Origin: Arcobacter sp.
GTDB taxonomy: Bacteria > Campylobacterota > Campylobacteria > Campylobacterales > Arcobacteraceae
Assembly: GCA_003252105.1 (NCBI GenBank)
Contig: QKDL01000071.1
Coordinates: 21,035 to 85,034, forward strand
DNA length: 64,000 nt
Reading direction: 5' to 3'
Shown piece after piece: positions 1 to 64,000 of this stretch. Made by a program: the position numbers and the translations under genes. A model generated the notes under the pieces. The model was not told the DNA's origin. It made no database searches and saw only the letters and a list, made by a program, of their open reading frames with translations. Within the stretch, counting starts at the first letter, position 1. Each line of letters begins with the position of its first letter.

Positions 1-77
1 GCAGATATAATAACAATTAAAATAAATACAATAGGCATACTCATAAGCTTAGCTTTTGTAGAAAAACTTTTTAGCAT
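1..77 (-). CDS. N-terminus of a probable methyl-accepting chemotaxis protein (truncated by window edge)
   Basis: Minus-strand translation from ATG at 77: MLKSFSTKAKLMSMPIVFILIVIISA; basic N-terminus followed by a TM helix, typical of MCPs in this group. Not in ORF track because partial. Confidence 0.5.
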   Translation of the reverse strand, partial: MLKSFSTKAKLMSMPIVFILIVIIS

Positions 78-258
78 TAATAATCCTTATAATTAAAGTT
101 GCATCAACATAGCATTAATGTTACTTTAATTTTATCATGAAAATTATTAATTGTTTACTAATGTTAGAGTTTATTTACTTTCTTAGACCAAAATAAGGGT
201 ATTATAGTAATATTTTGGACAAATAGTAAAAATTATTTTACTATTATTGCCAAATATT

Positions 259-1569
259 TTAATTACAGGTTCTTAATTGATAAGTTATATCACCTGCACC
301 AACTCCAATAATCAATCCATCTTCATATGTTTTTATTATTTTGTCATTTTTAATTAACTCAATTCGATTTTCACAACTATTTATTTTGTCTGCAAAGATT
401 GGAGAATACATAGAAAACTCTTTTTCAAAATCAATATCAATTTTTTGTTCACCAGGAATTGTCCATATTGGAAGAATTATAAGCTCATCACATCTTCTAA
501 AACACTTTTTGAACCCTTCAAGATTATCTTTGGTTCGTGAATATTTATGAGGTTGCCAAATAACTACTCTTTTTTGAATATTTGTAAGATTGTCATATAA
601 CTCAACAGAACGCATTGTTGCTTCTATCTCTGTTGGATGATGTGCATAATCATCTATTACTACCATAGTATCATTTTTTTGGACTATATCAAATCTTTTT
701 TTAATCCCTTTATAGTTTTTAAGATTTTCTCTAATAGTTTCAATATCAAGTTCATTTAAAGCAGCTAAAATAGCCAAAGAGGTATCAATAGCAATATGAA
801 ACCCAAATCCCCATACTTCAAAATATCCTAAATCTTTTAACTCAAATCTTGTACATGGTTCCCCATCTCTTAACATAAATGAAAGATTTTTTATATCACA
901 ACTTGGATAAAGATATATAGCATCTGATACATTTAGTTTTTTTATATGCTCATCTTCTGCATTTAAAACTCTTTTTTGACCTAATTCTATAAATCTCTCA
1001 TAAGATTCAAAAAATTTATCATAATCATAATGATAATATTCCATATGTTCTGGTTCAGCATTTGTAACAATCGAACAATAAGGATTTGAAAGTAAAAAAG
1101 AAGCATCCGATTCATCTGCTTCAAAAGCAACTAAATCATTTACATATCTAAAATTTGAACCAAAATCTTTTGAAATAGCTCCAATTAGAGCAGAAGAGTT
1201 TAATATAGAAGCCAAAATAGCAGTTGTAGTTGATTTACCATGAGCTCCTGCTACACAATAATTTTTTTTATCCCCTAAAATAATTGGCAAAGCTTCTTTT
1301 CTAGATAGTGTTCTAATCTGTCTAAGTCTTGCTTCTATTAGTTCTGGATTTTCATCTGTAACTGCTGCTGAATAGATTACAATATCAAAATCTTCACTTA
1401 TATTGTCTGCACTTTGAGGACAACTAACTTTGATTCCCTCTTTAATTAATTCTTGAGTAATTGGAGAACTTTTTATATCAGAACCACTAACCTCATGACC
1501 ATCATAATTTAAAAATCTTGCCAAGGCAGAAAGACCTATCCCACCTATTCCTATAAAATGTACTTTCAT
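259..1569 (-). CDS. murC: UDP-N-acetylmuramate--L-alanine ligase
   Basis: MKVHFIGIGGIGLSALARFLNYDGHEVSGSD N-terminus, AGAHGKSTTTA ATP motif, DDYAHHPTEI motif. Confidence 0.95.
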   Translation of the reverse strand: MKVHFIGIGGIGLSALARFLNYDGHEVSGSDIKSSPITQELIKEGIKVSCPQSADNISEDFDIVIYSAAVTDENPELIEARLRQIRTLSRKEALPIILGDKKNYCVAGAHGKSTTTAILASILNSSALIGAISKDFGSNFRYVNDLVAFEADESDASFLLSNPYCSIVTNAEPEHMEYYHYDYDKFFESYERFIELGQKRVLNAEDEHIKKLNVSDAIYLYPSCDIKNLSFMLRDGEPCTRFELKDLGYFEVWGFGFHIAIDTSLAILAALNELDIETIRENLKNYKGIKKRFDIVQKNDTMVVIDDYAHHPTEIEATMRSVELYDNLTNIQKRVVIWQPHKYSRTKDNLEGFKKCFRRCDELIILPIWTIPGEQKIDIDFEKEFSMYSPIFADKINSCENRIELIKNDKIIKTYEDGLIIGVGAGDITYQLRTCN

Positions 1570-2153
1570 TAAGCTTCCAATAAATATTTTAGATTTTCAC
1601 ACTCTGTATTTAAAACCTGTTCATTTTGTTTGATAAAATCTTTTTTATCGTAATTGAAATTTGTAATAAAATATCCATATTTTTCGTCAAGGTTTTCAAA
1701 ATTTAAATCAACTTCATTTTCATAAAAATCATCCAAAGATGTTTGTTTTGCTAAAGCTATTAAGTGAACCTTGAAAGAATCATTTAACACCTCATCCTCA
1801 ATAATCTTAGATAAAACAAAAATCAACTCTTTTGCACCTTTAAAATCACTATAACTCCACTTTTCTACAGCATATTCATAAAAAGCTCTTACATAAAAAA
1901 GGTTTTCATTTTCTAAATCTAATCTTTTGTTTTCATTTATTATTTTTTCTACATTTTCAAATGTGATTTTTAAAATATTTTCATAAACTGAATTTATTTT
2001 TTCCTCTTCCAAATCCAAAACTAACAAAGAGTCTAAAACCTCATACAAGGCAGCAATATCTTTTGCATTTACAGCATCTGTTCTAGTTTTTTCTAGGTAC
2101 TTTAAAAAATCTGGGTTTGTCCTTGTCTCATGTAAATCAGTTTTGTCCATCAA
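1569..2153 (-). CDS. conserved hypothetical protein
   Basis: 194 aa ORF in the murC gene string, overlapping the start of the upstream aminotransferase ORF. Confidence 0.6.
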   Translation of the reverse strand: MMDKTDLHETRTNPDFLKYLEKTRTDAVNAKDIAALYEVLDSLLVLDLEEEKINSVYENILKITFENVEKIINENKRLDLENENLFYVRAFYEYAVEKWSYSDFKGAKELIFVLSKIIEDEVLNDSFKVHLIALAKQTSLDDFYENEVDLNFENLDEKYGYFITNFNYDKKDFIKQNEQVLNTECENLKYLLEA

Positions 2154-3273
2154 TAAACTCCTTAAGTCTTATTAGTACCTCTTTAGTTTTTGTTGGGTTT
2201 TCTACAAGAGCAATTCTTACATACCCTTTTCCAATTCCATTTCTTCCTAAAAAACTACCTGGTAATACTTTTATATTTTTTTGTTTAAAAAGTTCTTTGG
2301 TAAACTCTAACTCATCTTTTACTTCAAGCCAAATATAAAAACTAGCTTTGGGAGGTTCTATACCTAAAAGCTCTTGAGCTAATTCAAAGTTTTTTTTATA
2401 AATTTTTCTAAAACCTTTTACATGCTCTTCATCATTCCAAGCTTCTGTTGCTGCAACTTGTAGAGGAACTGGAGAGGCACAGCCAACATAAGTTCTATAT
2501 TGCATATATCCATCTAAAATTTTTGCATCACCTGCTACAAAACCACATCTAAGACCTGGAGCAGAACTTCTTTTTGAAATAGAGTTCATAACAATTATAT
2601 TTTTAAATTCACTATTTCCAGCTTCAATACTAGCTTCTAAAAGTGAACAAGGTTTATCCTCTTCATTAAAAAATATTTCTGAATAACACTCATCATTTAC
2701 TAAAATAAAATCAAACTCTAAAGCTTTTTTAACCCAAACAACCATCTCCTCTTTTGTCATCTCTGCTGATGTAGGATTGTTTGGATAGTTTAAAATTACT
2801 AAATCACACTGTTTTAATTCCTCATCTGATAAATCTGCTTTAAAATTGTTCTCTTTTGTTAAATCTATATGAATAATCTTCGCTCTACTAGCTATTGCTG
2901 CACCTTCATAGATTTGATAAAAAGGGTTCGTAAAAGCAATAGTTGGTTCTTTTTTATCAAATAAAACATATTGTGGAAAATTAAAAAGTGCTTCTCTTGT
3001 CCCAAAAGTTGGAATTATTTCATTCATCTGTAAAGTAACATTAAATCTTTTTTGTACAAAATTTATCATTGATTGTTTAAGTTCAGGCATACCTGCACTT
3101 GCAGGATATTTTTGTAAAAGATTTGTAGATTTTTTTAAACTATCTTGTATAAATTGTGGTGTTTCAAATTTTGGCTCACCTATTGTTAAAGCCGAAAGTT
3201 CATATTTGTCATTAGGTTCAATTCCATCTAATAATTCATTTAATTTTTCAAATGGATATTTTTCAAAATTCAT
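2137..3273 (-). CDS. dapC: class I/II PLP aminotransferase, likely succinyldiaminopimelate aminotransferase
   Basis: NYPNNPTSAEMTKEE, SISKRSSAPGLRCGFVAGD PLP-lysine region; full length. Confidence 0.75.
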   Translation of the reverse strand: MNFEKYPFEKLNELLDGIEPNDKYELSALTIGEPKFETPQFIQDSLKKSTNLLQKYPASAGMPELKQSMINFVQKRFNVTLQMNEIIPTFGTREALFNFPQYVLFDKKEPTIAFTNPFYQIYEGAAIASRAKIIHIDLTKENNFKADLSDEELKQCDLVILNYPNNPTSAEMTKEEMVVWVKKALEFDFILVNDECYSEIFFNEEDKPCSLLEASIEAGNSEFKNIIVMNSISKRSSAPGLRCGFVAGDAKILDGYMQYRTYVGCASPVPLQVAATEAWNDEEHVKGFRKIYKKNFELAQELLGIEPPKASFYIWLEVKDELEFTKELFKQKNIKVLPGSFLGRNGIGKGYVRIALVENPTKTKEVLIRLKEFIDGQN

Positions 3274-3278
3274 ATTTT

Positions 3279-4706
3279 TTATTCCTCAATAATTGGTATT
3301 AATAATTGACTATATTTATTTATGTCAAATGAGATTAAATCTGGGTTAGTATATAAAAATTTCCAGGCAAATCTTGATTTTAGCATCTGCTCTTTCAAAG
3401 GTAAAATTTGAAGTGTATTATCTAATTTTTTCAATTCCCTAATTGGATTTTTTTCATCTGAAATAATCTCAACTTTTTCATTAAAAATCTTTGCAAGATT
3501 TTCAAAGTGATCTAAAAGATTTGTTTTATTATCATCTTCACCCATTGGTTCAAGATTAAATATTTTTGTTTTTGTTTTTAGTTGTCCTGCTACATCAAAA
3601 ATTACAGGTGAAATTTGTTCATAAGAGTTGATATCATTGATTACTACAACTGTTCTTTTAATTGAACCAATTAGTTCATCTCCTAATTTAAAAATAGGAA
3701 CTCTAATATCCGATAAACCTTTTTTGTCTTTTCTATCTTTGAACATCTCATTTGTTAAAATAACCATTCCAATATCAAAAGCTTTTATATCTGCTTTTAA
3801 AAGTCTTATCATCCCTAAATTATGATAATCCATTTTTATCTCAACAGTATCATCATTTTTGAAACTATCTCTTATAAGTTCAATTATTTCAACTGTTGTT
3901 GGTCTTGTAATTCTTATAAAAAGTTTTCTATTTTTAAACCTTTTATTCAAATATTTAACCTCTTGAATTACATCTACTACTCTTTGTTTTGTTTGTAAAA
4001 ATAGATCCAGAAAAAGATAATTATTATGACCAAATGGCATCGGAAATTGCCCTTGAGATTTTCCAATAGCATTGTAAACTTGCATAAGCACAGTTGGTTT
4101 TCCAATTACCAAGATAACGTCATTTGGTTTTAAAATCAAAGATGGTTTGATATCTACAAGTTGTTCACCTCTGTATAAACCAAAAATTCTCCATTCATTT
4201 TGTTCTATTGAACCTACATATCTATAGGCATAAGAGCTTCCAAAAGGGATTTTTATTTCCATAATTTCCCCTTGTTTTAGCCCAATATTTTGTGCCATTA
4301 CTGGTACATTTGGTAATCTTTCAACCATACCATTAGCCAAAACTTCAATACCTTTATAGATATCTACATATGGGTCATCTAATTCTATTCCCCAATAATC
4401 CAATATAGACATATGTAGATTCTTTTTTCTTTGTTTTATATTTTTTATAACATTAAGCATTTCATCTTTAGAGTTCAATGCAATTAAAGCTTGAGAATGC
4501 ACATCCTTATCCAAAACCATAGCTAATTTAGATTCAGATGTTGGGTCAAATTTATAAAAAGTAAAGTTGGATGCTTTTTGTTTTGGAATAATTGCATCAT
4601 TCATATAAACAACATCGTAGTAGTTCTCTCTTGTATTAGATTGAACTATCCTTTGCATAAGTTTTTTTGCAACAATTCCATCAAGTATTACTAATATTTT
4701 TTTCAT
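3279..4706 (-). CDS. TrkA-C-domain-containing protein (COG3400-like)
   Basis: N-terminal nucleotide-binding-like fold and RCK_C-like segment (IGLKQGEIMEIKIPFGSSYAYRYVGSI...LKPNDVILVIGKP). Confidence 0.6.
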   Translation of the reverse strand: MKKILVILDGIVAKKLMQRIVQSNTRENYYDVVYMNDAIIPKQKASNFTFYKFDPTSESKLAMVLDKDVHSQALIALNSKDEMLNVIKNIKQRKKNLHMSILDYWGIELDDPYVDIYKGIEVLANGMVERLPNVPVMAQNIGLKQGEIMEIKIPFGSSYAYRYVGSIEQNEWRIFGLYRGEQLVDIKPSLILKPNDVILVIGKPTVLMQVYNAIGKSQGQFPMPFGHNNYLFLDLFLQTKQRVVDVIQEVKYLNKRFKNRKLFIRITRPTTVEIIELIRDSFKNDDTVEIKMDYHNLGMIRLLKADIKAFDIGMVILTNEMFKDRKDKKGLSDIRVPIFKLGDELIGSIKRTVVVINDINSYEQISPVIFDVAGQLKTKTKIFNLEPMGEDDNKTNLLDHFENLAKIFNEKVEIISDEKNPIRELKKLDNTLQILPLKEQMLKSRFAWKFLYTNPDLISFDINKYSQLLIPIIEE

Positions 4707-4812
4707 GCGATATTATATCTAAATCTACTAAGAATTATCTTGACAAGATTTTTCATATAAATAGCTTTAAAATGATTCTTTGATATAATCACATTTTAAA
4801 ATAAAGGAATGA

Positions 4813-5949
<1,137 letters not shown>

Positions 5950-5955
5950 CTTCTC

Positions 5956-6735
5956 TTAGATTTCTGCATAAATCAAATCTGTACCACACTTTAACTCACG
6001 TAAATAAGTCAAAGCATTTTCAACATTTTTTTCATCTATGATAGAACCGTGTTGTGGTAATATTGCATTTATCTTCAAATCTTTAATTTTCTCAACAAAA
6101 CCTCTTGTGGCAATATTTGAAGCCATATAGTTTACATGAAAAAGATTCATATTATTTATATGCATATCAAAATCATCAACTACCAATTTCCAATCAATAT
6201 CTAGTGCTGCCCAAATATCACCTGAAAAAAGAAATTTAGAACTCATATCATATGTCACAAAAGCACCAGGAAAATGTAAAAAAGGAGCCTCAATAAACTT
6301 TATCTCTCTTCCACTTTCAAACATAAAAAAATCAGAACTATTTACACTATAAAAATCGTAATTATCCCTACCATAATGTGGTAATAATACATTTGTTCTA
6401 TCTGTAGAAAAAATAGTCAAGTCATCTTTTATATCTAACCAGTCTACCATTGAAGCAGCTACGTCTGGGTCTTGATGACATAAAACTAAACCTTTTATCT
6501 CTTCTAAACTTGCTACTTGTAAAGCTCTTGTTTTAACCTCTTCAAAAAACTCTCTACTTCCTGGGTCTATTATTAATGCCTCTTTACCACTTTTTATTAA
6601 ATAAACATTACATCTAAAAGCAGTTACATTATCAATTCCCAACCAATATATCTGAAGCCCTCCATCATCAAATAAACAAGTCACTTCTTCTAAGTCTATT
6701 TGTTTTCCAATATAATTATTAATCTGACTAAACAT
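5956..6735 (-). CDS. MBL-fold / flavodiiron-like oxygen-binding protein
   Basis: NVYLIKSGKEALIIDPGS, LCHQDPDVAASMVDWL (HxxD variant), LFSGDIWAALD, ILPQHGSII. Confidence 0.75.
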   Translation of the reverse strand: MFSQINNYIGKQIDLEEVTCLFDDGGLQIYWLGIDNVTAFRCNVYLIKSGKEALIIDPGSREFFEEVKTRALQVASLEEIKGLVLCHQDPDVAASMVDWLDIKDDLTIFSTDRTNVLLPHYGRDNYDFYSVNSSDFFMFESGREIKFIEAPFLHFPGAFVTYDMSSKFLFSGDIWAALDIDWKLVVDDFDMHINNMNLFHVNYMASNIATRGFVEKIKDLKINAILPQHGSIIDEKNVENALTYLRELKCGTDLIYAEI

Positions 6736-6842
6736 TTGAACTCCTAATAATATGTTTAAATTCTATCATAAATTTACCTTAACCACAATACAATCTTTTT
6801 TAGATATAATATAAATAAAATAATGTATTTTGAAGGAAAATC

Positions 6843-7133
6843 ATGACAGTTGATGATAAACTAATTGAAAAATTAGCGAAACTATCAAGTTTAGAAATCG
6901 AAGATTCTAAAAAAGAAAACTTAAAATCTGAACTAGCAGATATTATAAACTTTGTGGAAAATTTAAATGAAATAGATGTTTCTAGTATTGAAGCTACATT
7001 TAACACAGTTGAAGGTGGAACTGCTCTTAGAGAAGATATTTCAAAACAAGATTTAGAACTATCTAGTCATATCTTAAAATATGCACCAAAAGCAGAAGAT
7101 GGTTACTTTATAGTACCAAAAATCATAGAATAA
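6843..7133 (+). CDS. gatC: Asp-tRNA(Asn)/Glu-tRNA(Gln) amidotransferase subunit C
   Basis: Size and pattern: LIEKLAKLSSLEIEDSKKENL...FVENLNEIDVSSIEAT...LREDI...FIVPKIIE. Confidence 0.93.
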   Translation: MTVDDKLIEKLAKLSSLEIEDSKKENLKSELADIINFVENLNEIDVSSIEATFNTVEGGTALREDISKQDLELSSHILKYAPKAEDGYFIVPKIIE

Positions 7134-7142
7134 AGAAATCTC

Positions 7143-7487
7143 ATGTCTGTAAAAGTTTATGGAATAAAAACTTGTAATTCAGTAAGAAGTGCACTAAAAT
7201 TCTTCAAAGATAACAATATTGAGGTTGAATTTTGTGATTTAAGAAAAGATCCACCACCTAGTGTTGATGTTAAATTTTGGGTTGAAAAAGCAGGTATCGA
7301 TATTGTTTTTAATAACAAAGGTACTAAATATAGAGATTTAAAACTAAAAGATTTAAATTTAGACGAAAATGGTAAACTTGAATGGTTGTGTAAAGAACCA
7401 ATGCTAGTAAAAAGACCTGTTATAGTACATAATGAAAATGTTACAGTAGGATTTAAAGAGGATATATATAAAGAGACTTTTTTATAA
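7143..7487 (+). CDS. ArsC/Spx/MgsR family protein
   Basis: KVYGIKTCNSVRSALKFFKDNNIEVEFCDLRKDPP ... EPMLVKRPVIV. Confidence 0.85.
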   Translation: MSVKVYGIKTCNSVRSALKFFKDNNIEVEFCDLRKDPPPSVDVKFWVEKAGIDIVFNNKGTKYRDLKLKDLNLDENGKLEWLCKEPMLVKRPVIVHNENVTVGFKEDIYKETFL

Positions 7488-7579
7488 GTTTTTTTATTTT
7501 ATTCTTCAATTATTCTCTTTTAACTCTAAGTTAATTGATACTATAATAATATATTTATATATTATTATAGGGATTTAAA

Positions 7580-7903
7580 ATGAGTGGAGTACCTATTGCA
7601 TACTTAATAGTAATGATAATTTTCTTACTACCAATTTATAAAATTTTAAGAGCAAAACACCTTCTAAAAAAAGATAAAATATTTCTTATACTTTTGATAA
7701 TTTTACTTATCATAATTTCCACAATAATAATGATTGTTGAAGCTATACCTTTTGTTTTAGCTACAAATGAAGAAAAAATAGAAATGTTACGTTCAGGAAC
7801 TACTAGTATTTCAATAATAGGTTATCCCCTAATTTTACTTTCACCTTTAATAATATTTATTTATGCAAAATTTTTTTATAAGAAAAAAAAAGTTTATACT
7901 TAA
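7580..7903 (+). CDS. small hypothetical membrane protein
   Basis: 107 aa, about three hydrophobic segments; no recognised family. Confidence 0.5.
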   Translation: MSGVPIAYLIVMIIFLLPIYKILRAKHLLKKDKIFLILLIILLIIISTIIMIVEAIPFVLATNEEKIEMLRSGTTSISIIGYPLILLSPLIIFIYAKFFYKKKKVYT

Positions 7904-7931
7904 AAGAAGAAAATATTTTTCTTCTTTTAAG
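7899..7931. terminator. bidirectional rho-independent-like terminator
   Basis: Perfect 15-bp stem CTTAAAAGAAGAAAA / TTTTCTTCTTTTAAG with 3-nt loop between convergent genes. Confidence 0.75.
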
Positions 7932-9279
7932 CTCTAGCTTCTTTTAATGTTTCAGCTATCATAAATGCCAATTCTAAAGATTGGTCAGCATTTAATCTTG
8001 GGTCACATTGAGTGTGATATCTACTAGATAATCCCTCTGCTGTAATAGCAGAACTTGTACTTCCTGTACACTCTGTTACATTTTGTCCAGTCATCTCTAA
8101 GTGAATTCCACCAGCAACACTTCCTTGTGCTTTATGGATTTGGAAAAATTGTTTAACTTCACTTAAAATATTAGCGAAGTCTCTTGTTTTGTATCCATTT
8201 GGTGCTTTTTCAACATTCCCATGCATTGGATCACAAGACCATACTACTTTTTTACCTTCACTTTCAACTTTCTTTAAAAGATTTGGAAAGATATCAGCAA
8301 CTTTATCATGTCCCATTCTAACTATTAGATTAAGTCGTCCTGCTTCATTTTCAGGATTTAGTGCATCAATTAGTTTAATTAATTCATCCTCTTTCATAGA
8401 TGGACCTACTTTACACCCTATTGGGTTTTTAATCCCTCTAAAATATTCAATATGAGCATCATCTAAACCTCTTGTTCTATCCCCAATCCATAACATATGT
8501 GCAGAACAATCGTACCAATCACCTGTTAAAGAATCTTTTCTTGTAAGTGCTTCTTCATAGTTTAATAAAAGTGCCTCATGAGAGGTATATAAAACTGTTT
8601 CTCTTAGTTGTGCTGTATTTTCACTTGTAATTCCACAAGATTCCATGAATTTAAGAGTTTCAGATATTTTATCAGCTAAAATCTCATATTTTTCACCTAA
8701 AGCATTGTTTTTTACGAAATCAAGATTCCAAGAATGAACTTGATGTAAATCAGCCATACCACCTCTTGCAAATGCTCTTAAAAGATTAAGAGTTGCAGCA
8801 CTTTGATTATATGCTTTTAAAAGTTTTTTAGGTTTTGGTGCTCTATCTTTTTCATTAAATCCAATATTATTTACAATATCACCTCTATATGAAGGTAAAG
8901 AGATTCCATTTATCTCTTCAAAGTCTGCACTTCTTGGTTTTGCAAATTGTCCTGCAATTCTTCCAACCTTTACAACTGGTTTTCCACCTGAAAATGTAAG
9001 TACAACAGCCATTTGCATCATAACTTTAAATAAATCTTTTATATTATTTGCATTAAAAGATGTGAATGATTCTGCACAATCTCCACCTTGTAATAAAAAG
9101 GCTTCACCACATGAAACTTTTGCTAATTGAGATTTTAGATTTCTAGCTTCTCCTGCAAAAATTAGTGGGGGATATGTTGCTAATTCAGACTCAACTTTTT
9201 TTAATTTTTCTAAATCTGTATATGTTGGTTGTTGCTTTATTGGAAAATCTCTCCAACTTTTTGGATTCCAATTAGTCAT
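7927..9279 (-). CDS. aroG: class II 3-deoxy-7-phosphoheptulonate synthase
   Basis: [63 protein letters not shown]. Confidence 0.95.
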
Positions 9280-9369
9280 AATAATCCCTTTATTTTAAAT
9301 AGTTCGAGATTTTATCTAATTTTGACTTAAGCAACTTATAGTAACCACATAGGTTACTTTTAAGTTACA

Positions 9370-10365
9370 TTAGTCTCTTTGTAGTTTTTGAAGTAAATCT
9401 TTAAAAGATTCTTTGAAAGCTTCTAAGCCTTCTGTTAATAAAGCATTATAAATATTTTTCATATCAATACCTTTTTTTGATACCAATTCAAAATATTTAT
9501 TACACTCATTTTCACTTATCATTTTACTAGGTTCTTTTTTTCCATTTTCTACCCAATCTTCTATAGTTGCAAGGGGTGCAGTGTTAACTGTATTTGGATA
9601 AATTAAATTATCTACATAGTAACTTTGAGGTAAGCTATTACCTTTTACCCCTGTACTTGCAAATAAAGTTCTAATATTTTTATTCTCGAATTTTTCAACT
9701 TCATGGTAACATTTTGTGGCATTCATAATACCTAATTTTGAGGCTTCAAAACCATTTTGTACAAATTGAGTGTCACATTTTCTATCAAATCTTGAAACAA
9801 ATACAGAGATTACTGCTTTTGTATCTTTATTTGATTGTTTGATACCCTCATCTAATGCTTTTGCACACTCTATAGCCTGTTGTGGTGAAAAAATTAAAGT
9901 TGCATTTACATTAATCCCTTGTGATGTTAACTCTTTCATAGCTTCATATCCAGCAGTAGTTGCAGGTACTTTTATCATCACATTATCTGCTCCTATTTGA
10001 GCATTTAGTCTCATCCCCTCTTCTATAGTTCCTGCTGCATCATCACAAAGTAATGGATCAACCTCTATAGAGATAAATCCATCATCTATATCTTCTCTAT
10101 ATAAATCATCTAAAAGTTCTGCTGCTCTTTTAATATCAGTAATTGCAAGCTCTTCATAGATTGTTTTTGGTTCATTTGCTTGTAGCATTTCAAGTTGTTG
10201 TCCATATGCTACAGAGTTTGAAATTGAAGATTCAAAAATAGCTGGATTTGATGTAGCTCCATGAATAATCTCTTTTTTAATTAAATCTTTAAATTTATGT
10301 TCTAAAAAGTCTCTTTCTATAAAATCACACCAAAGTGTAAATCCAATATCTTCTTTTAAACTCAT
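9370..10365 (-). CDS. tal: transaldolase
   Basis: GATSNPAIFESSI, IKVPATTAGYEAM, NATLIFSPQQA, SVFVSRFD. Confidence 0.93.
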   Translation of the reverse strand: MSLKEDIGFTLWCDFIERDFLEHKFKDLIKKEIIHGATSNPAIFESSISNSVAYGQQLEMLQANEPKTIYEELAITDIKRAAELLDDLYREDIDDGFISIEVDPLLCDDAAGTIEEGMRLNAQIGADNVMIKVPATTAGYEAMKELTSQGINVNATLIFSPQQAIECAKALDEGIKQSNKDTKAVISVFVSRFDRKCDTQFVQNGFEASKLGIMNATKCYHEVEKFENKNIRTLFASTGVKGNSLPQSYYVDNLIYPNTVNTAPLATIEDWVENGKKEPSKMISENECNKYFELVSKKGIDMKNIYNALLTEGLEAFKESFKDLLQKLQRD

Positions 10366-10375
10366 ATTAATATCC

Positions 10376-10996
10376 TTATATGTGGTCTAATATTTTTGTT
10401 AAATCTTTTGTATCAACAATAATATTAGCCTCTTTTTTTAATATATCTTTTGCACAAAATGCCACTTTTTTCGCTGCATATGGGAACATACTAACATCAT
10501 TTGCTCCATCACCTGCTACTAAAGTATCCTCTATTGAAACTCCTAGCATTGATTGAACTCTTTGAATCATGTCACCTTTGCTAAAACCAAACATCATATC
10601 TCCACCAACAAGACCAGTTAATATCCCATCTTTTTCATGTAAGATATTTGAAAAATCAGCATCAAGTCCTAACTTCTCTTTTGCAGGAGTTGTTCCTATT
10701 CTAAATCCACCTGAAAAACAAACTACTTTATAACCTTGTCTTTTTAATTCAGCTACAGTTTCATAAGCTCCTGGCATTAGTGGCAAATCTTTACATATTT
10801 GCACAGCTTTTGAGTATTCTAAACCTTTAAGTAAAGATACCCTTTCAACTAAAGATTCAAAAAAATCAAGCTCTCCAGCCATAGCTTTTTCAGTAATAGA
10901 AGCAACTTTTTCTTCTAAACCTAAAGGCTTTGCTAAAAAGTCAATTGTTTCACCGTCCATCAGTGTTGAATCAAAATCAAATACTGCTAATTTCAT
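10376..10996 (-). CDS. serB: phosphoserine phosphatase
   Basis: MKLAVFDFDSTLMDGETID HAD motif I, CFSGGF motif II, VAGDGANDVSMF motif III. ATG at 10996 preferred over ORF start 11008. Confidence 0.93.
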   Translation of the reverse strand: MKLAVFDFDSTLMDGETIDFLAKPLGLEEKVASITEKAMAGELDFFESLVERVSLLKGLEYSKAVQICKDLPLMPGAYETVAELKRQGYKVVCFSGGFRIGTTPAKEKLGLDADFSNILHEKDGILTGLVGGDMMFGFSKGDMIQRVQSMLGVSIEDTLVAGDGANDVSMFPYAAKKVAFCAKDILKKEANIIVDTKDLTKILDHI

Positions 10997-11061
10997 CCAT
11001 ATTCCCAATTTTATTTTTTTAAGGCTATAATATTAGCGAAAAAAAGAATAAAGGAAACTGA

Positions 11062-11448
11062 TTGAAATTTGCATGCATAGATATAGGACTTAAAAGAATT
11101 GGAGTTGCAGTTTGTATGCATAAAGATATAATCACACCACAACCAGCTATATTAAGGAAAAATAGAAACCAAGCTTCAAATGATGTAAATGCTTTTTTAA
11201 AAGAGTGGGAGATTGATAAATTAATAGTTGGATATCCAAGTACCAGTGAGGATATGCAAAAAAGAGTTAAACATTTTGTGGATTTACTTAAACTTGAAAT
11301 CCCTTACGAATTTCAAGAGGAAAATATGAGTTCAATTGAAGCAGAAGAATTAATCAAAGGTGAAATAAAATACAAAAGAGATGGTAGAGTTGATTCTATC
11401 GCTGCTCAAATAATTTTAGAAAGATATTTAAGTAAAAATCAATCTTGA
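11062..11448 (+). CDS. ruvX: YqgF/RuvX Holliday junction resolvase-like protein
   Basis: FACIDIGLKRIGVAVC ... LIVGYPSTSEDMQKRV; TTG start. Confidence 0.88.
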   Translation: MKFACIDIGLKRIGVAVCMHKDIITPQPAILRKNRNQASNDVNAFLKEWEIDKLIVGYPSTSEDMQKRVKHFVDLLKLEIPYEFQEENMSSIEAEELIKGEIKYKRDGRVDSIAAQIILERYLSKNQS

Positions 11449-12545
11449 TATTTTAATCTAACACTATTTAATTCATCAAAATGTTCAAAAAATAAATCCA
11501 CAAGTTTTGGTTCAAAGTGTTTCCCTTTTTGTTCTATAAAAAACTCTTTTACTTCTTCTATAGGCCAAGCTTCTTTATAAACCCTTTTACTAGCCAAGGC
11601 ATCAAAAACATCAGCCACTGCTGTTATTCTTCCAAAAATATGTATCTCTTCAGCTTTTTTCTTTTTAGGATACCCTGTACCATCCCATTTTTCATGGTGT
11701 TCATAAGCAACAATTGAAGCTGCTTTAAGTATTGGTTTATCTGAGTTTTTAAGCATATTATATCCCAAAGTTGAGTGAGTTTTCATAACTTTAAACTCTT
11801 CATCTGTTAATTTTGCTGGTTTATTTAATATCTCATCTTTTATACCAACCTTTCCTATATCATGCATAGGACTAGCAAGTTTTAATAAACTTGCTTCCTC
11901 TTTTGATAAACCATATTTTAAAGCTAAAATTTCAGAATATTTTGCAACTCTTTTTACATGGTTTCCTGTCTCTTTTGAACGTGTTTCGCCAATTGAACCC
12001 ATAGTATAAACAATATCTTTTTGTATATTGATTATCTCTTCTTCTGTTTTTATAACTTTTGTAATATCTGTACCATATACTAAAACAATATTAAGATGTT
12101 TTATACCTCTTAATACAAAGGTATAAATCTTATCCTCACTAAATTTATGCTCTATTTGATCCGTTTTTCCATCTAAAATTAATTGTTTTAAATAATCATT
12201 ATTCTCCAAAAACTCAAACTTATTTTCATCTTCAAAAAACTGTTTTGCTGGTTGATTTTTAAATTCAATCTCTGCTTTGTCATTAATCACAAAAACAGGT
12301 TCTGGATTTTTTTCTGGGAGAAGCTCCAAATATCTGTTTCTTTTTTTAAGCTCTTCATTCATCCCAAAAGTTGAATATAAAAAACAATTCTTAATTAGAT
12401 TCTGATAAACTAAAACAATTGTAGCTAACAATAAAAACCAATACCCAGTAGCAGAGGCTAATATTGCAAATAAAATACTTAGTATCCATCTTATATTAAT
12501 CTCTATTTCAGACATATTTGAACAATTTCTTTTAAAAAAATTCAT
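11439..12545 (-). CDS. N-terminal TM (possible YgaP/DUF2892-like) - PAS - HD-GYP phosphodiesterase
   Basis: HDIGKVGI and HHEKWDGTGYPKKKK HD-GYP motifs; PAS-like middle; N-terminal TM pair ending NCFLYSTFGMN. Confidence 0.85.
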   Translation of the reverse strand: MNFFKRNCSNMSEIEINIRWILSILFAILASATGYWFLLLATIVLVYQNLIKNCFLYSTFGMNEELKKRNRYLELLPEKNPEPVFVINDKAEIEFKNQPAKQFFEDENKFEFLENNDYLKQLILDGKTDQIEHKFSEDKIYTFVLRGIKHLNIVLVYGTDITKVIKTEEEIINIQKDIVYTMGSIGETRSKETGNHVKRVAKYSEILALKYGLSKEEASLLKLASPMHDIGKVGIKDEILNKPAKLTDEEFKVMKTHSTLGYNMLKNSDKPILKAASIVAYEHHEKWDGTGYPKKKKAEEIHIFGRITAVADVFDALASKRVYKEAWPIEEVKEFFIEQKGKHFEPKLVDLFFEHFDELNSVRLKYQD

Positions 12546-12901
12546 TATTTGTTCCTTTTTTCCAATGTCACTACAGCTACGGCTATACCTTGATCATGAG
12601 TAATAGACAAATAACTTTTTTTTATTTTAAATTTTTTTCGTAAAGCTTTTGTGTATTTGATTTTTGGGGCTCCTAATTTTGTTTTTTTTATTTTTATATC
12701 ATGAAAAGAACACTCTTTTCCAATACCTGTACCAATTGCTTTACTAGCAGCTTCTTTTGCTGCCCAAAAACCTGCTGCTGTTTCTGGTTTTTTTATAAGT
12801 TCAATCTCTTCATCATCTAAAAAACGCTCATAAGCTTTTCTTCCAAATTTTTCATACATATTTTTTATTCTATCAATTGAAGTTATATCAATACCTATCA
12901 T
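12545..12901 (-). CDS. acpS: holo-[acyl-carrier-protein] synthase
   Basis: MIGIDITSIDRIKNMYEKFG, FWAAKEAASKAIGTGIG, LSITHDQGIAVAVV. Confidence 0.94.
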   Translation of the reverse strand: MIGIDITSIDRIKNMYEKFGRKAYERFLDDEEIELIKKPETAAGFWAAKEAASKAIGTGIGKECSFHDIKIKKTKLGAPKIKYTKALRKKFKIKKSYLSITHDQGIAVAVVTLEKRNK

Positions 12902-12943
12902 TTTAAGCCAACTTTTTAATCTTTGAATTTGTATAATACGCTC

Positions 12944-13903
12944 ATGAAACTATTTATGAACAAATTATTATATCTTATTATCATGCTTTTTATAATAAGC
13001 TTAATATCTTTTTTGGCTATACATATGGCTCCAAATTCATTTTTTGCAAGCGGAGAGTTAAATCCCAATATTACAGAAGAATCTATAGAGCAATTAAAAG
13101 CTATTTATGGTTTAGATAAACCTTTATATATTCAATTTTTTTCTTGGCTTCTTGCAATAGTACAACTAGATTTTGGCATCTCTTTTGCAAGCGGACAGAT
13201 GGTTAAAACTGAAGTTTTAGATAGACTTCCTATCACTTTAACTATAAATATTATTTCAATGTTTTTAATTTTTGTTATTTCTCTATATTTAGGAGTGAAA
13301 TCAGCACTAAAGAAAAATAGTTTTTTTGATAAATTTACAGGTCAATTATCACTTCTAAGTTTTTCTATGCCTTCATTTTATCTTGCACTTTTATGTGTAC
13401 TTATATTTGCGATGTATTTTGAGATTTTACCTATTGCTGGACTTCATTCTGTACCAGATGATGGAAGTATAAACTACTATTTAGATTATGCATGGCATTT
13501 AGTTTTACCAATTTCTATAATAACATTTGGTGGAATTGGAAGTTTGATTTTATATATTAGAAGTTTAACTATTGAGATACTTAAATCAGATTATATATTT
13601 TTTGCACGCTCACGTGGATTAGATAATAAAAAAATATTAAGATATTATATTTTGCCAAATCTATATCCCCCTGTAATAACCCTTTTGGGATTATCTTTAC
13701 CAGGAATTATAGGTGGAAGTGTTATTTTAGAATCAATTTTTTCTATTGATGGGATGGGATTACTTTTTTATCAAAGTGCATTAAGCCATGATTATCCTGT
13801 AATAATGGGAATATTAATCATCGGTGCCTTTTTGACTTTGTTAGGTAATATATTGGCAGATTTAATTTTACTAAAGCTAAACCCTAATTTTGATGATAAA
13901 TAA
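12944..13903 (+). CDS. DppB/OppB-type ABC transporter permease
   Basis: Six-TM permease with SRGLDNKKILRYYILPNLYPPVITLLGLSLPGIIGGSVILESIFSIDGMGLL EAA-type loop; ATG 12944 preferred over upstream TTG at 12923. Confidence 0.9.
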   Translation: MKLFMNKLLYLIIMLFIISLISFLAIHMAPNSFFASGELNPNITEESIEQLKAIYGLDKPLYIQFFSWLLAIVQLDFGISFASGQMVKTEVLDRLPITLTINIISMFLIFVISLYLGVKSALKKNSFFDKFTGQLSLLSFSMPSFYLALLCVLIFAMYFEILPIAGLHSVPDDGSINYYLDYAWHLVLPISIITFGGIGSLILYIRSLTIEILKSDYIFFARSRGLDNKKILRYYILPNLYPPVITLLGLSLPGIIGGSVILESIFSIDGMGLLFYQSALSHDYPVIMGILIIGAFLTLLGNILADLILLKLNPNFDDK

Positions 13904-14016
13904 AAATATTATTGAACTAACTTAGAACTTCTTTTTAGAGTTTAAATTTATTTTTATGAAATAAGTCATAAAATTTCAGTTCCCAAAAAAACGGGTACTA
14001 TTTTTAAGGAAAATTA

Positions 14017-14835
14017 TTGGAAATTATAAAAACAATTGAACAGTTACAAGAGATAAGAAAAACTATCTCTTCTAGTGTTGGATTTGTTCCTACAATGGGA
14101 GCTTTACACAATGGTCATATTTCACTTATAAAAAAAGCTAGAGAAGAAAATGATATTGTAATAGTTTCTATATTTGTAAACCCTACACAGTTTCTTCCAG
14201 GAGAAGATTTAGATGCATATCCAAGAAAGGATGAAGCAGATAAAAAAATATGCCAAATGTGCAAAGTAGATTATCTTTTTATGCCAGATGTTACAACTAT
14301 GTACACAAAAGAAGAGATACTTATAAAAGCACCAAATAAAAGCTATATTTTAGAGGGTAAAGCAAGACCAGGTCACTTTGATGGAGTATTACAAGTTGTA
14401 CTTAAACTTTTTAATTTAACACAACCAACAAATGCCTATTTTGGAAAAAAAGATGCCCAACAACTTTCACTAATACAACAAATGGTAAAAAATCTATTTT
14501 TGCCAATAAATATTGTACCATGTGATATTGTAAGAGAATCAGATGGCTTGGCACTTAGTTCTAGAAATGTATATCTAAGTGAAACTCAAAGAAAAGATGC
14601 CCTACTTATCTCTAAATCTTTATACCTAGCAACTTCACTAATAGCTAAAAAAGAGTATAGTGTAGAAGCTGTAAAAAAACGAATCTTAGATACTATGAGC
14701 AATTTAGATGTGGAATATATAGCTATAGTAGACAGAGAATTTAATGAACTTGAAATTGTAGAACCTAAAAATACAATTATTTTAGTTGTAGTTAGATTTG
14801 GAAATACACGACTTTTAGATAATATTTGGATTTAA
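14017..14835 (+). CDS. panC: pantoate--beta-alanine ligase
   Basis: VGFVPTMGALHNGHISLIKKA, VSIFVNPTQFLPGEDLDAYPR, RPGHFDGVLQVV, YFGKKDAQQL; TTG start. Confidence 0.96.
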   Translation: MEIIKTIEQLQEIRKTISSSVGFVPTMGALHNGHISLIKKAREENDIVIVSIFVNPTQFLPGEDLDAYPRKDEADKKICQMCKVDYLFMPDVTTMYTKEEILIKAPNKSYILEGKARPGHFDGVLQVVLKLFNLTQPTNAYFGKKDAQQLSLIQQMVKNLFLPINIVPCDIVRESDGLALSSRNVYLSETQRKDALLISKSLYLATSLIAKKEYSVEAVKKRILDTMSNLDVEYIAIVDREFNELEIVEPKNTIILVVVRFGNTRLLDNIWI

Positions 14836-14869
14836 AGACTTGGAGATAAAATCCAAGTCTTTTATTTTT
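14834..14869 (+). terminator. rho-independent terminator after panC
   Basis: AAAGACTTGGA-gataaaa-TCCAAGTCTTT perfect 11-bp stem followed by a T-rich tract. Confidence 0.8.
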
Positions 14870-15726
14870 TAATTTGTTGTAAAACCTATTATAATATCAT
14901 TGTTTCCACCATCATTTATCAAACTATTTTTCCCATAGTCTTCAAGTGTTGATTTTATTGTCAAAGTATATGTATTTGAAGATTCTAAATGTATTAAAGG
15001 TTTAACTGTTATAGTATCAAAATCATATAAAATAGAAAAATCTATATTATTTGATGAGCTATCTTGAAGAATTAAGTTATTTTTATTTACTAAAGTTTTT
15101 CTCACATCGTCATTGAAATTTAATACTATATCAATATCAATAGGTACATTAGTGTCACCATTTTTTATAGAACTATCCATTAATTCTAAACTCTGTTTGT
15201 CTTCAATTATTTCATAATATTCAAGTGTATTATGTAAATGTTTATTAACATCCGTATTACCTTTTGGACTAAACCCTTTTTCTAAAAGAAGTTCGTTAAC
15301 TTCAATATTATTTATATCCTCTTGGGGTACTAAATAAAATTTATTAAAATCTTTTCTTAAAATCTCAATTTTATCAGTTGTATCATCTGAATCAAGAGAT
15401 TGAAGAAGTGTTGCTATTTTTAATACCTTTTCATCTGATATATTAGTTCTATCTACACCAACTAAATCTTGTATAAACACTCTACCATCACTAGGCAAAT
15501 GGTCTAACTCTCCAATTTTTATATTACCTAGATAAAACTCTACTTTTCCACCTACATATGAAAATTCACCTTTATCATTTGTATAACTTTCATCTACACC
15601 ATTTATATATCTTATGCCATCAACAATGTCATCTACAAATATTCCCTTATTATCAGATGAACATCCAGTTATAAAAATAATTGCCATAAAATTAATAATA
15701 AATATACTTAATCCACTTAGGTTCAT
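14869..15726 (-). CDS. lipoprotein with C-terminal SbsA/Big_5-like Ig-like domain
   Basis: Lipobox IIFITGCSSD; C-term SIKNGDTNVPIDIDIVLNFNDDV...YTLTIKSTLEDYGKN...GFTTN. Confidence 0.65.
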   Translation of the reverse strand: MNLSGLSIFIINFMAIIFITGCSSDNKGIFVDDIVDGIRYINGVDESYTNDKGEFSYVGGKVEFYLGNIKIGELDHLPSDGRVFIQDLVGVDRTNISDEKVLKIATLLQSLDSDDTTDKIEILRKDFNKFYLVPQEDINNIEVNELLLEKGFSPKGNTDVNKHLHNTLEYYEIIEDKQSLELMDSSIKNGDTNVPIDIDIVLNFNDDVRKTLVNKNNLILQDSSSNNIDFSILYDFDTITVKPLIHLESSNTYTLTIKSTLEDYGKNSLINDGGNNDIIIGFTTN

Positions 15727-15881
15727 AGTAGGTCCTTTTTGATTTTAAATAGTATGTTATAACACTATTATATAGTATTTAAAATAATGATTTAATCAAC
15801 ATTATTATAAAAATAAAAAATTTTACAAAATTGTCATATTATGCTAAAATTCGCCAAAAATTATATGGATAAAATTAATAT

Positions 15882-17234
15882 ATGAAATTTAGTGAAAAAA
15901 AACCTACAAAAAGTTTACATCTGGTAAGTCTTGGTTGTACAAAAAACCTTGTTGATTCTGAGATTATGTTAGGAAAATTAAAAGATTACGAGATTACTGA
16001 TGATGCTAATAATGCTGATGTAATTATTGTAAATACCTGTGGATTTATTGATAGTGCAAAAGAGGAGAGTATCAATACAATTTTAAACCTACATGATGAA
16101 AGAAAAGAAGAGTCAGTATTGGTTATGGCTGGTTGCCTTAGTGAAAGATACAAAGAGGAACTTCAAAAAGAATTGCCTGAGATTGATATCTTTACAGGAG
16201 TTGGAGATTACGACAAAATTGATACTCTTGTAAATGAAAAAAGAAGTGCTTTTACAAACGAAGTATTTTTACTAAATGAAAACAACGATAGGGTAATCAC
16301 TGGTTCATCTTACCATGCCTATATAAAACTTAGTGAAGGTTGTAACCAAACATGTTCATTTTGTGCAATCCCAAGTTTTAAAGGTAAACTTCACTCTAGA
16401 ACTTTAGAATCACTTGTTAAAGAGGTAAAAAACCTTGTTAAAAATGGTTATAAAGATTTTTCATTTGTTTCGCAAGATTCTTCATCATATTTAAGAGATT
16501 TAAATATCAACAATGGACTGGAACTTCTAATCCAAGAAGTTGAAAAGATTGAAGGGATTGAAACAGCTAGAATACTATATTTATATCCATCTACAACAAC
16601 ATTAGAACTTATAGAAAAAATAAAAGATTCAAAAGTTTTTGAAAACTATTTTGATATGCCTTTACAACATATTACACCTCATATGTTAAAAACTATGAAA
16701 AGAGGGAAAGGTGTAGAAAAGCTAAAAGAGCTAATGGATGCTATGAGAAACACACCAAACTCTTTTGTAAGAACTACCTTTATAGTTGGCCACCCAGGAG
16801 AGTCTCAAGAGGATTTTGAAGAGCTTTGCACTTATGTAAAAGAATATAAATTTGATAGAGCAAATGTATTTTCATATTCTGATGAAGAGGGAACAGCTGC
16901 TTTTGATAGAGTTGATAAAATTCCACAAGAACTAATAGACCAAAGAGCTGAACTATTAGGAGAGATAATCGAGCAAACAACTCAAAACTCTTTAGAAAAT
17001 GAAGTAGGAAAAGTTTTTGAAGTATATATTGATGGAGAAAGTGATGAACATGAGTATCTTCTAAGTGCTAGAAAAATTACTTGGGCACCAGAAATTGATG
17101 GTGAAATTTATATAAATGACAATGAACTTTTTGATGAAAATGATGAACCTGCTCAATTAAAATTTGGTTCTAAATATAAAGTGAAAATTACAGAACTTGT
17201 AGGAGATAAGCTTCTAGCTACTGTAATTGAATAA
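15882..17234 (+). CDS. rimO: ribosomal protein S12 methylthiotransferase
   Basis: LVSLGCTKNLVDSEIMLG, SEGCNQTCSFCAIPSFKGKLHSR radical SAM motif, TRAM-like C-terminus. Confidence 0.96.
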   Translation: MKFSEKKPTKSLHLVSLGCTKNLVDSEIMLGKLKDYEITDDANNADVIIVNTCGFIDSAKEESINTILNLHDERKEESVLVMAGCLSERYKEELQKELPEIDIFTGVGDYDKIDTLVNEKRSAFTNEVFLLNENNDRVITGSSYHAYIKLSEGCNQTCSFCAIPSFKGKLHSRTLESLVKEVKNLVKNGYKDFSFVSQDSSSYLRDLNINNGLELLIQEVEKIEGIETARILYLYPSTTTLELIEKIKDSKVFENYFDMPLQHITPHMLKTMKRGKGVEKLKELMDAMRNTPNSFVRTTFIVGHPGESQEDFEELCTYVKEYKFDRANVFSYSDEEGTAAFDRVDKIPQELIDQRAELLGEIIEQTTQNSLENEVGKVFEVYIDGESDEHEYLLSARKITWAPEIDGEIYINDNELFDENDEPAQLKFGSKYKVKITELVGDKLLATVIE

Positions 17235-18220
17235 TGAAAATTCAAATAACAAATATCAACACCACAAAAAATCTTTTAGCCTTTTCTAGTGGTGTTGACT
17301 CTACTGCCCTATTTTTTATCCTTTTAGAAAACAATATCCCTTTTGATATTGCAATAGTAAACTATAATCAAAGGCAACAAGCAAAAGAAGAGATAAAATA
17401 TGCAAAAGAGTTAGCAAAGAAATATGACAAAAAACTTTTTATCAAAGATGTAGAATTGAACTCTACTTCAAACTTTGAAAAAAATGCAAGAGATATTAGA
17501 TATAATTTCTTTGAAGAGATTATTGCACAAGGCAACTATGAAACACTAATTACAGCACATCAACTAAATGATAAACTTGAGTGGTTTCTAATGCAACTTT
17601 CACAAGGTGCTGGTTTAGTTGAACTAATTGGATTAGAAGAGTATACATATAAAGAAACTTATCAAATTTTTAGACCGCTACTACAATACACTAAAGAAGA
17701 GTTAGAAACCTTTTTAAATAAAAGAGATATCAAATATTTTATTGATGAATCAAATTTTGATGAAAAATATACAAGAAACTATTTTAGAAAAAATTTTTCA
17801 AATGAGTTACTTCATAATTTCCAAAAAGGGATAAAACAAAGTTTTAAATATCTTGAAAATGATTTAAACTCTTTAAACATTGATTATACCCCTATCTACA
17901 AAGAAAAAGAGCTTGAAGTCTTTAAACACTCAAATGATTACAATATTGATATTAGAGTTATTGATATAAGTTTAAAAAAAAGGGGTATATTGTTAAGTAA
18001 AAAGCAAAGGGATGAAATACTAAAACAAAAAGAGTTAGTTGTCTCTCATAAAATTGCAATCAGTATTAACAACCAATATATATTTATATCTCCTTATGAA
18101 AATATTTCAATGGATAAAAAATTTAAAGAGTTGTGTAGAATAAATAAAATCCCTAAAAATATTAGAGCTTATTTATATAAAGATAAAATAAAAGAGATTT
18201 TTAATTTTTTAAAAATCTAA
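17234..18220 (+). CDS. tilS: tRNA(Ile)-lysidine synthase
   Basis: LAFSSGVDSTALFF PP-loop, NYNQR, ARDIRYNFFEE, TAHQLNDKLEWFLM. Confidence 0.92.
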   Translation: MKIQITNINTTKNLLAFSSGVDSTALFFILLENNIPFDIAIVNYNQRQQAKEEIKYAKELAKKYDKKLFIKDVELNSTSNFEKNARDIRYNFFEEIIAQGNYETLITAHQLNDKLEWFLMQLSQGAGLVELIGLEEYTYKETYQIFRPLLQYTKEELETFLNKRDIKYFIDESNFDEKYTRNYFRKNFSNELLHNFQKGIKQSFKYLENDLNSLNIDYTPIYKEKELEVFKHSNDYNIDIRVIDISLKKRGILLSKKQRDEILKQKELVVSHKIAISINNQYIFISPYENISMDKKFKELCRINKIPKNIRAYLYKDKIKEIFNFLKI

Positions 18221-18470
18221 CCATTTTTCTATTTGTAACCATGTCTTCTTTTGTTTGTTTTACATGTTCTTTTAAAAAATTGATATTTTTATAAAAAAGT
18301 TCTAGCAGTGCTTGGAAATCTTTCATCTCCAAATCAAAATCTGTTACTTTCATATCATTAAGATATTTACTATACCATTTTACTAAAGCATCTGCTCTTT
18401 CGTAAGACTCTAGAGAATCAATATATCTTAATTCTTCTAAAGCTTTTAAAGACCTGTTTCGTCTTTCCAT
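18201..18470 (-). CDS. small flagellar-cluster protein, FliT-like chaperone candidate
   Basis: 89 aa helical ORF overlapping fliS by 25 nt; position matches fliT. Assigned by context. Confidence 0.5.
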   Translation of the reverse strand: MERRNRSLKALEELRYIDSLESYERADALVKWYSKYLNDMKVTDFDLEMKDFQALLELFYKNINFLKEHVKQTKEDMVTNRKMVRFLKN

Positions 18471-18802
18471 GCGTCAATTAAACCTTGAACAACTTTCATT
18501 ACTTGGTTAATTGAATTAATATTATCATCAACCCCTGCAGTAAATAGAGTTTCTATTTGATATAGATATAAACCATCTAAATAATATGCAACATCCCCAC
18601 CATCAAAATCCAATACATTTCTTAATTCATCAAAAATAGCTACACATTTATTTATATATGTAAATTTTTCTTCAACATTCCCATTTTCCATAGCATACTT
18701 GACAAACGATAGATACTTTAGTATACCTTCATATAATTTAAGTACTAAAACGTATGGATCATTAGATACTGCATTTTGTTGCTGGTAAGCTTCTATTCCC
18801 AT
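18446..18802 (-). CDS. fliS: flagellar export chaperone FliS
   Basis: AYQQQNAVSNDPYVLVLKLYEGILKYL pattern; adjacent to fliD. Confidence 0.9.
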   Translation of the reverse strand: MGIEAYQQQNAVSNDPYVLVLKLYEGILKYLSFVKYAMENGNVEEKFTYINKCVAIFDELRNVLDFDGGDVAYYLDGLYLYQIETLFTAGVDDNINSINQVMKVVQGLIDAWKDETGL

Positions 18803-18870
18803 AATACTCTCCGGTTAGATTATGGGGATAGTATAATATATATTTCTTAAAAAAGCACTAAAATTCAATT

Positions 18871-20247
18871 TTACGAAGCTGTTGATTGATCAATCATCAT
18901 TTTTAATCCAGAAAATTGAGATTCAAATTGAGTTATAATAGCTCCATATGCAGCAAATTGTTGTGCCATCATTGAATATTTACTATCTAAATCCTCTACA
19001 GCTTTCTCTTTTTCTTCCTCTAATGATGTTTTTCTCGCATTCATATTATCTTCATATTTAGTTAATAAACCTTCAAAAGAATCTAAATCATCTATATAAG
19101 TTTTTAACTGTGTACCTAATCCTTCTGCTTCAGCCACACCTAAAAATAGATTTTTTAAATCATTAAAGTTGTTTTCAACAACATCTGTAAATTTACCTGT
19201 ATCTAAAGATACATAACCGCTTTTATCAACTTCAAATCCAAAATTAAAAACATTTAAATCATTATTTGTACCGTAAGATCCAAATATAAAACCTTTAACT
19301 TCATCCATCATTGTTCGAAGTGTTGATTTATCATCGATACTACTCTCTGCTGAATACAATTCATCATTTACTAATGTGACCAATTCATTATATTTATTTA
19401 TAAAATCTTCCATAAATGTTTGAATTGTTGTAGTATCTTTTTCAATAGAGATTGTTGAAGTACCTTCAGCAACTGCTGTTATTTTCAATCCGTTATCAAC
19501 AGTGATAACATTTGAAGATAAATCATAAGATATTCCATTTACCAATGCAGTTAAATTTTGTGCTTTTTGTACGTTTGCACCAGAAGCTTCAGTTGTCCCG
19601 TCAATTGTATAACCAAGAGCTTGACTTGCAGTACCTGTGATCTTTAATTCATTTTCAAGTCCAGAATCAGTACTTTTAATAACAAGTCTATAAGAGTCAT
19701 CTCCAACTTGTTCTATTGAAGCACTAAGAGAAGAGATATAATTGATTGATTGAGCAATCTCTTCATATGTTTTTCCAGTAGTGCTAATGGTATGTGTTGT
19801 AGTATATAATCCATCCGCACCAGCTAAGGAAATAACTAAATCACCACTATCAACATCAGCTTCTAATGCTGTTGAATCAACTGCATCAGATTGGAATACA
19901 TCCCTTTTTGCCAATGTATTAATTGTAACAGATGTAGTACCTGTATTAAGTGCAGATTCATCAGCTGCATCAAAAATAACAGAATCTCCTGTTGCATTAG
20001 CTGTTTTTTGATCAAATGCAGTAACTCCACCAGAGACATATAAATCAAAAGGTTTAGTTACATCAAGTAGCTCTAAAACTTTAGCTTTTATCTCACCAAA
20101 TTTTTCTTGTTCTAAATCCCAACTTTCTAAATCATCTTCTATAGGTTTTACAGAAGCTGTTCTATCTGCTTCTTTTAACTTATCTATTAAGTCTTGATTT
20201 AATGTAGCAGCTTGTCCACTACCTAATCCTAATATTCCATCAGCCAT
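18871..20247 (-). CDS. fliD: flagellar hook-associated protein 2 (cap)
   Basis: ADGILGLGSGQAATLNQDLIDKLKEADR N-term; NARKTSLEEEKEKAVEDLDSKYSMMAQQFAAYGAIITQFESQFSGLKMMI C-term. Confidence 0.93.
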   Translation of the reverse strand: MADGILGLGSGQAATLNQDLIDKLKEADRTASVKPIEDDLESWDLEQEKFGEIKAKVLELLDVTKPFDLYVSGGVTAFDQKTANATGDSVIFDAADESALNTGTTSVTINTLAKRDVFQSDAVDSTALEADVDSGDLVISLAGADGLYTTTHTISTTGKTYEEIAQSINYISSLSASIEQVGDDSYRLVIKSTDSGLENELKITGTASQALGYTIDGTTEASGANVQKAQNLTALVNGISYDLSSNVITVDNGLKITAVAEGTSTISIEKDTTTIQTFMEDFINKYNELVTLVNDELYSAESSIDDKSTLRTMMDEVKGFIFGSYGTNNDLNVFNFGFEVDKSGYVSLDTGKFTDVVENNFNDLKNLFLGVAEAEGLGTQLKTYIDDLDSFEGLLTKYEDNMNARKTSLEEEKEKAVEDLDSKYSMMAQQFAAYGAIITQFESQFSGLKMMIDQSTAS

Positions 20248-20256
20248 GATAGCCTC

Positions 20257-22407
20257 CTATGACTTAATTCCAAGCAATGTTTGAAGCATCTCATCAACTA
20301 CTGTAATAATTTTTGCATTAGCTGTGTATGCTGCTTGAAATTTGATTAAGTTGATCATCTCTTCATCACCATCAACTTTTGTATATTGATCATAATCAAA
20401 CTGTAATGCCTCTTTTACACTCTCTTGAGTTTCTAATAAAAAGTCATTATTCTCTTTTGTTGTAGATATATTTATTTTTAATTCTTGATAAAATTCTGAA
20501 AATGAACTAGCTTCAATATTTGAACCATCTTGGGCAAAGCCATCAAAACCAATATCTTTTTTCCATTGAAGTTGTGCCAAATAGTCTAAATCTTCTTGAT
20601 CTAATTCATTTACCATCTCTTCATTAAATTTTAAAGACTTAACATTTCCACCACTAAATAAATTTAAATCTCTAATATCTTCAATTCCATTATATTCATC
20701 TGTTGCTACATGTCCATAAATATATTGATCAGTTCCAGTTTTTACATATTTATCAGTTACATCACTTAATGCTCTAGCAAAGGCATCTAATTTATCTTTA
20801 AATACTGTAAATCTGTTATATCCTGAATCAGTAGTTAAATTCTCTAATTGAGCCTTTAAACTACCTGATTTAAAAGAAACTTCACTACCATATACAGATA
20901 GAAAAACTTTATTTAAAGGTTCCTGACTTTGAAAATCATCTTTAAAAATATTGCTTCTAGTATAATCTGCATCAGTTGATGTAGTTGAAGAAGTAAATAT
21001 TAAACTACCATTAACCTCTGTACCAGGAACATTTTCTGTAATTTGTAAAAATCCATCTGTATCTACATCAGCAGTTAATGTACCACTTAAAGCACTATTA
21101 TTTATAGCTCCTGATAAAGCTGTAGTATAATTTGTTTCATCTATTACATATGCAGCTACAACACTACCATCAGCAGCATATGTAGAGGTATCTCCAATAC
21201 TAACAGAAACTGATGTCCCTTCTGCTTCATAAGTAAAAGTATCTCCTGAATCTATCTTTGGTTCAGTAAAAGAGATTCTTCCTTCAAATTTACCTGCTTC
21301 ACCTGCCACATCAGATTCAACTACTAAAAATTTATCTTTATAATTATTTGTTAGTTTATTTCCATCTTCATCAACAGTATAATTTCCATTATAAGCTGTA
21401 ACTAAACCTGCTGTATCAGTATTTGAATTTATTTTATGAACTAATGCTCTAATATAATTTGAATCATCAATTGTTACATTTTCTGTGGTTCCATCACCAT
21501 CAAGGTCAAAATTGATTGTTTCACCAATAGTTACTGAAACTTCATGTTCATTATTTAATTTATAAGTAAGTTTGTCACCTACATTAAAATCTCTAGTTGT
21601 TGTTGCATCAATATATTTTATACCATCAACAGTATTTCCATTTACATTAGTTGTAACAAATTTATCTGCTTGTGCAGTTGGTTCATCAACCACACTTATT
21701 TGTCTAACATTTGTATTAAATCTAATAGCAACTGTTCCACCAATACTAAGCTGATATTGATTATCTGTTCTATCTACTGTTACATCAATATATTTTGATA
21801 ATTCTGATTCTAATTGGTCTCTTTTATCCAATAAATCATTAGTAGCTCCATTAAAATCTTCAATTTTAACGTTAATATCACCAATCTCTTTTAATATGTT
21901 ATTAATCTTCTCAACACTTTCGTTTATCTCTTCTCTTACTAATGTTTCCTCTTTTTCAATATCCGAATAAAGATTTTGTAAAGAATCAACAATAATATTA
22001 CCTTGTGTTTTTAATGTAGTTTTATATATTTCAGAGGTTGGATTTGCTCTTAAGTTTTCTATTGCTTGAAAATATCTATCCAAATCAAAAGAGAATCCAG
22101 CAGTATCTGTTTCTCTAAACATAGTTTCCACATTTCCAACCATTTGAGAAACTTTATCATAATAATTAAACTTACTTGTTTCCTCCATCAAAGTATCATA
22201 CATATATTGAGAAGTAACTCTATAAGCCTCATTTGCAGTAACTCCACGACCAGTAAATCGTGAATCTATAATATCTAGCTCACTAATTTGAACTACTCTT
22301 TTTTTATACCCAGGAGTGTTTTCATTAGCTATATTATTAGAAACATTCTCAACTGCTGTTTTAGAGGCACTTAAACCGGTTTGTGCTACGTGTAAAGAAT
22401 TTAGCAT
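20257..22407 (-). CDS. flgK: flagellar hook-associated protein 1
   Basis: MLNSLHVAQTGLSASKTAVENVSNNIANENTPGYKKR N-term and NLIKFQAAYTANAKIITVVDEMLQTLLGIKS C-term. Confidence 0.95.
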   Translation of the reverse strand: MLNSLHVAQTGLSASKTAVENVSNNIANENTPGYKKRVVQISELDIIDSRFTGRGVTANEAYRVTSQYMYDTLMEETSKFNYYDKVSQMVGNVETMFRETDTAGFSFDLDRYFQAIENLRANPTSEIYKTTLKTQGNIIVDSLQNLYSDIEKEETLVREEINESVEKINNILKEIGDINVKIEDFNGATNDLLDKRDQLESELSKYIDVTVDRTDNQYQLSIGGTVAIRFNTNVRQISVVDEPTAQADKFVTTNVNGNTVDGIKYIDATTTRDFNVGDKLTYKLNNEHEVSVTIGETINFDLDGDGTTENVTIDDSNYIRALVHKINSNTDTAGLVTAYNGNYTVDEDGNKLTNNYKDKFLVVESDVAGEAGKFEGRISFTEPKIDSGDTFTYEAEGTSVSVSIGDTSTYAADGSVVAAYVIDETNYTTALSGAINNSALSGTLTADVDTDGFLQITENVPGTEVNGSLIFTSSTTSTDADYTRSNIFKDDFQSQEPLNKVFLSVYGSEVSFKSGSLKAQLENLTTDSGYNRFTVFKDKLDAFARALSDVTDKYVKTGTDQYIYGHVATDEYNGIEDIRDLNLFSGGNVKSLKFNEEMVNELDQEDLDYLAQLQWKKDIGFDGFAQDGSNIEASSFSEFYQELKINISTTKENNDFLLETQESVKEALQFDYDQYTKVDGDEEMINLIKFQAAYTANAKIITVVDEMLQTLLGIKS

Positions 22408-22463
22408 AACTACTCCTTTGATATATTTTAACTAATTATTACATTACAATTCTTAAAGTTAGT

Positions 22464-23168
22464 TTAAAAAGGCCAAAACATCTGTATAATTCTTAACCCC
22501 CATGGGACATGAAGAACATCTTGTTCTTCTCCGTTTTTTTCATATAAAATCTGTAAATTTGCTATTTGTGATGATGGAACTGCATTATCAGAAGTAATAT
22601 CGTATGGTCTGATCACCCCTGTAAGAGTTAATGCCTGTTTTTGCCCATCTATCATAATCTCTTTTGTTCCTCTTATAAAATAGTTACCATTTTGATATAT
22701 CTCTTCTATTATTGCAGATACATTTGTTGAAAAATTTTCACTAAGAGTTGTTTTAGCTTCACCATTATTTGCTGTTGTGGTTGTAGTACCAAAATCAACT
22801 CCTAATAATGGATTTACATTTTTTGCTACATCAGCAGTCACTCCACCTAAAGTATTCCCTGCTGTTGCACTAAGTAATCCACCACCTAAACTATTTGTTC
22901 TATCACTTGAAACTTCTCTTTTATTATTTGTATTAGATGATAAAGACTCATCAATTTGAACCTGAATAATATCACCAATTTGTAAATCTTTTTTATCAGC
23001 AAATAAAGAAGGCCCCTTTACAGAATATAAAGAACCTTTATTTCTTTTTACTACTGGTGCAGGTTTTGGAACTTGAAGTTGAGGCTTTTTAAATTCAAGC
23101 TTTTCATTATCTCTAGCACAACCTACAAAAAGAAGAGGTATTAAAATAAGAAAATATTTACTACTCAT
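22464..23168 (-). CDS. flgH: flagellar basal body L-ring protein
   Basis: Lipobox LLFVGCARD; GSLYSVKGPSLFADKKDLQIGDIIQVQIDESLSS; NGNYFIRGTKEIMIDGQKQALTLTGVIRPYDI. Confidence 0.95.
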   Translation of the reverse strand: MSSKYFLILIPLLFVGCARDNEKLEFKKPQLQVPKPAPVVKRNKGSLYSVKGPSLFADKKDLQIGDIIQVQIDESLSSNTNNKREVSSDRTNSLGGGLLSATAGNTLGGVTADVAKNVNPLLGVDFGTTTTTANNGEAKTTLSENFSTNVSAIIEEIYQNGNYFIRGTKEIMIDGQKQALTLTGVIRPYDITSDNAVPSSQIANLQILYEKNGEEQDVLHVPWGLRIIQMFWPF

Positions 23169-23574
23169 TTAATTTACTCTCAATAACTTTTTGTAAATCA
23201 ATTGCAATTTTAATATCTTTTATATCTTTTTTAATTAATGCCATTGTTCCATATCTCACTTTTAAAGCATCCAAGTTTGTATCCATATCTGCTATTATTA
23301 GAACTTTATTTGAAACTAATTTAATTTTTTGAACATTTCTTTGTCCAATTAAATCAACTGCTGTTTCAATCTCTCTATATACTAATCTTTCTAATTTACT
23401 TTTTTTGTCTTGTTCTTCAACTTTTACAGCTTCAACACTAGCTTCAGAATCTTTTTCATTAAATTCATTACTCATATAATTATAATAAATAACAAACATC
23501 CCAATAACAACTAGTATTGATAATATTTTAATAAAAAATCTCTTTTTATTATTGTTTTTAACTGCAACTATCAT
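23161..23574 (-). CDS. uncharacterised single-TM protein in flagellar cluster
   Basis: 137 aa, one N-terminal TM, overlaps flgH start and abuts fliL. Confidence 0.55.
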   Translation of the reverse strand: MIVAVKNNNKKRFFIKILSILVVIGMFVIYYNYMSNEFNEKDSEASVEAVKVEEQDKKSKLERLVYREIETAVDLIGQRNVQKIKLVSNKVLIIADMDTNLDALKVRYGTMALIKKDIKDIKIAIDLQKVIESKLNE

Positions 23575-23575
23575 T

Positions 23576-24112
23576 TTATTTTATTACAAATGTTGTAAAT
23601 AGAATTTGCTTTACATTATTTTGTTTAATATCTGAATTTGTAGATGTAACTTCATTTATAATATTATTTATATCTTGAAGTAACTCCTCTTTTAATAAAG
23701 CTTTCCCACCAACTGTTAATAACTCTTCTGAACTTCTTGAACTAATTTGAGCAATAACAACATCAACAATCTCTGGTTTATACTCTTCTACTATTGATTC
23801 AATAGTTGGCTCAGTACTTTTCAATGAAAAAGAAAGTTTCATTAATTTTTCTCTTCCTTTTGCATTTGTAATATTTAATACTAAATCATTAACTGCTGCT
23901 TTATAAAATTCACTTCCCTCTTTTGTATCTTCACTTTTTACCTGTTCTTGTGAAGCTTTAGGATCAACATTTAACACTTTATCATATACAATATACCCTA
24001 GAAATCCTAAACCTGCTAATAGTATTACAATAAGTACAACTAGGACTACCATTAGCCCCTTTCCACTTTTAGATTGTTTTACTTCTTCATTTCCATCTTC
24101 TGCCATAATCAC
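23576..24112 (-). CDS. fliL: flagellar basal body-associated protein FliL
   Basis: Single TM GKGLMVVLVVLIVILLAGLGFLGYIVYD; KLMKLSFSLKSTEPTIESIVEEYKPEIVDVVIAQISSRSSEELLTVGGKALLKEELLQDIN. Confidence 0.9.
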   Translation of the reverse strand: MIMAEDGNEEVKQSKSGKGLMVVLVVLIVILLAGLGFLGYIVYDKVLNVDPKASQEQVKSEDTKEGSEFYKAAVNDLVLNITNAKGREKLMKLSFSLKSTEPTIESIVEEYKPEIVDVVIAQISSRSSEELLTVGGKALLKEELLQDINNIINEVTSTNSDIKQNNVKQILFTTFVIK

Positions 24113-24603
24113 CCTTTATTTAGTTTTTCCACATTGTAATTTTGTAACATATTGGTTAAAGCCGCTGCATTTTTTGGACTTAAAAATTTCATCAAAGAGG
24201 TAACATTACTCTCTTTTAATCTAATGATTATATCAAAAACATCTTCAATTTTACCCTCATTAATCATTGCATTAAATATAGATGCAGCAATTTTGGGTTT
24301 CATTTTATTATATATTTTTGAAGTTTTGCTTTCAACTTCACCTTTAATATCACTTAGAATTTGTTTGTTCCTGTTATGCAAATCCTCTATTGCTTTTTTC
24401 TCTTTTTCTATTTTTGTAAGAATTGATTCAAGCTCTTTTTTTCTTGTTTGATACTCTTTTTCTTTTTTATTATAAAAGTCATTCAACTCTTTTTTTAACT
24501 CTTTTATCTCAATCTTTTGTTTTATTAATGCAGCACTACTTTGTCCCTCTTGGGCATAAGAAAATCCAAAAAATAAAATTATTGTTATAAATAGTCTATA
24601 CAA
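24109..24603 (-). CDS. MotE-like / MgtE-N-domain flagellar protein
   Basis: Signal peptide, coiled coil, then NKMKPKIAASIFNAMINEGKIEDVFDIIIRLKESNVTSLMKFLSPKNAAALTNML. Confidence 0.75.
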   Translation of the reverse strand: MYRLFITIILFFGFSYAQEGQSSAALIKQKIEIKELKKELNDFYNKKEKEYQTRKKELESILTKIEKEKKAIEDLHNRNKQILSDIKGEVESKTSKIYNKMKPKIAASIFNAMINEGKIEDVFDIIIRLKESNVTSLMKFLSPKNAAALTNMLQNYNVEKLNKG

Positions 24604-24615
24604 AAATATCCCCTT

Positions 24616-25032
24616 TTATCTATTAATATATTTACTTTGAATATATTCATCTGAAGCTTCTTGCTCAATTAAAAGCTTTCTTTGCATCTCTTCTTGTTTT
24701 TGTTCTTCTAAAATATATTTATATTGTTCACTCTCTTTTTGTAAATCAATAATCTCTTTTATAATTGTATCAAGCTTTTTAACATAAGTATTTTTTTGTA
24801 AATTCAATTTTTTTATATGCATTCTCATAGTATTTTTGTGTATTGCTAAAATTGAAAAATCTGAAATAGCTCCATATTTTTCTACTGATGTTGTATTGAT
24901 TTTTTGTTGAGTAAACATAATTTCTGTATCAATTTGATTTATTGATGATACTATTTGAGCTTTTTCCATCAATTTTTGGTCAGTTTGTAATTTTTTTAGT
25001 TGGTAAAGTTTCTCTATCATATTACTTCCCAA
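24616..25032 (-). CDS. FliJ-like coiled-coil protein
   Basis: Coiled-coil 138 aa ORF in flagellar cluster next to fliQ. Confidence 0.6.
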   Translation of the reverse strand: MGSNMIEKLYQLKKLQTDQKLMEKAQIVSSINQIDTEIMFTQQKINTTSVEKYGAISDFSILAIHKNTMRMHIKKLNLQKNTYVKKLDTIIKEIIDLQKESEQYKYILEEQKQEEMQRKLLIEQEASDEYIQSKYINR

Positions 25033-25282
25033 AAACTAGTATCAAATCCCACAAATCTTTTGTGTAGGCTTCTATATGGTCTCCAATCCAAGGTAATGAT
25101 ATCAATACAAAAATTGATACAAATATAACTTTTGGAACAAAAGACAACGAAGCATCACTTACTTGAGTTACAGCTTGGAAAACAGATATTAATAAACCAA
25201 TAACCATACTTACTAATAAAGAAGGTAATCCTAATATCAAAATAATCTTTACTGTATTTTCAGCAATACCTATTAAGTCCAT
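25022..25282 (-). CDS. fliQ: flagellar biosynthesis protein FliQ
   Basis: 86 aa, two TMs; LGLPSLLVSMVIGLLISVFQAVTQVSDASLSFVPKVI. Confidence 0.95.
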   Translation of the reverse strand: MDLIGIAENTVKIILILGLPSLLVSMVIGLLISVFQAVTQVSDASLSFVPKVIFVSIFVLISLPWIGDHIEAYTKDLWDLILVFGK

Positions 25283-25283
25283 C

Positions 25284-26279
25284 TTAATCTTTTACTTTTA
25301 TTGTTATTTCCAATGTTTTATTGTTTAATAATTTAGATATCAAATTTGCTATTTCATTAATATTTGCATTATTTACTTCCAGATTTTCATTAGGAGCTTT
25401 TATTTCATCTTGCACATTTACTTTTGGTACTTCAAAATTACTCTCAATTTTATTTGTATCCAATTCATCAAGAGCTTCGAGAATATCATTTTCACTTAAA
25501 GCATCAAACTCTGCAAATTCATCATCAGCCATATTTTCTCCTTGAATATTTCCATCTATTTCTTTTTCTTCATTTATATTATCTATATTATCAAAATCTT
25601 CATCAAAATCCAAATCTTTTAATTCAGATAAAGAGATATTATCAAGTGAATCTTCAACTTCTTCTTTTTTGTTTATTATTGAATCTAATCTAGTCTCATC
25701 ATAATCTTCTTGAAGATCTTTATTATCATTTGAACTTTCAATCTCTTCTTCAAACTTATTATTTATATCAATCTCTTCTATTTCATGAAGTTCATCAGGT
25801 TCTTGAATATCTTCATGACTTAATAAAGCACTTAATTCTTCATCTAATTGATAAGTATTCTCTCCATCTTCATTGCTATAAGCATCTTCAACGATTTCTA
25901 CTATTGAGCTTTGAATATCAGAAGCCTCTTTTTCACTCATTGAACTTTCTATTTTTCTAATTAAATGTTTTGAAAGTTCTTCAATTGAATCTACAGAGAT
26001 ATCTCCAATACCATGGTCAAGTAAATATTCTTGTTCAATTCCATCTTTGGGTTTTAAAAATTTGATTTTTTTATTTAAAGAGTTCTTTTTTATAATCTTT
26101 GTATCATCAATTAGATATATATTGTTTGGATTATCTTCTATAGCATTTTTAAGTTCTTCTAAAGTATTTAAATCAATTATTTCACTATGGTCATCTAATC
26201 TTAGTCTTATATTAGAATGTACCAATAAGTCATTAATCTCTTTTTTAAAACTCTCGCTTCCATAAATATATATAATCAA
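25284..26279 (-). CDS. highly acidic protein of unknown function in flagellar cluster
   Basis: 331 aa, Glu/Asp-rich, 2 nt from fliQ; C-term NEIANLISKLLNNKTLEITIKVKD. Confidence 0.6.
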   Translation of the reverse strand: MIIYIYGSESFKKEINDLLVHSNIRLRLDDHSEIIDLNTLEELKNAIEDNPNNIYLIDDTKIIKKNSLNKKIKFLKPKDGIEQEYLLDHGIGDISVDSIEELSKHLIRKIESSMSEKEASDIQSSIVEIVEDAYSNEDGENTYQLDEELSALLSHEDIQEPDELHEIEEIDINNKFEEEIESSNDNKDLQEDYDETRLDSIINKKEEVEDSLDNISLSELKDLDFDEDFDNIDNINEEKEIDGNIQGENMADDEFAEFDALSENDILEALDELDTNKIESNFEVPKVNVQDEIKAPNENLEVNNANINEIANLISKLLNNKTLEITIKVKD

Positions 26280-26369
26280 AGATTGGCCCTAAAATTATTT
26301 TTTTTTGATTATACCTTTATTTTATATAATTTTTGATAAAATATATTCATTTTAGCGTAAGGTGTAAGA

Positions 26370-27407
26370 TTGAGATTTTTATTCATACTTTTTGTAATAT
26401 TCCATTCTATGTATGCCGTAACAATAAAAGATATCTCTAATATAGTAGGAATTAGAGAGAATCAACTTATAGGTTATGGTTTAGTTGTAGGATTAGCAGG
26501 AACTGGAGATAAATCACAATTTACTATGCAAAGTTTGCAAAACCTTTTACGAAATTCATATATAAAAATTCCTGCTTCATCAATTAAATCAAAAAATATA
26601 GCTGCCGTTATGGTAACAGCAGAACTACCACCTTTTGCAAGACAAGGGGATAAAATAAAAGTAAAAATCTCTGCTATTGGTGATGCAAAATCAATTGATC
26701 ATGGGGAATTATTACTAACCCAATTAAAAGCTGTAGATGGTCAAGTATACGCACTAGCCCAAGGAACTATTATTGCCGATACAAAAAATACAACTACTGG
26801 CTTTATATATGATGGTGCAACAATTGAAAATGAAGTTGATTACTCCCTAAAAAATGAGGATTCAATTAGACTAAGTTTAATTAAAAATGATGCTAAACAA
26901 GCTTACCAAGTAGAAAAAAAGATTAATGAATTTTTTGGTAAACCTTTGGCAATGGCAACTGATACCAGAACTGTTGAAGTAAAAAAACCAAGAGATATCT
27001 CAATTGTCAAGTTTATCTCTGATGTACAATCTATTCAATTAAACTCAGAATTTAAAAGAAAAATTATTATAGATATAAATAGAGAGAGTATAATAGCAGG
27101 AGAGGATATACCAATAGGTCCTGTTACAATTGCAAGGGATACTTTCACTATAAAAATTAGAAAACCTGATGTAGAATTTGATAGTTTAGAGGGTGCAAAA
27201 GATTTAGGTGATGGTTTAAAATTAAAAAATCCACCTGTTGCTGTAAATATAGACAATACACTTATGAGTACCTCAAAACAACCAACTGTTTCAGATTTAG
27301 TAAGAGCAATGAGAGTTATGAAACTACCTATGAAAGAGATTATAGATACACTTAAGATGATAAAAGAATTAGGTGCTATTGATGTTGAATTGGAATTAAG
27401 AGGATAA
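26370..27407 (+). CDS. flgI: flagellar P-ring protein
   Basis: TIKDISNIVGIRENQLIGYGLVVGLAGTGDKSQFT, SIGDAKS, LRAMRVMKLPMKEIIDTLKMIKELGAIDVELEL; TTG start. Confidence 0.95.
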   Translation: MRFLFILFVIFHSMYAVTIKDISNIVGIRENQLIGYGLVVGLAGTGDKSQFTMQSLQNLLRNSYIKIPASSIKSKNIAAVMVTAELPPFARQGDKIKVKISAIGDAKSIDHGELLLTQLKAVDGQVYALAQGTIIADTKNTTTGFIYDGATIENEVDYSLKNEDSIRLSLIKNDAKQAYQVEKKINEFFGKPLAMATDTRTVEVKKPRDISIVKFISDVQSIQLNSEFKRKIIIDINRESIIAGEDIPIGPVTIARDTFTIKIRKPDVEFDSLEGAKDLGDGLKLKNPPVAVNIDNTLMSTSKQPTVSDLVRAMRVMKLPMKEIIDTLKMIKELGAIDVELELRG

Positions 27408-27408
27408 A

Positions 27409-28506
27409 ATGGCTGAATTTTTAAGTCAAGATGAAATTGATGCTCTACTAGATATAGCCGAAGCTGGAGAAGAGATAGATGTTAGTGCTGAAGAGCAGGT
27501 AATATCAAAAGAAAAAAACTATTCAATTTATGATTTCAAAAAACCTAATAGAATCTCAAATGAACAGTTTAAAGCATTTTCAACACTTCATGATAAGATG
27601 TTAAGGGACTTGATTACAGACCTTTCAGCAATGCTTAGAAAAATAGTTGATATAAAACTATATTCAATTGAACAAATGACATATGGGGAATTTATCCTTT
27701 CAATTCCTCAATTAACATCACTAAATACCCTCTCAATTAAACCTTTAGATGGAAGAATAGTTATTGAGTGTAACCCTGGTATCTCACATAAAATCATTGC
27801 TGAACTTTTAGGAAGTGGAGCCGTTGCTGCAAGTGATAATCTTGATAGAGAGTTAACAGAAATTGAGGTTAATATTTTTGAACATTTCTATAAAATGTTT
27901 ATAAAACACCTTTATAGGGCTTGGGATGAAGTTACAACATTAAACTTTAAAATTGAATCAAGAGATACAAATGCAAATGCTATTCAAATTATCTCAGACC
28001 ACGAAATTGTTTTATTAGTTGTACTTGAAATTACTATTGATGAAGAATCAGGGTTTTTATCTATTTGTTATCCAATTGCTTATATTGAACAACTATTAAA
28101 TAAAATTGTGGAAAAGATTTTTAGTGAAGGTAAAAATAAAAAAGCTAGTAGAAAAAAAGATATTACAACTTTGATTTCTGGGGCGAAGATGCAAATTGAA
28201 GCAATTATGGCAGAAACGGAACTAACTGTTTCAGACTTACTAGAGCTAAAAGAAAATGACATAATTGTATTTAATAAAAATGCAACCTCATCTTCATCAA
28301 AAATCTATATAAATAATACTGAAAAATTTTTAACAGTATCTGGTATTTCAAACAATAGAAAAGCAATACAAATCAAATCTAATATAGACCATGAAAAACA
28401 AGAGACCCTAGAAGCATTAAGACAAATGAGAGAAGAAAGAGTTGTGAAAGCAAAAGAGTCTAATGAAAATATCAAAAGACTTCTTGCAGAAAGACATAGA
28501 AAATAG
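27409..28506 (+). CDS. fliM: flagellar motor switch protein FliM
   Basis: LSQDEIDALL CheY-binding motif; YDFKKPNRISNEQFKAFSTLHDKMLRDLITDLSAMLR. Confidence 0.95.
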   Translation: MAEFLSQDEIDALLDIAEAGEEIDVSAEEQVISKEKNYSIYDFKKPNRISNEQFKAFSTLHDKMLRDLITDLSAMLRKIVDIKLYSIEQMTYGEFILSIPQLTSLNTLSIKPLDGRIVIECNPGISHKIIAELLGSGAVAASDNLDRELTEIEVNIFEHFYKMFIKHLYRAWDEVTTLNFKIESRDTNANAIQIISDHEIVLLVVLEITIDEESGFLSICYPIAYIEQLLNKIVEKIFSEGKNKKASRKKDITTLISGAKMQIEAIMAETELTVSDLLELKENDIIVFNKNATSSSSKIYINNTEKFLTVSGISNNRKAIQIKSNIDHEKQETLEALRQMREERVVKAKESNENIKRLLAERHRK

Positions 28507-28508
28507 TT

Positions 28509-29525
28509 CTATTCTTCTATACTCCATGTTAAAGTTTCCCCTGCATACATAGGAACAACTTGTTCATTTTTATATTCATATGATGAAGGTACTATAAACT
28601 CTTTTTGTATTAGTTTTATATCTTTTTTTGGTGGCTTAATCCCATAAATTTTTTGAGCATTTAAACTAATAAATTTATTTAAATTTTCTAAACAATTATT
28701 ATCATTAAAAAGTTGTGTTAATACTTGTAAAGCTATTGGTGCAGTAAATACACCAGCAGCACAACCACAACACTCTTTTTTATGTTTTGGATGGGGAGCT
28801 GAATCACTTCCAAACATAAGTTTTGGATGAGCTTTTAATGCTGCGTTTAATAATGCACTTCTATCTTCTGGTCTTTTTGCAATAGGTTTGCAAAATAGAT
28901 GTGGTTGAAGCATCCCACCAGCAACATCATCTAAAGTTATAAGCAGATGATGTAAAGTTACTGTTGCATAAAGGTTATCATATTTATCTAGTAATTCAAT
29001 AGCATCTTTTGTTGTGATATGTTCCATAATAATTTTCAAATCAGGAAAAGCTGATGCAATAGATTCATAAATAGGCATAAATTCTTTTTCTCTATCCATT
29101 ACAAATCCATTTGTTTCTCCATGAATACATAAAGGAATTCCAAGTTTACTCATAGATTCTAACGTAGGTCTTAAAACTTCTACATCCATAGAAGCAACAC
29201 CCGTTTCAGAATTTGTAGTAATCCCTGCTGGATAAAGTTTTATTGCAATGATTTCATCTTTTATATCTTCTAAAAACTCATAAGAGTAGTTATTTTGAAA
29301 AAATAGTGTTACATATGGTTCAAAATCATCATCTTTACATGCTTCTTTTATTCTTTGTTTGTAAGATAATAAAGCATCTTTTGTTGTAATAGGTGGTACT
29401 AAGTTTGGCATAACTAAAGCACCTGAAAAAGTTTTTGAAGTTAATGGTCCAACAAGATTTAACATATCTCCATCACGAAGATGAAGATGCATATCTAAAG
29501 CTTGTGATATTGTAAAAGAAGACAT
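28509..29525 (-). CDS. pyrC: dihydroorotase
   Basis: [51 protein letters not shown]. Confidence 0.95.
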
Positions 29526-29526
29526 A

Positions 29527-29886
<360 letters not shown>

Positions 29887-29944
29887 TTATATTTTAACCA
29901 AAATTTTTTAAAATAACTCTTTTTTACTAAACTACTATAATAGT

Positions 29945-31135
29945 TTAAAAAGCTCGCTTAAATTCTGGGTAAGCTTCAAGACCACACTCTTCAACATCAA
30001 GTCCTTGTAACTCTTCATCTCTTTGTGCTCTTAATGGAACAATTTTATTTATAACAAATAATACTATAAAAGAAACTACAAATACAAAAATACCAACTAC
30101 AACTACACCTTTTAATTGTCCTAATAATGTAATATTTACTCCATCACTTGCAAAAATACCAACAGCCAATGTTCCCCAAATACCATTTAATAAGTGTACT
30201 GATAAAGCACCAACTGGATCATCAAGTCTTAGTTTATCAAAGAAGCTAACTCCAAATACAACTAAAACCCCACCTATTGCACCTATTAAAATGGGTGTGT
30301 AAATATTGTATAAATCTGGTCCAGCTGTAATTGCAACAAGTCCACCTAAAGCACCATTTAAAATCATTGTGATATCAAGTTTTTTATACATAAAGTACAT
30401 AAACATACCAACTACAATTGCACCTGCTAATCCTGCTGTGTTAGTATTCATGATTGTTAAGGCTACAGCATCTGCACTCTCTTTTGAAGAGATTGAACCA
30501 ACAGAACCACCATTAAATCCAAACCAACCAATCCATAAAAGAAAAGCACCAAGAGTAACTAAAGGTACATTTGATGCAGGAATTACTTTAACTCCACCCT
30601 CTTTTGTGTATCTTCCAGATCTTGCTCCAATTACTAAAATTGCTGCAAGAAGTGCCCAACCACCTGTACTATGAATTACTGTTGAACCTGCTAAATCGTA
30701 CATATTTAAATCAAAAAATGTTCCCTTTAACATATCTGAACCCCAAGACCAATTTACTATAATTGGATAGATTATACCACCCATAATTATAGTAAATAGT
30801 GCTAAAGGAAGTACCTTTGCTCTTTCACTCACACCACCAGACATAATATTGATTACTTTACCGACAAATGCCATTTGAAAAAGAAAAGCTGCCCATTTTG
30901 ACATTGTATCACTTCCAAAATCACCAAATGCAATTGAGTAACCCACAAGTAAAAATGCTAAAGATGCCACTGCATAAATCATTGTGTTTACCATAAGAAC
31001 TGCTGTTACATTTTTTGTTCTTACAAGTCCTGCTTCAAGCATTGCAAAACCTGGTACCATAAAAATAATTAACGTCATTGCAAAAATTGCAAAAAACGTA
31101 TCAAGTACGTAGTTGATTGAATTTAAATCAGTCAT
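29945..31135 (-). CDS. amtB: ammonium transporter
   Basis: AMLEAGLVRTKN, HSTGGWALL, WIGWFGFNGGS, DDPVGALSVHLLNGIWGTLAVG. Confidence 0.95.
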   Translation of the reverse strand: MTDLNSINYVLDTFFAIFAMTLIIFMVPGFAMLEAGLVRTKNVTAVLMVNTMIYAVASLAFLLVGYSIAFGDFGSDTMSKWAAFLFQMAFVGKVINIMSGGVSERAKVLPLALFTIIMGGIIYPIIVNWSWGSDMLKGTFFDLNMYDLAGSTVIHSTGGWALLAAILVIGARSGRYTKEGGVKVIPASNVPLVTLGAFLLWIGWFGFNGGSVGSISSKESADAVALTIMNTNTAGLAGAIVVGMFMYFMYKKLDITMILNGALGGLVAITAGPDLYNIYTPILIGAIGGVLVVFGVSFFDKLRLDDPVGALSVHLLNGIWGTLAVGIFASDGVNITLLGQLKGVVVVGIFVFVVSFIVLFVINKIVPLRAQRDEELQGLDVEECGLEAYPEFKRAF

Positions 31136-31234
31136 TTTTAGTCCTCACCTTTTGAAATGAGGTCAATTATATATTTTTTTAAGAGTTTTAGATAGTAGTC
31201 ATTTGTATATTAATTATACATTGTATAGTTTCTA

Positions 31235-31265
31235 TATACTAAAGGAAAAAATATCCTTTAGTATA
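31235..31265. other. perfect inverted repeat between glnK2 and amtB1
   Basis: TATACTAAAGGA-aaaaata-TCCTTTAGTATA, 12-bp stem, no clear T-run downstream on the minus strand. Confidence 0.6.
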
Positions 31266-31274
31266 AAATTGTTG

Positions 31275-31628
<354 letters not shown>

Positions 31629-31635
31629 CTATATA

Positions 31636-32850
31636 TTAAGCTTTTTTGAACTCTGGATAACACTCTAATCCTGTCTCATGAATGTCAAGACCAGTAATTT
31701 CAGTCTCTTCATCAACTCTTAATCCCATAACAAGGTCTAAAATTTTCCATACTATGAAAGAACTTATGAAAACAAATGCTCCAATTACAACAATACCTTT
31801 TAATTGTGCTAAGATTGTAACATCTGGATTAAAGATACCTACAGCTAATGTTCCCCAGATACCTGCAACTAAGTGAACAGATAAAGCACCAACAGGATCA
31901 TCAATTCTTAACTTATCAAAGAAAGGAACAGCGAATACAACTAATGCACCACCAACGATACCTTCAATAAATGCAACCATCATTCCTAAGTCTGGACCAG
32001 CTGTACAAGATACAAGACCAGCTAAAGCACCATTTAATACCATTGTTAAATCAACTTTTTTGTATAAAAGTTGAGTTAAAATAGCAGCCATAATAGCACC
32101 TGCACAAGCAGCCATATTTGTATCAGCAACAACTAATGCAACACCATCAATATCAGCTTTTGAACCTAATGCTAATTGAGAACCACCATTGAATCCAAAC
32201 CATCCCATCCATAAAATGAATGTACCAAGAGTTGCTAATGTTAAGTTTGAACCAGGGATTGGCTTAACTTTACCATCTTTTGTATATTTACCTTTTCTAG
32301 CTCCAAGGATAAGTACACCAGCTAATGCAGCCCATCCACCAACAGAGTGAACAATAGTTGAACCAGCAAAGTCAGAGAAACCAGCGATTACTCCACCTAA
32401 CTCAGTTCCACCCCAAGTCCAGTGACCTTGAATTGGATAAATAATACCACTTAATACTACAACGAAGATTAAGAATGGCCATAATTTCATTCTTTCTGCA
32501 ATTGAACCAGAGATTACAGATGCAGCAGTTGCAACGAATACAACTTGAAAGAAGAAGTCAGCTGCAGCTGGATAAGAAGCATCAGCAGCAGTTTCCATAC
32601 TAATAGTTGAGAAACTTCCAATAAATGAAGACCCCTCACCATACATTACATTGTACCCGATAAAGTAGTACATCATACAAGAGATTGCAAATAAAGCAAT
32701 GTTTTTTGTTAAAACCGTAGCATTATTTTTTGATCTCGTAAGACCAGACTCAAGCATTGCAAAACCTGCAGCCATCCACATTACTAGAACACCCATTATT
32801 ACAAATAGGAATCCGTCAAGAACATATTTTACATCAGCAAAATTTTCCAT
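31636..32850 (-). CDS. amtB: ammonium transporter (second copy)
   Basis: AMLESGLTRSKN, HSVGGWAAL, WMGWFGFNGGS, DDPVGALSVHLVAGIWGTLAVG. Confidence 0.95.
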   Translation of the reverse strand: MENFADVKYVLDGFLFVIMGVLVMWMAAGFAMLESGLTRSKNNATVLTKNIALFAISCMMYYFIGYNVMYGEGSSFIGSFSTISMETAADASYPAAADFFFQVVFVATAASVISGSIAERMKLWPFLIFVVVLSGIIYPIQGHWTWGGTELGGVIAGFSDFAGSTIVHSVGGWAALAGVLILGARKGKYTKDGKVKPIPGSNLTLATLGTFILWMGWFGFNGGSQLALGSKADIDGVALVVADTNMAACAGAIMAAILTQLLYKKVDLTMVLNGALAGLVSCTAGPDLGMMVAFIEGIVGGALVVFAVPFFDKLRIDDPVGALSVHLVAGIWGTLAVGIFNPDVTILAQLKGIVVIGAFVFISSFIVWKILDLVMGLRVDEETEITGLDIHETGLECYPEFKKA

Positions 32851-33131
32851 ATTTTTCCTTTACTAAAATGTTATGTTGGAATTTTATCAGATTTAAAAAG
32901 TAAATATTCATTGATACTGTATATTATTTATACACATATTTAACTAATTTAAATCCAATATGAGCAATAGTTACCATAATACGGATACTTTCTAGTTTTT
33001 TACAAGATCTTAGATTTTATTAATATTTTAACATTAAATGTACATATTTTTATTTTTTAAATAATTGTATAATATCTATACATAAAATTTAAACAACTGT
33101 ATGATATAATAATCATAATTAGGAGAATAAT

Positions 33132-33995
33132 ATGAAAGAGTATTTAGAAGCTTATTTTCAAAATCAAGATAAAATAGAAGATTTTATTCAAGAAAGTTTA
33201 TTAAACTTAGGGGAAATAAAAAAACTAAGAGAAAATTATTTTAAAGATGTTTTCGATATATTTCCATCTTTAGAATTAGTATATATTATAAACAAAGACA
33301 CAAAGCTTCAGATTTCTCCAAATTTTTACAGAAATAATGTAGATGCAAGTGCACAAAATAAAACTAGAGAGTATTTAATCTCTAAACTACATTTCAAAGA
33401 GAATTCTAAAGCTGCATTTAGTTCACCTTATATTAGTAATGCAACAAGAAATAACTGTATTACTGTATCAATAAAAGAAGGTAACTACATAATATTTTTT
33501 GATTTTAAAATTGAAACACTTTTAGAAAGATTACATCTAATTGAGTTAAATAAACCATTTCATACATTAACAAAAGCATTTTATACTATAGCAGGTTATG
33601 CAATGTTTTTATTATCAGTATTTATAGTATTTTATTCAATATATGATTTTGTTCACTCATTTGTAATAAAAGGGATATTTGACTTAGACACAATCTTTAA
33701 GCCTATTATTGCACTAACCTTAGGTGTCGCAATATTTGACTTGGCAAAAACAATTTTAGAACAAGAAGTTTATTTTAAAAGTTATTCTAAAACAGCTAAA
33801 GTTGAAACTAAAATGGTAACAAAGTTTCTGATTTCAATCATTATTGCACTTTCTATTGAAGGACTAATGGTTGTATTTAAAATAGCAATTCATGATTATG
33901 ATAAAATGATAAATGCCTTATACCTGATTACTGGTATCTCATTGATTCTTATAGCTTTATCAATTTTTATCTATCTAACCAAAAAAGAAAAATAA
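33132..33995 (+). CDS. membrane protein with PDC-like N-terminal sensor segment
   Basis: LELVYIINKDTKLQISPNFYRN...REYLISKLHFKENSKAAFSSPYIS...; C-terminal TM helices. Confidence 0.6.
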   Translation: MKEYLEAYFQNQDKIEDFIQESLLNLGEIKKLRENYFKDVFDIFPSLELVYIINKDTKLQISPNFYRNNVDASAQNKTREYLISKLHFKENSKAAFSSPYISNATRNNCITVSIKEGNYIIFFDFKIETLLERLHLIELNKPFHTLTKAFYTIAGYAMFLLSVFIVFYSIYDFVHSFVIKGIFDLDTIFKPIIALTLGVAIFDLAKTILEQEVYFKSYSKTAKVETKMVTKFLISIIIALSIEGLMVVFKIAIHDYDKMINALYLITGISLILIALSIFIYLTKKEK

Positions 33996-34021
33996 ATATA
34001 GTATAATAAAGAAGGTATCAA

Positions 34022-34780
34022 ATGGAAGAATATATAGCAATTTCAAAAAATTCAAAAGAGATATTAAATTCGGCTCACTTACTTCAAAGTGTACAAGTCA
34101 ATGCACTGATTTCGGGAGAACCTGGAGTTGGTAAAAAATCATTGGCTCAATATATCGTACCGAAAGCTCCTGTTTTCAAAGCAAAAAATCTACAACAAGA
34201 TATAAGTGATGGGATAATAAATCTTCAAAATTGTTCTATTATTATTGATAAAATAGAAAATATTACTAATGTAGATTTGCTTACAACTTGGATAAACGAA
34301 AACAATATAAGAGTGATTGCAACAACATTAAAAGAGGATTTAAATGTTAAGTTAGCAGAGATATTCTCTATTACTATAGAACTCCCTCCATTAAGAGATA
34401 GGGAAGAGGATGTAAAAGCATTAACTGAAAAATTCTCAAAAGAAGCAAGTGATACACTTGATTTAGATAGGATAGTTCCCTCTAAACTAATGATAAATAT
34501 CTCAAATAATGCCCATAGCCTAAGAAAATCTATATATTTTTCATACCTTTTTGAAACAATTGGTGAAGATGAAATTTTAATGTTTATGGAAAACTATATG
34601 TTTGCCAATATGCAAGGGGAAAACTCATATAAAGATTTTTTATATCTTCTTGAAGTTCCTTTATTAAAAGCTGCAGCAAAAAAATATAAATCACAAGTTC
34701 AAATGGCAAAACATTTAGGATTAAACAGAATCACTCTTCGAAAAAAATTAGATATTCATAAGGATTTATTGAATGAGTGA
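34022..34780 (+). CDS. degenerate sigma-54-activator-like AAA protein with Fis-type HTH
   Basis: GEPGVGKKSLAQYI (Walker A), IRVIATTLKEDL, IELPPLRDREEDVKAL; C-term KSQVQMAKHLGLNRITLRKKL. No GAFTGA. Confidence 0.75.
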   Translation: MEEYIAISKNSKEILNSAHLLQSVQVNALISGEPGVGKKSLAQYIVPKAPVFKAKNLQQDISDGIINLQNCSIIIDKIENITNVDLLTTWINENNIRVIATTLKEDLNVKLAEIFSITIELPPLRDREEDVKALTEKFSKEASDTLDLDRIVPSKLMINISNNAHSLRKSIYFSYLFETIGEDEILMFMENYMFANMQGENSYKDFLYLLEVPLLKAAAKKYKSQVQMAKHLGLNRITLRKKLDIHKDLLNE

Positions 34781-37304
34781 AATAAATATCCTCGTTGAGG
34801 ATTTGATTTCAAATAATGCAAAAGATTTTGAAATTTCAAAAGTTTTTAAAAAATATTTTAAAGACTATCTAGCTTCTATAGACACTACAGTAGAAACAAC
34901 TGGCGGAAAAGACTTCTTTGTAAAACATACAAAAGAGACTGATAAATTTATTGTATTACTTTATAAATATATGCTAAGAAAACATTTTGGCGATTATCAA
35001 CCAATGAGCACTTCTGTACCAATAACACTAATAGCACTTGGAAGTTATGGTAGAGAGCAACTTTGTATCTATTCAGATGTAGATTTGATGATTTTATATG
35101 AAGATACAAGAGGTTATAACCTAAAAGAGATAATGGAAGAATTAATTACTCTTGCATGGGATTGTGGTTTGAAACTTGGTTCTAGAGTACATGAATTAAA
35201 AGAGGTTGAAAAAGCTGTAAAAGAAGATATAACTATCAAAAGTTCAATTTTGGAATCACGTATGATTTATGGCTCAAAACATCTTTGGTATGGATATCAA
35301 AATGTTTTAAGAAGAATAAGAAAAACAAACCAAAAAGAGTTTGTATTAGAAAAACTTGAAGAACATAAACAAAGACTTTTAAAATATCCACTTAAAATGG
35401 AACCAAATATCAAAGATGGTTATGGTGGTATGAGAGAAGCTAATATGATATTTTGGATGGCTACAGTTATATATGGAGTATCAGATATTAGACAACTTTC
35501 AGAAAAAGAGTTTAGTGAAGAGGAATACAAAAAATATCGAACTGCTTTAGAATATATTTTTCAAGTAAGAAGTGCTTTACATAATATTGCAAAAAAAAAG
35601 CTAGATGTTGTAAATTTTGATGTATTGCCAGAGCTTAGTTCAAAACTTGGTTTTGAACATAAACCAAGGATGACAAAAGAGCGTCAATGTATGGCTAAGA
35701 TTCTAGAGTCTTTACATAGAGTACACTTTTTTTCAACTATTATGGTAAAAAAATTTACAAGACAAATTATTACAAATAAAGAACATCCTTTGGAAGTTAA
35801 AAAATATAGATACAAAAAAAATCTATATATCATTGAGGATAAACTTTTTAGTTCATTTTATAACAAACCAAAAAAACTTATAGAGTTACTTGAAGAATTA
35901 ATCGAATTACCAAATGAAGTACAACATTTTGATAGATCATATATAAATTATGCAAGTCAATCAATCCTACCTAGTAAACTAACAAAAGATATAAAAAAAG
36001 TGATTAAAGCACTTCTTTTTAAAGAAAATTTATATCCAATAATCAAACTCATTTATAATGCAAGATTATTTCAATCAGTTATTCCTATTGCAAAAAAGAT
36101 TGTAAATCAACCTCAATTTGATGGATATCATCAACATCCTGTTGATGTTCATTCAATTAAAACATTAAAAAAACTCCAAGAGATACATGACCCATATGTA
36201 AAAGAGATATATGAATCTTTAGAAGAGAAAGAAAGAGCTTTAGTAAGACTTGTTTGTCTTTTTCATGATGTAGGAAAAGGTAGAGTAAATGATCATCATC
36301 TCTCAGGGGAAAAACTTTTTAAAAATCTTACTACATCTTTAGATTTTGAACACAATGATATTCAACTAGGAGCTTTACTTGTAAGATATCACAATATGAT
36401 GAGTAAAGTTGCTTCAAATGAAGATATCTACTCAGAAAAAATAATTCTAAGTTTTACAGCTTTATTAAAATCTGAGCTTGCTTTAAAAATGTTATATGTA
36501 GTGACATATGCTGATATCTCAGCAGTAGGTGAAACAGTATATAAAAGTTCTACAGCATCATTGTTAAGACAACTTTATTTACAAGCACTTCCTGCCTTTG
36601 AAAATAAAAACTTATTAAATGAAAACTCTCGAAGAATTGCTAAAATGGACACAATTAAAAAAAGCAAACAATATAAAGAGTTGTCAAATATTATGAAGAA
36701 AAAAATCCAATATATATCTTCAAATCAAATCTTTTTACAAAAAAAAGCAAAAGATATCTTGGATATTGCAATAAAAGCAAATGAGATTTCAACTTATGAT
36801 TATGAAATAAAAAATGCTCCTACTTTGATTATCAGAATTATTAGAAAACAACCTTTAAATCTAGGTTTTCTTTTAGGTAAGTTAGAGTTTTTAAATATTT
36901 CTACAATGAATATTTTTAAACTTTACGATGAAAAAAAATTCTTTGAAATAAAATTTTCTGAAGCTGTAGATGAAGAGGATTTATTATATATTTCACAAAT
37001 TATTGAAAACTCTTTTGATATGGATAAAAAAATTAATCTAAAAAAACCTATTATATTAAAAGAAAATGTAGGAATTGATTGTAACCATACAACATATCTT
37101 GCAGCTATGCAAGTTACAGCAAAAGACCAAAAAGGACTTTTTGCATATATTGCAAAAGTTTTTGATGACTTTAGTATTGAAATAGAAAGTGCCAAAGTTG
37201 GTTCAATAAAAGGGATGGCAAAAGATTTATTCTTGATTGAAAAAAATGGAAGATTTTGTAGTAAACAAGATGAGATTTTAAACTCTCTTTGTACAGATGA
37301 GTAA
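34773..37304 (+). CDS. glnD: [protein-PII] uridylyltransferase
   Basis: LIALGSYGREQLCIYSDVDLMILYE nucleotidyltransferase; MEPNIKDGYGGMREA; HD motif LVCLFHDVGKGRVNDHHLSG; C-terminal ACT-like segment. Confidence 0.9.
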   Translation: MSEINILVEDLISNNAKDFEISKVFKKYFKDYLASIDTTVETTGGKDFFVKHTKETDKFIVLLYKYMLRKHFGDYQPMSTSVPITLIALGSYGREQLCIYSDVDLMILYEDTRGYNLKEIMEELITLAWDCGLKLGSRVHELKEVEKAVKEDITIKSSILESRMIYGSKHLWYGYQNVLRRIRKTNQKEFVLEKLEEHKQRLLKYPLKMEPNIKDGYGGMREANMIFWMATVIYGVSDIRQLSEKEFSEEEYKKYRTALEYIFQVRSALHNIAKKKLDVVNFDVLPELSSKLGFEHKPRMTKERQCMAKILESLHRVHFFSTIMVKKFTRQIITNKEHPLEVKKYRYKKNLYIIEDKLFSSFYNKPKKLIELLEELIELPNEVQHFDRSYINYASQSILPSKLTKDIKKVIKALLFKENLYPIIKLIYNARLFQSVIPIAKKIVNQPQFDGYHQHPVDVHSIKTLKKLQEIHDPYVKEIYESLEEKERALVRLVCLFHDVGKGRVNDHHLSGEKLFKNLTTSLDFEHNDIQLGALLVRYHNMMSKVASNEDIYSEKIILSFTALLKSELALKMLYVVTYADISAVGETVYKSSTASLLRQLYLQALPAFENKNLLNENSRRIAKMDTIKKSKQYKELSNIMKKKIQYISSNQIFLQKKAKDILDIAIKANEISTYDYEIKNAPTLIIRIIRKQPLNLGFLLGKLEFLNISTMNIFKLYDEKKFFEIKFSEAVDEEDLLYISQIIENSFDMDKKINLKKPIILKENVGIDCNHTTYLAAMQVTAKDQKGLFAYIAKVFDDFSIEIESAKVGSIKGMAKDLFLIEKNGRFCSKQDEILNSLCTDE

Positions 37305-37314
37305 AACTCATCTG

Positions 37315-40300
37315 TTACTCTAAAGCTAAACTTTTAGCTTTTGCAAAATCTTTTTTCCCACTTCCAAGTTTTGGAATCTCTTCTACAATTTTATAAATAC
37401 TTGGAACCATAAGATTGCTATCAAAACTCTCTTTTATTTTTATTTTTAACTCTTCAAGTTCTTCAAAACTAATATGTGAAATTAGTAAAACAATCTTCTC
37501 TCCCTTTTTATCATCAGATATTGAAGTAGCCAAAAACTCAATCTCATCATTTGAAATTAACTTTTCAATCTTTTGTTCAATTGCCCCAAGACTTATCATC
37601 TCTCCACCAAGTTTTGCAAATCTTGAAAATCTATCAACAATTGTTAAAAAACCATCTTCATCAACTCTTCCCTTATCTCCTGTAATATAATAAGTTTCCC
37701 CATCTAAATCTATTAAAACCTCTTTTGTTTTAACCTCATCTTTTAAATAACCTTTCATAACTTGTACACCACAAACTAATATCATACCCTCTTGATTTGT
37801 TGGAAGCTCTTCAAAAGTTTGAGGATCAACAATTTTGAATTTTGTTCCAGGTATTGGCATACCAACCGTACCTATTTTTCCACCTATTTGAACTGCTCCA
37901 TCAGGAGCTTTAACTGTGGGAAGATTACAAGAAGCAACAGGAGTTGTCTCTGTAACTCCATAACCTTCTAAAATTTCTTTTTCAAATTTTTCGTTAAACT
38001 CTTCTCTAACTTTTGCTGATAATTTTTCAGCTCCAGCTACAACCAGCCTTAAAGATTCAAACATCTCTTTTTTTACTTTTGCATTTTTAGTATAAAGTCT
38101 AAAAAATGTAGAAGTTCCTAACATAATAGTTGCTTTATATTTTTCAACCAATTTACCAATCGCATATCCATCTGTAGGATCTGGATGAGAAACACATCTA
38201 ATCCCTTCAATTAAAGGTAAGAATAAAGTAACTACTGTACCAAAAGCATGGAAAAATGGTAAAGAACCTACAAATATATCTTCATCATTTACATTTATTA
38301 TTGCAGCTATTTGTTGGCAATTTCCAATAATATTTTTATGAGTTAACTCAATACCTTTTGGTACTCCCTCACTTCCACTACTAAACATAATAACGGCTGT
38401 AGAATTTTTGTCTTGTTTATTTATATGGATTTTTTTTAGAATAAAACTTGGTAAAGCTATAACACTTAAAAGCGTTACTAAACCTTTTGGTTTGCTAACT
38501 TCTTGTTTTAAATCCTCCACATATAATACTTCACATAAAGATAAAACTCCATCTATATCTATACCTTTTTCTTTTAACTTATCAATAAATTTTTTTGAAG
38601 CTATTATTGTTTCTATCTCTGCTTTTTCGACACTTCCTTTAAGTGATTCAATTGAAGCAGTAAAATTTAGATTTACAACAGTTTTTCCTAACATTAAAAC
38701 AGAATTATTAAAAAATGCTCCCCCTGCACTAGAAGGAAATAACAATCCTATATTTTGACCTTTTAGTTTAGACTTTAATATATTTTTAAAAATAATTGAA
38801 GCTGTTAAAAACTTATATCCAGATAACTCCACACCAGTAGTATCAGCAAATATCAAACTATTTTTTATCTGTTTTAATCTATCAAAAATAAGTTCAGGAA
38901 TTGTTGCAAGATTTTCAGTATGAGTTCTCCATGATATAGTTGACAAAGTTTTAACAGCTTTTTTTATTGATACTGCTGTTGCCTCTTCTTTTTTCATAGG
39001 CTTAGAAAATGAAACTGTTACACAATTGGTTCTTTTACTTCTTTTATATCTTTTATTTGCTCTACTAAACATAGATTCCCATAAACCTCTAATATAAAAA
39101 GCAATCACAGGTACATCTGTTTTTGTTTGTTGTAAAATCAATTCGAAGCCTCTTTTAAACTCCCCTAAATGACCATTTCTTGTAATACTTCCTTCAGGAA
39201 AAAGTACCACAACATTTCCCTCATCAAGCTCTTTTGCTATAATTTTAATAGTTTGTTTACTAGAAACATTTGATATAGGAATTGCTTTAAAAAGTTTTAA
39301 AATCCAGTTTAAATACCATTTTTCATATATAGGTTTATGCATTACAAATTTGATTTGTCTTGGACTACTCATCAATACAACAGCCCAATCTATCCATGAT
39401 ACATGATTTCCAAGAAGTAATACACCACCACTTGATGGAATATTTTTTATCCCTTCAACCTCCAAATCATATTTTAATCCAACTATACACTTCATAAAAA
39501 GTAAAATCAAAGATTGTGGTAATTCGTAAATAGTATATACCATCCCAACTATAGTTATAAATAGAATTAAATAGATAGTATTTAATGGATCAAGATTGTT
39601 CAAAGATACAAAAGTTGTGATACTAAGCATTAAAAACATAGCTAAAGAGTGAAACCAATTGTTCCCTGCTAAAATAGTCCCTAATGTTTTTTTCTTTGCA
39701 TTAAATTGTATTAATGCATTTAGAGGAACAACAAAAAGCCCACCAAAAATACCAAAAACTAAAAAAGTCAACCCTAAAAATAAAGCACTCGTCATTTGTG
39801 TTGAAAGATATATCATAACTGCCATACCAATTGCAGCAAAAGGGATAGTTCCAACCTCAATATAGTGTTTTGAAAGTTTTGAATAAATTATTGAACCAAT
39901 TGCTATACCAATACCTGAAGCAGCAATTACACCATTTATTACAAATACGTCAGTTATATTTAAATATTGCTTCGCAAAAGATGGAAATACAGCCATTAAA
40001 CCTTGTGATACACCCCAAAATACAGATAAACCAATCACCGATAAAAAGATAATATTATTTGCATAAATTGTTTGAATATTTTTCTTTAATAATTTTCCTT
40101 TTAATAACTCTTTTTTATCAAGCTCTAAACTATCGTTTCTTTTATATGTAGTTTTTAATTTTTTTAATATAAATAAAGATACAAGCATCTCTAAAAAAGC
40201 AACTGGTACAATATAAAAAGTTAAAGGTAAAATTGCATCTAGTAATTGTTCTTTGGTATTTAATAATTCTAAATTATTTGTATTATAAAAAGATTCAAAT

Positions 40301-40788
40301 ACAAAAGAACCACTTGCAATAGAGAATAAAATAGCTATTATAGAAACTGCTTGTAAACTTGAGTTCCCTTTTGCTAAATTGTTTTTGCCCCAAATATCCA
40401 TAATAATTCCAAATTTTGCTGGCGAATATATAGCACTTTGAACAGCAAGAAGCACAAGATTTGCCATAGCTAAATAGAAATTTCCACTAAGATATGAAAA
40501 TACCATTAACATAGATAAAGTAAAAGATGAGATTGCACCATATATCAAAATATCTTTTTTGTTATATTTATCTGATAAATAACCACTTAAAGTAAATAAA
40601 AGTAAAAAAGGAATTAATATCAAAGCATTTATTATAGATATCCAAACCACTTGTTCACTTCCATCAAACACTTTAAAAGCTATGTTTTGTAAAAGAACTT
40701 TATGGGCAACATCAACGATAACATTACAAAATACAACAAATAAAAATGAAATCTTTATTATCAATATATTTTCTCTTAAACTATTCAT
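37315..40788 (-). CDS. aas: fused LplT-like MFS - PlsC acyltransferase - AMP-dependent acyl-ACP synthetase
   Basis: MFS N-term; GNHVSWIDW and FPEGSITRNGHLGEFKRGF acyltransferase motifs; FSSGSEGVPKGIELTHKN and GYGVTETTPV adenylate-forming motifs. ATG at 40788 overlaps upstream TGA. Confidence 0.9.
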   Translation of the reverse strand: MNSLRENILIIKISFLFVVFCNVIVDVAHKVLLQNIAFKVFDGSEQVVWISIINALILIPFLLLFTLSGYLSDKYNKKDILIYGAISSFTLSMLMVFSYLSGNFYLAMANLVLLAVQSAIYSPAKFGIIMDIWGKNNLAKGNSSLQAVSIIAILFSIASGSFVFESFYNTNNLELLNTKEQLLDAILPLTFYIVPVAFLEMLVSLFILKKLKTTYKRNDSLELDKKELLKGKLLKKNIQTIYANNIIFLSVIGLSVFWGVSQGLMAVFPSFAKQYLNITDVFVINGVIAASGIGIAIGSIIYSKLSKHYIEVGTIPFAAIGMAVMIYLSTQMTSALFLGLTFLVFGIFGGLFVVPLNALIQFNAKKKTLGTILAGNNWFHSLAMFLMLSITTFVSLNNLDPLNTIYLILFITIVGMVYTIYELPQSLILLFMKCIVGLKYDLEVEGIKNIPSSGGVLLLGNHVSWIDWAVVLMSSPRQIKFVMHKPIYEKWYLNWILKLFKAIPISNVSSKQTIKIIAKELDEGNVVVLFPEGSITRNGHLGEFKRGFELILQQTKTDVPVIAFYIRGLWESMFSRANKRYKRSKRTNCVTVSFSKPMKKEEATAVSIKKAVKTLSTISWRTHTENLATIPELIFDRLKQIKNSLIFADTTGVELSGYKFLTASIIFKNILKSKLKGQNIGLLFPSSAGGAFFNNSVLMLGKTVVNLNFTASIESLKGSVEKAEIETIIASKKFIDKLKEKGIDIDGVLSLCEVLYVEDLKQEVSKPKGLVTLLSVIALPSFILKKIHINKQDKNSTAVIMFSSGSEGVPKGIELTHKNIIGNCQQIAAIINVNDEDIFVGSLPFFHAFGTVVTLFLPLIEGIRCVSHPDPTDGYAIGKLVEKYKATIMLGTSTFFRLYTKNAKVKKEMFESLRLVVAGAEKLSAKVREEFNEKFEKEILEGYGVTETTPVASCNLPTVKAPDGAVQIGGKIGTVGMPIPGTKFKIVDPQTFEELPTNQEGMILVCGVQVMKGYLKDEVKTKEVLIDLDGETYYITGDKGRVDEDGFLTIVDRFSRFAKLGGEMISLGAIEQKIEKLISNDEIEFLATSISDDKKGEKIVLLISHISFEELEELKIKIKESFDSNLMVPSIYKIVEEIPKLGSGKKDFAKAKSLALE

Positions 40789-41789
40789 GAGATATCCTTT
40801 ATAAGCTTTTGCCAATTAGTATATATACAAGAGTTCTCATCAAAATATTGATTAAAAAACTCAACATTTCTATCAAGTGGATTTTCTATTTTTTCCAACT
40901 CTCTTCTTTTTTTCAAACCTAAAGAGTGATGGGAAAAAAGAATAGAAAAAGGAACAGGAAAATCTGTACCGAACAACAGTTTATCATGAATTTGAGATTG
41001 ATTTTTTGCCAAATCCTCAATCACCTTTGCTCTTATATTTATAATCATTGCAGATAAATCTGCATATACATTTTCATGATTTTGTAAATACTCTATAGTT
41101 TTAAAATAATCCTCTCCAAATTTTGAAGTTTTAAAAGAGAAGTTATTTAAAAGTTTTTTGGGTCGTTTTTCCATAATAGAATTAACTCCAAAATGAGCCA
41201 ATACAACTTTACAGCCAACTTCAATGGCACTATTTGCAACTTCAATTTTTTCATACAGACTGTTTGATTCAACAGCATGTTCACTTCCTGTGTGGATAAT
41301 GATAGGTAAATCATAAGATTTAATCTTTTCAAAATATGGTATATATCTATCTTCATTTATATCTATATCCCAATAATTTTGTAAAAATTTTGCCCCTTTA
41401 AAACCTTTTTGAACATATTCATCAATTAAATCCAAAGCATCTTCTCTATTTGGATTTATTGAGAAAAAAGGGATAACCTCATTTGGGTATTTTTCATACT
41501 CTTTAAAAACATCCTCATTTGATGAACAAACTGTTTTATCCCTTGAAAGCTCTTTTCCATTTTTATCAATTTTTGCATCAACTGGTAAAATTACAGATTT
41601 TTTAACATATTTAGAAGTTTGTATATTGTTTATATAAGCCTCAACAAAAGCCTCATATTTTCTATCTAAAATCTCTTTTTTATCAACTCCTAATTTTTTT
41701 GCGAAAAATGAAATTGCAACTTTGTCATAAAGTCTTGAAAACTCAACATTTGGATTTAATAAATGTGTATGAAAATCTATAGTTTCCAT
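40785..41789 (-). CDS. amidohydrolase-family (TIM barrel) protein
   Basis: METIDFHTHLLNPN (HxH), PIIIHTGSEH, VVLAHFGVN, LLFGTDFPVPFS. Confidence 0.8.
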   Translation of the reverse strand: METIDFHTHLLNPNVEFSRLYDKVAISFFAKKLGVDKKEILDRKYEAFVEAYINNIQTSKYVKKSVILPVDAKIDKNGKELSRDKTVCSSNEDVFKEYEKYPNEVIPFFSINPNREDALDLIDEYVQKGFKGAKFLQNYWDIDINEDRYIPYFEKIKSYDLPIIIHTGSEHAVESNSLYEKIEVANSAIEVGCKVVLAHFGVNSIMEKRPKKLLNNFSFKTSKFGEDYFKTIEYLQNHENVYADLSAMIINIRAKVIEDLAKNQSQIHDKLLFGTDFPVPFSILFSHHSLGLKKRRELEKIENPLDRNVEFFNQYFDENSCIYTNWQKLIKDIS

Positions 41790-41791
41790 TA

Positions 41792-42427
41792 TTAGTCCTT
41801 TTTAAACTCTATAATTGTATGTCTATTAAAAATATATGGTTTAAAAGAATTCAAAATATCCAAAACCAAAACCTCTGGTAAATATCCAGTATCTTCTAAA
41901 ACTTTTGTACTTAATTCTCTTTCTAATAATGCAAGTTTTTTACTTGTAGTTACATATTCATTTATAAGTTTTGTAGAGATATCGTATTTTCTAAGTTCCT
42001 CATATGTTCTCAAAACTTCAATCTCTGTTTTAAAATAAATCTCTTTTTCATCTAATAAATCTAAACTAATAGCCTCTTTTAATAACTCTTGATCTAAATC
42101 TTTTTTTGAAATTGGATTTTTTATCTCACTCGAAAGCATCATAATAGATTGTAAAATCAATTCTGCTCTATCATCAAAATTAATTTTATAATAATCAAAT
42201 AACTCTTTAATATAATCAATTGAAAAATTTAGATTATCTTTGAAATAGATAATTAGATTTAAAACAGTGATTGTAATCTCTGGATAATACTTCATATTTT
42301 TTGAAGTATTTACAGTATTTGGAAGTAAGCCTTTTTTATGATAAAAGGCGATTGTATGATTGCTAAGGTCAACTTGCTCTACAAGTTCACTCATCTTATA
42401 ATAATTTTTTTCATCTATAATTTTCAT
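41792..42427 (-). CDS. MerR-family transcriptional regulator
   Basis: N-term YYKMSELVEQVDLSNHTIAFYHKKGLLPNTVNTSKNMKYYPE MerR-type wHTH. Confidence 0.75.
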   Translation of the reverse strand: MKIIDEKNYYKMSELVEQVDLSNHTIAFYHKKGLLPNTVNTSKNMKYYPEITITVLNLIIYFKDNLNFSIDYIKELFDYYKINFDDRAELILQSIMMLSSEIKNPISKKDLDQELLKEAISLDLLDEKEIYFKTEIEVLRTYEELRKYDISTKLINEYVTTSKKLALLERELSTKVLEDTGYLPEVLVLDILNSFKPYIFNRHTIIEFKKD

Positions 42428-42441
42428 AATATACTCCTAAG

Positions 42442-42464
42442 AGTAAAGAGTTAAACTCTTTACT
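42442..42464. promoter_or_regulatory. palindromic operator O1 upstream of MerR-family gene
   Basis: AGTAAAGAGTT-A-AACTCTTTACT, perfect 11-bp arms. Confidence 0.7.
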
Positions 42465-42470
42465 TTTGGA

Positions 42471-42499
42471 ATTATAGATGATTTAAACTAAAAAGTCAA
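42471..42499 (-). promoter_or_regulatory. sigma70-type promoter of MerR-amidohydrolase-aas operon
   Basis: Minus strand TTGACT (42499-42494) - 17 nt - TATAAT (42476-42471). Confidence 0.7.
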
Positions 42500-42516
42500 G
42501 AGTACAACTCTTTACT
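42494..42516. promoter_or_regulatory. palindromic operator O2 overlapping -35
   Basis: Minus strand AGTAAAGAGTTGTACTCTTGACT, 20/23 identical to O1. Confidence 0.65.
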
Positions 42517-42540
42517 TTTTAGTTTGTAACTATTTTGTAA

Positions 42541-42768
42541 TTAAAAAAGTTCTTGTATCTCTTGGGCTGTTAAAACTTTCCCTGTTGATTTTACTACTCC
42601 ATTTATAACTAATCCTGGTGTACTCATAACTCCATATTCCATAATTTTTATGGGATCATCAACTTTTTCAACCTGTGCAAAAACCTTTGCATTTGCAATT
42701 GCTGTTTTTACATTGTTGGTTAAAGTTTCACATTTTGAACACCCTGTTCCTAAAATCTCAATTTTCAT
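42541..42768 (-). CDS. thioredoxin-like small redox protein (redox-active disulfide protein 2 type)
   Basis: MKIEILGTGCSKCETLTNNVKTAI CxxC; GVMSTPGLVINGVVKSTGKV. Confidence 0.88.
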   Translation of the reverse strand: MKIEILGTGCSKCETLTNNVKTAIANAKVFAQVEKVDDPIKIMEYGVMSTPGLVINGVVKSTGKVLTAQEIQELF

Positions 42769-42789
42769 TTATTTTCTCCTTATTTATAT

Positions 42790-43710
42790 TTATTCCCATT
42801 CAAGTTGATTGTAATATGTAGAGATATTTGCATTATTTAACTGCTCAAAATGGTTTAGATACTCAAATTTTTGAGTCTTTACATGTTTTTTTACCTCATA
42901 AATATCAATATCTTCATCATAAGCTTTTTTTACATCATCTCTTAATATTTTTAGATATTCCAAAGTTGCTTTATATGAGTTTTTATCAAACTTTTTTCCA
43001 TGTCCACCTAAAAAATACTTTGCATCTATTTTTGCCAAGTTTTCAATAGCTTCAATCCAGCCATTTATATTTGAGGTTTTTTTGTAGCTTAGAAGTCTTC
43101 CATTAAATACAATATTTCCTACAAATAAAAAACTATCATCTTTTGAATAGATTGCAATATCACTCTTCTCTTCACTTATTTTACTTGGTTTTATTATCTC
43201 AAGTGTTTTAGTTGAACCTTTTATTTTATATCCACCATCTACTAAATTATCTGCATAAATCACTTCTGTTTTTTCATAAACCTCTTTTGAAAGGATTTGT
43301 TTCATCCTTTCAAATTTACTTGGATTCTCTTTTATGTCATCATTTATAGTTTTATGTCCAACTATTTTTGCTCCATGCTCTTTAAAATATGAGGCACCTT
43401 GAATTCTATCATCATGGTAATTTGATAAAATCACATGAGAAACTTCAAGTTTTGGATACTCTTTTTTCATCAAAGCATAAAACTCTTTTGCAAAATTATA
43501 TGTTGGCCCAGCATCTAAAACAACTAAGCTATCTCCCATATTTACATAACACATATTTGAGACAAAACCATTATTGTTTTTCATTGGTGGATGAAAATCA
43601 CCAATAACACAACTAATATCTTTTGTAATTTTTATTGGTTTTAAATCATAAAAATCTGCAAAAATAGAGCTAGTTAACAATCCTACCAATAAAACAACTT
43701 TTTTAAACAT
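42790..43710 (-). CDS. exported MBL-fold hydrolase-like protein
   Basis: Signal peptide MFKKVVLLVGLLTSSIFA; GDSLVVLDAGPT; SNYHDDRIQGASYF; ATG 43710 with RBS preferred. Confidence 0.8.
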   Translation of the reverse strand: MFKKVVLLVGLLTSSIFADFYDLKPIKITKDISCVIGDFHPPMKNNNGFVSNMCYVNMGDSLVVLDAGPTYNFAKEFYALMKKEYPKLEVSHVILSNYHDDRIQGASYFKEHGAKIVGHKTINDDIKENPSKFERMKQILSKEVYEKTEVIYADNLVDGGYKIKGSTKTLEIIKPSKISEEKSDIAIYSKDDSFLFVGNIVFNGRLLSYKKTSNINGWIEAIENLAKIDAKYFLGGHGKKFDKNSYKATLEYLKILRDDVKKAYDEDIDIYEVKKHVKTQKFEYLNHFEQLNNANISTYYNQLEWE

Positions 43711-43720
43711 AAAACTCCTT

Positions 43721-44680
43721 TTATAAAATAGCATTAAAAATATATCCTATTAGAATAATACCACTTCCAACTATCATAAAAAATATAGCAATAAGTTTAG
43801 TATGTAACAATCTTTTTAAAATCATTGCTTCTGGTAATGACAAAGCAGTTACAGCCATCATAAAAGACAAGGCACTTCCAAGTAACATCCCTTTTGATGT
43901 TAAAACCTCAACAAGTGGCATAACTCCCGCGGCACTTGAATACATTGGGATTCCTAAAATAACTGCTAATGGTACAGTGTACCAAGCATCTCCACCTGTA
44001 TAACGAGCAATAAAATCTGTTGGAATATACCCATGGATAAAAGCACCAACTCCAACTCCTAGTATCACATATATATAGATTTTTTTGAAAATATCAAAAG
44101 TATAATCCCAAGCCTCTTTTACTCTTTGTTTACCACCTAAATCTATAGTTGGATTATCACAACACCCCTCCATAGGTTTAACCTCAAGCAAAATATACTT
44201 TTCCATATTTAATCTACCAATTATAAAACCACCAATAATAGCAACTAATAATCCAAAACCTATATATATAGCTGTAATCTTCCATCCAAAAAGTCCAAAT
44301 AACATTGCTATTGCTATTTCATTATTTAGTGGAGCCGAGATTAAAAAAGAGAAAGTCACTCCTAAAGGGATTCTTGCCTGTAAAAATCCCAAAAATAAAG
44401 GTATTGCACTACAAGTACAAAAAGGAGTTATAATCCCAAATATTGAAGCTAATATATTTCCTGTAAATTCTGATTTACCTTGTAAATATGCTCTTACTTT
44501 TTCAACATTAAACCAAGTTCTAAGATACGATACTAAAAAAATAATAGCAATAAGTAAAATAAATATTTTTACAGTATCATATATAAAAAAATGCAAAGCA
44601 CTAGTTAAATGAGATGTTTTATCCATCCCAAATAAAGTATAAATTAAAAAATCTACAAGTTTTTCCCAAGGTGTAAACAT
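43721..44680 (-). CDS. ArsP-type permease
   Basis: FGIITPFCTCSAIPLFLGFLQARIPLGVTFSFLISAPLNNE; PMYSSAAGVMPLVEVL. Confidence 0.85.
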   Translation of the reverse strand: MFTPWEKLVDFLIYTLFGMDKTSHLTSALHFFIYDTVKIFILLIAIIFLVSYLRTWFNVEKVRAYLQGKSEFTGNILASIFGIITPFCTCSAIPLFLGFLQARIPLGVTFSFLISAPLNNEIAIAMLFGLFGWKITAIYIGFGLLVAIIGGFIIGRLNMEKYILLEVKPMEGCCDNPTIDLGGKQRVKEAWDYTFDIFKKIYIYVILGVGVGAFIHGYIPTDFIARYTGGDAWYTVPLAVILGIPMYSSAAGVMPLVEVLTSKGMLLGSALSFMMAVTALSLPEAMILKRLLHTKLIAIFFMIVGSGIILIGYIFNAIL

Positions 44681-44681
44681 C

Positions 44682-45083
44682 TTATAATCCTAACACTTCC
44701 TTAATTTTTGGAAGTAAAATTGTTTCTATCTCTTCATATGTTTTCTCAAAAGCCTCAAATCCTTTTCCATCTGGATCTTCAAATCCCACATGAATTTTTT
44801 CCACAGGTTTTGGAAACATAGGGCAAGTTTCATTTGCATGGTCACATACAGTTACAACTAAATCATAGTCATTGTTTATAACAGTATCTAAAGTTTTTGA
44901 GTGATATTGCTCTTTCCAAATTCCTTTGTCTTCAAGCAGTTTTTTAGCATTTGGATTTACTCTTCCACTTGCTTTTACTCCACTACTATCTGCACTTATT
45001 CCATCAAGTTTAGCATTTATAAGTGCTTCTGCTATTATACTTCTACAACTATTTCCTGTACATAAAATCAATACTTTTTTCAT
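44682..45083 (-). CDS. arsC: thioredoxin-type arsenate reductase
   Basis: KVLILCTGNSCRSIIAEALI; VTVCDHANETCPMFP. Confidence 0.92.
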   Translation of the reverse strand: MKKVLILCTGNSCRSIIAEALINAKLDGISADSSGVKASGRVNPNAKKLLEDKGIWKEQYHSKTLDTVINNDYDLVVTVCDHANETCPMFPKPVEKIHVGFEDPDGKGFEAFEKTYEEIETILLPKIKEVLGL

Positions 45084-45093
45084 CTTTATCCTT

Positions 45094-46347
45094 TTAAATT
45101 AATGTTAATAAAACTATAAATAACACTGGTGGTGTTACTATAAGTCCAAATTTACTATATTGCCAAAATCCTATTTTTACACCTTTTTGTGATAAAACAT
45201 GAAGCCAAAGCAGAGTTGCCAAACTACCAAAGGGAGTCATCTTAGGTCCTAAGTTACATCCAATTATATTTGCATAAGCTAAAGCCTGATTTGGAATATC
45301 TTGCAATGCTATATCCATAACCATAACAGTTGGCATATTGTTCATAATTGCACTCAAAATTGCAGAGATAAACCCTGTTCCAAGTATGGCAACCATATCT
45401 CCTCTTTGAACTAAATCATTTAAAACAATTGTTAAATAATCTGTAAGCCCTGCATTTTTTAATCCATATACCACAATATAAAGTCCAATACTAAACCAAA
45501 CAACCTGCCAAGGTGCAGTTTTTATTGTAAGCCAAGCTTTTGCAGCTTTGTAGTAACTTGCGATGCTTAAGAAAATAAGTCCTCCACCAAGAGCAAAAAC
45601 TGATACAGGCAAATCAAATGAATCACCAATAAAATATGCAACTAAAAGTAAAGCAAGAAAAAACCAAGAAAATTTAAATAAAGTTTTGTTTTTCAAAACT
45701 TCATCTGGATTTTTAAGAAGTGTTATGTCAACCTCTTTTGGGATATCTTTTCTTAAAATTATCCATAAAACTAAAATAGAAACAATTGTACTTACAACAT
45801 AAGGGATAAACATATTTGATAAATATTCTAAAAACCCTATATTAAAATAGTTTGCTGTAACGATATTAGTCAAATTTGAAAATACAAAAGGTAAAGAGGC
45901 ACTATCACTTATAAATCCACCTGCAAGTAAAAATGCTAAAATTGTTTTTGCATTTAATTTCAAGATTCTCATTTTTGCTAATAAAATTGGAGTAAGAATA
46001 AGTGCTGCTCCATCATTTGCAAAAAGTGCTGATACAAATGAGCCTAAAATAAGAGCATATACAAACATCAAATGTCCATTGCCCTTTGATAGTTTTGCCA
46101 TCTTTATAGCACACCATTCAAAAAATCCAATCTCATCCAAAACCATAGAAAGGATAATAATACCAATAAAAGCCAAGGTTGCATCCCAAACAATATTTGA
46201 TACAACTAACACATCATCAAAACTTACTACCCCTAAAACTAAAGCAACTATTGCACCAATTACTGCTGTTGTACCTATTTGTAAGTTTTTGGGTTGCCAA
46301 ATCACAAAAATAAGAGTGACCAAAAATATACTACTTGCTAAAATCAT
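45094..46347 (-). CDS. arsB: arsenite efflux permease ArsB-type
   Basis: ArsB/NhaD-type TMs; LFANDGAALILTPIL; LSAIMNNMPTVMV; NLGPKMTPFGSLATLLW. Confidence 0.9.
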   Translation of the reverse strand: MILASSIFLVTLIFVIWQPKNLQIGTTAVIGAIVALVLGVVSFDDVLVVSNIVWDATLAFIGIIILSMVLDEIGFFEWCAIKMAKLSKGNGHLMFVYALILGSFVSALFANDGAALILTPILLAKMRILKLNAKTILAFLLAGGFISDSASLPFVFSNLTNIVTANYFNIGFLEYLSNMFIPYVVSTIVSILVLWIILRKDIPKEVDITLLKNPDEVLKNKTLFKFSWFFLALLLVAYFIGDSFDLPVSVFALGGGLIFLSIASYYKAAKAWLTIKTAPWQVVWFSIGLYIVVYGLKNAGLTDYLTIVLNDLVQRGDMVAILGTGFISAILSAIMNNMPTVMVMDIALQDIPNQALAYANIIGCNLGPKMTPFGSLATLLWLHVLSQKGVKIGFWQYSKFGLIVTPPVLFIVLLTLI

Positions 46348-46375
46348 TTAAAATTCATCCTTTATATTTTAATAA

Positions 46376-46391
46376 ATCAAGATATATTGAT
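46376..46391. promoter_or_regulatory. ArsR-type operator upstream of arsB
   Basis: ATCAA-GATATA-TTGAT; same ATCAA-N6-TTGAT core as the site upstream of arsR. Confidence 0.7.
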
Positions 46392-46400
46392 ATATTCTAT

Positions 46401-46428
46401 AAAAAAAAGAGTAACTTTTTAGTTACTC
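46401..46428 (-). terminator. rho-independent terminator after arsR-GGCT operon
   Basis: Minus strand GAGTAAC-taaaaa-GTTACTC followed by T8. Confidence 0.8.
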
Positions 46429-46773
46429 CTCCATCTCTTCAACTTCTGGCTTTAAAGTATAAATAAAAGTTTCTACGTCCAACTCATCATACCTTTCAAC
46501 TGTTACAGGAGTTCTTACAAACTCTTGCCCCTCAAACTCATCTAAAAAATCCCAATGATTTATAAGATTTGAAGAGTAAAATAAATACCCATGAATTGTA
46601 TCTGCATTTTCATCTAGTTTTATACCAGGATAACCCATACTAGCACTCCAACCAGCATCTATAAGTCTTCCTTTTACAGTTGCTGGAACAAATTTTCCCA
46701 CAATATTTTCCAAAACATGTCCATTTGGACAATTTGGCATCAATGTTCCATATACAAACAATGTTTCTGTCAT
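46423..46773 (-). CDS. gamma-glutamylcyclotransferase-fold protein
   Basis: LFVYGTLMPNCPNGHVL; WSASMGYPGIKL; LDEFEGQEFVRTPVTV. Confidence 0.85.
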   Translation of the reverse strand: MTETLFVYGTLMPNCPNGHVLENIVGKFVPATVKGRLIDAGWSASMGYPGIKLDENADTIHGYLFYSSNLINHWDFLDEFEGQEFVRTPVTVERYDELDVETFIYTLKPEVEEMEE

Positions 46774-47081
46774 TTAGCTTCACAAACCTTTATTAGTTTT
46801 GGTAAATCAATTTCCAAAGTCATAATCTCTTTAATACAAGCCTGTCTAAACTCATCAAGAGGTGTTCTAATAGAATAATAAGCCCAACGACCTACTCTAT
46901 CAACCCTTAAAAATCCAGCCTCTTTTAAAATCTTTAAATGCCTTGATAATCTTGATTGAATCATATCAAAGGAGTTTTCCAAGTCACATACACAACATTT
47001 GTCATGAATATTTATAAACTTTAATATCTTTACTCTAGTTTCATCATTTAATGCAGATGCAGATTTTAAAAAAATATCCAT
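46770..47081 (-). CDS. arsR: ArsR-family transcriptional repressor
   Basis: SALNDETRVKILKFINIHDKCCVCDLENSFDMIQSRLSRHLKILKEAGFLRVDRVGRWAYYSI; ATG 47081 with RBS preferred. Confidence 0.92.
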   Translation of the reverse strand: MDIFLKSASALNDETRVKILKFINIHDKCCVCDLENSFDMIQSRLSRHLKILKEAGFLRVDRVGRWAYYSIRTPLDEFRQACIKEIMTLEIDLPKLIKVCEAK

Positions 47082-47127
47082 GAAACTCCTTTTGAATTTA
47101 TTTCGAAAGTATATCATAAAAATTTTA

Positions 47128-47151
47128 ATATATCAATATATCTTGATATAT
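47128..47151. promoter_or_regulatory. ArsR-type operator upstream of arsR
   Basis: ATATATCAA-TATATC-TTGATATAT, perfect 9-bp arms. Confidence 0.75.
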
Positions 47152-47170
47152 AAGAACTTAAAAGTTATAT

Positions 47171-47902
47171 TTAAAACAACCCTTTATGCATTTTTTGATA
47201 ATTATTTATAAAATATTTAGTTGTTATAAAAAGTTCACTCTCTTCATATTTAACTTTTTCTATCTTTTTATCTCTAAGTTCATAGATTAAGGCATTAGGA
47301 TAAGAAAGAAGAATTGGGGAATGTGTTGCAATTATAAATTGACAGTTTTGTTTGATTAGTTGATGCATTCTTGCTAACATTGCCATTTGTCTATTTGGAG
47401 ATAATGCTGCTTCTGGTTCATCTAGTATATATAAACCATTTTCTCCAAATCTATGTATAAATAGGGAAAAAAAAGATTCTCCATGAGATTGTTCGTGTAA
47501 TGACTTTCCTCCATAATAATGTAAAAGAGGTTCTATTTTATCTAAAATATCAACTTCAGTAGCTACATTAAAGTAACTCTCTGCTCTTAAAAAAAAGTGA
47601 TTTTCAGGATGAATATGATGTTTATGTATTTTTAAATATTTAAATAATGAGGAATGTGATTCCCTTGTTGAAAAATTAAAATTTTTTGTTCCACCCTCAG
47701 GATTAAATCCCATTTTTATAGCCAAAGCTTCTAAAAGTGTTGATTTCCCTGAGCCATTTTCTCCTATTAAAAAAGTTACATTTTCATGAAACTCTAACTT
47801 TTTTAAAGCTTTTATAATGGGGATATTAAAAGGATATTCATTTTGTCTTTCTATATCTTTTTCATAGGTTGCAGAATAAATAAATGGTGTTTTATTTTTC
47901 AT
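47171..47902 (-). CDS. AAA-family ATPase (ABC-like predicted ATPase)
   Basis: VTFLIGENGSGKSTLLEALA Walker A; GLYILDEPEAALSP Walker B. Confidence 0.85.
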   Translation of the reverse strand: MKNKTPFIYSATYEKDIERQNEYPFNIPIIKALKKLEFHENVTFLIGENGSGKSTLLEALAIKMGFNPEGGTKNFNFSTRESHSSLFKYLKIHKHHIHPENHFFLRAESYFNVATEVDILDKIEPLLHYYGGKSLHEQSHGESFFSLFIHRFGENGLYILDEPEAALSPNRQMAMLARMHQLIKQNCQFIIATHSPILLSYPNALIYELRDKKIEKVKYEESELFITTKYFINNYQKMHKGLF

Positions 47903-48048
47903 TCTATTACTTTTGTCATTTTTTATCTTTATAATTGATTATATTATTTCATATTATCATAAAAATTCTTATCTTTTCAAAATTTCCTATTTTTCCTTTT
48001 CTTTTATCAATTAAGTATAAAGTTCTCAACTAAAAAGTTTAGATTAAA

Positions 48049-48879
48049 CTAATTTATCGGTATATAAATCTCTTTAATCAAATCCTTATCATCAATATTT
48101 GGTGACCAATTTAAATATTTTTCGAAAGGTGCTACATCTTTACATAAAGATGATAACTCGTTTTCTACTATCCAAGAGAATAGATCCATCCATGTTTTAT
48201 TTACATTATCTTCTCCCATATAACTTATAGTAGCGAATTTTCCTCCTTCTAAAACTCTAACTGCGAATCCATTTTTTTCAAACTCTTGAGCACTTTTTTT
48301 GTCACAACTAATAGCTGCATCATATCTAATTTGCTCTGGTGGTGTTATCTCTGGGTCATTATGACAGATTCCAAATAACTCATTGTTTGTTAAGATATTG
48401 ATTCTTTTATCTGAGTCTAGTTTCCAAATCAACTCTTCCCATGCTTGGGCAGAACTTGTTTCATAGGCTCCATATTTTGTATTGTAGACTATATATGTGT
48501 TTTCTCTTTGTACTATTTTTGGTGTTTTCACTCTATTTTCCTTATAATAAAAAAGCAATTCAAGATGCTTTTTTCTATATTCGGTTGGAGTCATATTAAA
48601 TATCTTTTTAAAAGCTTTATTAAATCCATTTGGGGTTTCAAAGCCAACATCAAGAGCAATTGCAATAATAGATTTTTCACTATTGATAATATCAGCAGAA
48701 GCTTTTTTAATCCTAAGTCTAGAACTGTAAGACATTACGGACTCACCTACACTTACTTTAAAAATCCTACAAAAATAAAAAGGGGAATATCCAGCAATTT
48801 TTGATAATGTTTCAATATCAAAATCTTCATCTATATGGGTTTCTATAAAGTGAAGTACTTTTAATATCTGATTATTCAT
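48049..48879 (-). CDS. AraC-family regulator with GyrI-like effector domain
   Basis: Two HTHs (DIETLSKIAGYSPFYFCRIFK; IIAIALDVGFETPNGFNKAFKKIFNMTPTEYRK) plus C-terminal GyrI-like domain. Confidence 0.88.
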   Translation of the reverse strand: MNNQILKVLHFIETHIDEDFDIETLSKIAGYSPFYFCRIFKVSVGESVMSYSSRLRIKKASADIINSEKSIIAIALDVGFETPNGFNKAFKKIFNMTPTEYRKKHLELLFYYKENRVKTPKIVQRENTYIVYNTKYGAYETSSAQAWEELIWKLDSDKRINILTNNELFGICHNDPEITPPEQIRYDAAISCDKKSAQEFEKNGFAVRVLEGGKFATISYMGEDNVNKTWMDLFSWIVENELSSLCKDVAPFEKYLNWSPNIDDKDLIKEIYIPIN

Positions 48880-49024
48880 ATTAGCCTCTTTTATTTTTGA
48901 TACGTAAGTGTAAACAAATCTATAAAATTTGTCTTGTCCTATATTGCCTTATTTACAAATATATATACAATAATATAAAACAATATAAGCTAAAATATCA
49001 ATTTTAAATATTAAAAGGATAGCC

Positions 49025-49573
49025 ATGGGCAAAATTACAGATAAATTAAATGATTTAGATATAGAGTTTATAAATAATCAAAAAATGTTTTTTGTTTCAA
49101 CTGCCCCTAAAGAAGGAAAAATAAATCTATCTCCAAAAGGTTTAGATGATACATTTAAGATTATAGATGAAAATAGAATATTGTGGCTCAACTATTTTGG
49201 AAGTGGAAATGAAACTGCGGCACATCTATTAGAAGATGACAGAATGACTATAATGTTTTGTGCCTTTGAAGGAAAACCAAATATACTAAGATTGTATTGT
49301 AAAGCAAAAACAATACATGAAAGAGATAATCAATGGGATAAATATATTTCCCATTTTGAAAACAAAAATGCAGCTAGACAAGTTTTTGATATAACTATTG
49401 AAAATGTAAACAATTCTTGTGGTATGGGAGTACCTCTATATGAGTTTGTTGAACAAAGAGATGATTTAAGTGTTTTATTTAATAAAATGAGTAAAGAAGA
49501 GCAAATAGCCTATATGAAAAGAAAAAATCAAATAAGTTTTGATGGAAAACCAACAAAACTATTTGAAGAATAA
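49025..49573 (+). CDS. pyridoxamine 5'-phosphate oxidase-family protein
   Basis: FVSTAPKEGKINLSPKGLDDTFKIIDENRILWLNYFGSGNETAAHLLEDDRMTIMFCAFEGKPNILRLYCKA. Confidence 0.85.
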   Translation: MGKITDKLNDLDIEFINNQKMFFVSTAPKEGKINLSPKGLDDTFKIIDENRILWLNYFGSGNETAAHLLEDDRMTIMFCAFEGKPNILRLYCKAKTIHERDNQWDKYISHFENKNAARQVFDITIENVNNSCGMGVPLYEFVEQRDDLSVLFNKMSKEEQIAYMKRKNQISFDGKPTKLFEE

Positions 49574-49598
49574 AGTTAGAGTTTAAAACTCTAACTTT
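49572..49598. terminator. bidirectional terminator
   Basis: AAAGTTAGAGTTT-A-AAACTCTAACTTT perfect palindrome between convergent genes. Confidence 0.7.
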
Positions 49599-51508
49599 TA
49601 TATATCGCTTTTAATTCTTTCAACTAAAGATTCTACAGTAAATCCAAACTCTTTAAATAATTCATCAGCAGGACCACTTGCACCAAATGTATCCATACCA
49701 TAAACTACGTCTGCAAATTTATAGTATTCTAAACCTCTAGCTGCTTCAATAGCAAATACTTTTGTATTTGGTTCAATAATAGTATTTATATACTCTTTAT
49801 CTTGTTCTAAAAGTAAATCAAAACAAGGTACTGAAACAATATTTGCATTTATTCCATCTTTTGCTAATTCACAAGCTGTTTGAAGAGCTAACATAACTTC
49901 ACTTCCTGAAGCCATTAAAGTAACTGTTGCATCATCTCTTTTTTTAAGAAGATATCCACCATTTGCAACTGTACCAAATGCTCTTTCATCTTTTAATACT
50001 TCTAAACCTTGTCTAGAACATACAAATGCAGTTGGTGCACTCATTTTAAGAGCAATTCTCCAAGACTCGATATTTTCACTTGCATCAGCAGGTCTAAATG
50101 TATAGAAATTTGGTAAAGCTCTAAATTGTGATAAATGCTCAATTGGTTGGTGTGTTGGTCCATCTTCACCTACACCAATAGAATCATGAGTCCATACGAA
50201 GTGTTGAGAAATTCCTGCAAGTGCTGCAATTCTTGCACTTGGTTTTAAATAATCTGAAAATACAAAGAATGTAGCTGAGAATACTTTGAATAATCCATAA
50301 AGATTCATAGCATTTGTCATTGCTGCCATTGCATGTTCTTTAATTCCAAAGTGAATGTTTCTTCCTTTTGGGAAATCACCCATCCCTTTTAATTCAGTTT
50401 TATTTGAAGGAGCAAGGTCAGCAGATCCACCTAAGAATCCAGGAATAGCTTGGGCAATTGCATTTAAAATTTTGTGGTTTGAATCTCTTGTTGCAACTTT
50501 AGTACCAACTTCAAATTCAGGATAAACTATAGAATCAAAATCTGGATTTTGTAGTTGCTCAATTTTTGCTTTTGTTTCATCACTTAATGTTGATAACCAA
50601 GCATTTTCTGCTTCAACACCTTTGATAAGTTTATCAAAAGCACCTTTTATATCATATGGTACAACAAAAGTCTCTTCTGGGTCAAAACCAGCTTTTTGTT
50701 TTGAAGCTTTGATTTCATCTTCACCTAAAGGAGCCCCATGTGTATGATGACTTCCTTCTAAAGTTGCAGCACCTTTTCCAATAGAAGTTGTTGCTATGAT
50801 TAAAACTGGTTTATCACATGCTTTTGCAGCAACAATTGCTTTGTCTATTTGGTCAAAGTTATGTCCATCTACTTCTAATACTTCGAAATTAATTGCTTGG
50901 AATCTTTTTTTAACATTTTCACTCCATGCAATAGATGTATCACCTTCAATTGTAATAGAGTTTGAATCATAAATAACAATTAAATTATCTAAACCTAAAT
51001 GCCCTGCGGTTGCACAAGCTTCATAAGAGATACCCTCTTGTAAATCTCCATCCCCACATAAACAAAAAACATTATGTGTAATAACATCTTTACCTAAAAT
51101 ATTTTGTGCATATTTTCCTGCCATTGCAAAACCTACGGCATTTGCAATCCCTTGCCCTAATGGTCCAGTTGTAATCTCTACTCCATGTGTATGTCCATAT
51201 TCTGGATGTCCTGGAGTTTTTGAATTTGATTGTCTAAAGTTTTTCATATCGCTTAAACTTACATCAAATCCCCATAAATGTAAAAGTGAATATACTAAAC
51301 CTGTAGCGTGTCCACCAGAGAAAACTAATCTATCTCTGTTTAGCCATTTATCATTTGCTGGATTTAAGTTTAAATGAGCACTTAACACAGTAGCAATATC
51401 TGCCATTCCCATAGGTGCACCTGGGTGTCCTGAGTTTGCTTTTTGTACCATGTCTGCTGCTAAGAATCTAATCGTATCTGCTTGTTTTTGAAGTAGTTGT
51501 TTTGACAT
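49598..51508 (-). CDS. tkt: transketolase
   Basis: NSGHPGAPMGMADIATVL, GHTHGVEITTGPLGQGIANAVG, CGDGDLQEGISYEA, HDSIGVGEDGPTHQPIE. Confidence 0.97.
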   Translation of the reverse strand: MSKQLLQKQADTIRFLAADMVQKANSGHPGAPMGMADIATVLSAHLNLNPANDKWLNRDRLVFSGGHATGLVYSLLHLWGFDVSLSDMKNFRQSNSKTPGHPEYGHTHGVEITTGPLGQGIANAVGFAMAGKYAQNILGKDVITHNVFCLCGDGDLQEGISYEACATAGHLGLDNLIVIYDSNSITIEGDTSIAWSENVKKRFQAINFEVLEVDGHNFDQIDKAIVAAKACDKPVLIIATTSIGKGAATLEGSHHTHGAPLGEDEIKASKQKAGFDPEETFVVPYDIKGAFDKLIKGVEAENAWLSTLSDETKAKIEQLQNPDFDSIVYPEFEVGTKVATRDSNHKILNAIAQAIPGFLGGSADLAPSNKTELKGMGDFPKGRNIHFGIKEHAMAAMTNAMNLYGLFKVFSATFFVFSDYLKPSARIAALAGISQHFVWTHDSIGVGEDGPTHQPIEHLSQFRALPNFYTFRPADASENIESWRIALKMSAPTAFVCSRQGLEVLKDERAFGTVANGGYLLKKRDDATVTLMASGSEVMLALQTACELAKDGINANIVSVPCFDLLLEQDKEYINTIIEPNTKVFAIEAARGLEYYKFADVVYGMDTFGASGPADELFKEFGFTVESLVERIKSDI

Positions 51509-51592
51509 AATTATCCTAATTTCAAGAAGTTTTTATATTAATTTTGAGCGATTATATCTAAAAGATATTAAAAAAAAAATGAAGAGATTTTT

Positions 51593-51622
51593 ATAACAGA
51601 AACTTATAATTGTTTCTGTTAT
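51593..51622. terminator. hairpin after WG lipoprotein gene
   Basis: ATAACAGAAAC-ttataatt-GTTTCTGTTAT, 11-bp perfect stem. Confidence 0.5.
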
Positions 51623-51631
51623 ATTTAAATA

Positions 51632-52399
51632 TTAAAAATTGTCTGCTTTTTCAAAAGCTTTTCTAGTGATTTCTTCACCATCAAGATTTAAATAAGTCCA
51701 TAGTTTTCCTTTTTCAACTCTTGCAATTCCTTTTGAATAATCATCTGCAAATGCATATTTTGGCTCTACGATTACATTACATTTAGTATCCATAAATCCC
51801 CATTTATCATCTTTTACAATTCTCATTCTTCCTTCATTAGATAAGTAAATCATATCATAATCTAAAGATGCAACAAGTTCATTATCTAAGTTTAGACAAC
51901 CATATTTTGTTTTTTTATTTTTATCATAATTTCTTACAATAACACTTCCATCTAAAACATCTCTAAGTTCATCATAGATTGGTTTAACTACAACTTCAAA
52001 CTTTTCATTGATTAAACCAAATTTTTTATCTACTTCTACTTTTGCATATCCATTAAAGAACTCACCAATAGAATCAAAAATTACTTTTAACTTTAATTTT
52101 CCATCTCTACCTATAATACCATATTTATCATCTACATTTCTTACTACTGCAAACTCTTCATCCCCTATATGTAGCCAATGAAGATTTATATAATGAGGAT
52201 GAACATATGTATTAGAATCTATATCTTTTAGATAACTCATATCTTTGTATATAGGTTTTACTTCTATTTCTCCATCTCTATTTATTAGTCCTTCTTTTTT
52301 TGCAACAGTTACAGTTGTAGCATCATCTTTATAAGTACACCCTGTATATAGCAATACTATTGCCATAAATATTAGTAACTTTTTCATAATACACCTCAT
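51632..52399 (-). CDS. WG-repeat lipoprotein
   Basis: Lipobox LLYTGCTYK; repeated ...YGIIGRDGKLKLKVIFD / FGLINEKFEVVVKPIYDE / WGFMDTKCNVIVEPKYAFADDYSKGIARV. Confidence 0.8.
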   Translation of the reverse strand: MRCIMKKLLIFMAIVLLYTGCTYKDDATTVTVAKKEGLINRDGEIEVKPIYKDMSYLKDIDSNTYVHPHYINLHWLHIGDEEFAVVRNVDDKYGIIGRDGKLKLKVIFDSIGEFFNGYAKVEVDKKFGLINEKFEVVVKPIYDELRDVLDGSVIVRNYDKNKKTKYGCLNLDNELVASLDYDMIYLSNEGRMRIVKDDKWGFMDTKCNVIVEPKYAFADDYSKGIARVEKGKLWTYLNLDGEEITRKAFEKADNF

Positions 52400-53730
52400 T
52401 AGTTTATTTTATTAATTCTAAACTCAACTCTTCTTGATAATGCTTCATCTTCAACACCATTTGCATCATAGATTAAATTATCATAAGCTAACCCTTGATA
52501 ACTAAAATGTTCTTTTAGCCAAGTTTCATTTTCAACAATTAACGGATCTTTTTGAGCTAATGTATACTCGTAAACATGTTTTGCTCTTTTTTCTGAAAGA
52601 ATTTTATTTTTTGTATATCTTTCAACATCATTTTTAGCACTTGCGTAAACTGATGATGTATGACCTTCAATAATTACATCTTTGATTTGATCTTTATATT
52701 TGTCGATTATTTTCATATATCTTGGAATAAAATTATCAAGAATCTTTTTAAATCCATCTCTTAAATCTGAACTACCATGAGTAAATAAAACTTCTGGTTT
52801 TTTAAATCTAAATACCAATCCATCTTTATCTAATTCTGCATTCCAAGGATCAAAATCTGAACCAAATTCAGCCATTAAATCCTCATATAATCCAGCAATA
52901 TATGGAGTCTTCTCAATTACAGGTTCCTCTTTTTTGATTAAATCATTTAAATTTGCAATCTCAACATCTTTATCTATAGTGTTTGTACCAACAGCAGTAA
53001 CAATATAAGATTTAGTTAAATCAGGTTTTTTATCTAATGTTGCACAATATTTTTCAGGACTTACATCAGCTTTATATTTACCAAATGGTTTTAAAGAATC
53101 ACTTGATTCATCAGCAATTGTTAAATCAACTTCTGTAGCATAACCTTTTACAATTTGTCCACAAATCTGATTTGAATCTTGAAGATATTCATCTAGTGTA
53201 ATATCTAGTTTTTCACACATTTTAGTTCTATCTTTTGCTTGTATCATCTCAACAATAAATAAATCATTGTTTTTTGAAGCATTATGAATTGGTTTCATTT
53301 CATGCTTATCAAATACTTCTGTTAATGCTCCATTACATAATAGTAATCTTGACATCTCATTTGTACTATTTCTAGTTGAATCTAACAATGGTGTATCTTT
53401 AAAAACATCAACATTATTAACATTTGCACCTTTTTGAATTAAAAGTTCAGCTATTTCATACTGATTTAATCTAGCTGCAAGATGTAAAGGTGTATACCCA
53501 TACTTATCTTTAGTATCAATTTTAGAACCACTATTGATTAACTCTTTAACGATATTAAAATCTTTTGCTCTTACTGCATCGTGTAATGCTAACTCATAGA
53601 TGAAATCATCATCTGAAACTGGCTTAACTTTTTCCTCAACTATTTTTTCATTTCCAACTACTTGCTCTTTTTGAGAACAACCAGTTAAAAACAGTAAAAT
53701 AGCGAATGTAATGTAAATCAAATTTTTCAT
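52399..53730 (-). CDS. lipoprotein with ankyrin repeats and C-terminal OmpA-like domain
   Basis: Lipobox LFLTGCSQK; ANK KYGYTPLHLAARLNQYEIAELLIQKGANVNNVDVFKDTPLLDSTRN; C-term VIIEGHTSS...LSEKRAKHVYEY...LSRRVEFRI. Confidence 0.85.
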   Translation of the reverse strand: MKNLIYITFAILLFLTGCSQKEQVVGNEKIVEEKVKPVSDDDFIYELALHDAVRAKDFNIVKELINSGSKIDTKDKYGYTPLHLAARLNQYEIAELLIQKGANVNNVDVFKDTPLLDSTRNSTNEMSRLLLCNGALTEVFDKHEMKPIHNASKNNDLFIVEMIQAKDRTKMCEKLDITLDEYLQDSNQICGQIVKGYATEVDLTIADESSDSLKPFGKYKADVSPEKYCATLDKKPDLTKSYIVTAVGTNTIDKDVEIANLNDLIKKEEPVIEKTPYIAGLYEDLMAEFGSDFDPWNAELDKDGLVFRFKKPEVLFTHGSSDLRDGFKKILDNFIPRYMKIIDKYKDQIKDVIIEGHTSSVYASAKNDVERYTKNKILSEKRAKHVYEYTLAQKDPLIVENETWLKEHFSYQGLAYDNLIYDANGVEDEALSRRVEFRINKIN

Positions 53731-53740
53731 ATTTCTTCCT

Positions 53741-55084
53741 TTATTTTTCATGTAATGAATTTTGTTTTATTTTTAAAATTGGTTTTAGAATGTAATCCAT
53801 AATAGTTTTCTTACCAGTGATTACATCAACACTTGCAACCATCCCAGGGATAATTGGTAACTTATTTCCATTTTTTTCTAAATAATTTTTTTCTGTCTGG
53901 ACAACAATCTTATAATAACTTTTTCCATCTTTACTCTCTTTATCTATAATACTATCTGCTGAAATTTCAACAATTTTTCCTTCTAATCCCCCATAAATAG
54001 AAAAATCATAAGCTGTTATTTTTACTATTGCTTTTTGAGAAGGACTTATAAATGCAATATCTTTAGGGTCAATTTTTGCTTCAACTAATAAATTATCACT
54101 ATTAGGAATAATATCCATTAGGCTTGCACCTGGCTGAATAACTCCACCAATTGTATTCATATATATCTCTTTTACAATACCATCTACACTTGACTTTATA
54201 ACTGTTTTATCAATTTTATCAGTATCTGATACCATTCTAGCTTCAGCTTTTTTTATCTCTACAGAGATTCTTTGTAACTCTTTTGAAGCTTCAGCTTTAA
54301 ATTGTGTAATCTTTTCTATTCTTCTATTTTTTATCTCGTTTATAGCATATTTAGATCTAGGAATAGAAAGTTCGGCAGATTTTAAATCACCAACAATTTG
54401 TTGATATTCTTTCTCTATTGCTATAAGCTCAACCTTAGATTTCACACCAGTTTGTACTAGATCTTTTATAGTCTTTCTCTCTATTTTAACTAACTTTAAT
54501 CTAGTCTCATATTTTTCTATCTCTTGTTCAATCTCTTTTAATTCTTGAATTTTTTGATTCAATTGAGAATCTAAAACATTAACAGAACTTTTTAATTCAC
54601 TAACTCTATTTTTGAAAAGAAAAGTTTCTGATTTTATATAATCTTCTGAAATCTTTTTAATCTCATCAGGAAAAACTAAATTAGGAATTTTTTTATCTAT
54701 ATCAATTTGAGACTCAACTTCAAGTCTTACTTTCATTGCTAACCACTGATTATAACTCTCTTGATTCTCTTCTAAAGATGCTAAAAATCTCGTAGTATCA
54801 ATTTTCATAAGAGGTTGCCCTTTTTTTACTTGATCACCAGTTCTAATTAATATCTCTTCTACAAGTCCACCATCTAAAGATTGAATCGTTTGTATTTTTG
54901 AAGAAGGAATAACTTTCCCTTCACCTTTTGTTAACTCATCAATTTCAGCAATACTTGCCCAAATAATTACAGCAATAGCAAATGTCAAAATAAATAAAAA
55001 TAAGAAATCAATTTTAAATGCCGATTTTTCATTTGCTTGACCATAAAGGTTATGGACAAAATTTACATCATTATCTTTTTTCAT
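53741..55084 (-). CDS. HlyD-family type I secretion membrane fusion protein
   Basis: GEGKVIPSSKIQTIQSLDGGLVEEILIRTGDQVKKGQPLMKIDTTRF; C-term GMVASVDVITGKKTIMDYILKPILK. Confidence 0.93.
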   Translation of the reverse strand: MKKDNDVNFVHNLYGQANEKSAFKIDFLFLFILTFAIAVIIWASIAEIDELTKGEGKVIPSSKIQTIQSLDGGLVEEILIRTGDQVKKGQPLMKIDTTRFLASLEENQESYNQWLAMKVRLEVESQIDIDKKIPNLVFPDEIKKISEDYIKSETFLFKNRVSELKSSVNVLDSQLNQKIQELKEIEQEIEKYETRLKLVKIERKTIKDLVQTGVKSKVELIAIEKEYQQIVGDLKSAELSIPRSKYAINEIKNRRIEKITQFKAEASKELQRISVEIKKAEARMVSDTDKIDKTVIKSSVDGIVKEIYMNTIGGVIQPGASLMDIIPNSDNLLVEAKIDPKDIAFISPSQKAIVKITAYDFSIYGGLEGKIVEISADSIIDKESKDGKSYYKIVVQTEKNYLEKNGNKLPIIPGMVASVDVITGKKTIMDYILKPILKIKQNSLHEK

Positions 55085-57215
55085 CTTCACTCTTTTTTGC
55101 ACTTGCAAATACTTTTTCTTTTGGTCCATCTGCAATAATTTTACCATTATCCAATACAATCACTCTATCTACTAATGTAAGCAATGATAATTTATGGGTA
55201 ACTATTATTACTGTTTGATCAACTAATATATCTTTTAACTTCCTAATAAACTCTTTTTCAGTTTGTTTATCCATAGAGTTTGTAGGTTCATCAAAAATCA
55301 AAAATGATGGATTCCCCACCAATGCTCTTGCTAAAGTGATTGATTGTCTTTCTCCACCACTTAAACCTTCTCCTCTTTCTCCAACTATAAAATCATATCC
55401 AGCCTCATGCTTCCCTAGAAAATCATGAACACCAGCTATTTTAGATGCAGTTAAAACCTCTTCATCAGTTGCAAAAGGATCTCCTATCGTTATATTATCT
55501 TTTACACTTCCCATAAAAAGAAAAGATTCTTGTGGTACTACACCAATAGCTTTTCTTAAATCAACTGGGTCTATTTGTCTTACATCTGTATTATCTATAA
55601 GAACCGAACCTTTTGAGGGCACATAAAGATTTTGTATCATTTTAATCAAAGTTGATTTACCAGAACCAATTTTCCCTAATATTGCTACTTTTTCACCTTC
55701 ATTAATTTTCAAATTTACATTTTTTAAAACTTCATAATTTTGGTTTTTGTAAGAAAAAGAAACATCTTGAAACTCTATATTTCCATTTAAATGTGGTCTA
55801 CTTAAATATACTCTATGATCTTTTTCAACTTCTAAATTCATAATATCATCTATATTTTTAAGAGCAATTACTGTTTTATCATATTTAATTACCATATCAA
55901 CTATCTTTGATGCAGGAGCAACAGCTCTTCTATTTAACATCATTGCAGCTACTATGGCTCCCATTGTCATATCACCACTTACTGCCAAGAATACTCCAAT
56001 AACAACAACTACTATATTTGATGACTTTATAATAAGTTGAGTAAAGTTACTCGCTGCCTGTGATAAAAGTTGTGATTTTTCACCAAAATAAGCAGTTTGT
56101 CCCAATGATTTATCCCAATGAGTTTTCATCCTATTTTGTCCACGAACACTTTTTATTATCTCTAAACCAGCTACCGTTTCATTTAATGTAGTTTGTTTTA
56201 TCTGATCCTCTTTTACAGTTTTTAATACAGTTTTTTTAATAACTTTTTGTATAAAAAGAGAGAACCCAATGGTAATTATAATTGTAACAACAGGAATCCA
56301 ACCTAATGGACCACCTATATAAAACATTATGGCAATAAAAATAAATAAAAATGGTATATCAACCAATGTGGTAATTGTTGCTGTTGTAAAAAAATCTTTT
56401 ATAGACTCAAATGATTGTAATCTGTTTACAAACATCCCTGTTGAAGCAGGTTTTGAATTTATTCTAAGATTTAATAAATGGTCAAAAATCTTATTTGACA
56501 TAATTATATCAGCTCTTTTTGAAGCTTTTCCTATATAATATGATCTAATAGTTCTAAGTATAAAATCAAAAATAAATACAATAATTACACCAATTGTTAA
56601 TGCCCACAAAGATTCTATTGCATTGTTTGGTAAAACTCTGTCATAAACATTCATAATAAATAAAGGTAAGGCTAATACAAAAATATTTATCAATATAGAG
56701 GCAATAACTATTCTTACATAAAACTCTTTATTTTTTTTCATTGTACCCCAAAACCATTTTCTTGGTTCTGTTATAGATACTTCTTTTGCAACCCTATTTT
56801 CGAAATTATATGCTGGCTTTATTATTATAACTTTTCCAGTATATAAATTATTTAATTCATCTAAAGGAATTGTTGTTTCACCTAGACCTATCTCGGGTAT
56901 AATGACACTTGCAATATTTTCATCTTCATTATAATCTAAAAGAATCATTGAATCATATTCTTTTGTCAAAATCACTACGGGTAAAGTAAAAACTGAGATA
57001 TTTTCTATCTTTTCTCTTGAAACTAATTTAGAAATTAAATCAACTTTTTTTGATGCGATTATGAAATTCTTTACATCCATCACCTCACCAAATATAGATA
57101 AACCATTTATTAATGATTCTTTGGAAGTTGCACGTTGATAATATTTTGATATGAAAAATAGAGACTCTAAAAGAGTATCTACTTTTCGACTTACAGATTC
57201 TTCAAGTTGATTCAT
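55071..57215 (-). CDS. LapB-type type I secretion ABC transporter (C39-like N-domain + TMD + NBD)
   Basis: AILGKIGSGKSTLIKMIQ Walker A, VGERGEGLSGGERQSITLARALVGNPSFLIFDEPTNSMD; N-terminal degenerate C39-like domain. Confidence 0.93.
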   Translation of the reverse strand: MNQLEESVSRKVDTLLESLFFISKYYQRATSKESLINGLSIFGEVMDVKNFIIASKKVDLISKLVSREKIENISVFTLPVVILTKEYDSMILLDYNEDENIASVIIPEIGLGETTIPLDELNNLYTGKVIIIKPAYNFENRVAKEVSITEPRKWFWGTMKKNKEFYVRIVIASILINIFVLALPLFIMNVYDRVLPNNAIESLWALTIGVIIVFIFDFILRTIRSYYIGKASKRADIIMSNKIFDHLLNLRINSKPASTGMFVNRLQSFESIKDFFTTATITTLVDIPFLFIFIAIMFYIGGPLGWIPVVTIIITIGFSLFIQKVIKKTVLKTVKEDQIKQTTLNETVAGLEIIKSVRGQNRMKTHWDKSLGQTAYFGEKSQLLSQAASNFTQLIIKSSNIVVVVIGVFLAVSGDMTMGAIVAAMMLNRRAVAPASKIVDMVIKYDKTVIALKNIDDIMNLEVEKDHRVYLSRPHLNGNIEFQDVSFSYKNQNYEVLKNVNLKINEGEKVAILGKIGSGKSTLIKMIQNLYVPSKGSVLIDNTDVRQIDPVDLRKAIGVVPQESFLFMGSVKDNITIGDPFATDEEVLTASKIAGVHDFLGKHEAGYDFIVGERGEGLSGGERQSITLARALVGNPSFLIFDEPTNSMDKQTEKEFIRKLKDILVDQTVIIVTHKLSLLTLVDRVIVLDNGKIIADGPKEKVFASAKKSEDEKR

Positions 57216-57228
57216 ATGTTACCAATAA

Positions 57229-59076
57229 TTAGTTATTTGTTTTAAATTTTTTGAAAAGTTTTCTATGTTTATCTAATAAATCAATATATGTATTGTCATT
57301 AATTAAACTTTTATCCATACTTTTAAATAACTCTTTTGCATCAGCTAATTTATCAAAACTTCCATATATCACATTAATATTATTATTTGTATTGTATGTA
57401 TATATGTCATCTTTATTTAGATTTGTTTTATTTAAATAAGAATTTACATCAAAATTTTGATCAAAACTTGCTATTTTTATTGTATATTTTCCATCAGGTA
57501 AACTTTTTACTTGCTTATTTTTTTCCATACCATCTGCAGTTGGTTCTTTTTGAGTAGTACCATTAATTAAATTATTGATTTCAGAATCAATTGTTTTATT
57601 ATTTGCAGTAGCATCAGTATTATTTACTTTTGTTTGACCTAACTCTTTTAATAAATCTAAGTCATTAAGTTCATCATTATTGCTTTTAACTTTTTCTTTA
57701 AATTTACTTTTGTATTCTGAAGCAATAAATGGTCTACAAATTTGATTTTCAGACATTAAAACACTTGTAGTTAAAAATCCACTATGTGTCAAAATATCAT
57801 AATAATAAGTATATAATTGATATTCAAAATCTAACATATCTAAAGATGATCTATAAAACTCTGATTCTGCGTCAAGAATATCAATAAATGTTCTTGTTCC
57901 ATCTGTTAATTGTTTAAAATAAACTTCTTTAATATTATAGTTATCTTTAACATATTTTTTATAATTTTCAATTTTCTCTTTATACGCAAAATAGTTATTA
58001 TAACTTGTTTTTACCTCTTTAATAACTTCTGCTACAACTGTATCAAGAACTTTTTGTCTTTCTTGTAAAAAGATAATTTCTCTTTCCCTTGCTATTTTAT
58101 TTTTTCCACCTTCAAAAAGGTTCCAATTCATAATAATTCTAAATCTTGATATATCTTGTCTTCCATTTTCTGGATATGCTAAATCATCGTCTAGTGTACC
58201 TTGCCATTGAAATCTAAGAGTTGGTAAAAATGTAGCATTTGCTTGAACAATATTTTCTCTTTGAGTTTTGATATCTTCTATTGCTCTAAGAATTTTTGGA
58301 CTTTTTCTTAATGCTAATTCAATCGCTTCTTCTAATGTATCAGGAATAAAAGCTTCATTTATAGTTGGTCTACAAATGTTACCAATATTTTCGATACCTG
58401 ACTTTTCTTCAAAAATATTTTTTGCATCTGATGCAGTAATCTTTTGTTCTAAATATCTATCAATCACATAATGTTTTTTTGAATTAACTTGAAAGCTTTC
58501 TAATATTTCTCCACTGATTTCTTCTTTTTGCTGAGCAATCACTAGATAATCTTCATGAACTTGTAAATTTAATTGAGATAAATCAATCATCTCTTGAGAT
58601 TTAACAGCATCTAAATAACTGTTTATAGTTTCCCTTACAATTTCATCTACTCTTATCAAACTTCTATACTTGTTTGATAAATATAAGTGTCTATATTCTT
58701 CAACTTGACTTGGTGTTTGACCACCATCATAAATTATTTGTTCAAATTGTAAATATGCATTCCAACCATCTTTGCTAGCTGTAACAGGATCTGTTGCAAC
58801 ATTGTCTCTATCACTTCTAGTTTTAGAATCCTCAACATATGCTTGAAAATCCAATGTTGGATAATAATCACCACGTTCCTCATCAATATATTTTTGATAA
58901 GCATCCCTATTTAACTTTTCTGATAATATATCAGGGTTTTTGCCCATTGTGCTTACTACTGCATCTTTCAATGAAGTAGAGTTAGCAAGATTAACAAGAA
59001 GTCCTAACATAACTGCTGTTTTAATTAGTGTTTTCATAGTTTTTTCCATTAGTTTTAGTCTATTTTTATTAATCAT
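57229..59076 (-). CDS. TolC-family outer membrane protein with C-terminal SPOR-like domain
   Basis: TolC-type region (YYPTLDFQAYVED...; NWNLFEGGKNKIARER...; TDGTRTFIDILDAESEFYRS); C-term GKYTIKIASFDQNFDVNSYLNKT...INVIYGSFDKLADAKELFKSM. True start may be ATG 59037. Confidence 0.88.
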   Translation of the reverse strand: MINKNRLKLMEKTMKTLIKTAVMLGLLVNLANSTSLKDAVVSTMGKNPDILSEKLNRDAYQKYIDEERGDYYPTLDFQAYVEDSKTRSDRDNVATDPVTASKDGWNAYLQFEQIIYDGGQTPSQVEEYRHLYLSNKYRSLIRVDEIVRETINSYLDAVKSQEMIDLSQLNLQVHEDYLVIAQQKEEISGEILESFQVNSKKHYVIDRYLEQKITASDAKNIFEEKSGIENIGNICRPTINEAFIPDTLEEAIELALRKSPKILRAIEDIKTQRENIVQANATFLPTLRFQWQGTLDDDLAYPENGRQDISRFRIIMNWNLFEGGKNKIAREREIIFLQERQKVLDTVVAEVIKEVKTSYNNYFAYKEKIENYKKYVKDNYNIKEVYFKQLTDGTRTFIDILDAESEFYRSSLDMLDFEYQLYTYYYDILTHSGFLTTSVLMSENQICRPFIASEYKSKFKEKVKSNNDELNDLDLLKELGQTKVNNTDATANNKTIDSEINNLINGTTQKEPTADGMEKNKQVKSLPDGKYTIKIASFDQNFDVNSYLNKTNLNKDDIYTYNTNNNINVIYGSFDKLADAKELFKSMDKSLINDNTYIDLLDKHRKLFKKFKTNN

Positions 59077-59182
59077 ACTTAAAGATTGTTTACAAATTAC
59101 TTAAAAAATTATTTTAAGGAAACTTTTTGGAGACATTTCTTAATTTTATATTAATATGTGTAAAAATAAGTTATAATTTTAT

Positions 59183-59875
59183 ATGCAAAAAATGAACCAT
59201 TTAGAAAAACTTAATATTTTGTATTTAGAAGACGAAGATATAATTAGAAATAATGTTAGTACAATGCTACAATACTTATTTAACGAGGTTTATGCAACAT
59301 CTTGTGTATCAGACGCTATATCATGCTTTGAAACAAAGGAAGTACACATAATATTAAGCGATATAAGCATGCCTGGTAAAAATGGCTTAGATTTTATAGA
59401 ACACTTACGATCAAAAAGAGTCAATATACCGGTGATTTTATTAACTGCTCATACTGATACAGATTTTTTGTTAAAAGCTACGAAGTTGAAACTTGTTGAT
59501 TATTTGACAAAACCTGTTAATTTTGTAGATTTAAAAAATGCATTATTAAAAGCAGGAGAAGAATATTTTGAAAATAATTCTCTTATAATAAATTTTCCAA
59601 ATCATATAACTTATGATTTTAATAAAAAATTACTTTATGAGAATAATATAACGAAAGATATAACGGCAAAAGAATTACAACTATTAGAGTTTTTATACGA
59701 GAATAAAAATAGAGTAGTTTCAAAAGAAGAGATTCAAAATGCAATATGGGAAGATTCATTTTATGCTACAGAATCAGCTTTTAAATCTTTATTAAATAAA
59801 CTTAGAAATAAAATTGGGAAACAATCTATAAAAAATATTTCTGGGATAGGTTATCAATTGATAATTAATGAATAA
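59183..59875 (+). CDS. OmpR-type response regulator
   Basis: Receiver (NILYLEDEDIIRNNV...ILSDISMPGKNGLDFI...LLTAHTD...DYLTKPVNF) + winged helix (ELQLLEFLYENKNRVVSKEEIQNAIWED). Confidence 0.92.
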   Translation: MQKMNHLEKLNILYLEDEDIIRNNVSTMLQYLFNEVYATSCVSDAISCFETKEVHIILSDISMPGKNGLDFIEHLRSKRVNIPVILLTAHTDTDFLLKATKLKLVDYLTKPVNFVDLKNALLKAGEEYFENNSLIINFPNHITYDFNKKLLYENNITKDITAKELQLLEFLYENKNRVVSKEEIQNAIWEDSFYATESAFKSLLNKLRNKIGKQSIKNISGIGYQLIINE

Positions 59876-60674
59876 GAGGGACAGTTATAATAAATCTTGC
59901 ACCTTTTTCTATATTTTCTACAAATAATCTACCATTCATATTATTTTCTACAATTATTTTTGACATAAAAAGACCTATTCCTGTACCATTTTTTTTATCT
60001 ACAGTAAAAAATGGCTCAAATATCTTTTCAACAGGATCTACACTAATACCCCCTGCATTATCTTCTATAATTAAAATTGAGTTATCTTCTTTTTTATCAA
60101 TTATAATTTTTATTTTAGGATTTTCTATTTTTCTATCAATTAAAGCATCTTTCGAATTATTTAATAAGTTAATAAGTACCTGAGAATATTCATTTTTAAA
60201 TCCATATATTTTAGGATTCTTTTTAATAATTATTTCAACTTTTATATCATGTTGCTTTAGGCACATATTGACCATACTTACTGCTAAACTAACTTGATTT
60301 GAAATTCTATAGTCAACTTTTTCTTTTTCTTTTGCAAAAAAATCTCTAAAATCATCTATAGTTTGAGACATATATTGAGTAATTGATTCTGATTTTTTTA
60401 AAAAATTTATAAGTTCAGATTCTTCAATCTTTCCTTCAAATTCAATTTTTGATTGGATTACCATAAATATTGAAGAGAGTTCCATAAGTGGTTGTCTCCA
60501 TTGATGAGCAATATTTCCAATCATTTCACCCATTGAAGCCATTTTACTTTGTTGAAACAATACTTTGTCATTTATTCTATTTCGTTCAATCTCTTCAGAT
60601 ATCTTACTTTTTAATAGTTTTATCTCTTCTTTTAATTGATTGTTTTCTTTTTTTAACGCTTCCTCAGTAGTCAA
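59865..60674 (-). CDS. cytoplasmic sensor histidine kinase
   Basis: Coiled coil, SKMASMGEMIGNIAHQWRQPL H-box, LINLLNNSKDAL N-box, IIEDNAGGI, GTGIGLFMSKIIVE. Confidence 0.92.
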   Translation of the reverse strand: MTTEEALKKENNQLKEEIKLLKSKISEEIERNRINDKVLFQQSKMASMGEMIGNIAHQWRQPLMELSSIFMVIQSKIEFEGKIEESELINFLKKSESITQYMSQTIDDFRDFFAKEKEKVDYRISNQVSLAVSMVNMCLKQHDIKVEIIIKKNPKIYGFKNEYSQVLINLLNNSKDALIDRKIENPKIKIIIDKKEDNSILIIEDNAGGISVDPVEKIFEPFFTVDKKNGTGIGLFMSKIIVENNMNGRLFVENIEKGARFIITVPLIH

Positions 60675-60700
60675 AATTGTCCTAGTGCAGTAGCATGAGT

Positions 60701-60731
60701 TATATAAGATAGCAAAATGCTATCTTATATA
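60701..60731. terminator. hairpin immediately downstream of adhesin stop
   Basis: TATATAAGATAGC-aaaat-GCTATCTTATATA, perfect 13-bp stem. Confidence 0.6.
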
Positions 60732-60735
60732 GTTA

Positions 60736-63700
60736 TTAGATGTCATCATCTACATCGATATCTGTATCAATATAAACAGTAACATTTGAGTTGTTTGTAT
60801 TTGTGTACTCATCAAACTCACCATCTTGTCCATCTACAGAAGTTCCTTCTTGACCTTTTGTCCATCCTTGATTATCATTAAGGTTTTCATCATCTGTAAA
60901 TGTTACAGTATCTCCATCATCACCTATAATAATCAAATCGTTATCATCATCTGTAGAATCAATAATTGAATCTAAATCAATTTCTAATTTATCTTCTTCG
61001 CCATTTTCCATATTTGCAATATTATTAGATACGATAGAATCTAAATCAATTGATTCTTCTTCACTTTCTGCTCCTGTTCCATCTTCTGAATCATCTCCAG
61101 ATTCATCATCTTTAGATTCTTCACCCTCTTCATTTGAACCTTCTTCAGCAAAAGATGTTGCTTCTTTTTCATCAGGTTCATTATCAGAATCAGTTTCCTC
61201 ATCATTTGATGATTCAGGTACATATTTATTCTCAACTAAAGTGATATCTGATGGATTTGAACTATAATTAAATACAATATCATTTGTATTTTGTTTTAAA
61301 TCTGTTCCTTCCGGTTGTTCACCTTTTACAATGATATCAGTACCAGCTTTAATTGCATATCCTACAACTTCGAAGCTACTATCTCCTGTTATTTCAGCAA
61401 CTTTACTTTCCAATGCACTTTCATATTCTTCTGGTACACTTGAATCTTTAACTTCACCATTCCAGTTATCTATTTTCACTTCTATAGCTTCGCCTGATGC
61501 ATTAGTTAAGAAGAATGTAACATTTGAAATTGCATGATCTAAATCAGTATCTGTGTCTGTATCCGAGTCACTATCTGAATCACTGTCGCTATCCGAGTCG
61601 CTATCGCTATCACTGTCTGAATCTGAATCTGAATCGCTGTCTGAGTCTGAATCACTGTCGCTATCTGAGTCACTGTCGCTGTCGCTATCTGAATCTGAAT
61701 CCGAGTCACTATCGCTATCGCTGTCTGAATCGCTGTCGCTGTCGCTATCACTGTCAGAATCTGAATCTGAATCGCTATCTGAGTCTGAATCGCTGTCGCT
61801 ATCTGAGTCACTGTCGCTGTCGCTATCTGAATCTGAATCGCTGTCTGAGTCTGAATCACTGTCGCTATCTGAGTCGCTGTCGCTATCTGAATCTGAATCC
61901 GAGTCACTATCGCTATCGCTGTCTGAATCGCTGTCGCTATCTGAATCTGAATCCGAGTCACTATCGCTATCGCTGTCGCTATCACTGTCAGAATCTGAAT
62001 CTGAATCGCTGTCTGAGTCTGAATCACTGTCGCTATCTGAGTCACTGTCGCTGTCGCTATCTGAATCTGAATCCGAGTCACTATCGCTATCGCTGTCGCT
62101 ATCACTGTCAGAATCTGAATCTGAATCGCTGTCTGAGTCTGAATCACTGTCGCTATCTGAGTCGCTGTCGCTATCTGAATCTGAATCCGAGTCACTATCG
62201 CTATCGCTGTCTGAATCGCTGTCACTATCACTGTCAGAATCTGAATCTGAATCGCTGTCTGAGTCTGAATCCGAGTCACTGTCGCTGTCGCTATCTGAAT
62301 CTGAATCTGAGTCACTATCGCTATCACTATCAGAATCTGAATCTGAATCTGAATCGCTGTCGCTATCTGAGTCACTGTCGCTGTCGCTATCTGAGTCACT
62401 GTCGCTATCGCTATCTGAGTCTGAATCTGAATCACTGTCGCTATCTGAGTCTGAATCCGAGTCACTATCGCTATCTGTATCTGTATCCGTGTCTGTATCA
62501 GTATCTGTATCTGTGTCTGTATCCGTATCAGTATCAGTATCAGTATCTGTATCAGTATCCGTGTCTGTGTCAGTATCTGTATCTGTATCTGTATCCGTGT
62601 CAGTATCTGTATCCGTATCCGTGTCTGTATCTGTATCTGTATCTGTATCCGTATCTGTATCTGTATCAGTATCAGTATCCGTGTCAGTATCTGTATCTGT
62701 ATCCGTATCCGTGTCCGTATCAGTATCAGTGTCAGTATCTGTATCTGTATCTGTGTCTGTATCAGTATCCGTGTCAGTATCTGTATCCGTGTCTGTATCC
62801 GTGTCTGTATCCGTGTCAGTATCTGTATCCGTGTCTGTATCCGTGTCTGTATCTGTATCTGTATCTGTATCTGTGTCTGTGTCAGTATCAGTATCTGTAT
62901 CCGTGTCTGTGTCAGTATCTGTATCAGTATCAGTATCCGTGTCTGTGTCTGTGTCAGTGTCAGTGTCAGTATCAGTATCTGTATCTGTGTCTGTATCAGT
63001 ATCCGTGTCAGTATCTGTATCCGTGTCAGTATCTGTATCCGTGTCTGTATCCGTGTCTGTATCCGTGTCTGTATCTGTATCTGTGTCAGTATCAGTATCT
63101 GTATCCGTGTCTGTGTCAGTATCTGTATCTGTATCAGTATCAGTATCCGTGTCTGTGTCAGTGTCTGTATCAGTATCCGTGTCTGTGTCAGTATCTGTAT
63201 CAGTGTCTGTATCAGTATCAGTATCTGTATCTGTGTCTGTATCAGTATCCGTGTCAGTATCTGTATCCGTGTCTGTATCCGTGTCTGTGTCTGTGTCTGT
63301 ATCAGTATCCGTGTCAGTATCTGTATCCGTGTCTGTATCTGTATCTGTGTCTGTGTCTGTGTCTGTATCAGTGTCCGTATCAGTGTCTGTATCAGTATCC
63401 GTGTCAGTATCAGTGTCAGTATCTGTGTCTGTGTCTGTATCCGTGTCAGTATCTGTATCTGTATCTGTGTCAGTGTCTGTGTCAGTGTCTGTATCAGTGT
63501 CTGTATCTGTGTCAGTGTCCGTATCAGTATCAGTATCAGTATCAGTGTCTGTATCAGTATCTGTATCAGTGTCAGTGTCTGTATCAGTATCAGTATCCGT
63601 GTCTGTATCCGTGTCAGTGTCTGTATCAGTGTCTGTGTCAGTATCTGTATCCGTGTCTGTATCAGTATCTGTATCCGTGTCTGTGTCAGTATCAGTATCC

Positions 63701-64000
63701 GTGTCAGTATCTGTATCCGTATCCGTGTCTGTATCAGTATCTGTATCAGTATCTGTATCTGTATCCGTGTCTGTGTCAGTATCTGTATCAGTGTCTGTAT
63801 CAGTATCAGTATCCGTGTCTGTATCCGTGTCAGTGTCTGTATCAGTGTCTGTATCAGTATCTGTATCAGTATCAGATTCTAATCTAGAACCTCTTTCTGT
63901 AGGAACTACTGGAGTTAATTCTTGACCTCTTGTTTCATCTATAAATAAAGTTGCATCACTAGCTGTTTCACCTGCTGCAGCTGCATCTAATGCTTCTGCT
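60736..64000 (-). CDS. probable LapA-like retention-module adhesin with Asp-Thr and Asp-Ser dipeptide stalk (5' end beyond window)
   Basis: Minus frame manually read with no stop from 64000 to TAA at 60736: ...[42 protein letters not shown]-(DT)n-(DS)[39 protein letters not shown]...[12 protein letters not shown]. Track ORF 60736-61479 (GTG start) is only its 3' end. Confidence 0.85.
61564..62472 (-). repeat. hexanucleotide-period tract encoding Asp-Ser dipeptides (303 codons)
   Basis: Plus-strand atc/gtc codons alternate with act/gct/tga/cga/aga (Ser on minus). Confidence 0.95.
62473..63873 (-). repeat. hexanucleotide-period tract encoding Asp-Thr dipeptides (467 codons)
   Basis: Plus-strand atc/gtc codons alternate with agt/tgt/cgt (Thr on minus). 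Confidence 0.95.

Follow-up and report, generated by a model that had tools for sequence, protein, structure and literature searches.

A MerR-type regulator gene, an amidohydrolase gene and aas follow one another, with hardly any gaps, on the minus strand of the window (the whole stretch of 64,000 nucleotides that was analysed), and two similar palindromes, O1 and O2, are placed at the promoter in front of them (Table 1).

Table 1. Features of the regulator-aas locus, in positions of the window
Feature	Position	Strand	Basis or remark
aas: MFS (LplT-like) + acyltransferase + acyl-ACP ligase fusion	37315..40815	-	NF006386 1478.6 bits; Pfam MFS_1, Acyltransferase, AMP-binding
Amidohydrolase	40785..41789	-	in 7/104 family genomes only
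MerR-type regulator, 211 aa	41792..42427	-	Pfam MerR_1 9.6e-17; 26 orthologues in family
Shine-Dalgarno AGGAG of regulator gene	42434..42438	-	sequence
Operator O1 (putative)	42442..42464	-	over inferred start site; upstream of 25/25 orthologues
-10 hexamer TATAAT	42471..42476	-	+1 about 42464, inferred from spacing
-35 hexamer TTGACT	42494..42499	-	inside O2
Operator O2 (putative)	42494..42516	-	overlaps -35; upstream of 18/25 orthologues; diverged counterpart in f4, f10

Just upstream, at 42541-46347 of the same strand, lies an arsenic-type cluster that comprises ArsB, an ArsC-like protein of phosphatase fold, an ArsP_1 permease, a protein of metallo-beta-lactamase fold and an ArsE-type thioredoxin. 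Because relatives carry different genes at this place, the ars-like genes are considered to lie outside the aas unit. No terminator-like site was found, so that readthrough from them into the aas operon is possible. Comparison with Rfam gave zero matches within the window.

The N-terminus of the regulator is a MerR winged helix-turn-helix (PF13411, 61.3 bits; cut-off 21.6), a domain matched by 11/11 diverse homologues, and the protein scores well under the cut-off of every curated MerR subfamily. Its structure model reached a pLDDT of 66 when built from 25 close orthologues and 79.5 from a more diverse alignment. The best full-length fold match of this predicted structure is SCO5550 (2dg6, TMq 0.51), and the C-terminal domain of Rv1828 matches as well; SCO5550 and Rv1828/FtsR resemble the regulator in being longer MerR proteins. 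However, the score against the NCBIfam FtsR model is 19.3 bits, far below its cut-off of 150 bits, and FtsR has ftsZ as its target and gene neighbours unlike those found here (PMC6683498). The regulator is of a known kind, and its group within that kind is apparently undescribed.

The promoter, TTGACT-17-TATAAT, scores 11/12. With +1 set 7 nt past the -10 hexamer, O1 would extend from about -2 to +26 and O2 from about -55 to -27, with the centre of O2 near -41. O1 is a perfect 23-bp dyad (11/11 pairs), and O2, which reads AGTAAAGAGTTGTACTCTTGACT on the minus strand, is an imperfect one (9/11 pairs) with the TTGACT of the -35 element inside it. The symmetry of both can be extended to 29 bp, as AAAAGTAAAGAGT-NNN-ACTCTTTACTTTT, covering 42439-42467 for O1 and 42491-42519 for O2. 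The original prediction had placed the two palindromes at these positions, with the -35 element in O2, a normal 17-bp spacer and both dyads outside it, and all of this is borne out by the sequence. Nearly all relatives have TTGACT in the right arm of O2 where symmetry would call for TTTACT, and therefore a working -35 element has been retained at the expense of the symmetry of the dyad.

Searching the window for the operator pattern with up to three mismatches gave four matches, namely the two sites on both strands, against a mean of 0.01 in shuffled sequence. Throughout the draft genome, O1 and O2 are the only matches with 0-2 mismatches; two further matches with three mismatches are both intragenic (in rho and in an 87-aa ORF), which is at the level of the control, as the reversed pattern gives one match. 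The draft genome scan thus revealed no regulon beyond the operon, and the wider regulon that had been suggested shrinks to a single locus.

Within the home family, the regulator is present in 26 of 104 genomes and aas in 65, and all 26 carry the regulator gene ahead of aas, in the same orientation. Two genomes (G010 and G003) have four genes between regulator and aas, three of which resemble lipid-synthesis enzymes: a CDP-alcohol phosphatidyltransferase-like protein, an assignment just under the Pfam cut-off, a CTP transferase and an acyltransferase (L078 1257-3833, L079 1108-3682). The palindromes had been expected to be conserved upstream of orthologues, and they are: O1 was found upstream of all 25 regulator genes with a readable promoter and O2 upstream of 18 of them. 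In a few cases (the promoters of L022 and L023 in f1 and of L109, L112 and L121 in f4, and O1 in L025) the assignment was made without the automatic promoter finder, which had misplaced them. Averaged over columns, the information content is 1.75 bits for O2 and 1.70 bits for O1, against 0.66 bits just upstream, and both sites persist where the genes upstream of the promoter differ between relatives. In the genomes whose matches are listed, a site with 0-1 mismatch is confined to the regulator locus, and those without the regulator gene have no close site; the one exception, in G025, lies between unrelated genes. In G020, a pair of sites 52 bp apart lies near a contig end. As for the promoters with O1 alone, L030 clusters in the tree with the O2-bearing L020 and L023 (support 100/95), apart from L031-L035, so that more than one loss of O2 is probable.

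A different palindrome, AGTCAAGATTTAAACTCTTGACT or similar, was noticed in L099 and L100 (G026 and G001), upstream of a conserved reading frame that starts about MSKLSRREFVYMMA and occurs in several family genomes. It is considered unrelated to the MerR-type regulator because G001 lacks the regulator.

The regularity of the site pair bears on how the two palindromes might cooperate. The original prediction suggested possible looping or cooperative binding. In a reading of this sort, dimers on O1 and O2 would repress through a loop or a phased contact, and the centres are indeed 52 bp apart, about five helical turns, in 17 of the 18 two-site promoters. However, the seven genomes without O2 keep the same 23 bp from the -10 hexamer to O1, so that the geometry of the promoter accounts for the constant spacing. 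Furthermore, the centres in G036 (L022) are 68 bp apart, about 6.5 turns, and only one site is present in the homologues of two other Campylobacterales families, f4 and f10. A loop or phased contact is accordingly left unsupported and is judged unlikely.

Another possibility is that the palindromes work as RNA: O1 would form a hairpin at the 5' end of the mRNA, and O2 would terminate transcription of the upstream ars-like genes. The transcript of O1 has a folding energy of -12 kcal/mol (z -3.0), and runs of A and T flank O2. Nevertheless, O1 and O2 are alike in sequence despite the location of O2 upstream of the start, O1 keeps its place relative to the -10 hexamer and not to the start codon, O2 is kept where the upstream genes differ, and no terminator-like site was found. 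The unpaired cells of O1 are without compensation, and O1 is therefore not maintained as an RNA stem. The hairpin was rejected because covariation is absent and the terminator because none was found; taken together, a function as RNA is highly improbable.

Searched with a profile, 397 genomes of the class yielded distant, full-length homologues of the regulator in f4 and f10 (E 1e-25 to 1e-31), each immediately before aas, and wider searches found homologues in f4 in 87/175 genomes and in f10 in 2/44. Among the best 30 f4 loci, a match to aas stands right behind the regulator in 29, that of L106 being short, and is missing in L122. In the f4 promoters, a dyad like AAAAGTGTAAAGTGTCACTTTACACTTT lies across the -35 element; 35 of 37 agree with the f4 consensus in at least 20 of its 29 positions, which is true of 0.07% of shuffled upstream regions. 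This dyad has the outer AAAAGT/ACTTTT in common with those of the home family, while the inner part has diverged, and its centre is 4 bp upstream of the -35 element instead of 6 bp. No second copy was seen at the start site of the f4 and f10 homologue promoters, which have the O2 equivalent alone.

Two further observations concern f4. A second MerR subfamily (L133-L137), about 30% identical and without adjacent aas, has a dyad like AACGTAAAGTTTAACTTAACG that overlaps its own -35 region. Moreover, in many leaders (L101-L107, L109, L110, L114-L117, L125 and L128) which lie between the -10 hexamer and the start codon, the first ~10 nt of the mRNA can pair with the start-codon region, for example GUCACUAGUU with GGACUAGUGAU and GUCAUAAAUC with GAUUUAUGAU, a fold that puts the Shine-Dalgarno sequence in a loop. 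The folding reaches z -2.0 to -4.8 in 8/8 leaders (arm-swap test p 0.02, fixed register) and possibly serves translational control of the regulator-aas mRNA.

The position of O2 also leaves room for activation, which was kept as a rival for this reason: a centre near -41 is one where activators can act too, and the regulator might activate from O2 in the class II manner and repress from O1 at high abundance or in a different ligand state. The poor -35 elements (TTTACA, TCTACA) and 18-bp spacers of many f4 loci would suit an activator, and the seven relatives without O2 could likewise be held against autorepression. There is also a precedent in GlnR, for which two sites flank the Paenibacillus nif promoter, the downstream one being repressing (PMC6191146). 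On the other hand, O2 of the home family holds a near-consensus -35 element, kept at the cost of symmetry, ahead of a 17-bp spacer, and the lineages that lost O2 retained the promoter and O1. Dual control is improbable.

The reading that best fits these data, with a probability of about 0.8, is that O1 and O2 are operators at which the MerR-type protein represses its own aas operon, the two acting additively and without a loop. An operator over the -35 element and start region of its own gene is the usual layout for repression by occlusion. The regulator bound at O2 would cover the -35 element and shut out sigma, and on O1 it would sit over the start site and prevent initiation or escape. Each operator would be tied to the promoter in its own right, which would make a DNA loop unnecessary. 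The promoter would transcribe regulator, amidohydrolase and aas together, and repression would last until a signal releases the protein. The dyads, their conservation, their exact placement on the promoter, the linkage to regulator and aas and the occurrence at a single locus can be read directly from the DNA; from them we infer binding by the regulator, the repressive sign of its action and a single transcript. Of the earlier interpretation, autorepression is thus well supported by comparative evidence, since the dyads are kept on the promoters of the regulator genes themselves and these genes are linked to aas; cooperation through a loop found no support, no wider regulon was found in the draft genome, and the aas operon had not been named as the target.

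The arrangement can be set beside known MerR-type systems. Classical MerR activators sit inside a spacer of 19-20 bp, from which they activate by distortion (PMC9909328). MerR, CueR, CadR and BmrR share with the regulator the N-terminal winged helix-turn-helix and a long palindromic site, but the spacer is 17 bp here and 17-18 bp in relatives, with the dyads outside it. HspR of H. pylori and Streptomyces is a MerR-family repressor of its own operon that has HAIR, an inverted repeat of the form CTTGAGT-N7-ACTCAAG, at the promoter (PMC6102357). It is similar in repressing its own operon from a promoter repeat, and H. pylori belongs to the same phylum as the host, but HspR has another operator sequence with one central repeat, an operator of more than 70 bp bound by several dimers, and heat-shock targets, whereas the dyad here is AGTAAAGAGT-N3-ACTCTTTACT and the linked gene is aas in place of chaperone genes. 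GlnR and TnrA of Bacillota are MerR-family proteins with sites outside the spacer as well; they differ in their TGTNAN7TNACA sites, their role in nitrogen control, their glnA neighbour and their several targets, as against another operator, other neighbours and one operon per genome here. Repressors of the MerR type that bind outside the spacer are already known, HspR (PMC6102357) and GlnR (PMC6191146) being examples.

LplT and Aas repair lysophospholipids and guard Gram-negative cells from phospholipase attack (PMC11416262; PMC8926400). The open-access papers that were searched include none on a MerR-type regulator of aas. The inducer may be a lysophospholipid, a fatty-acyl compound or a similar signal of membrane damage. 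As a more tentative suggestion, which is rather doubtful, the protein might belong to an undescribed MerR group of Campylobacterales that would sense lysophospholipid or fatty-acyl status and derepress the LplT-Aas fusion, as a sensor dedicated to phospholipase or envelope damage. The operator sequences make the idea of an aas repressor testable by reporter. If it is true, the signal that the cell reads would become directly accessible through a conserved repressor that stands next to aas and has this one target.
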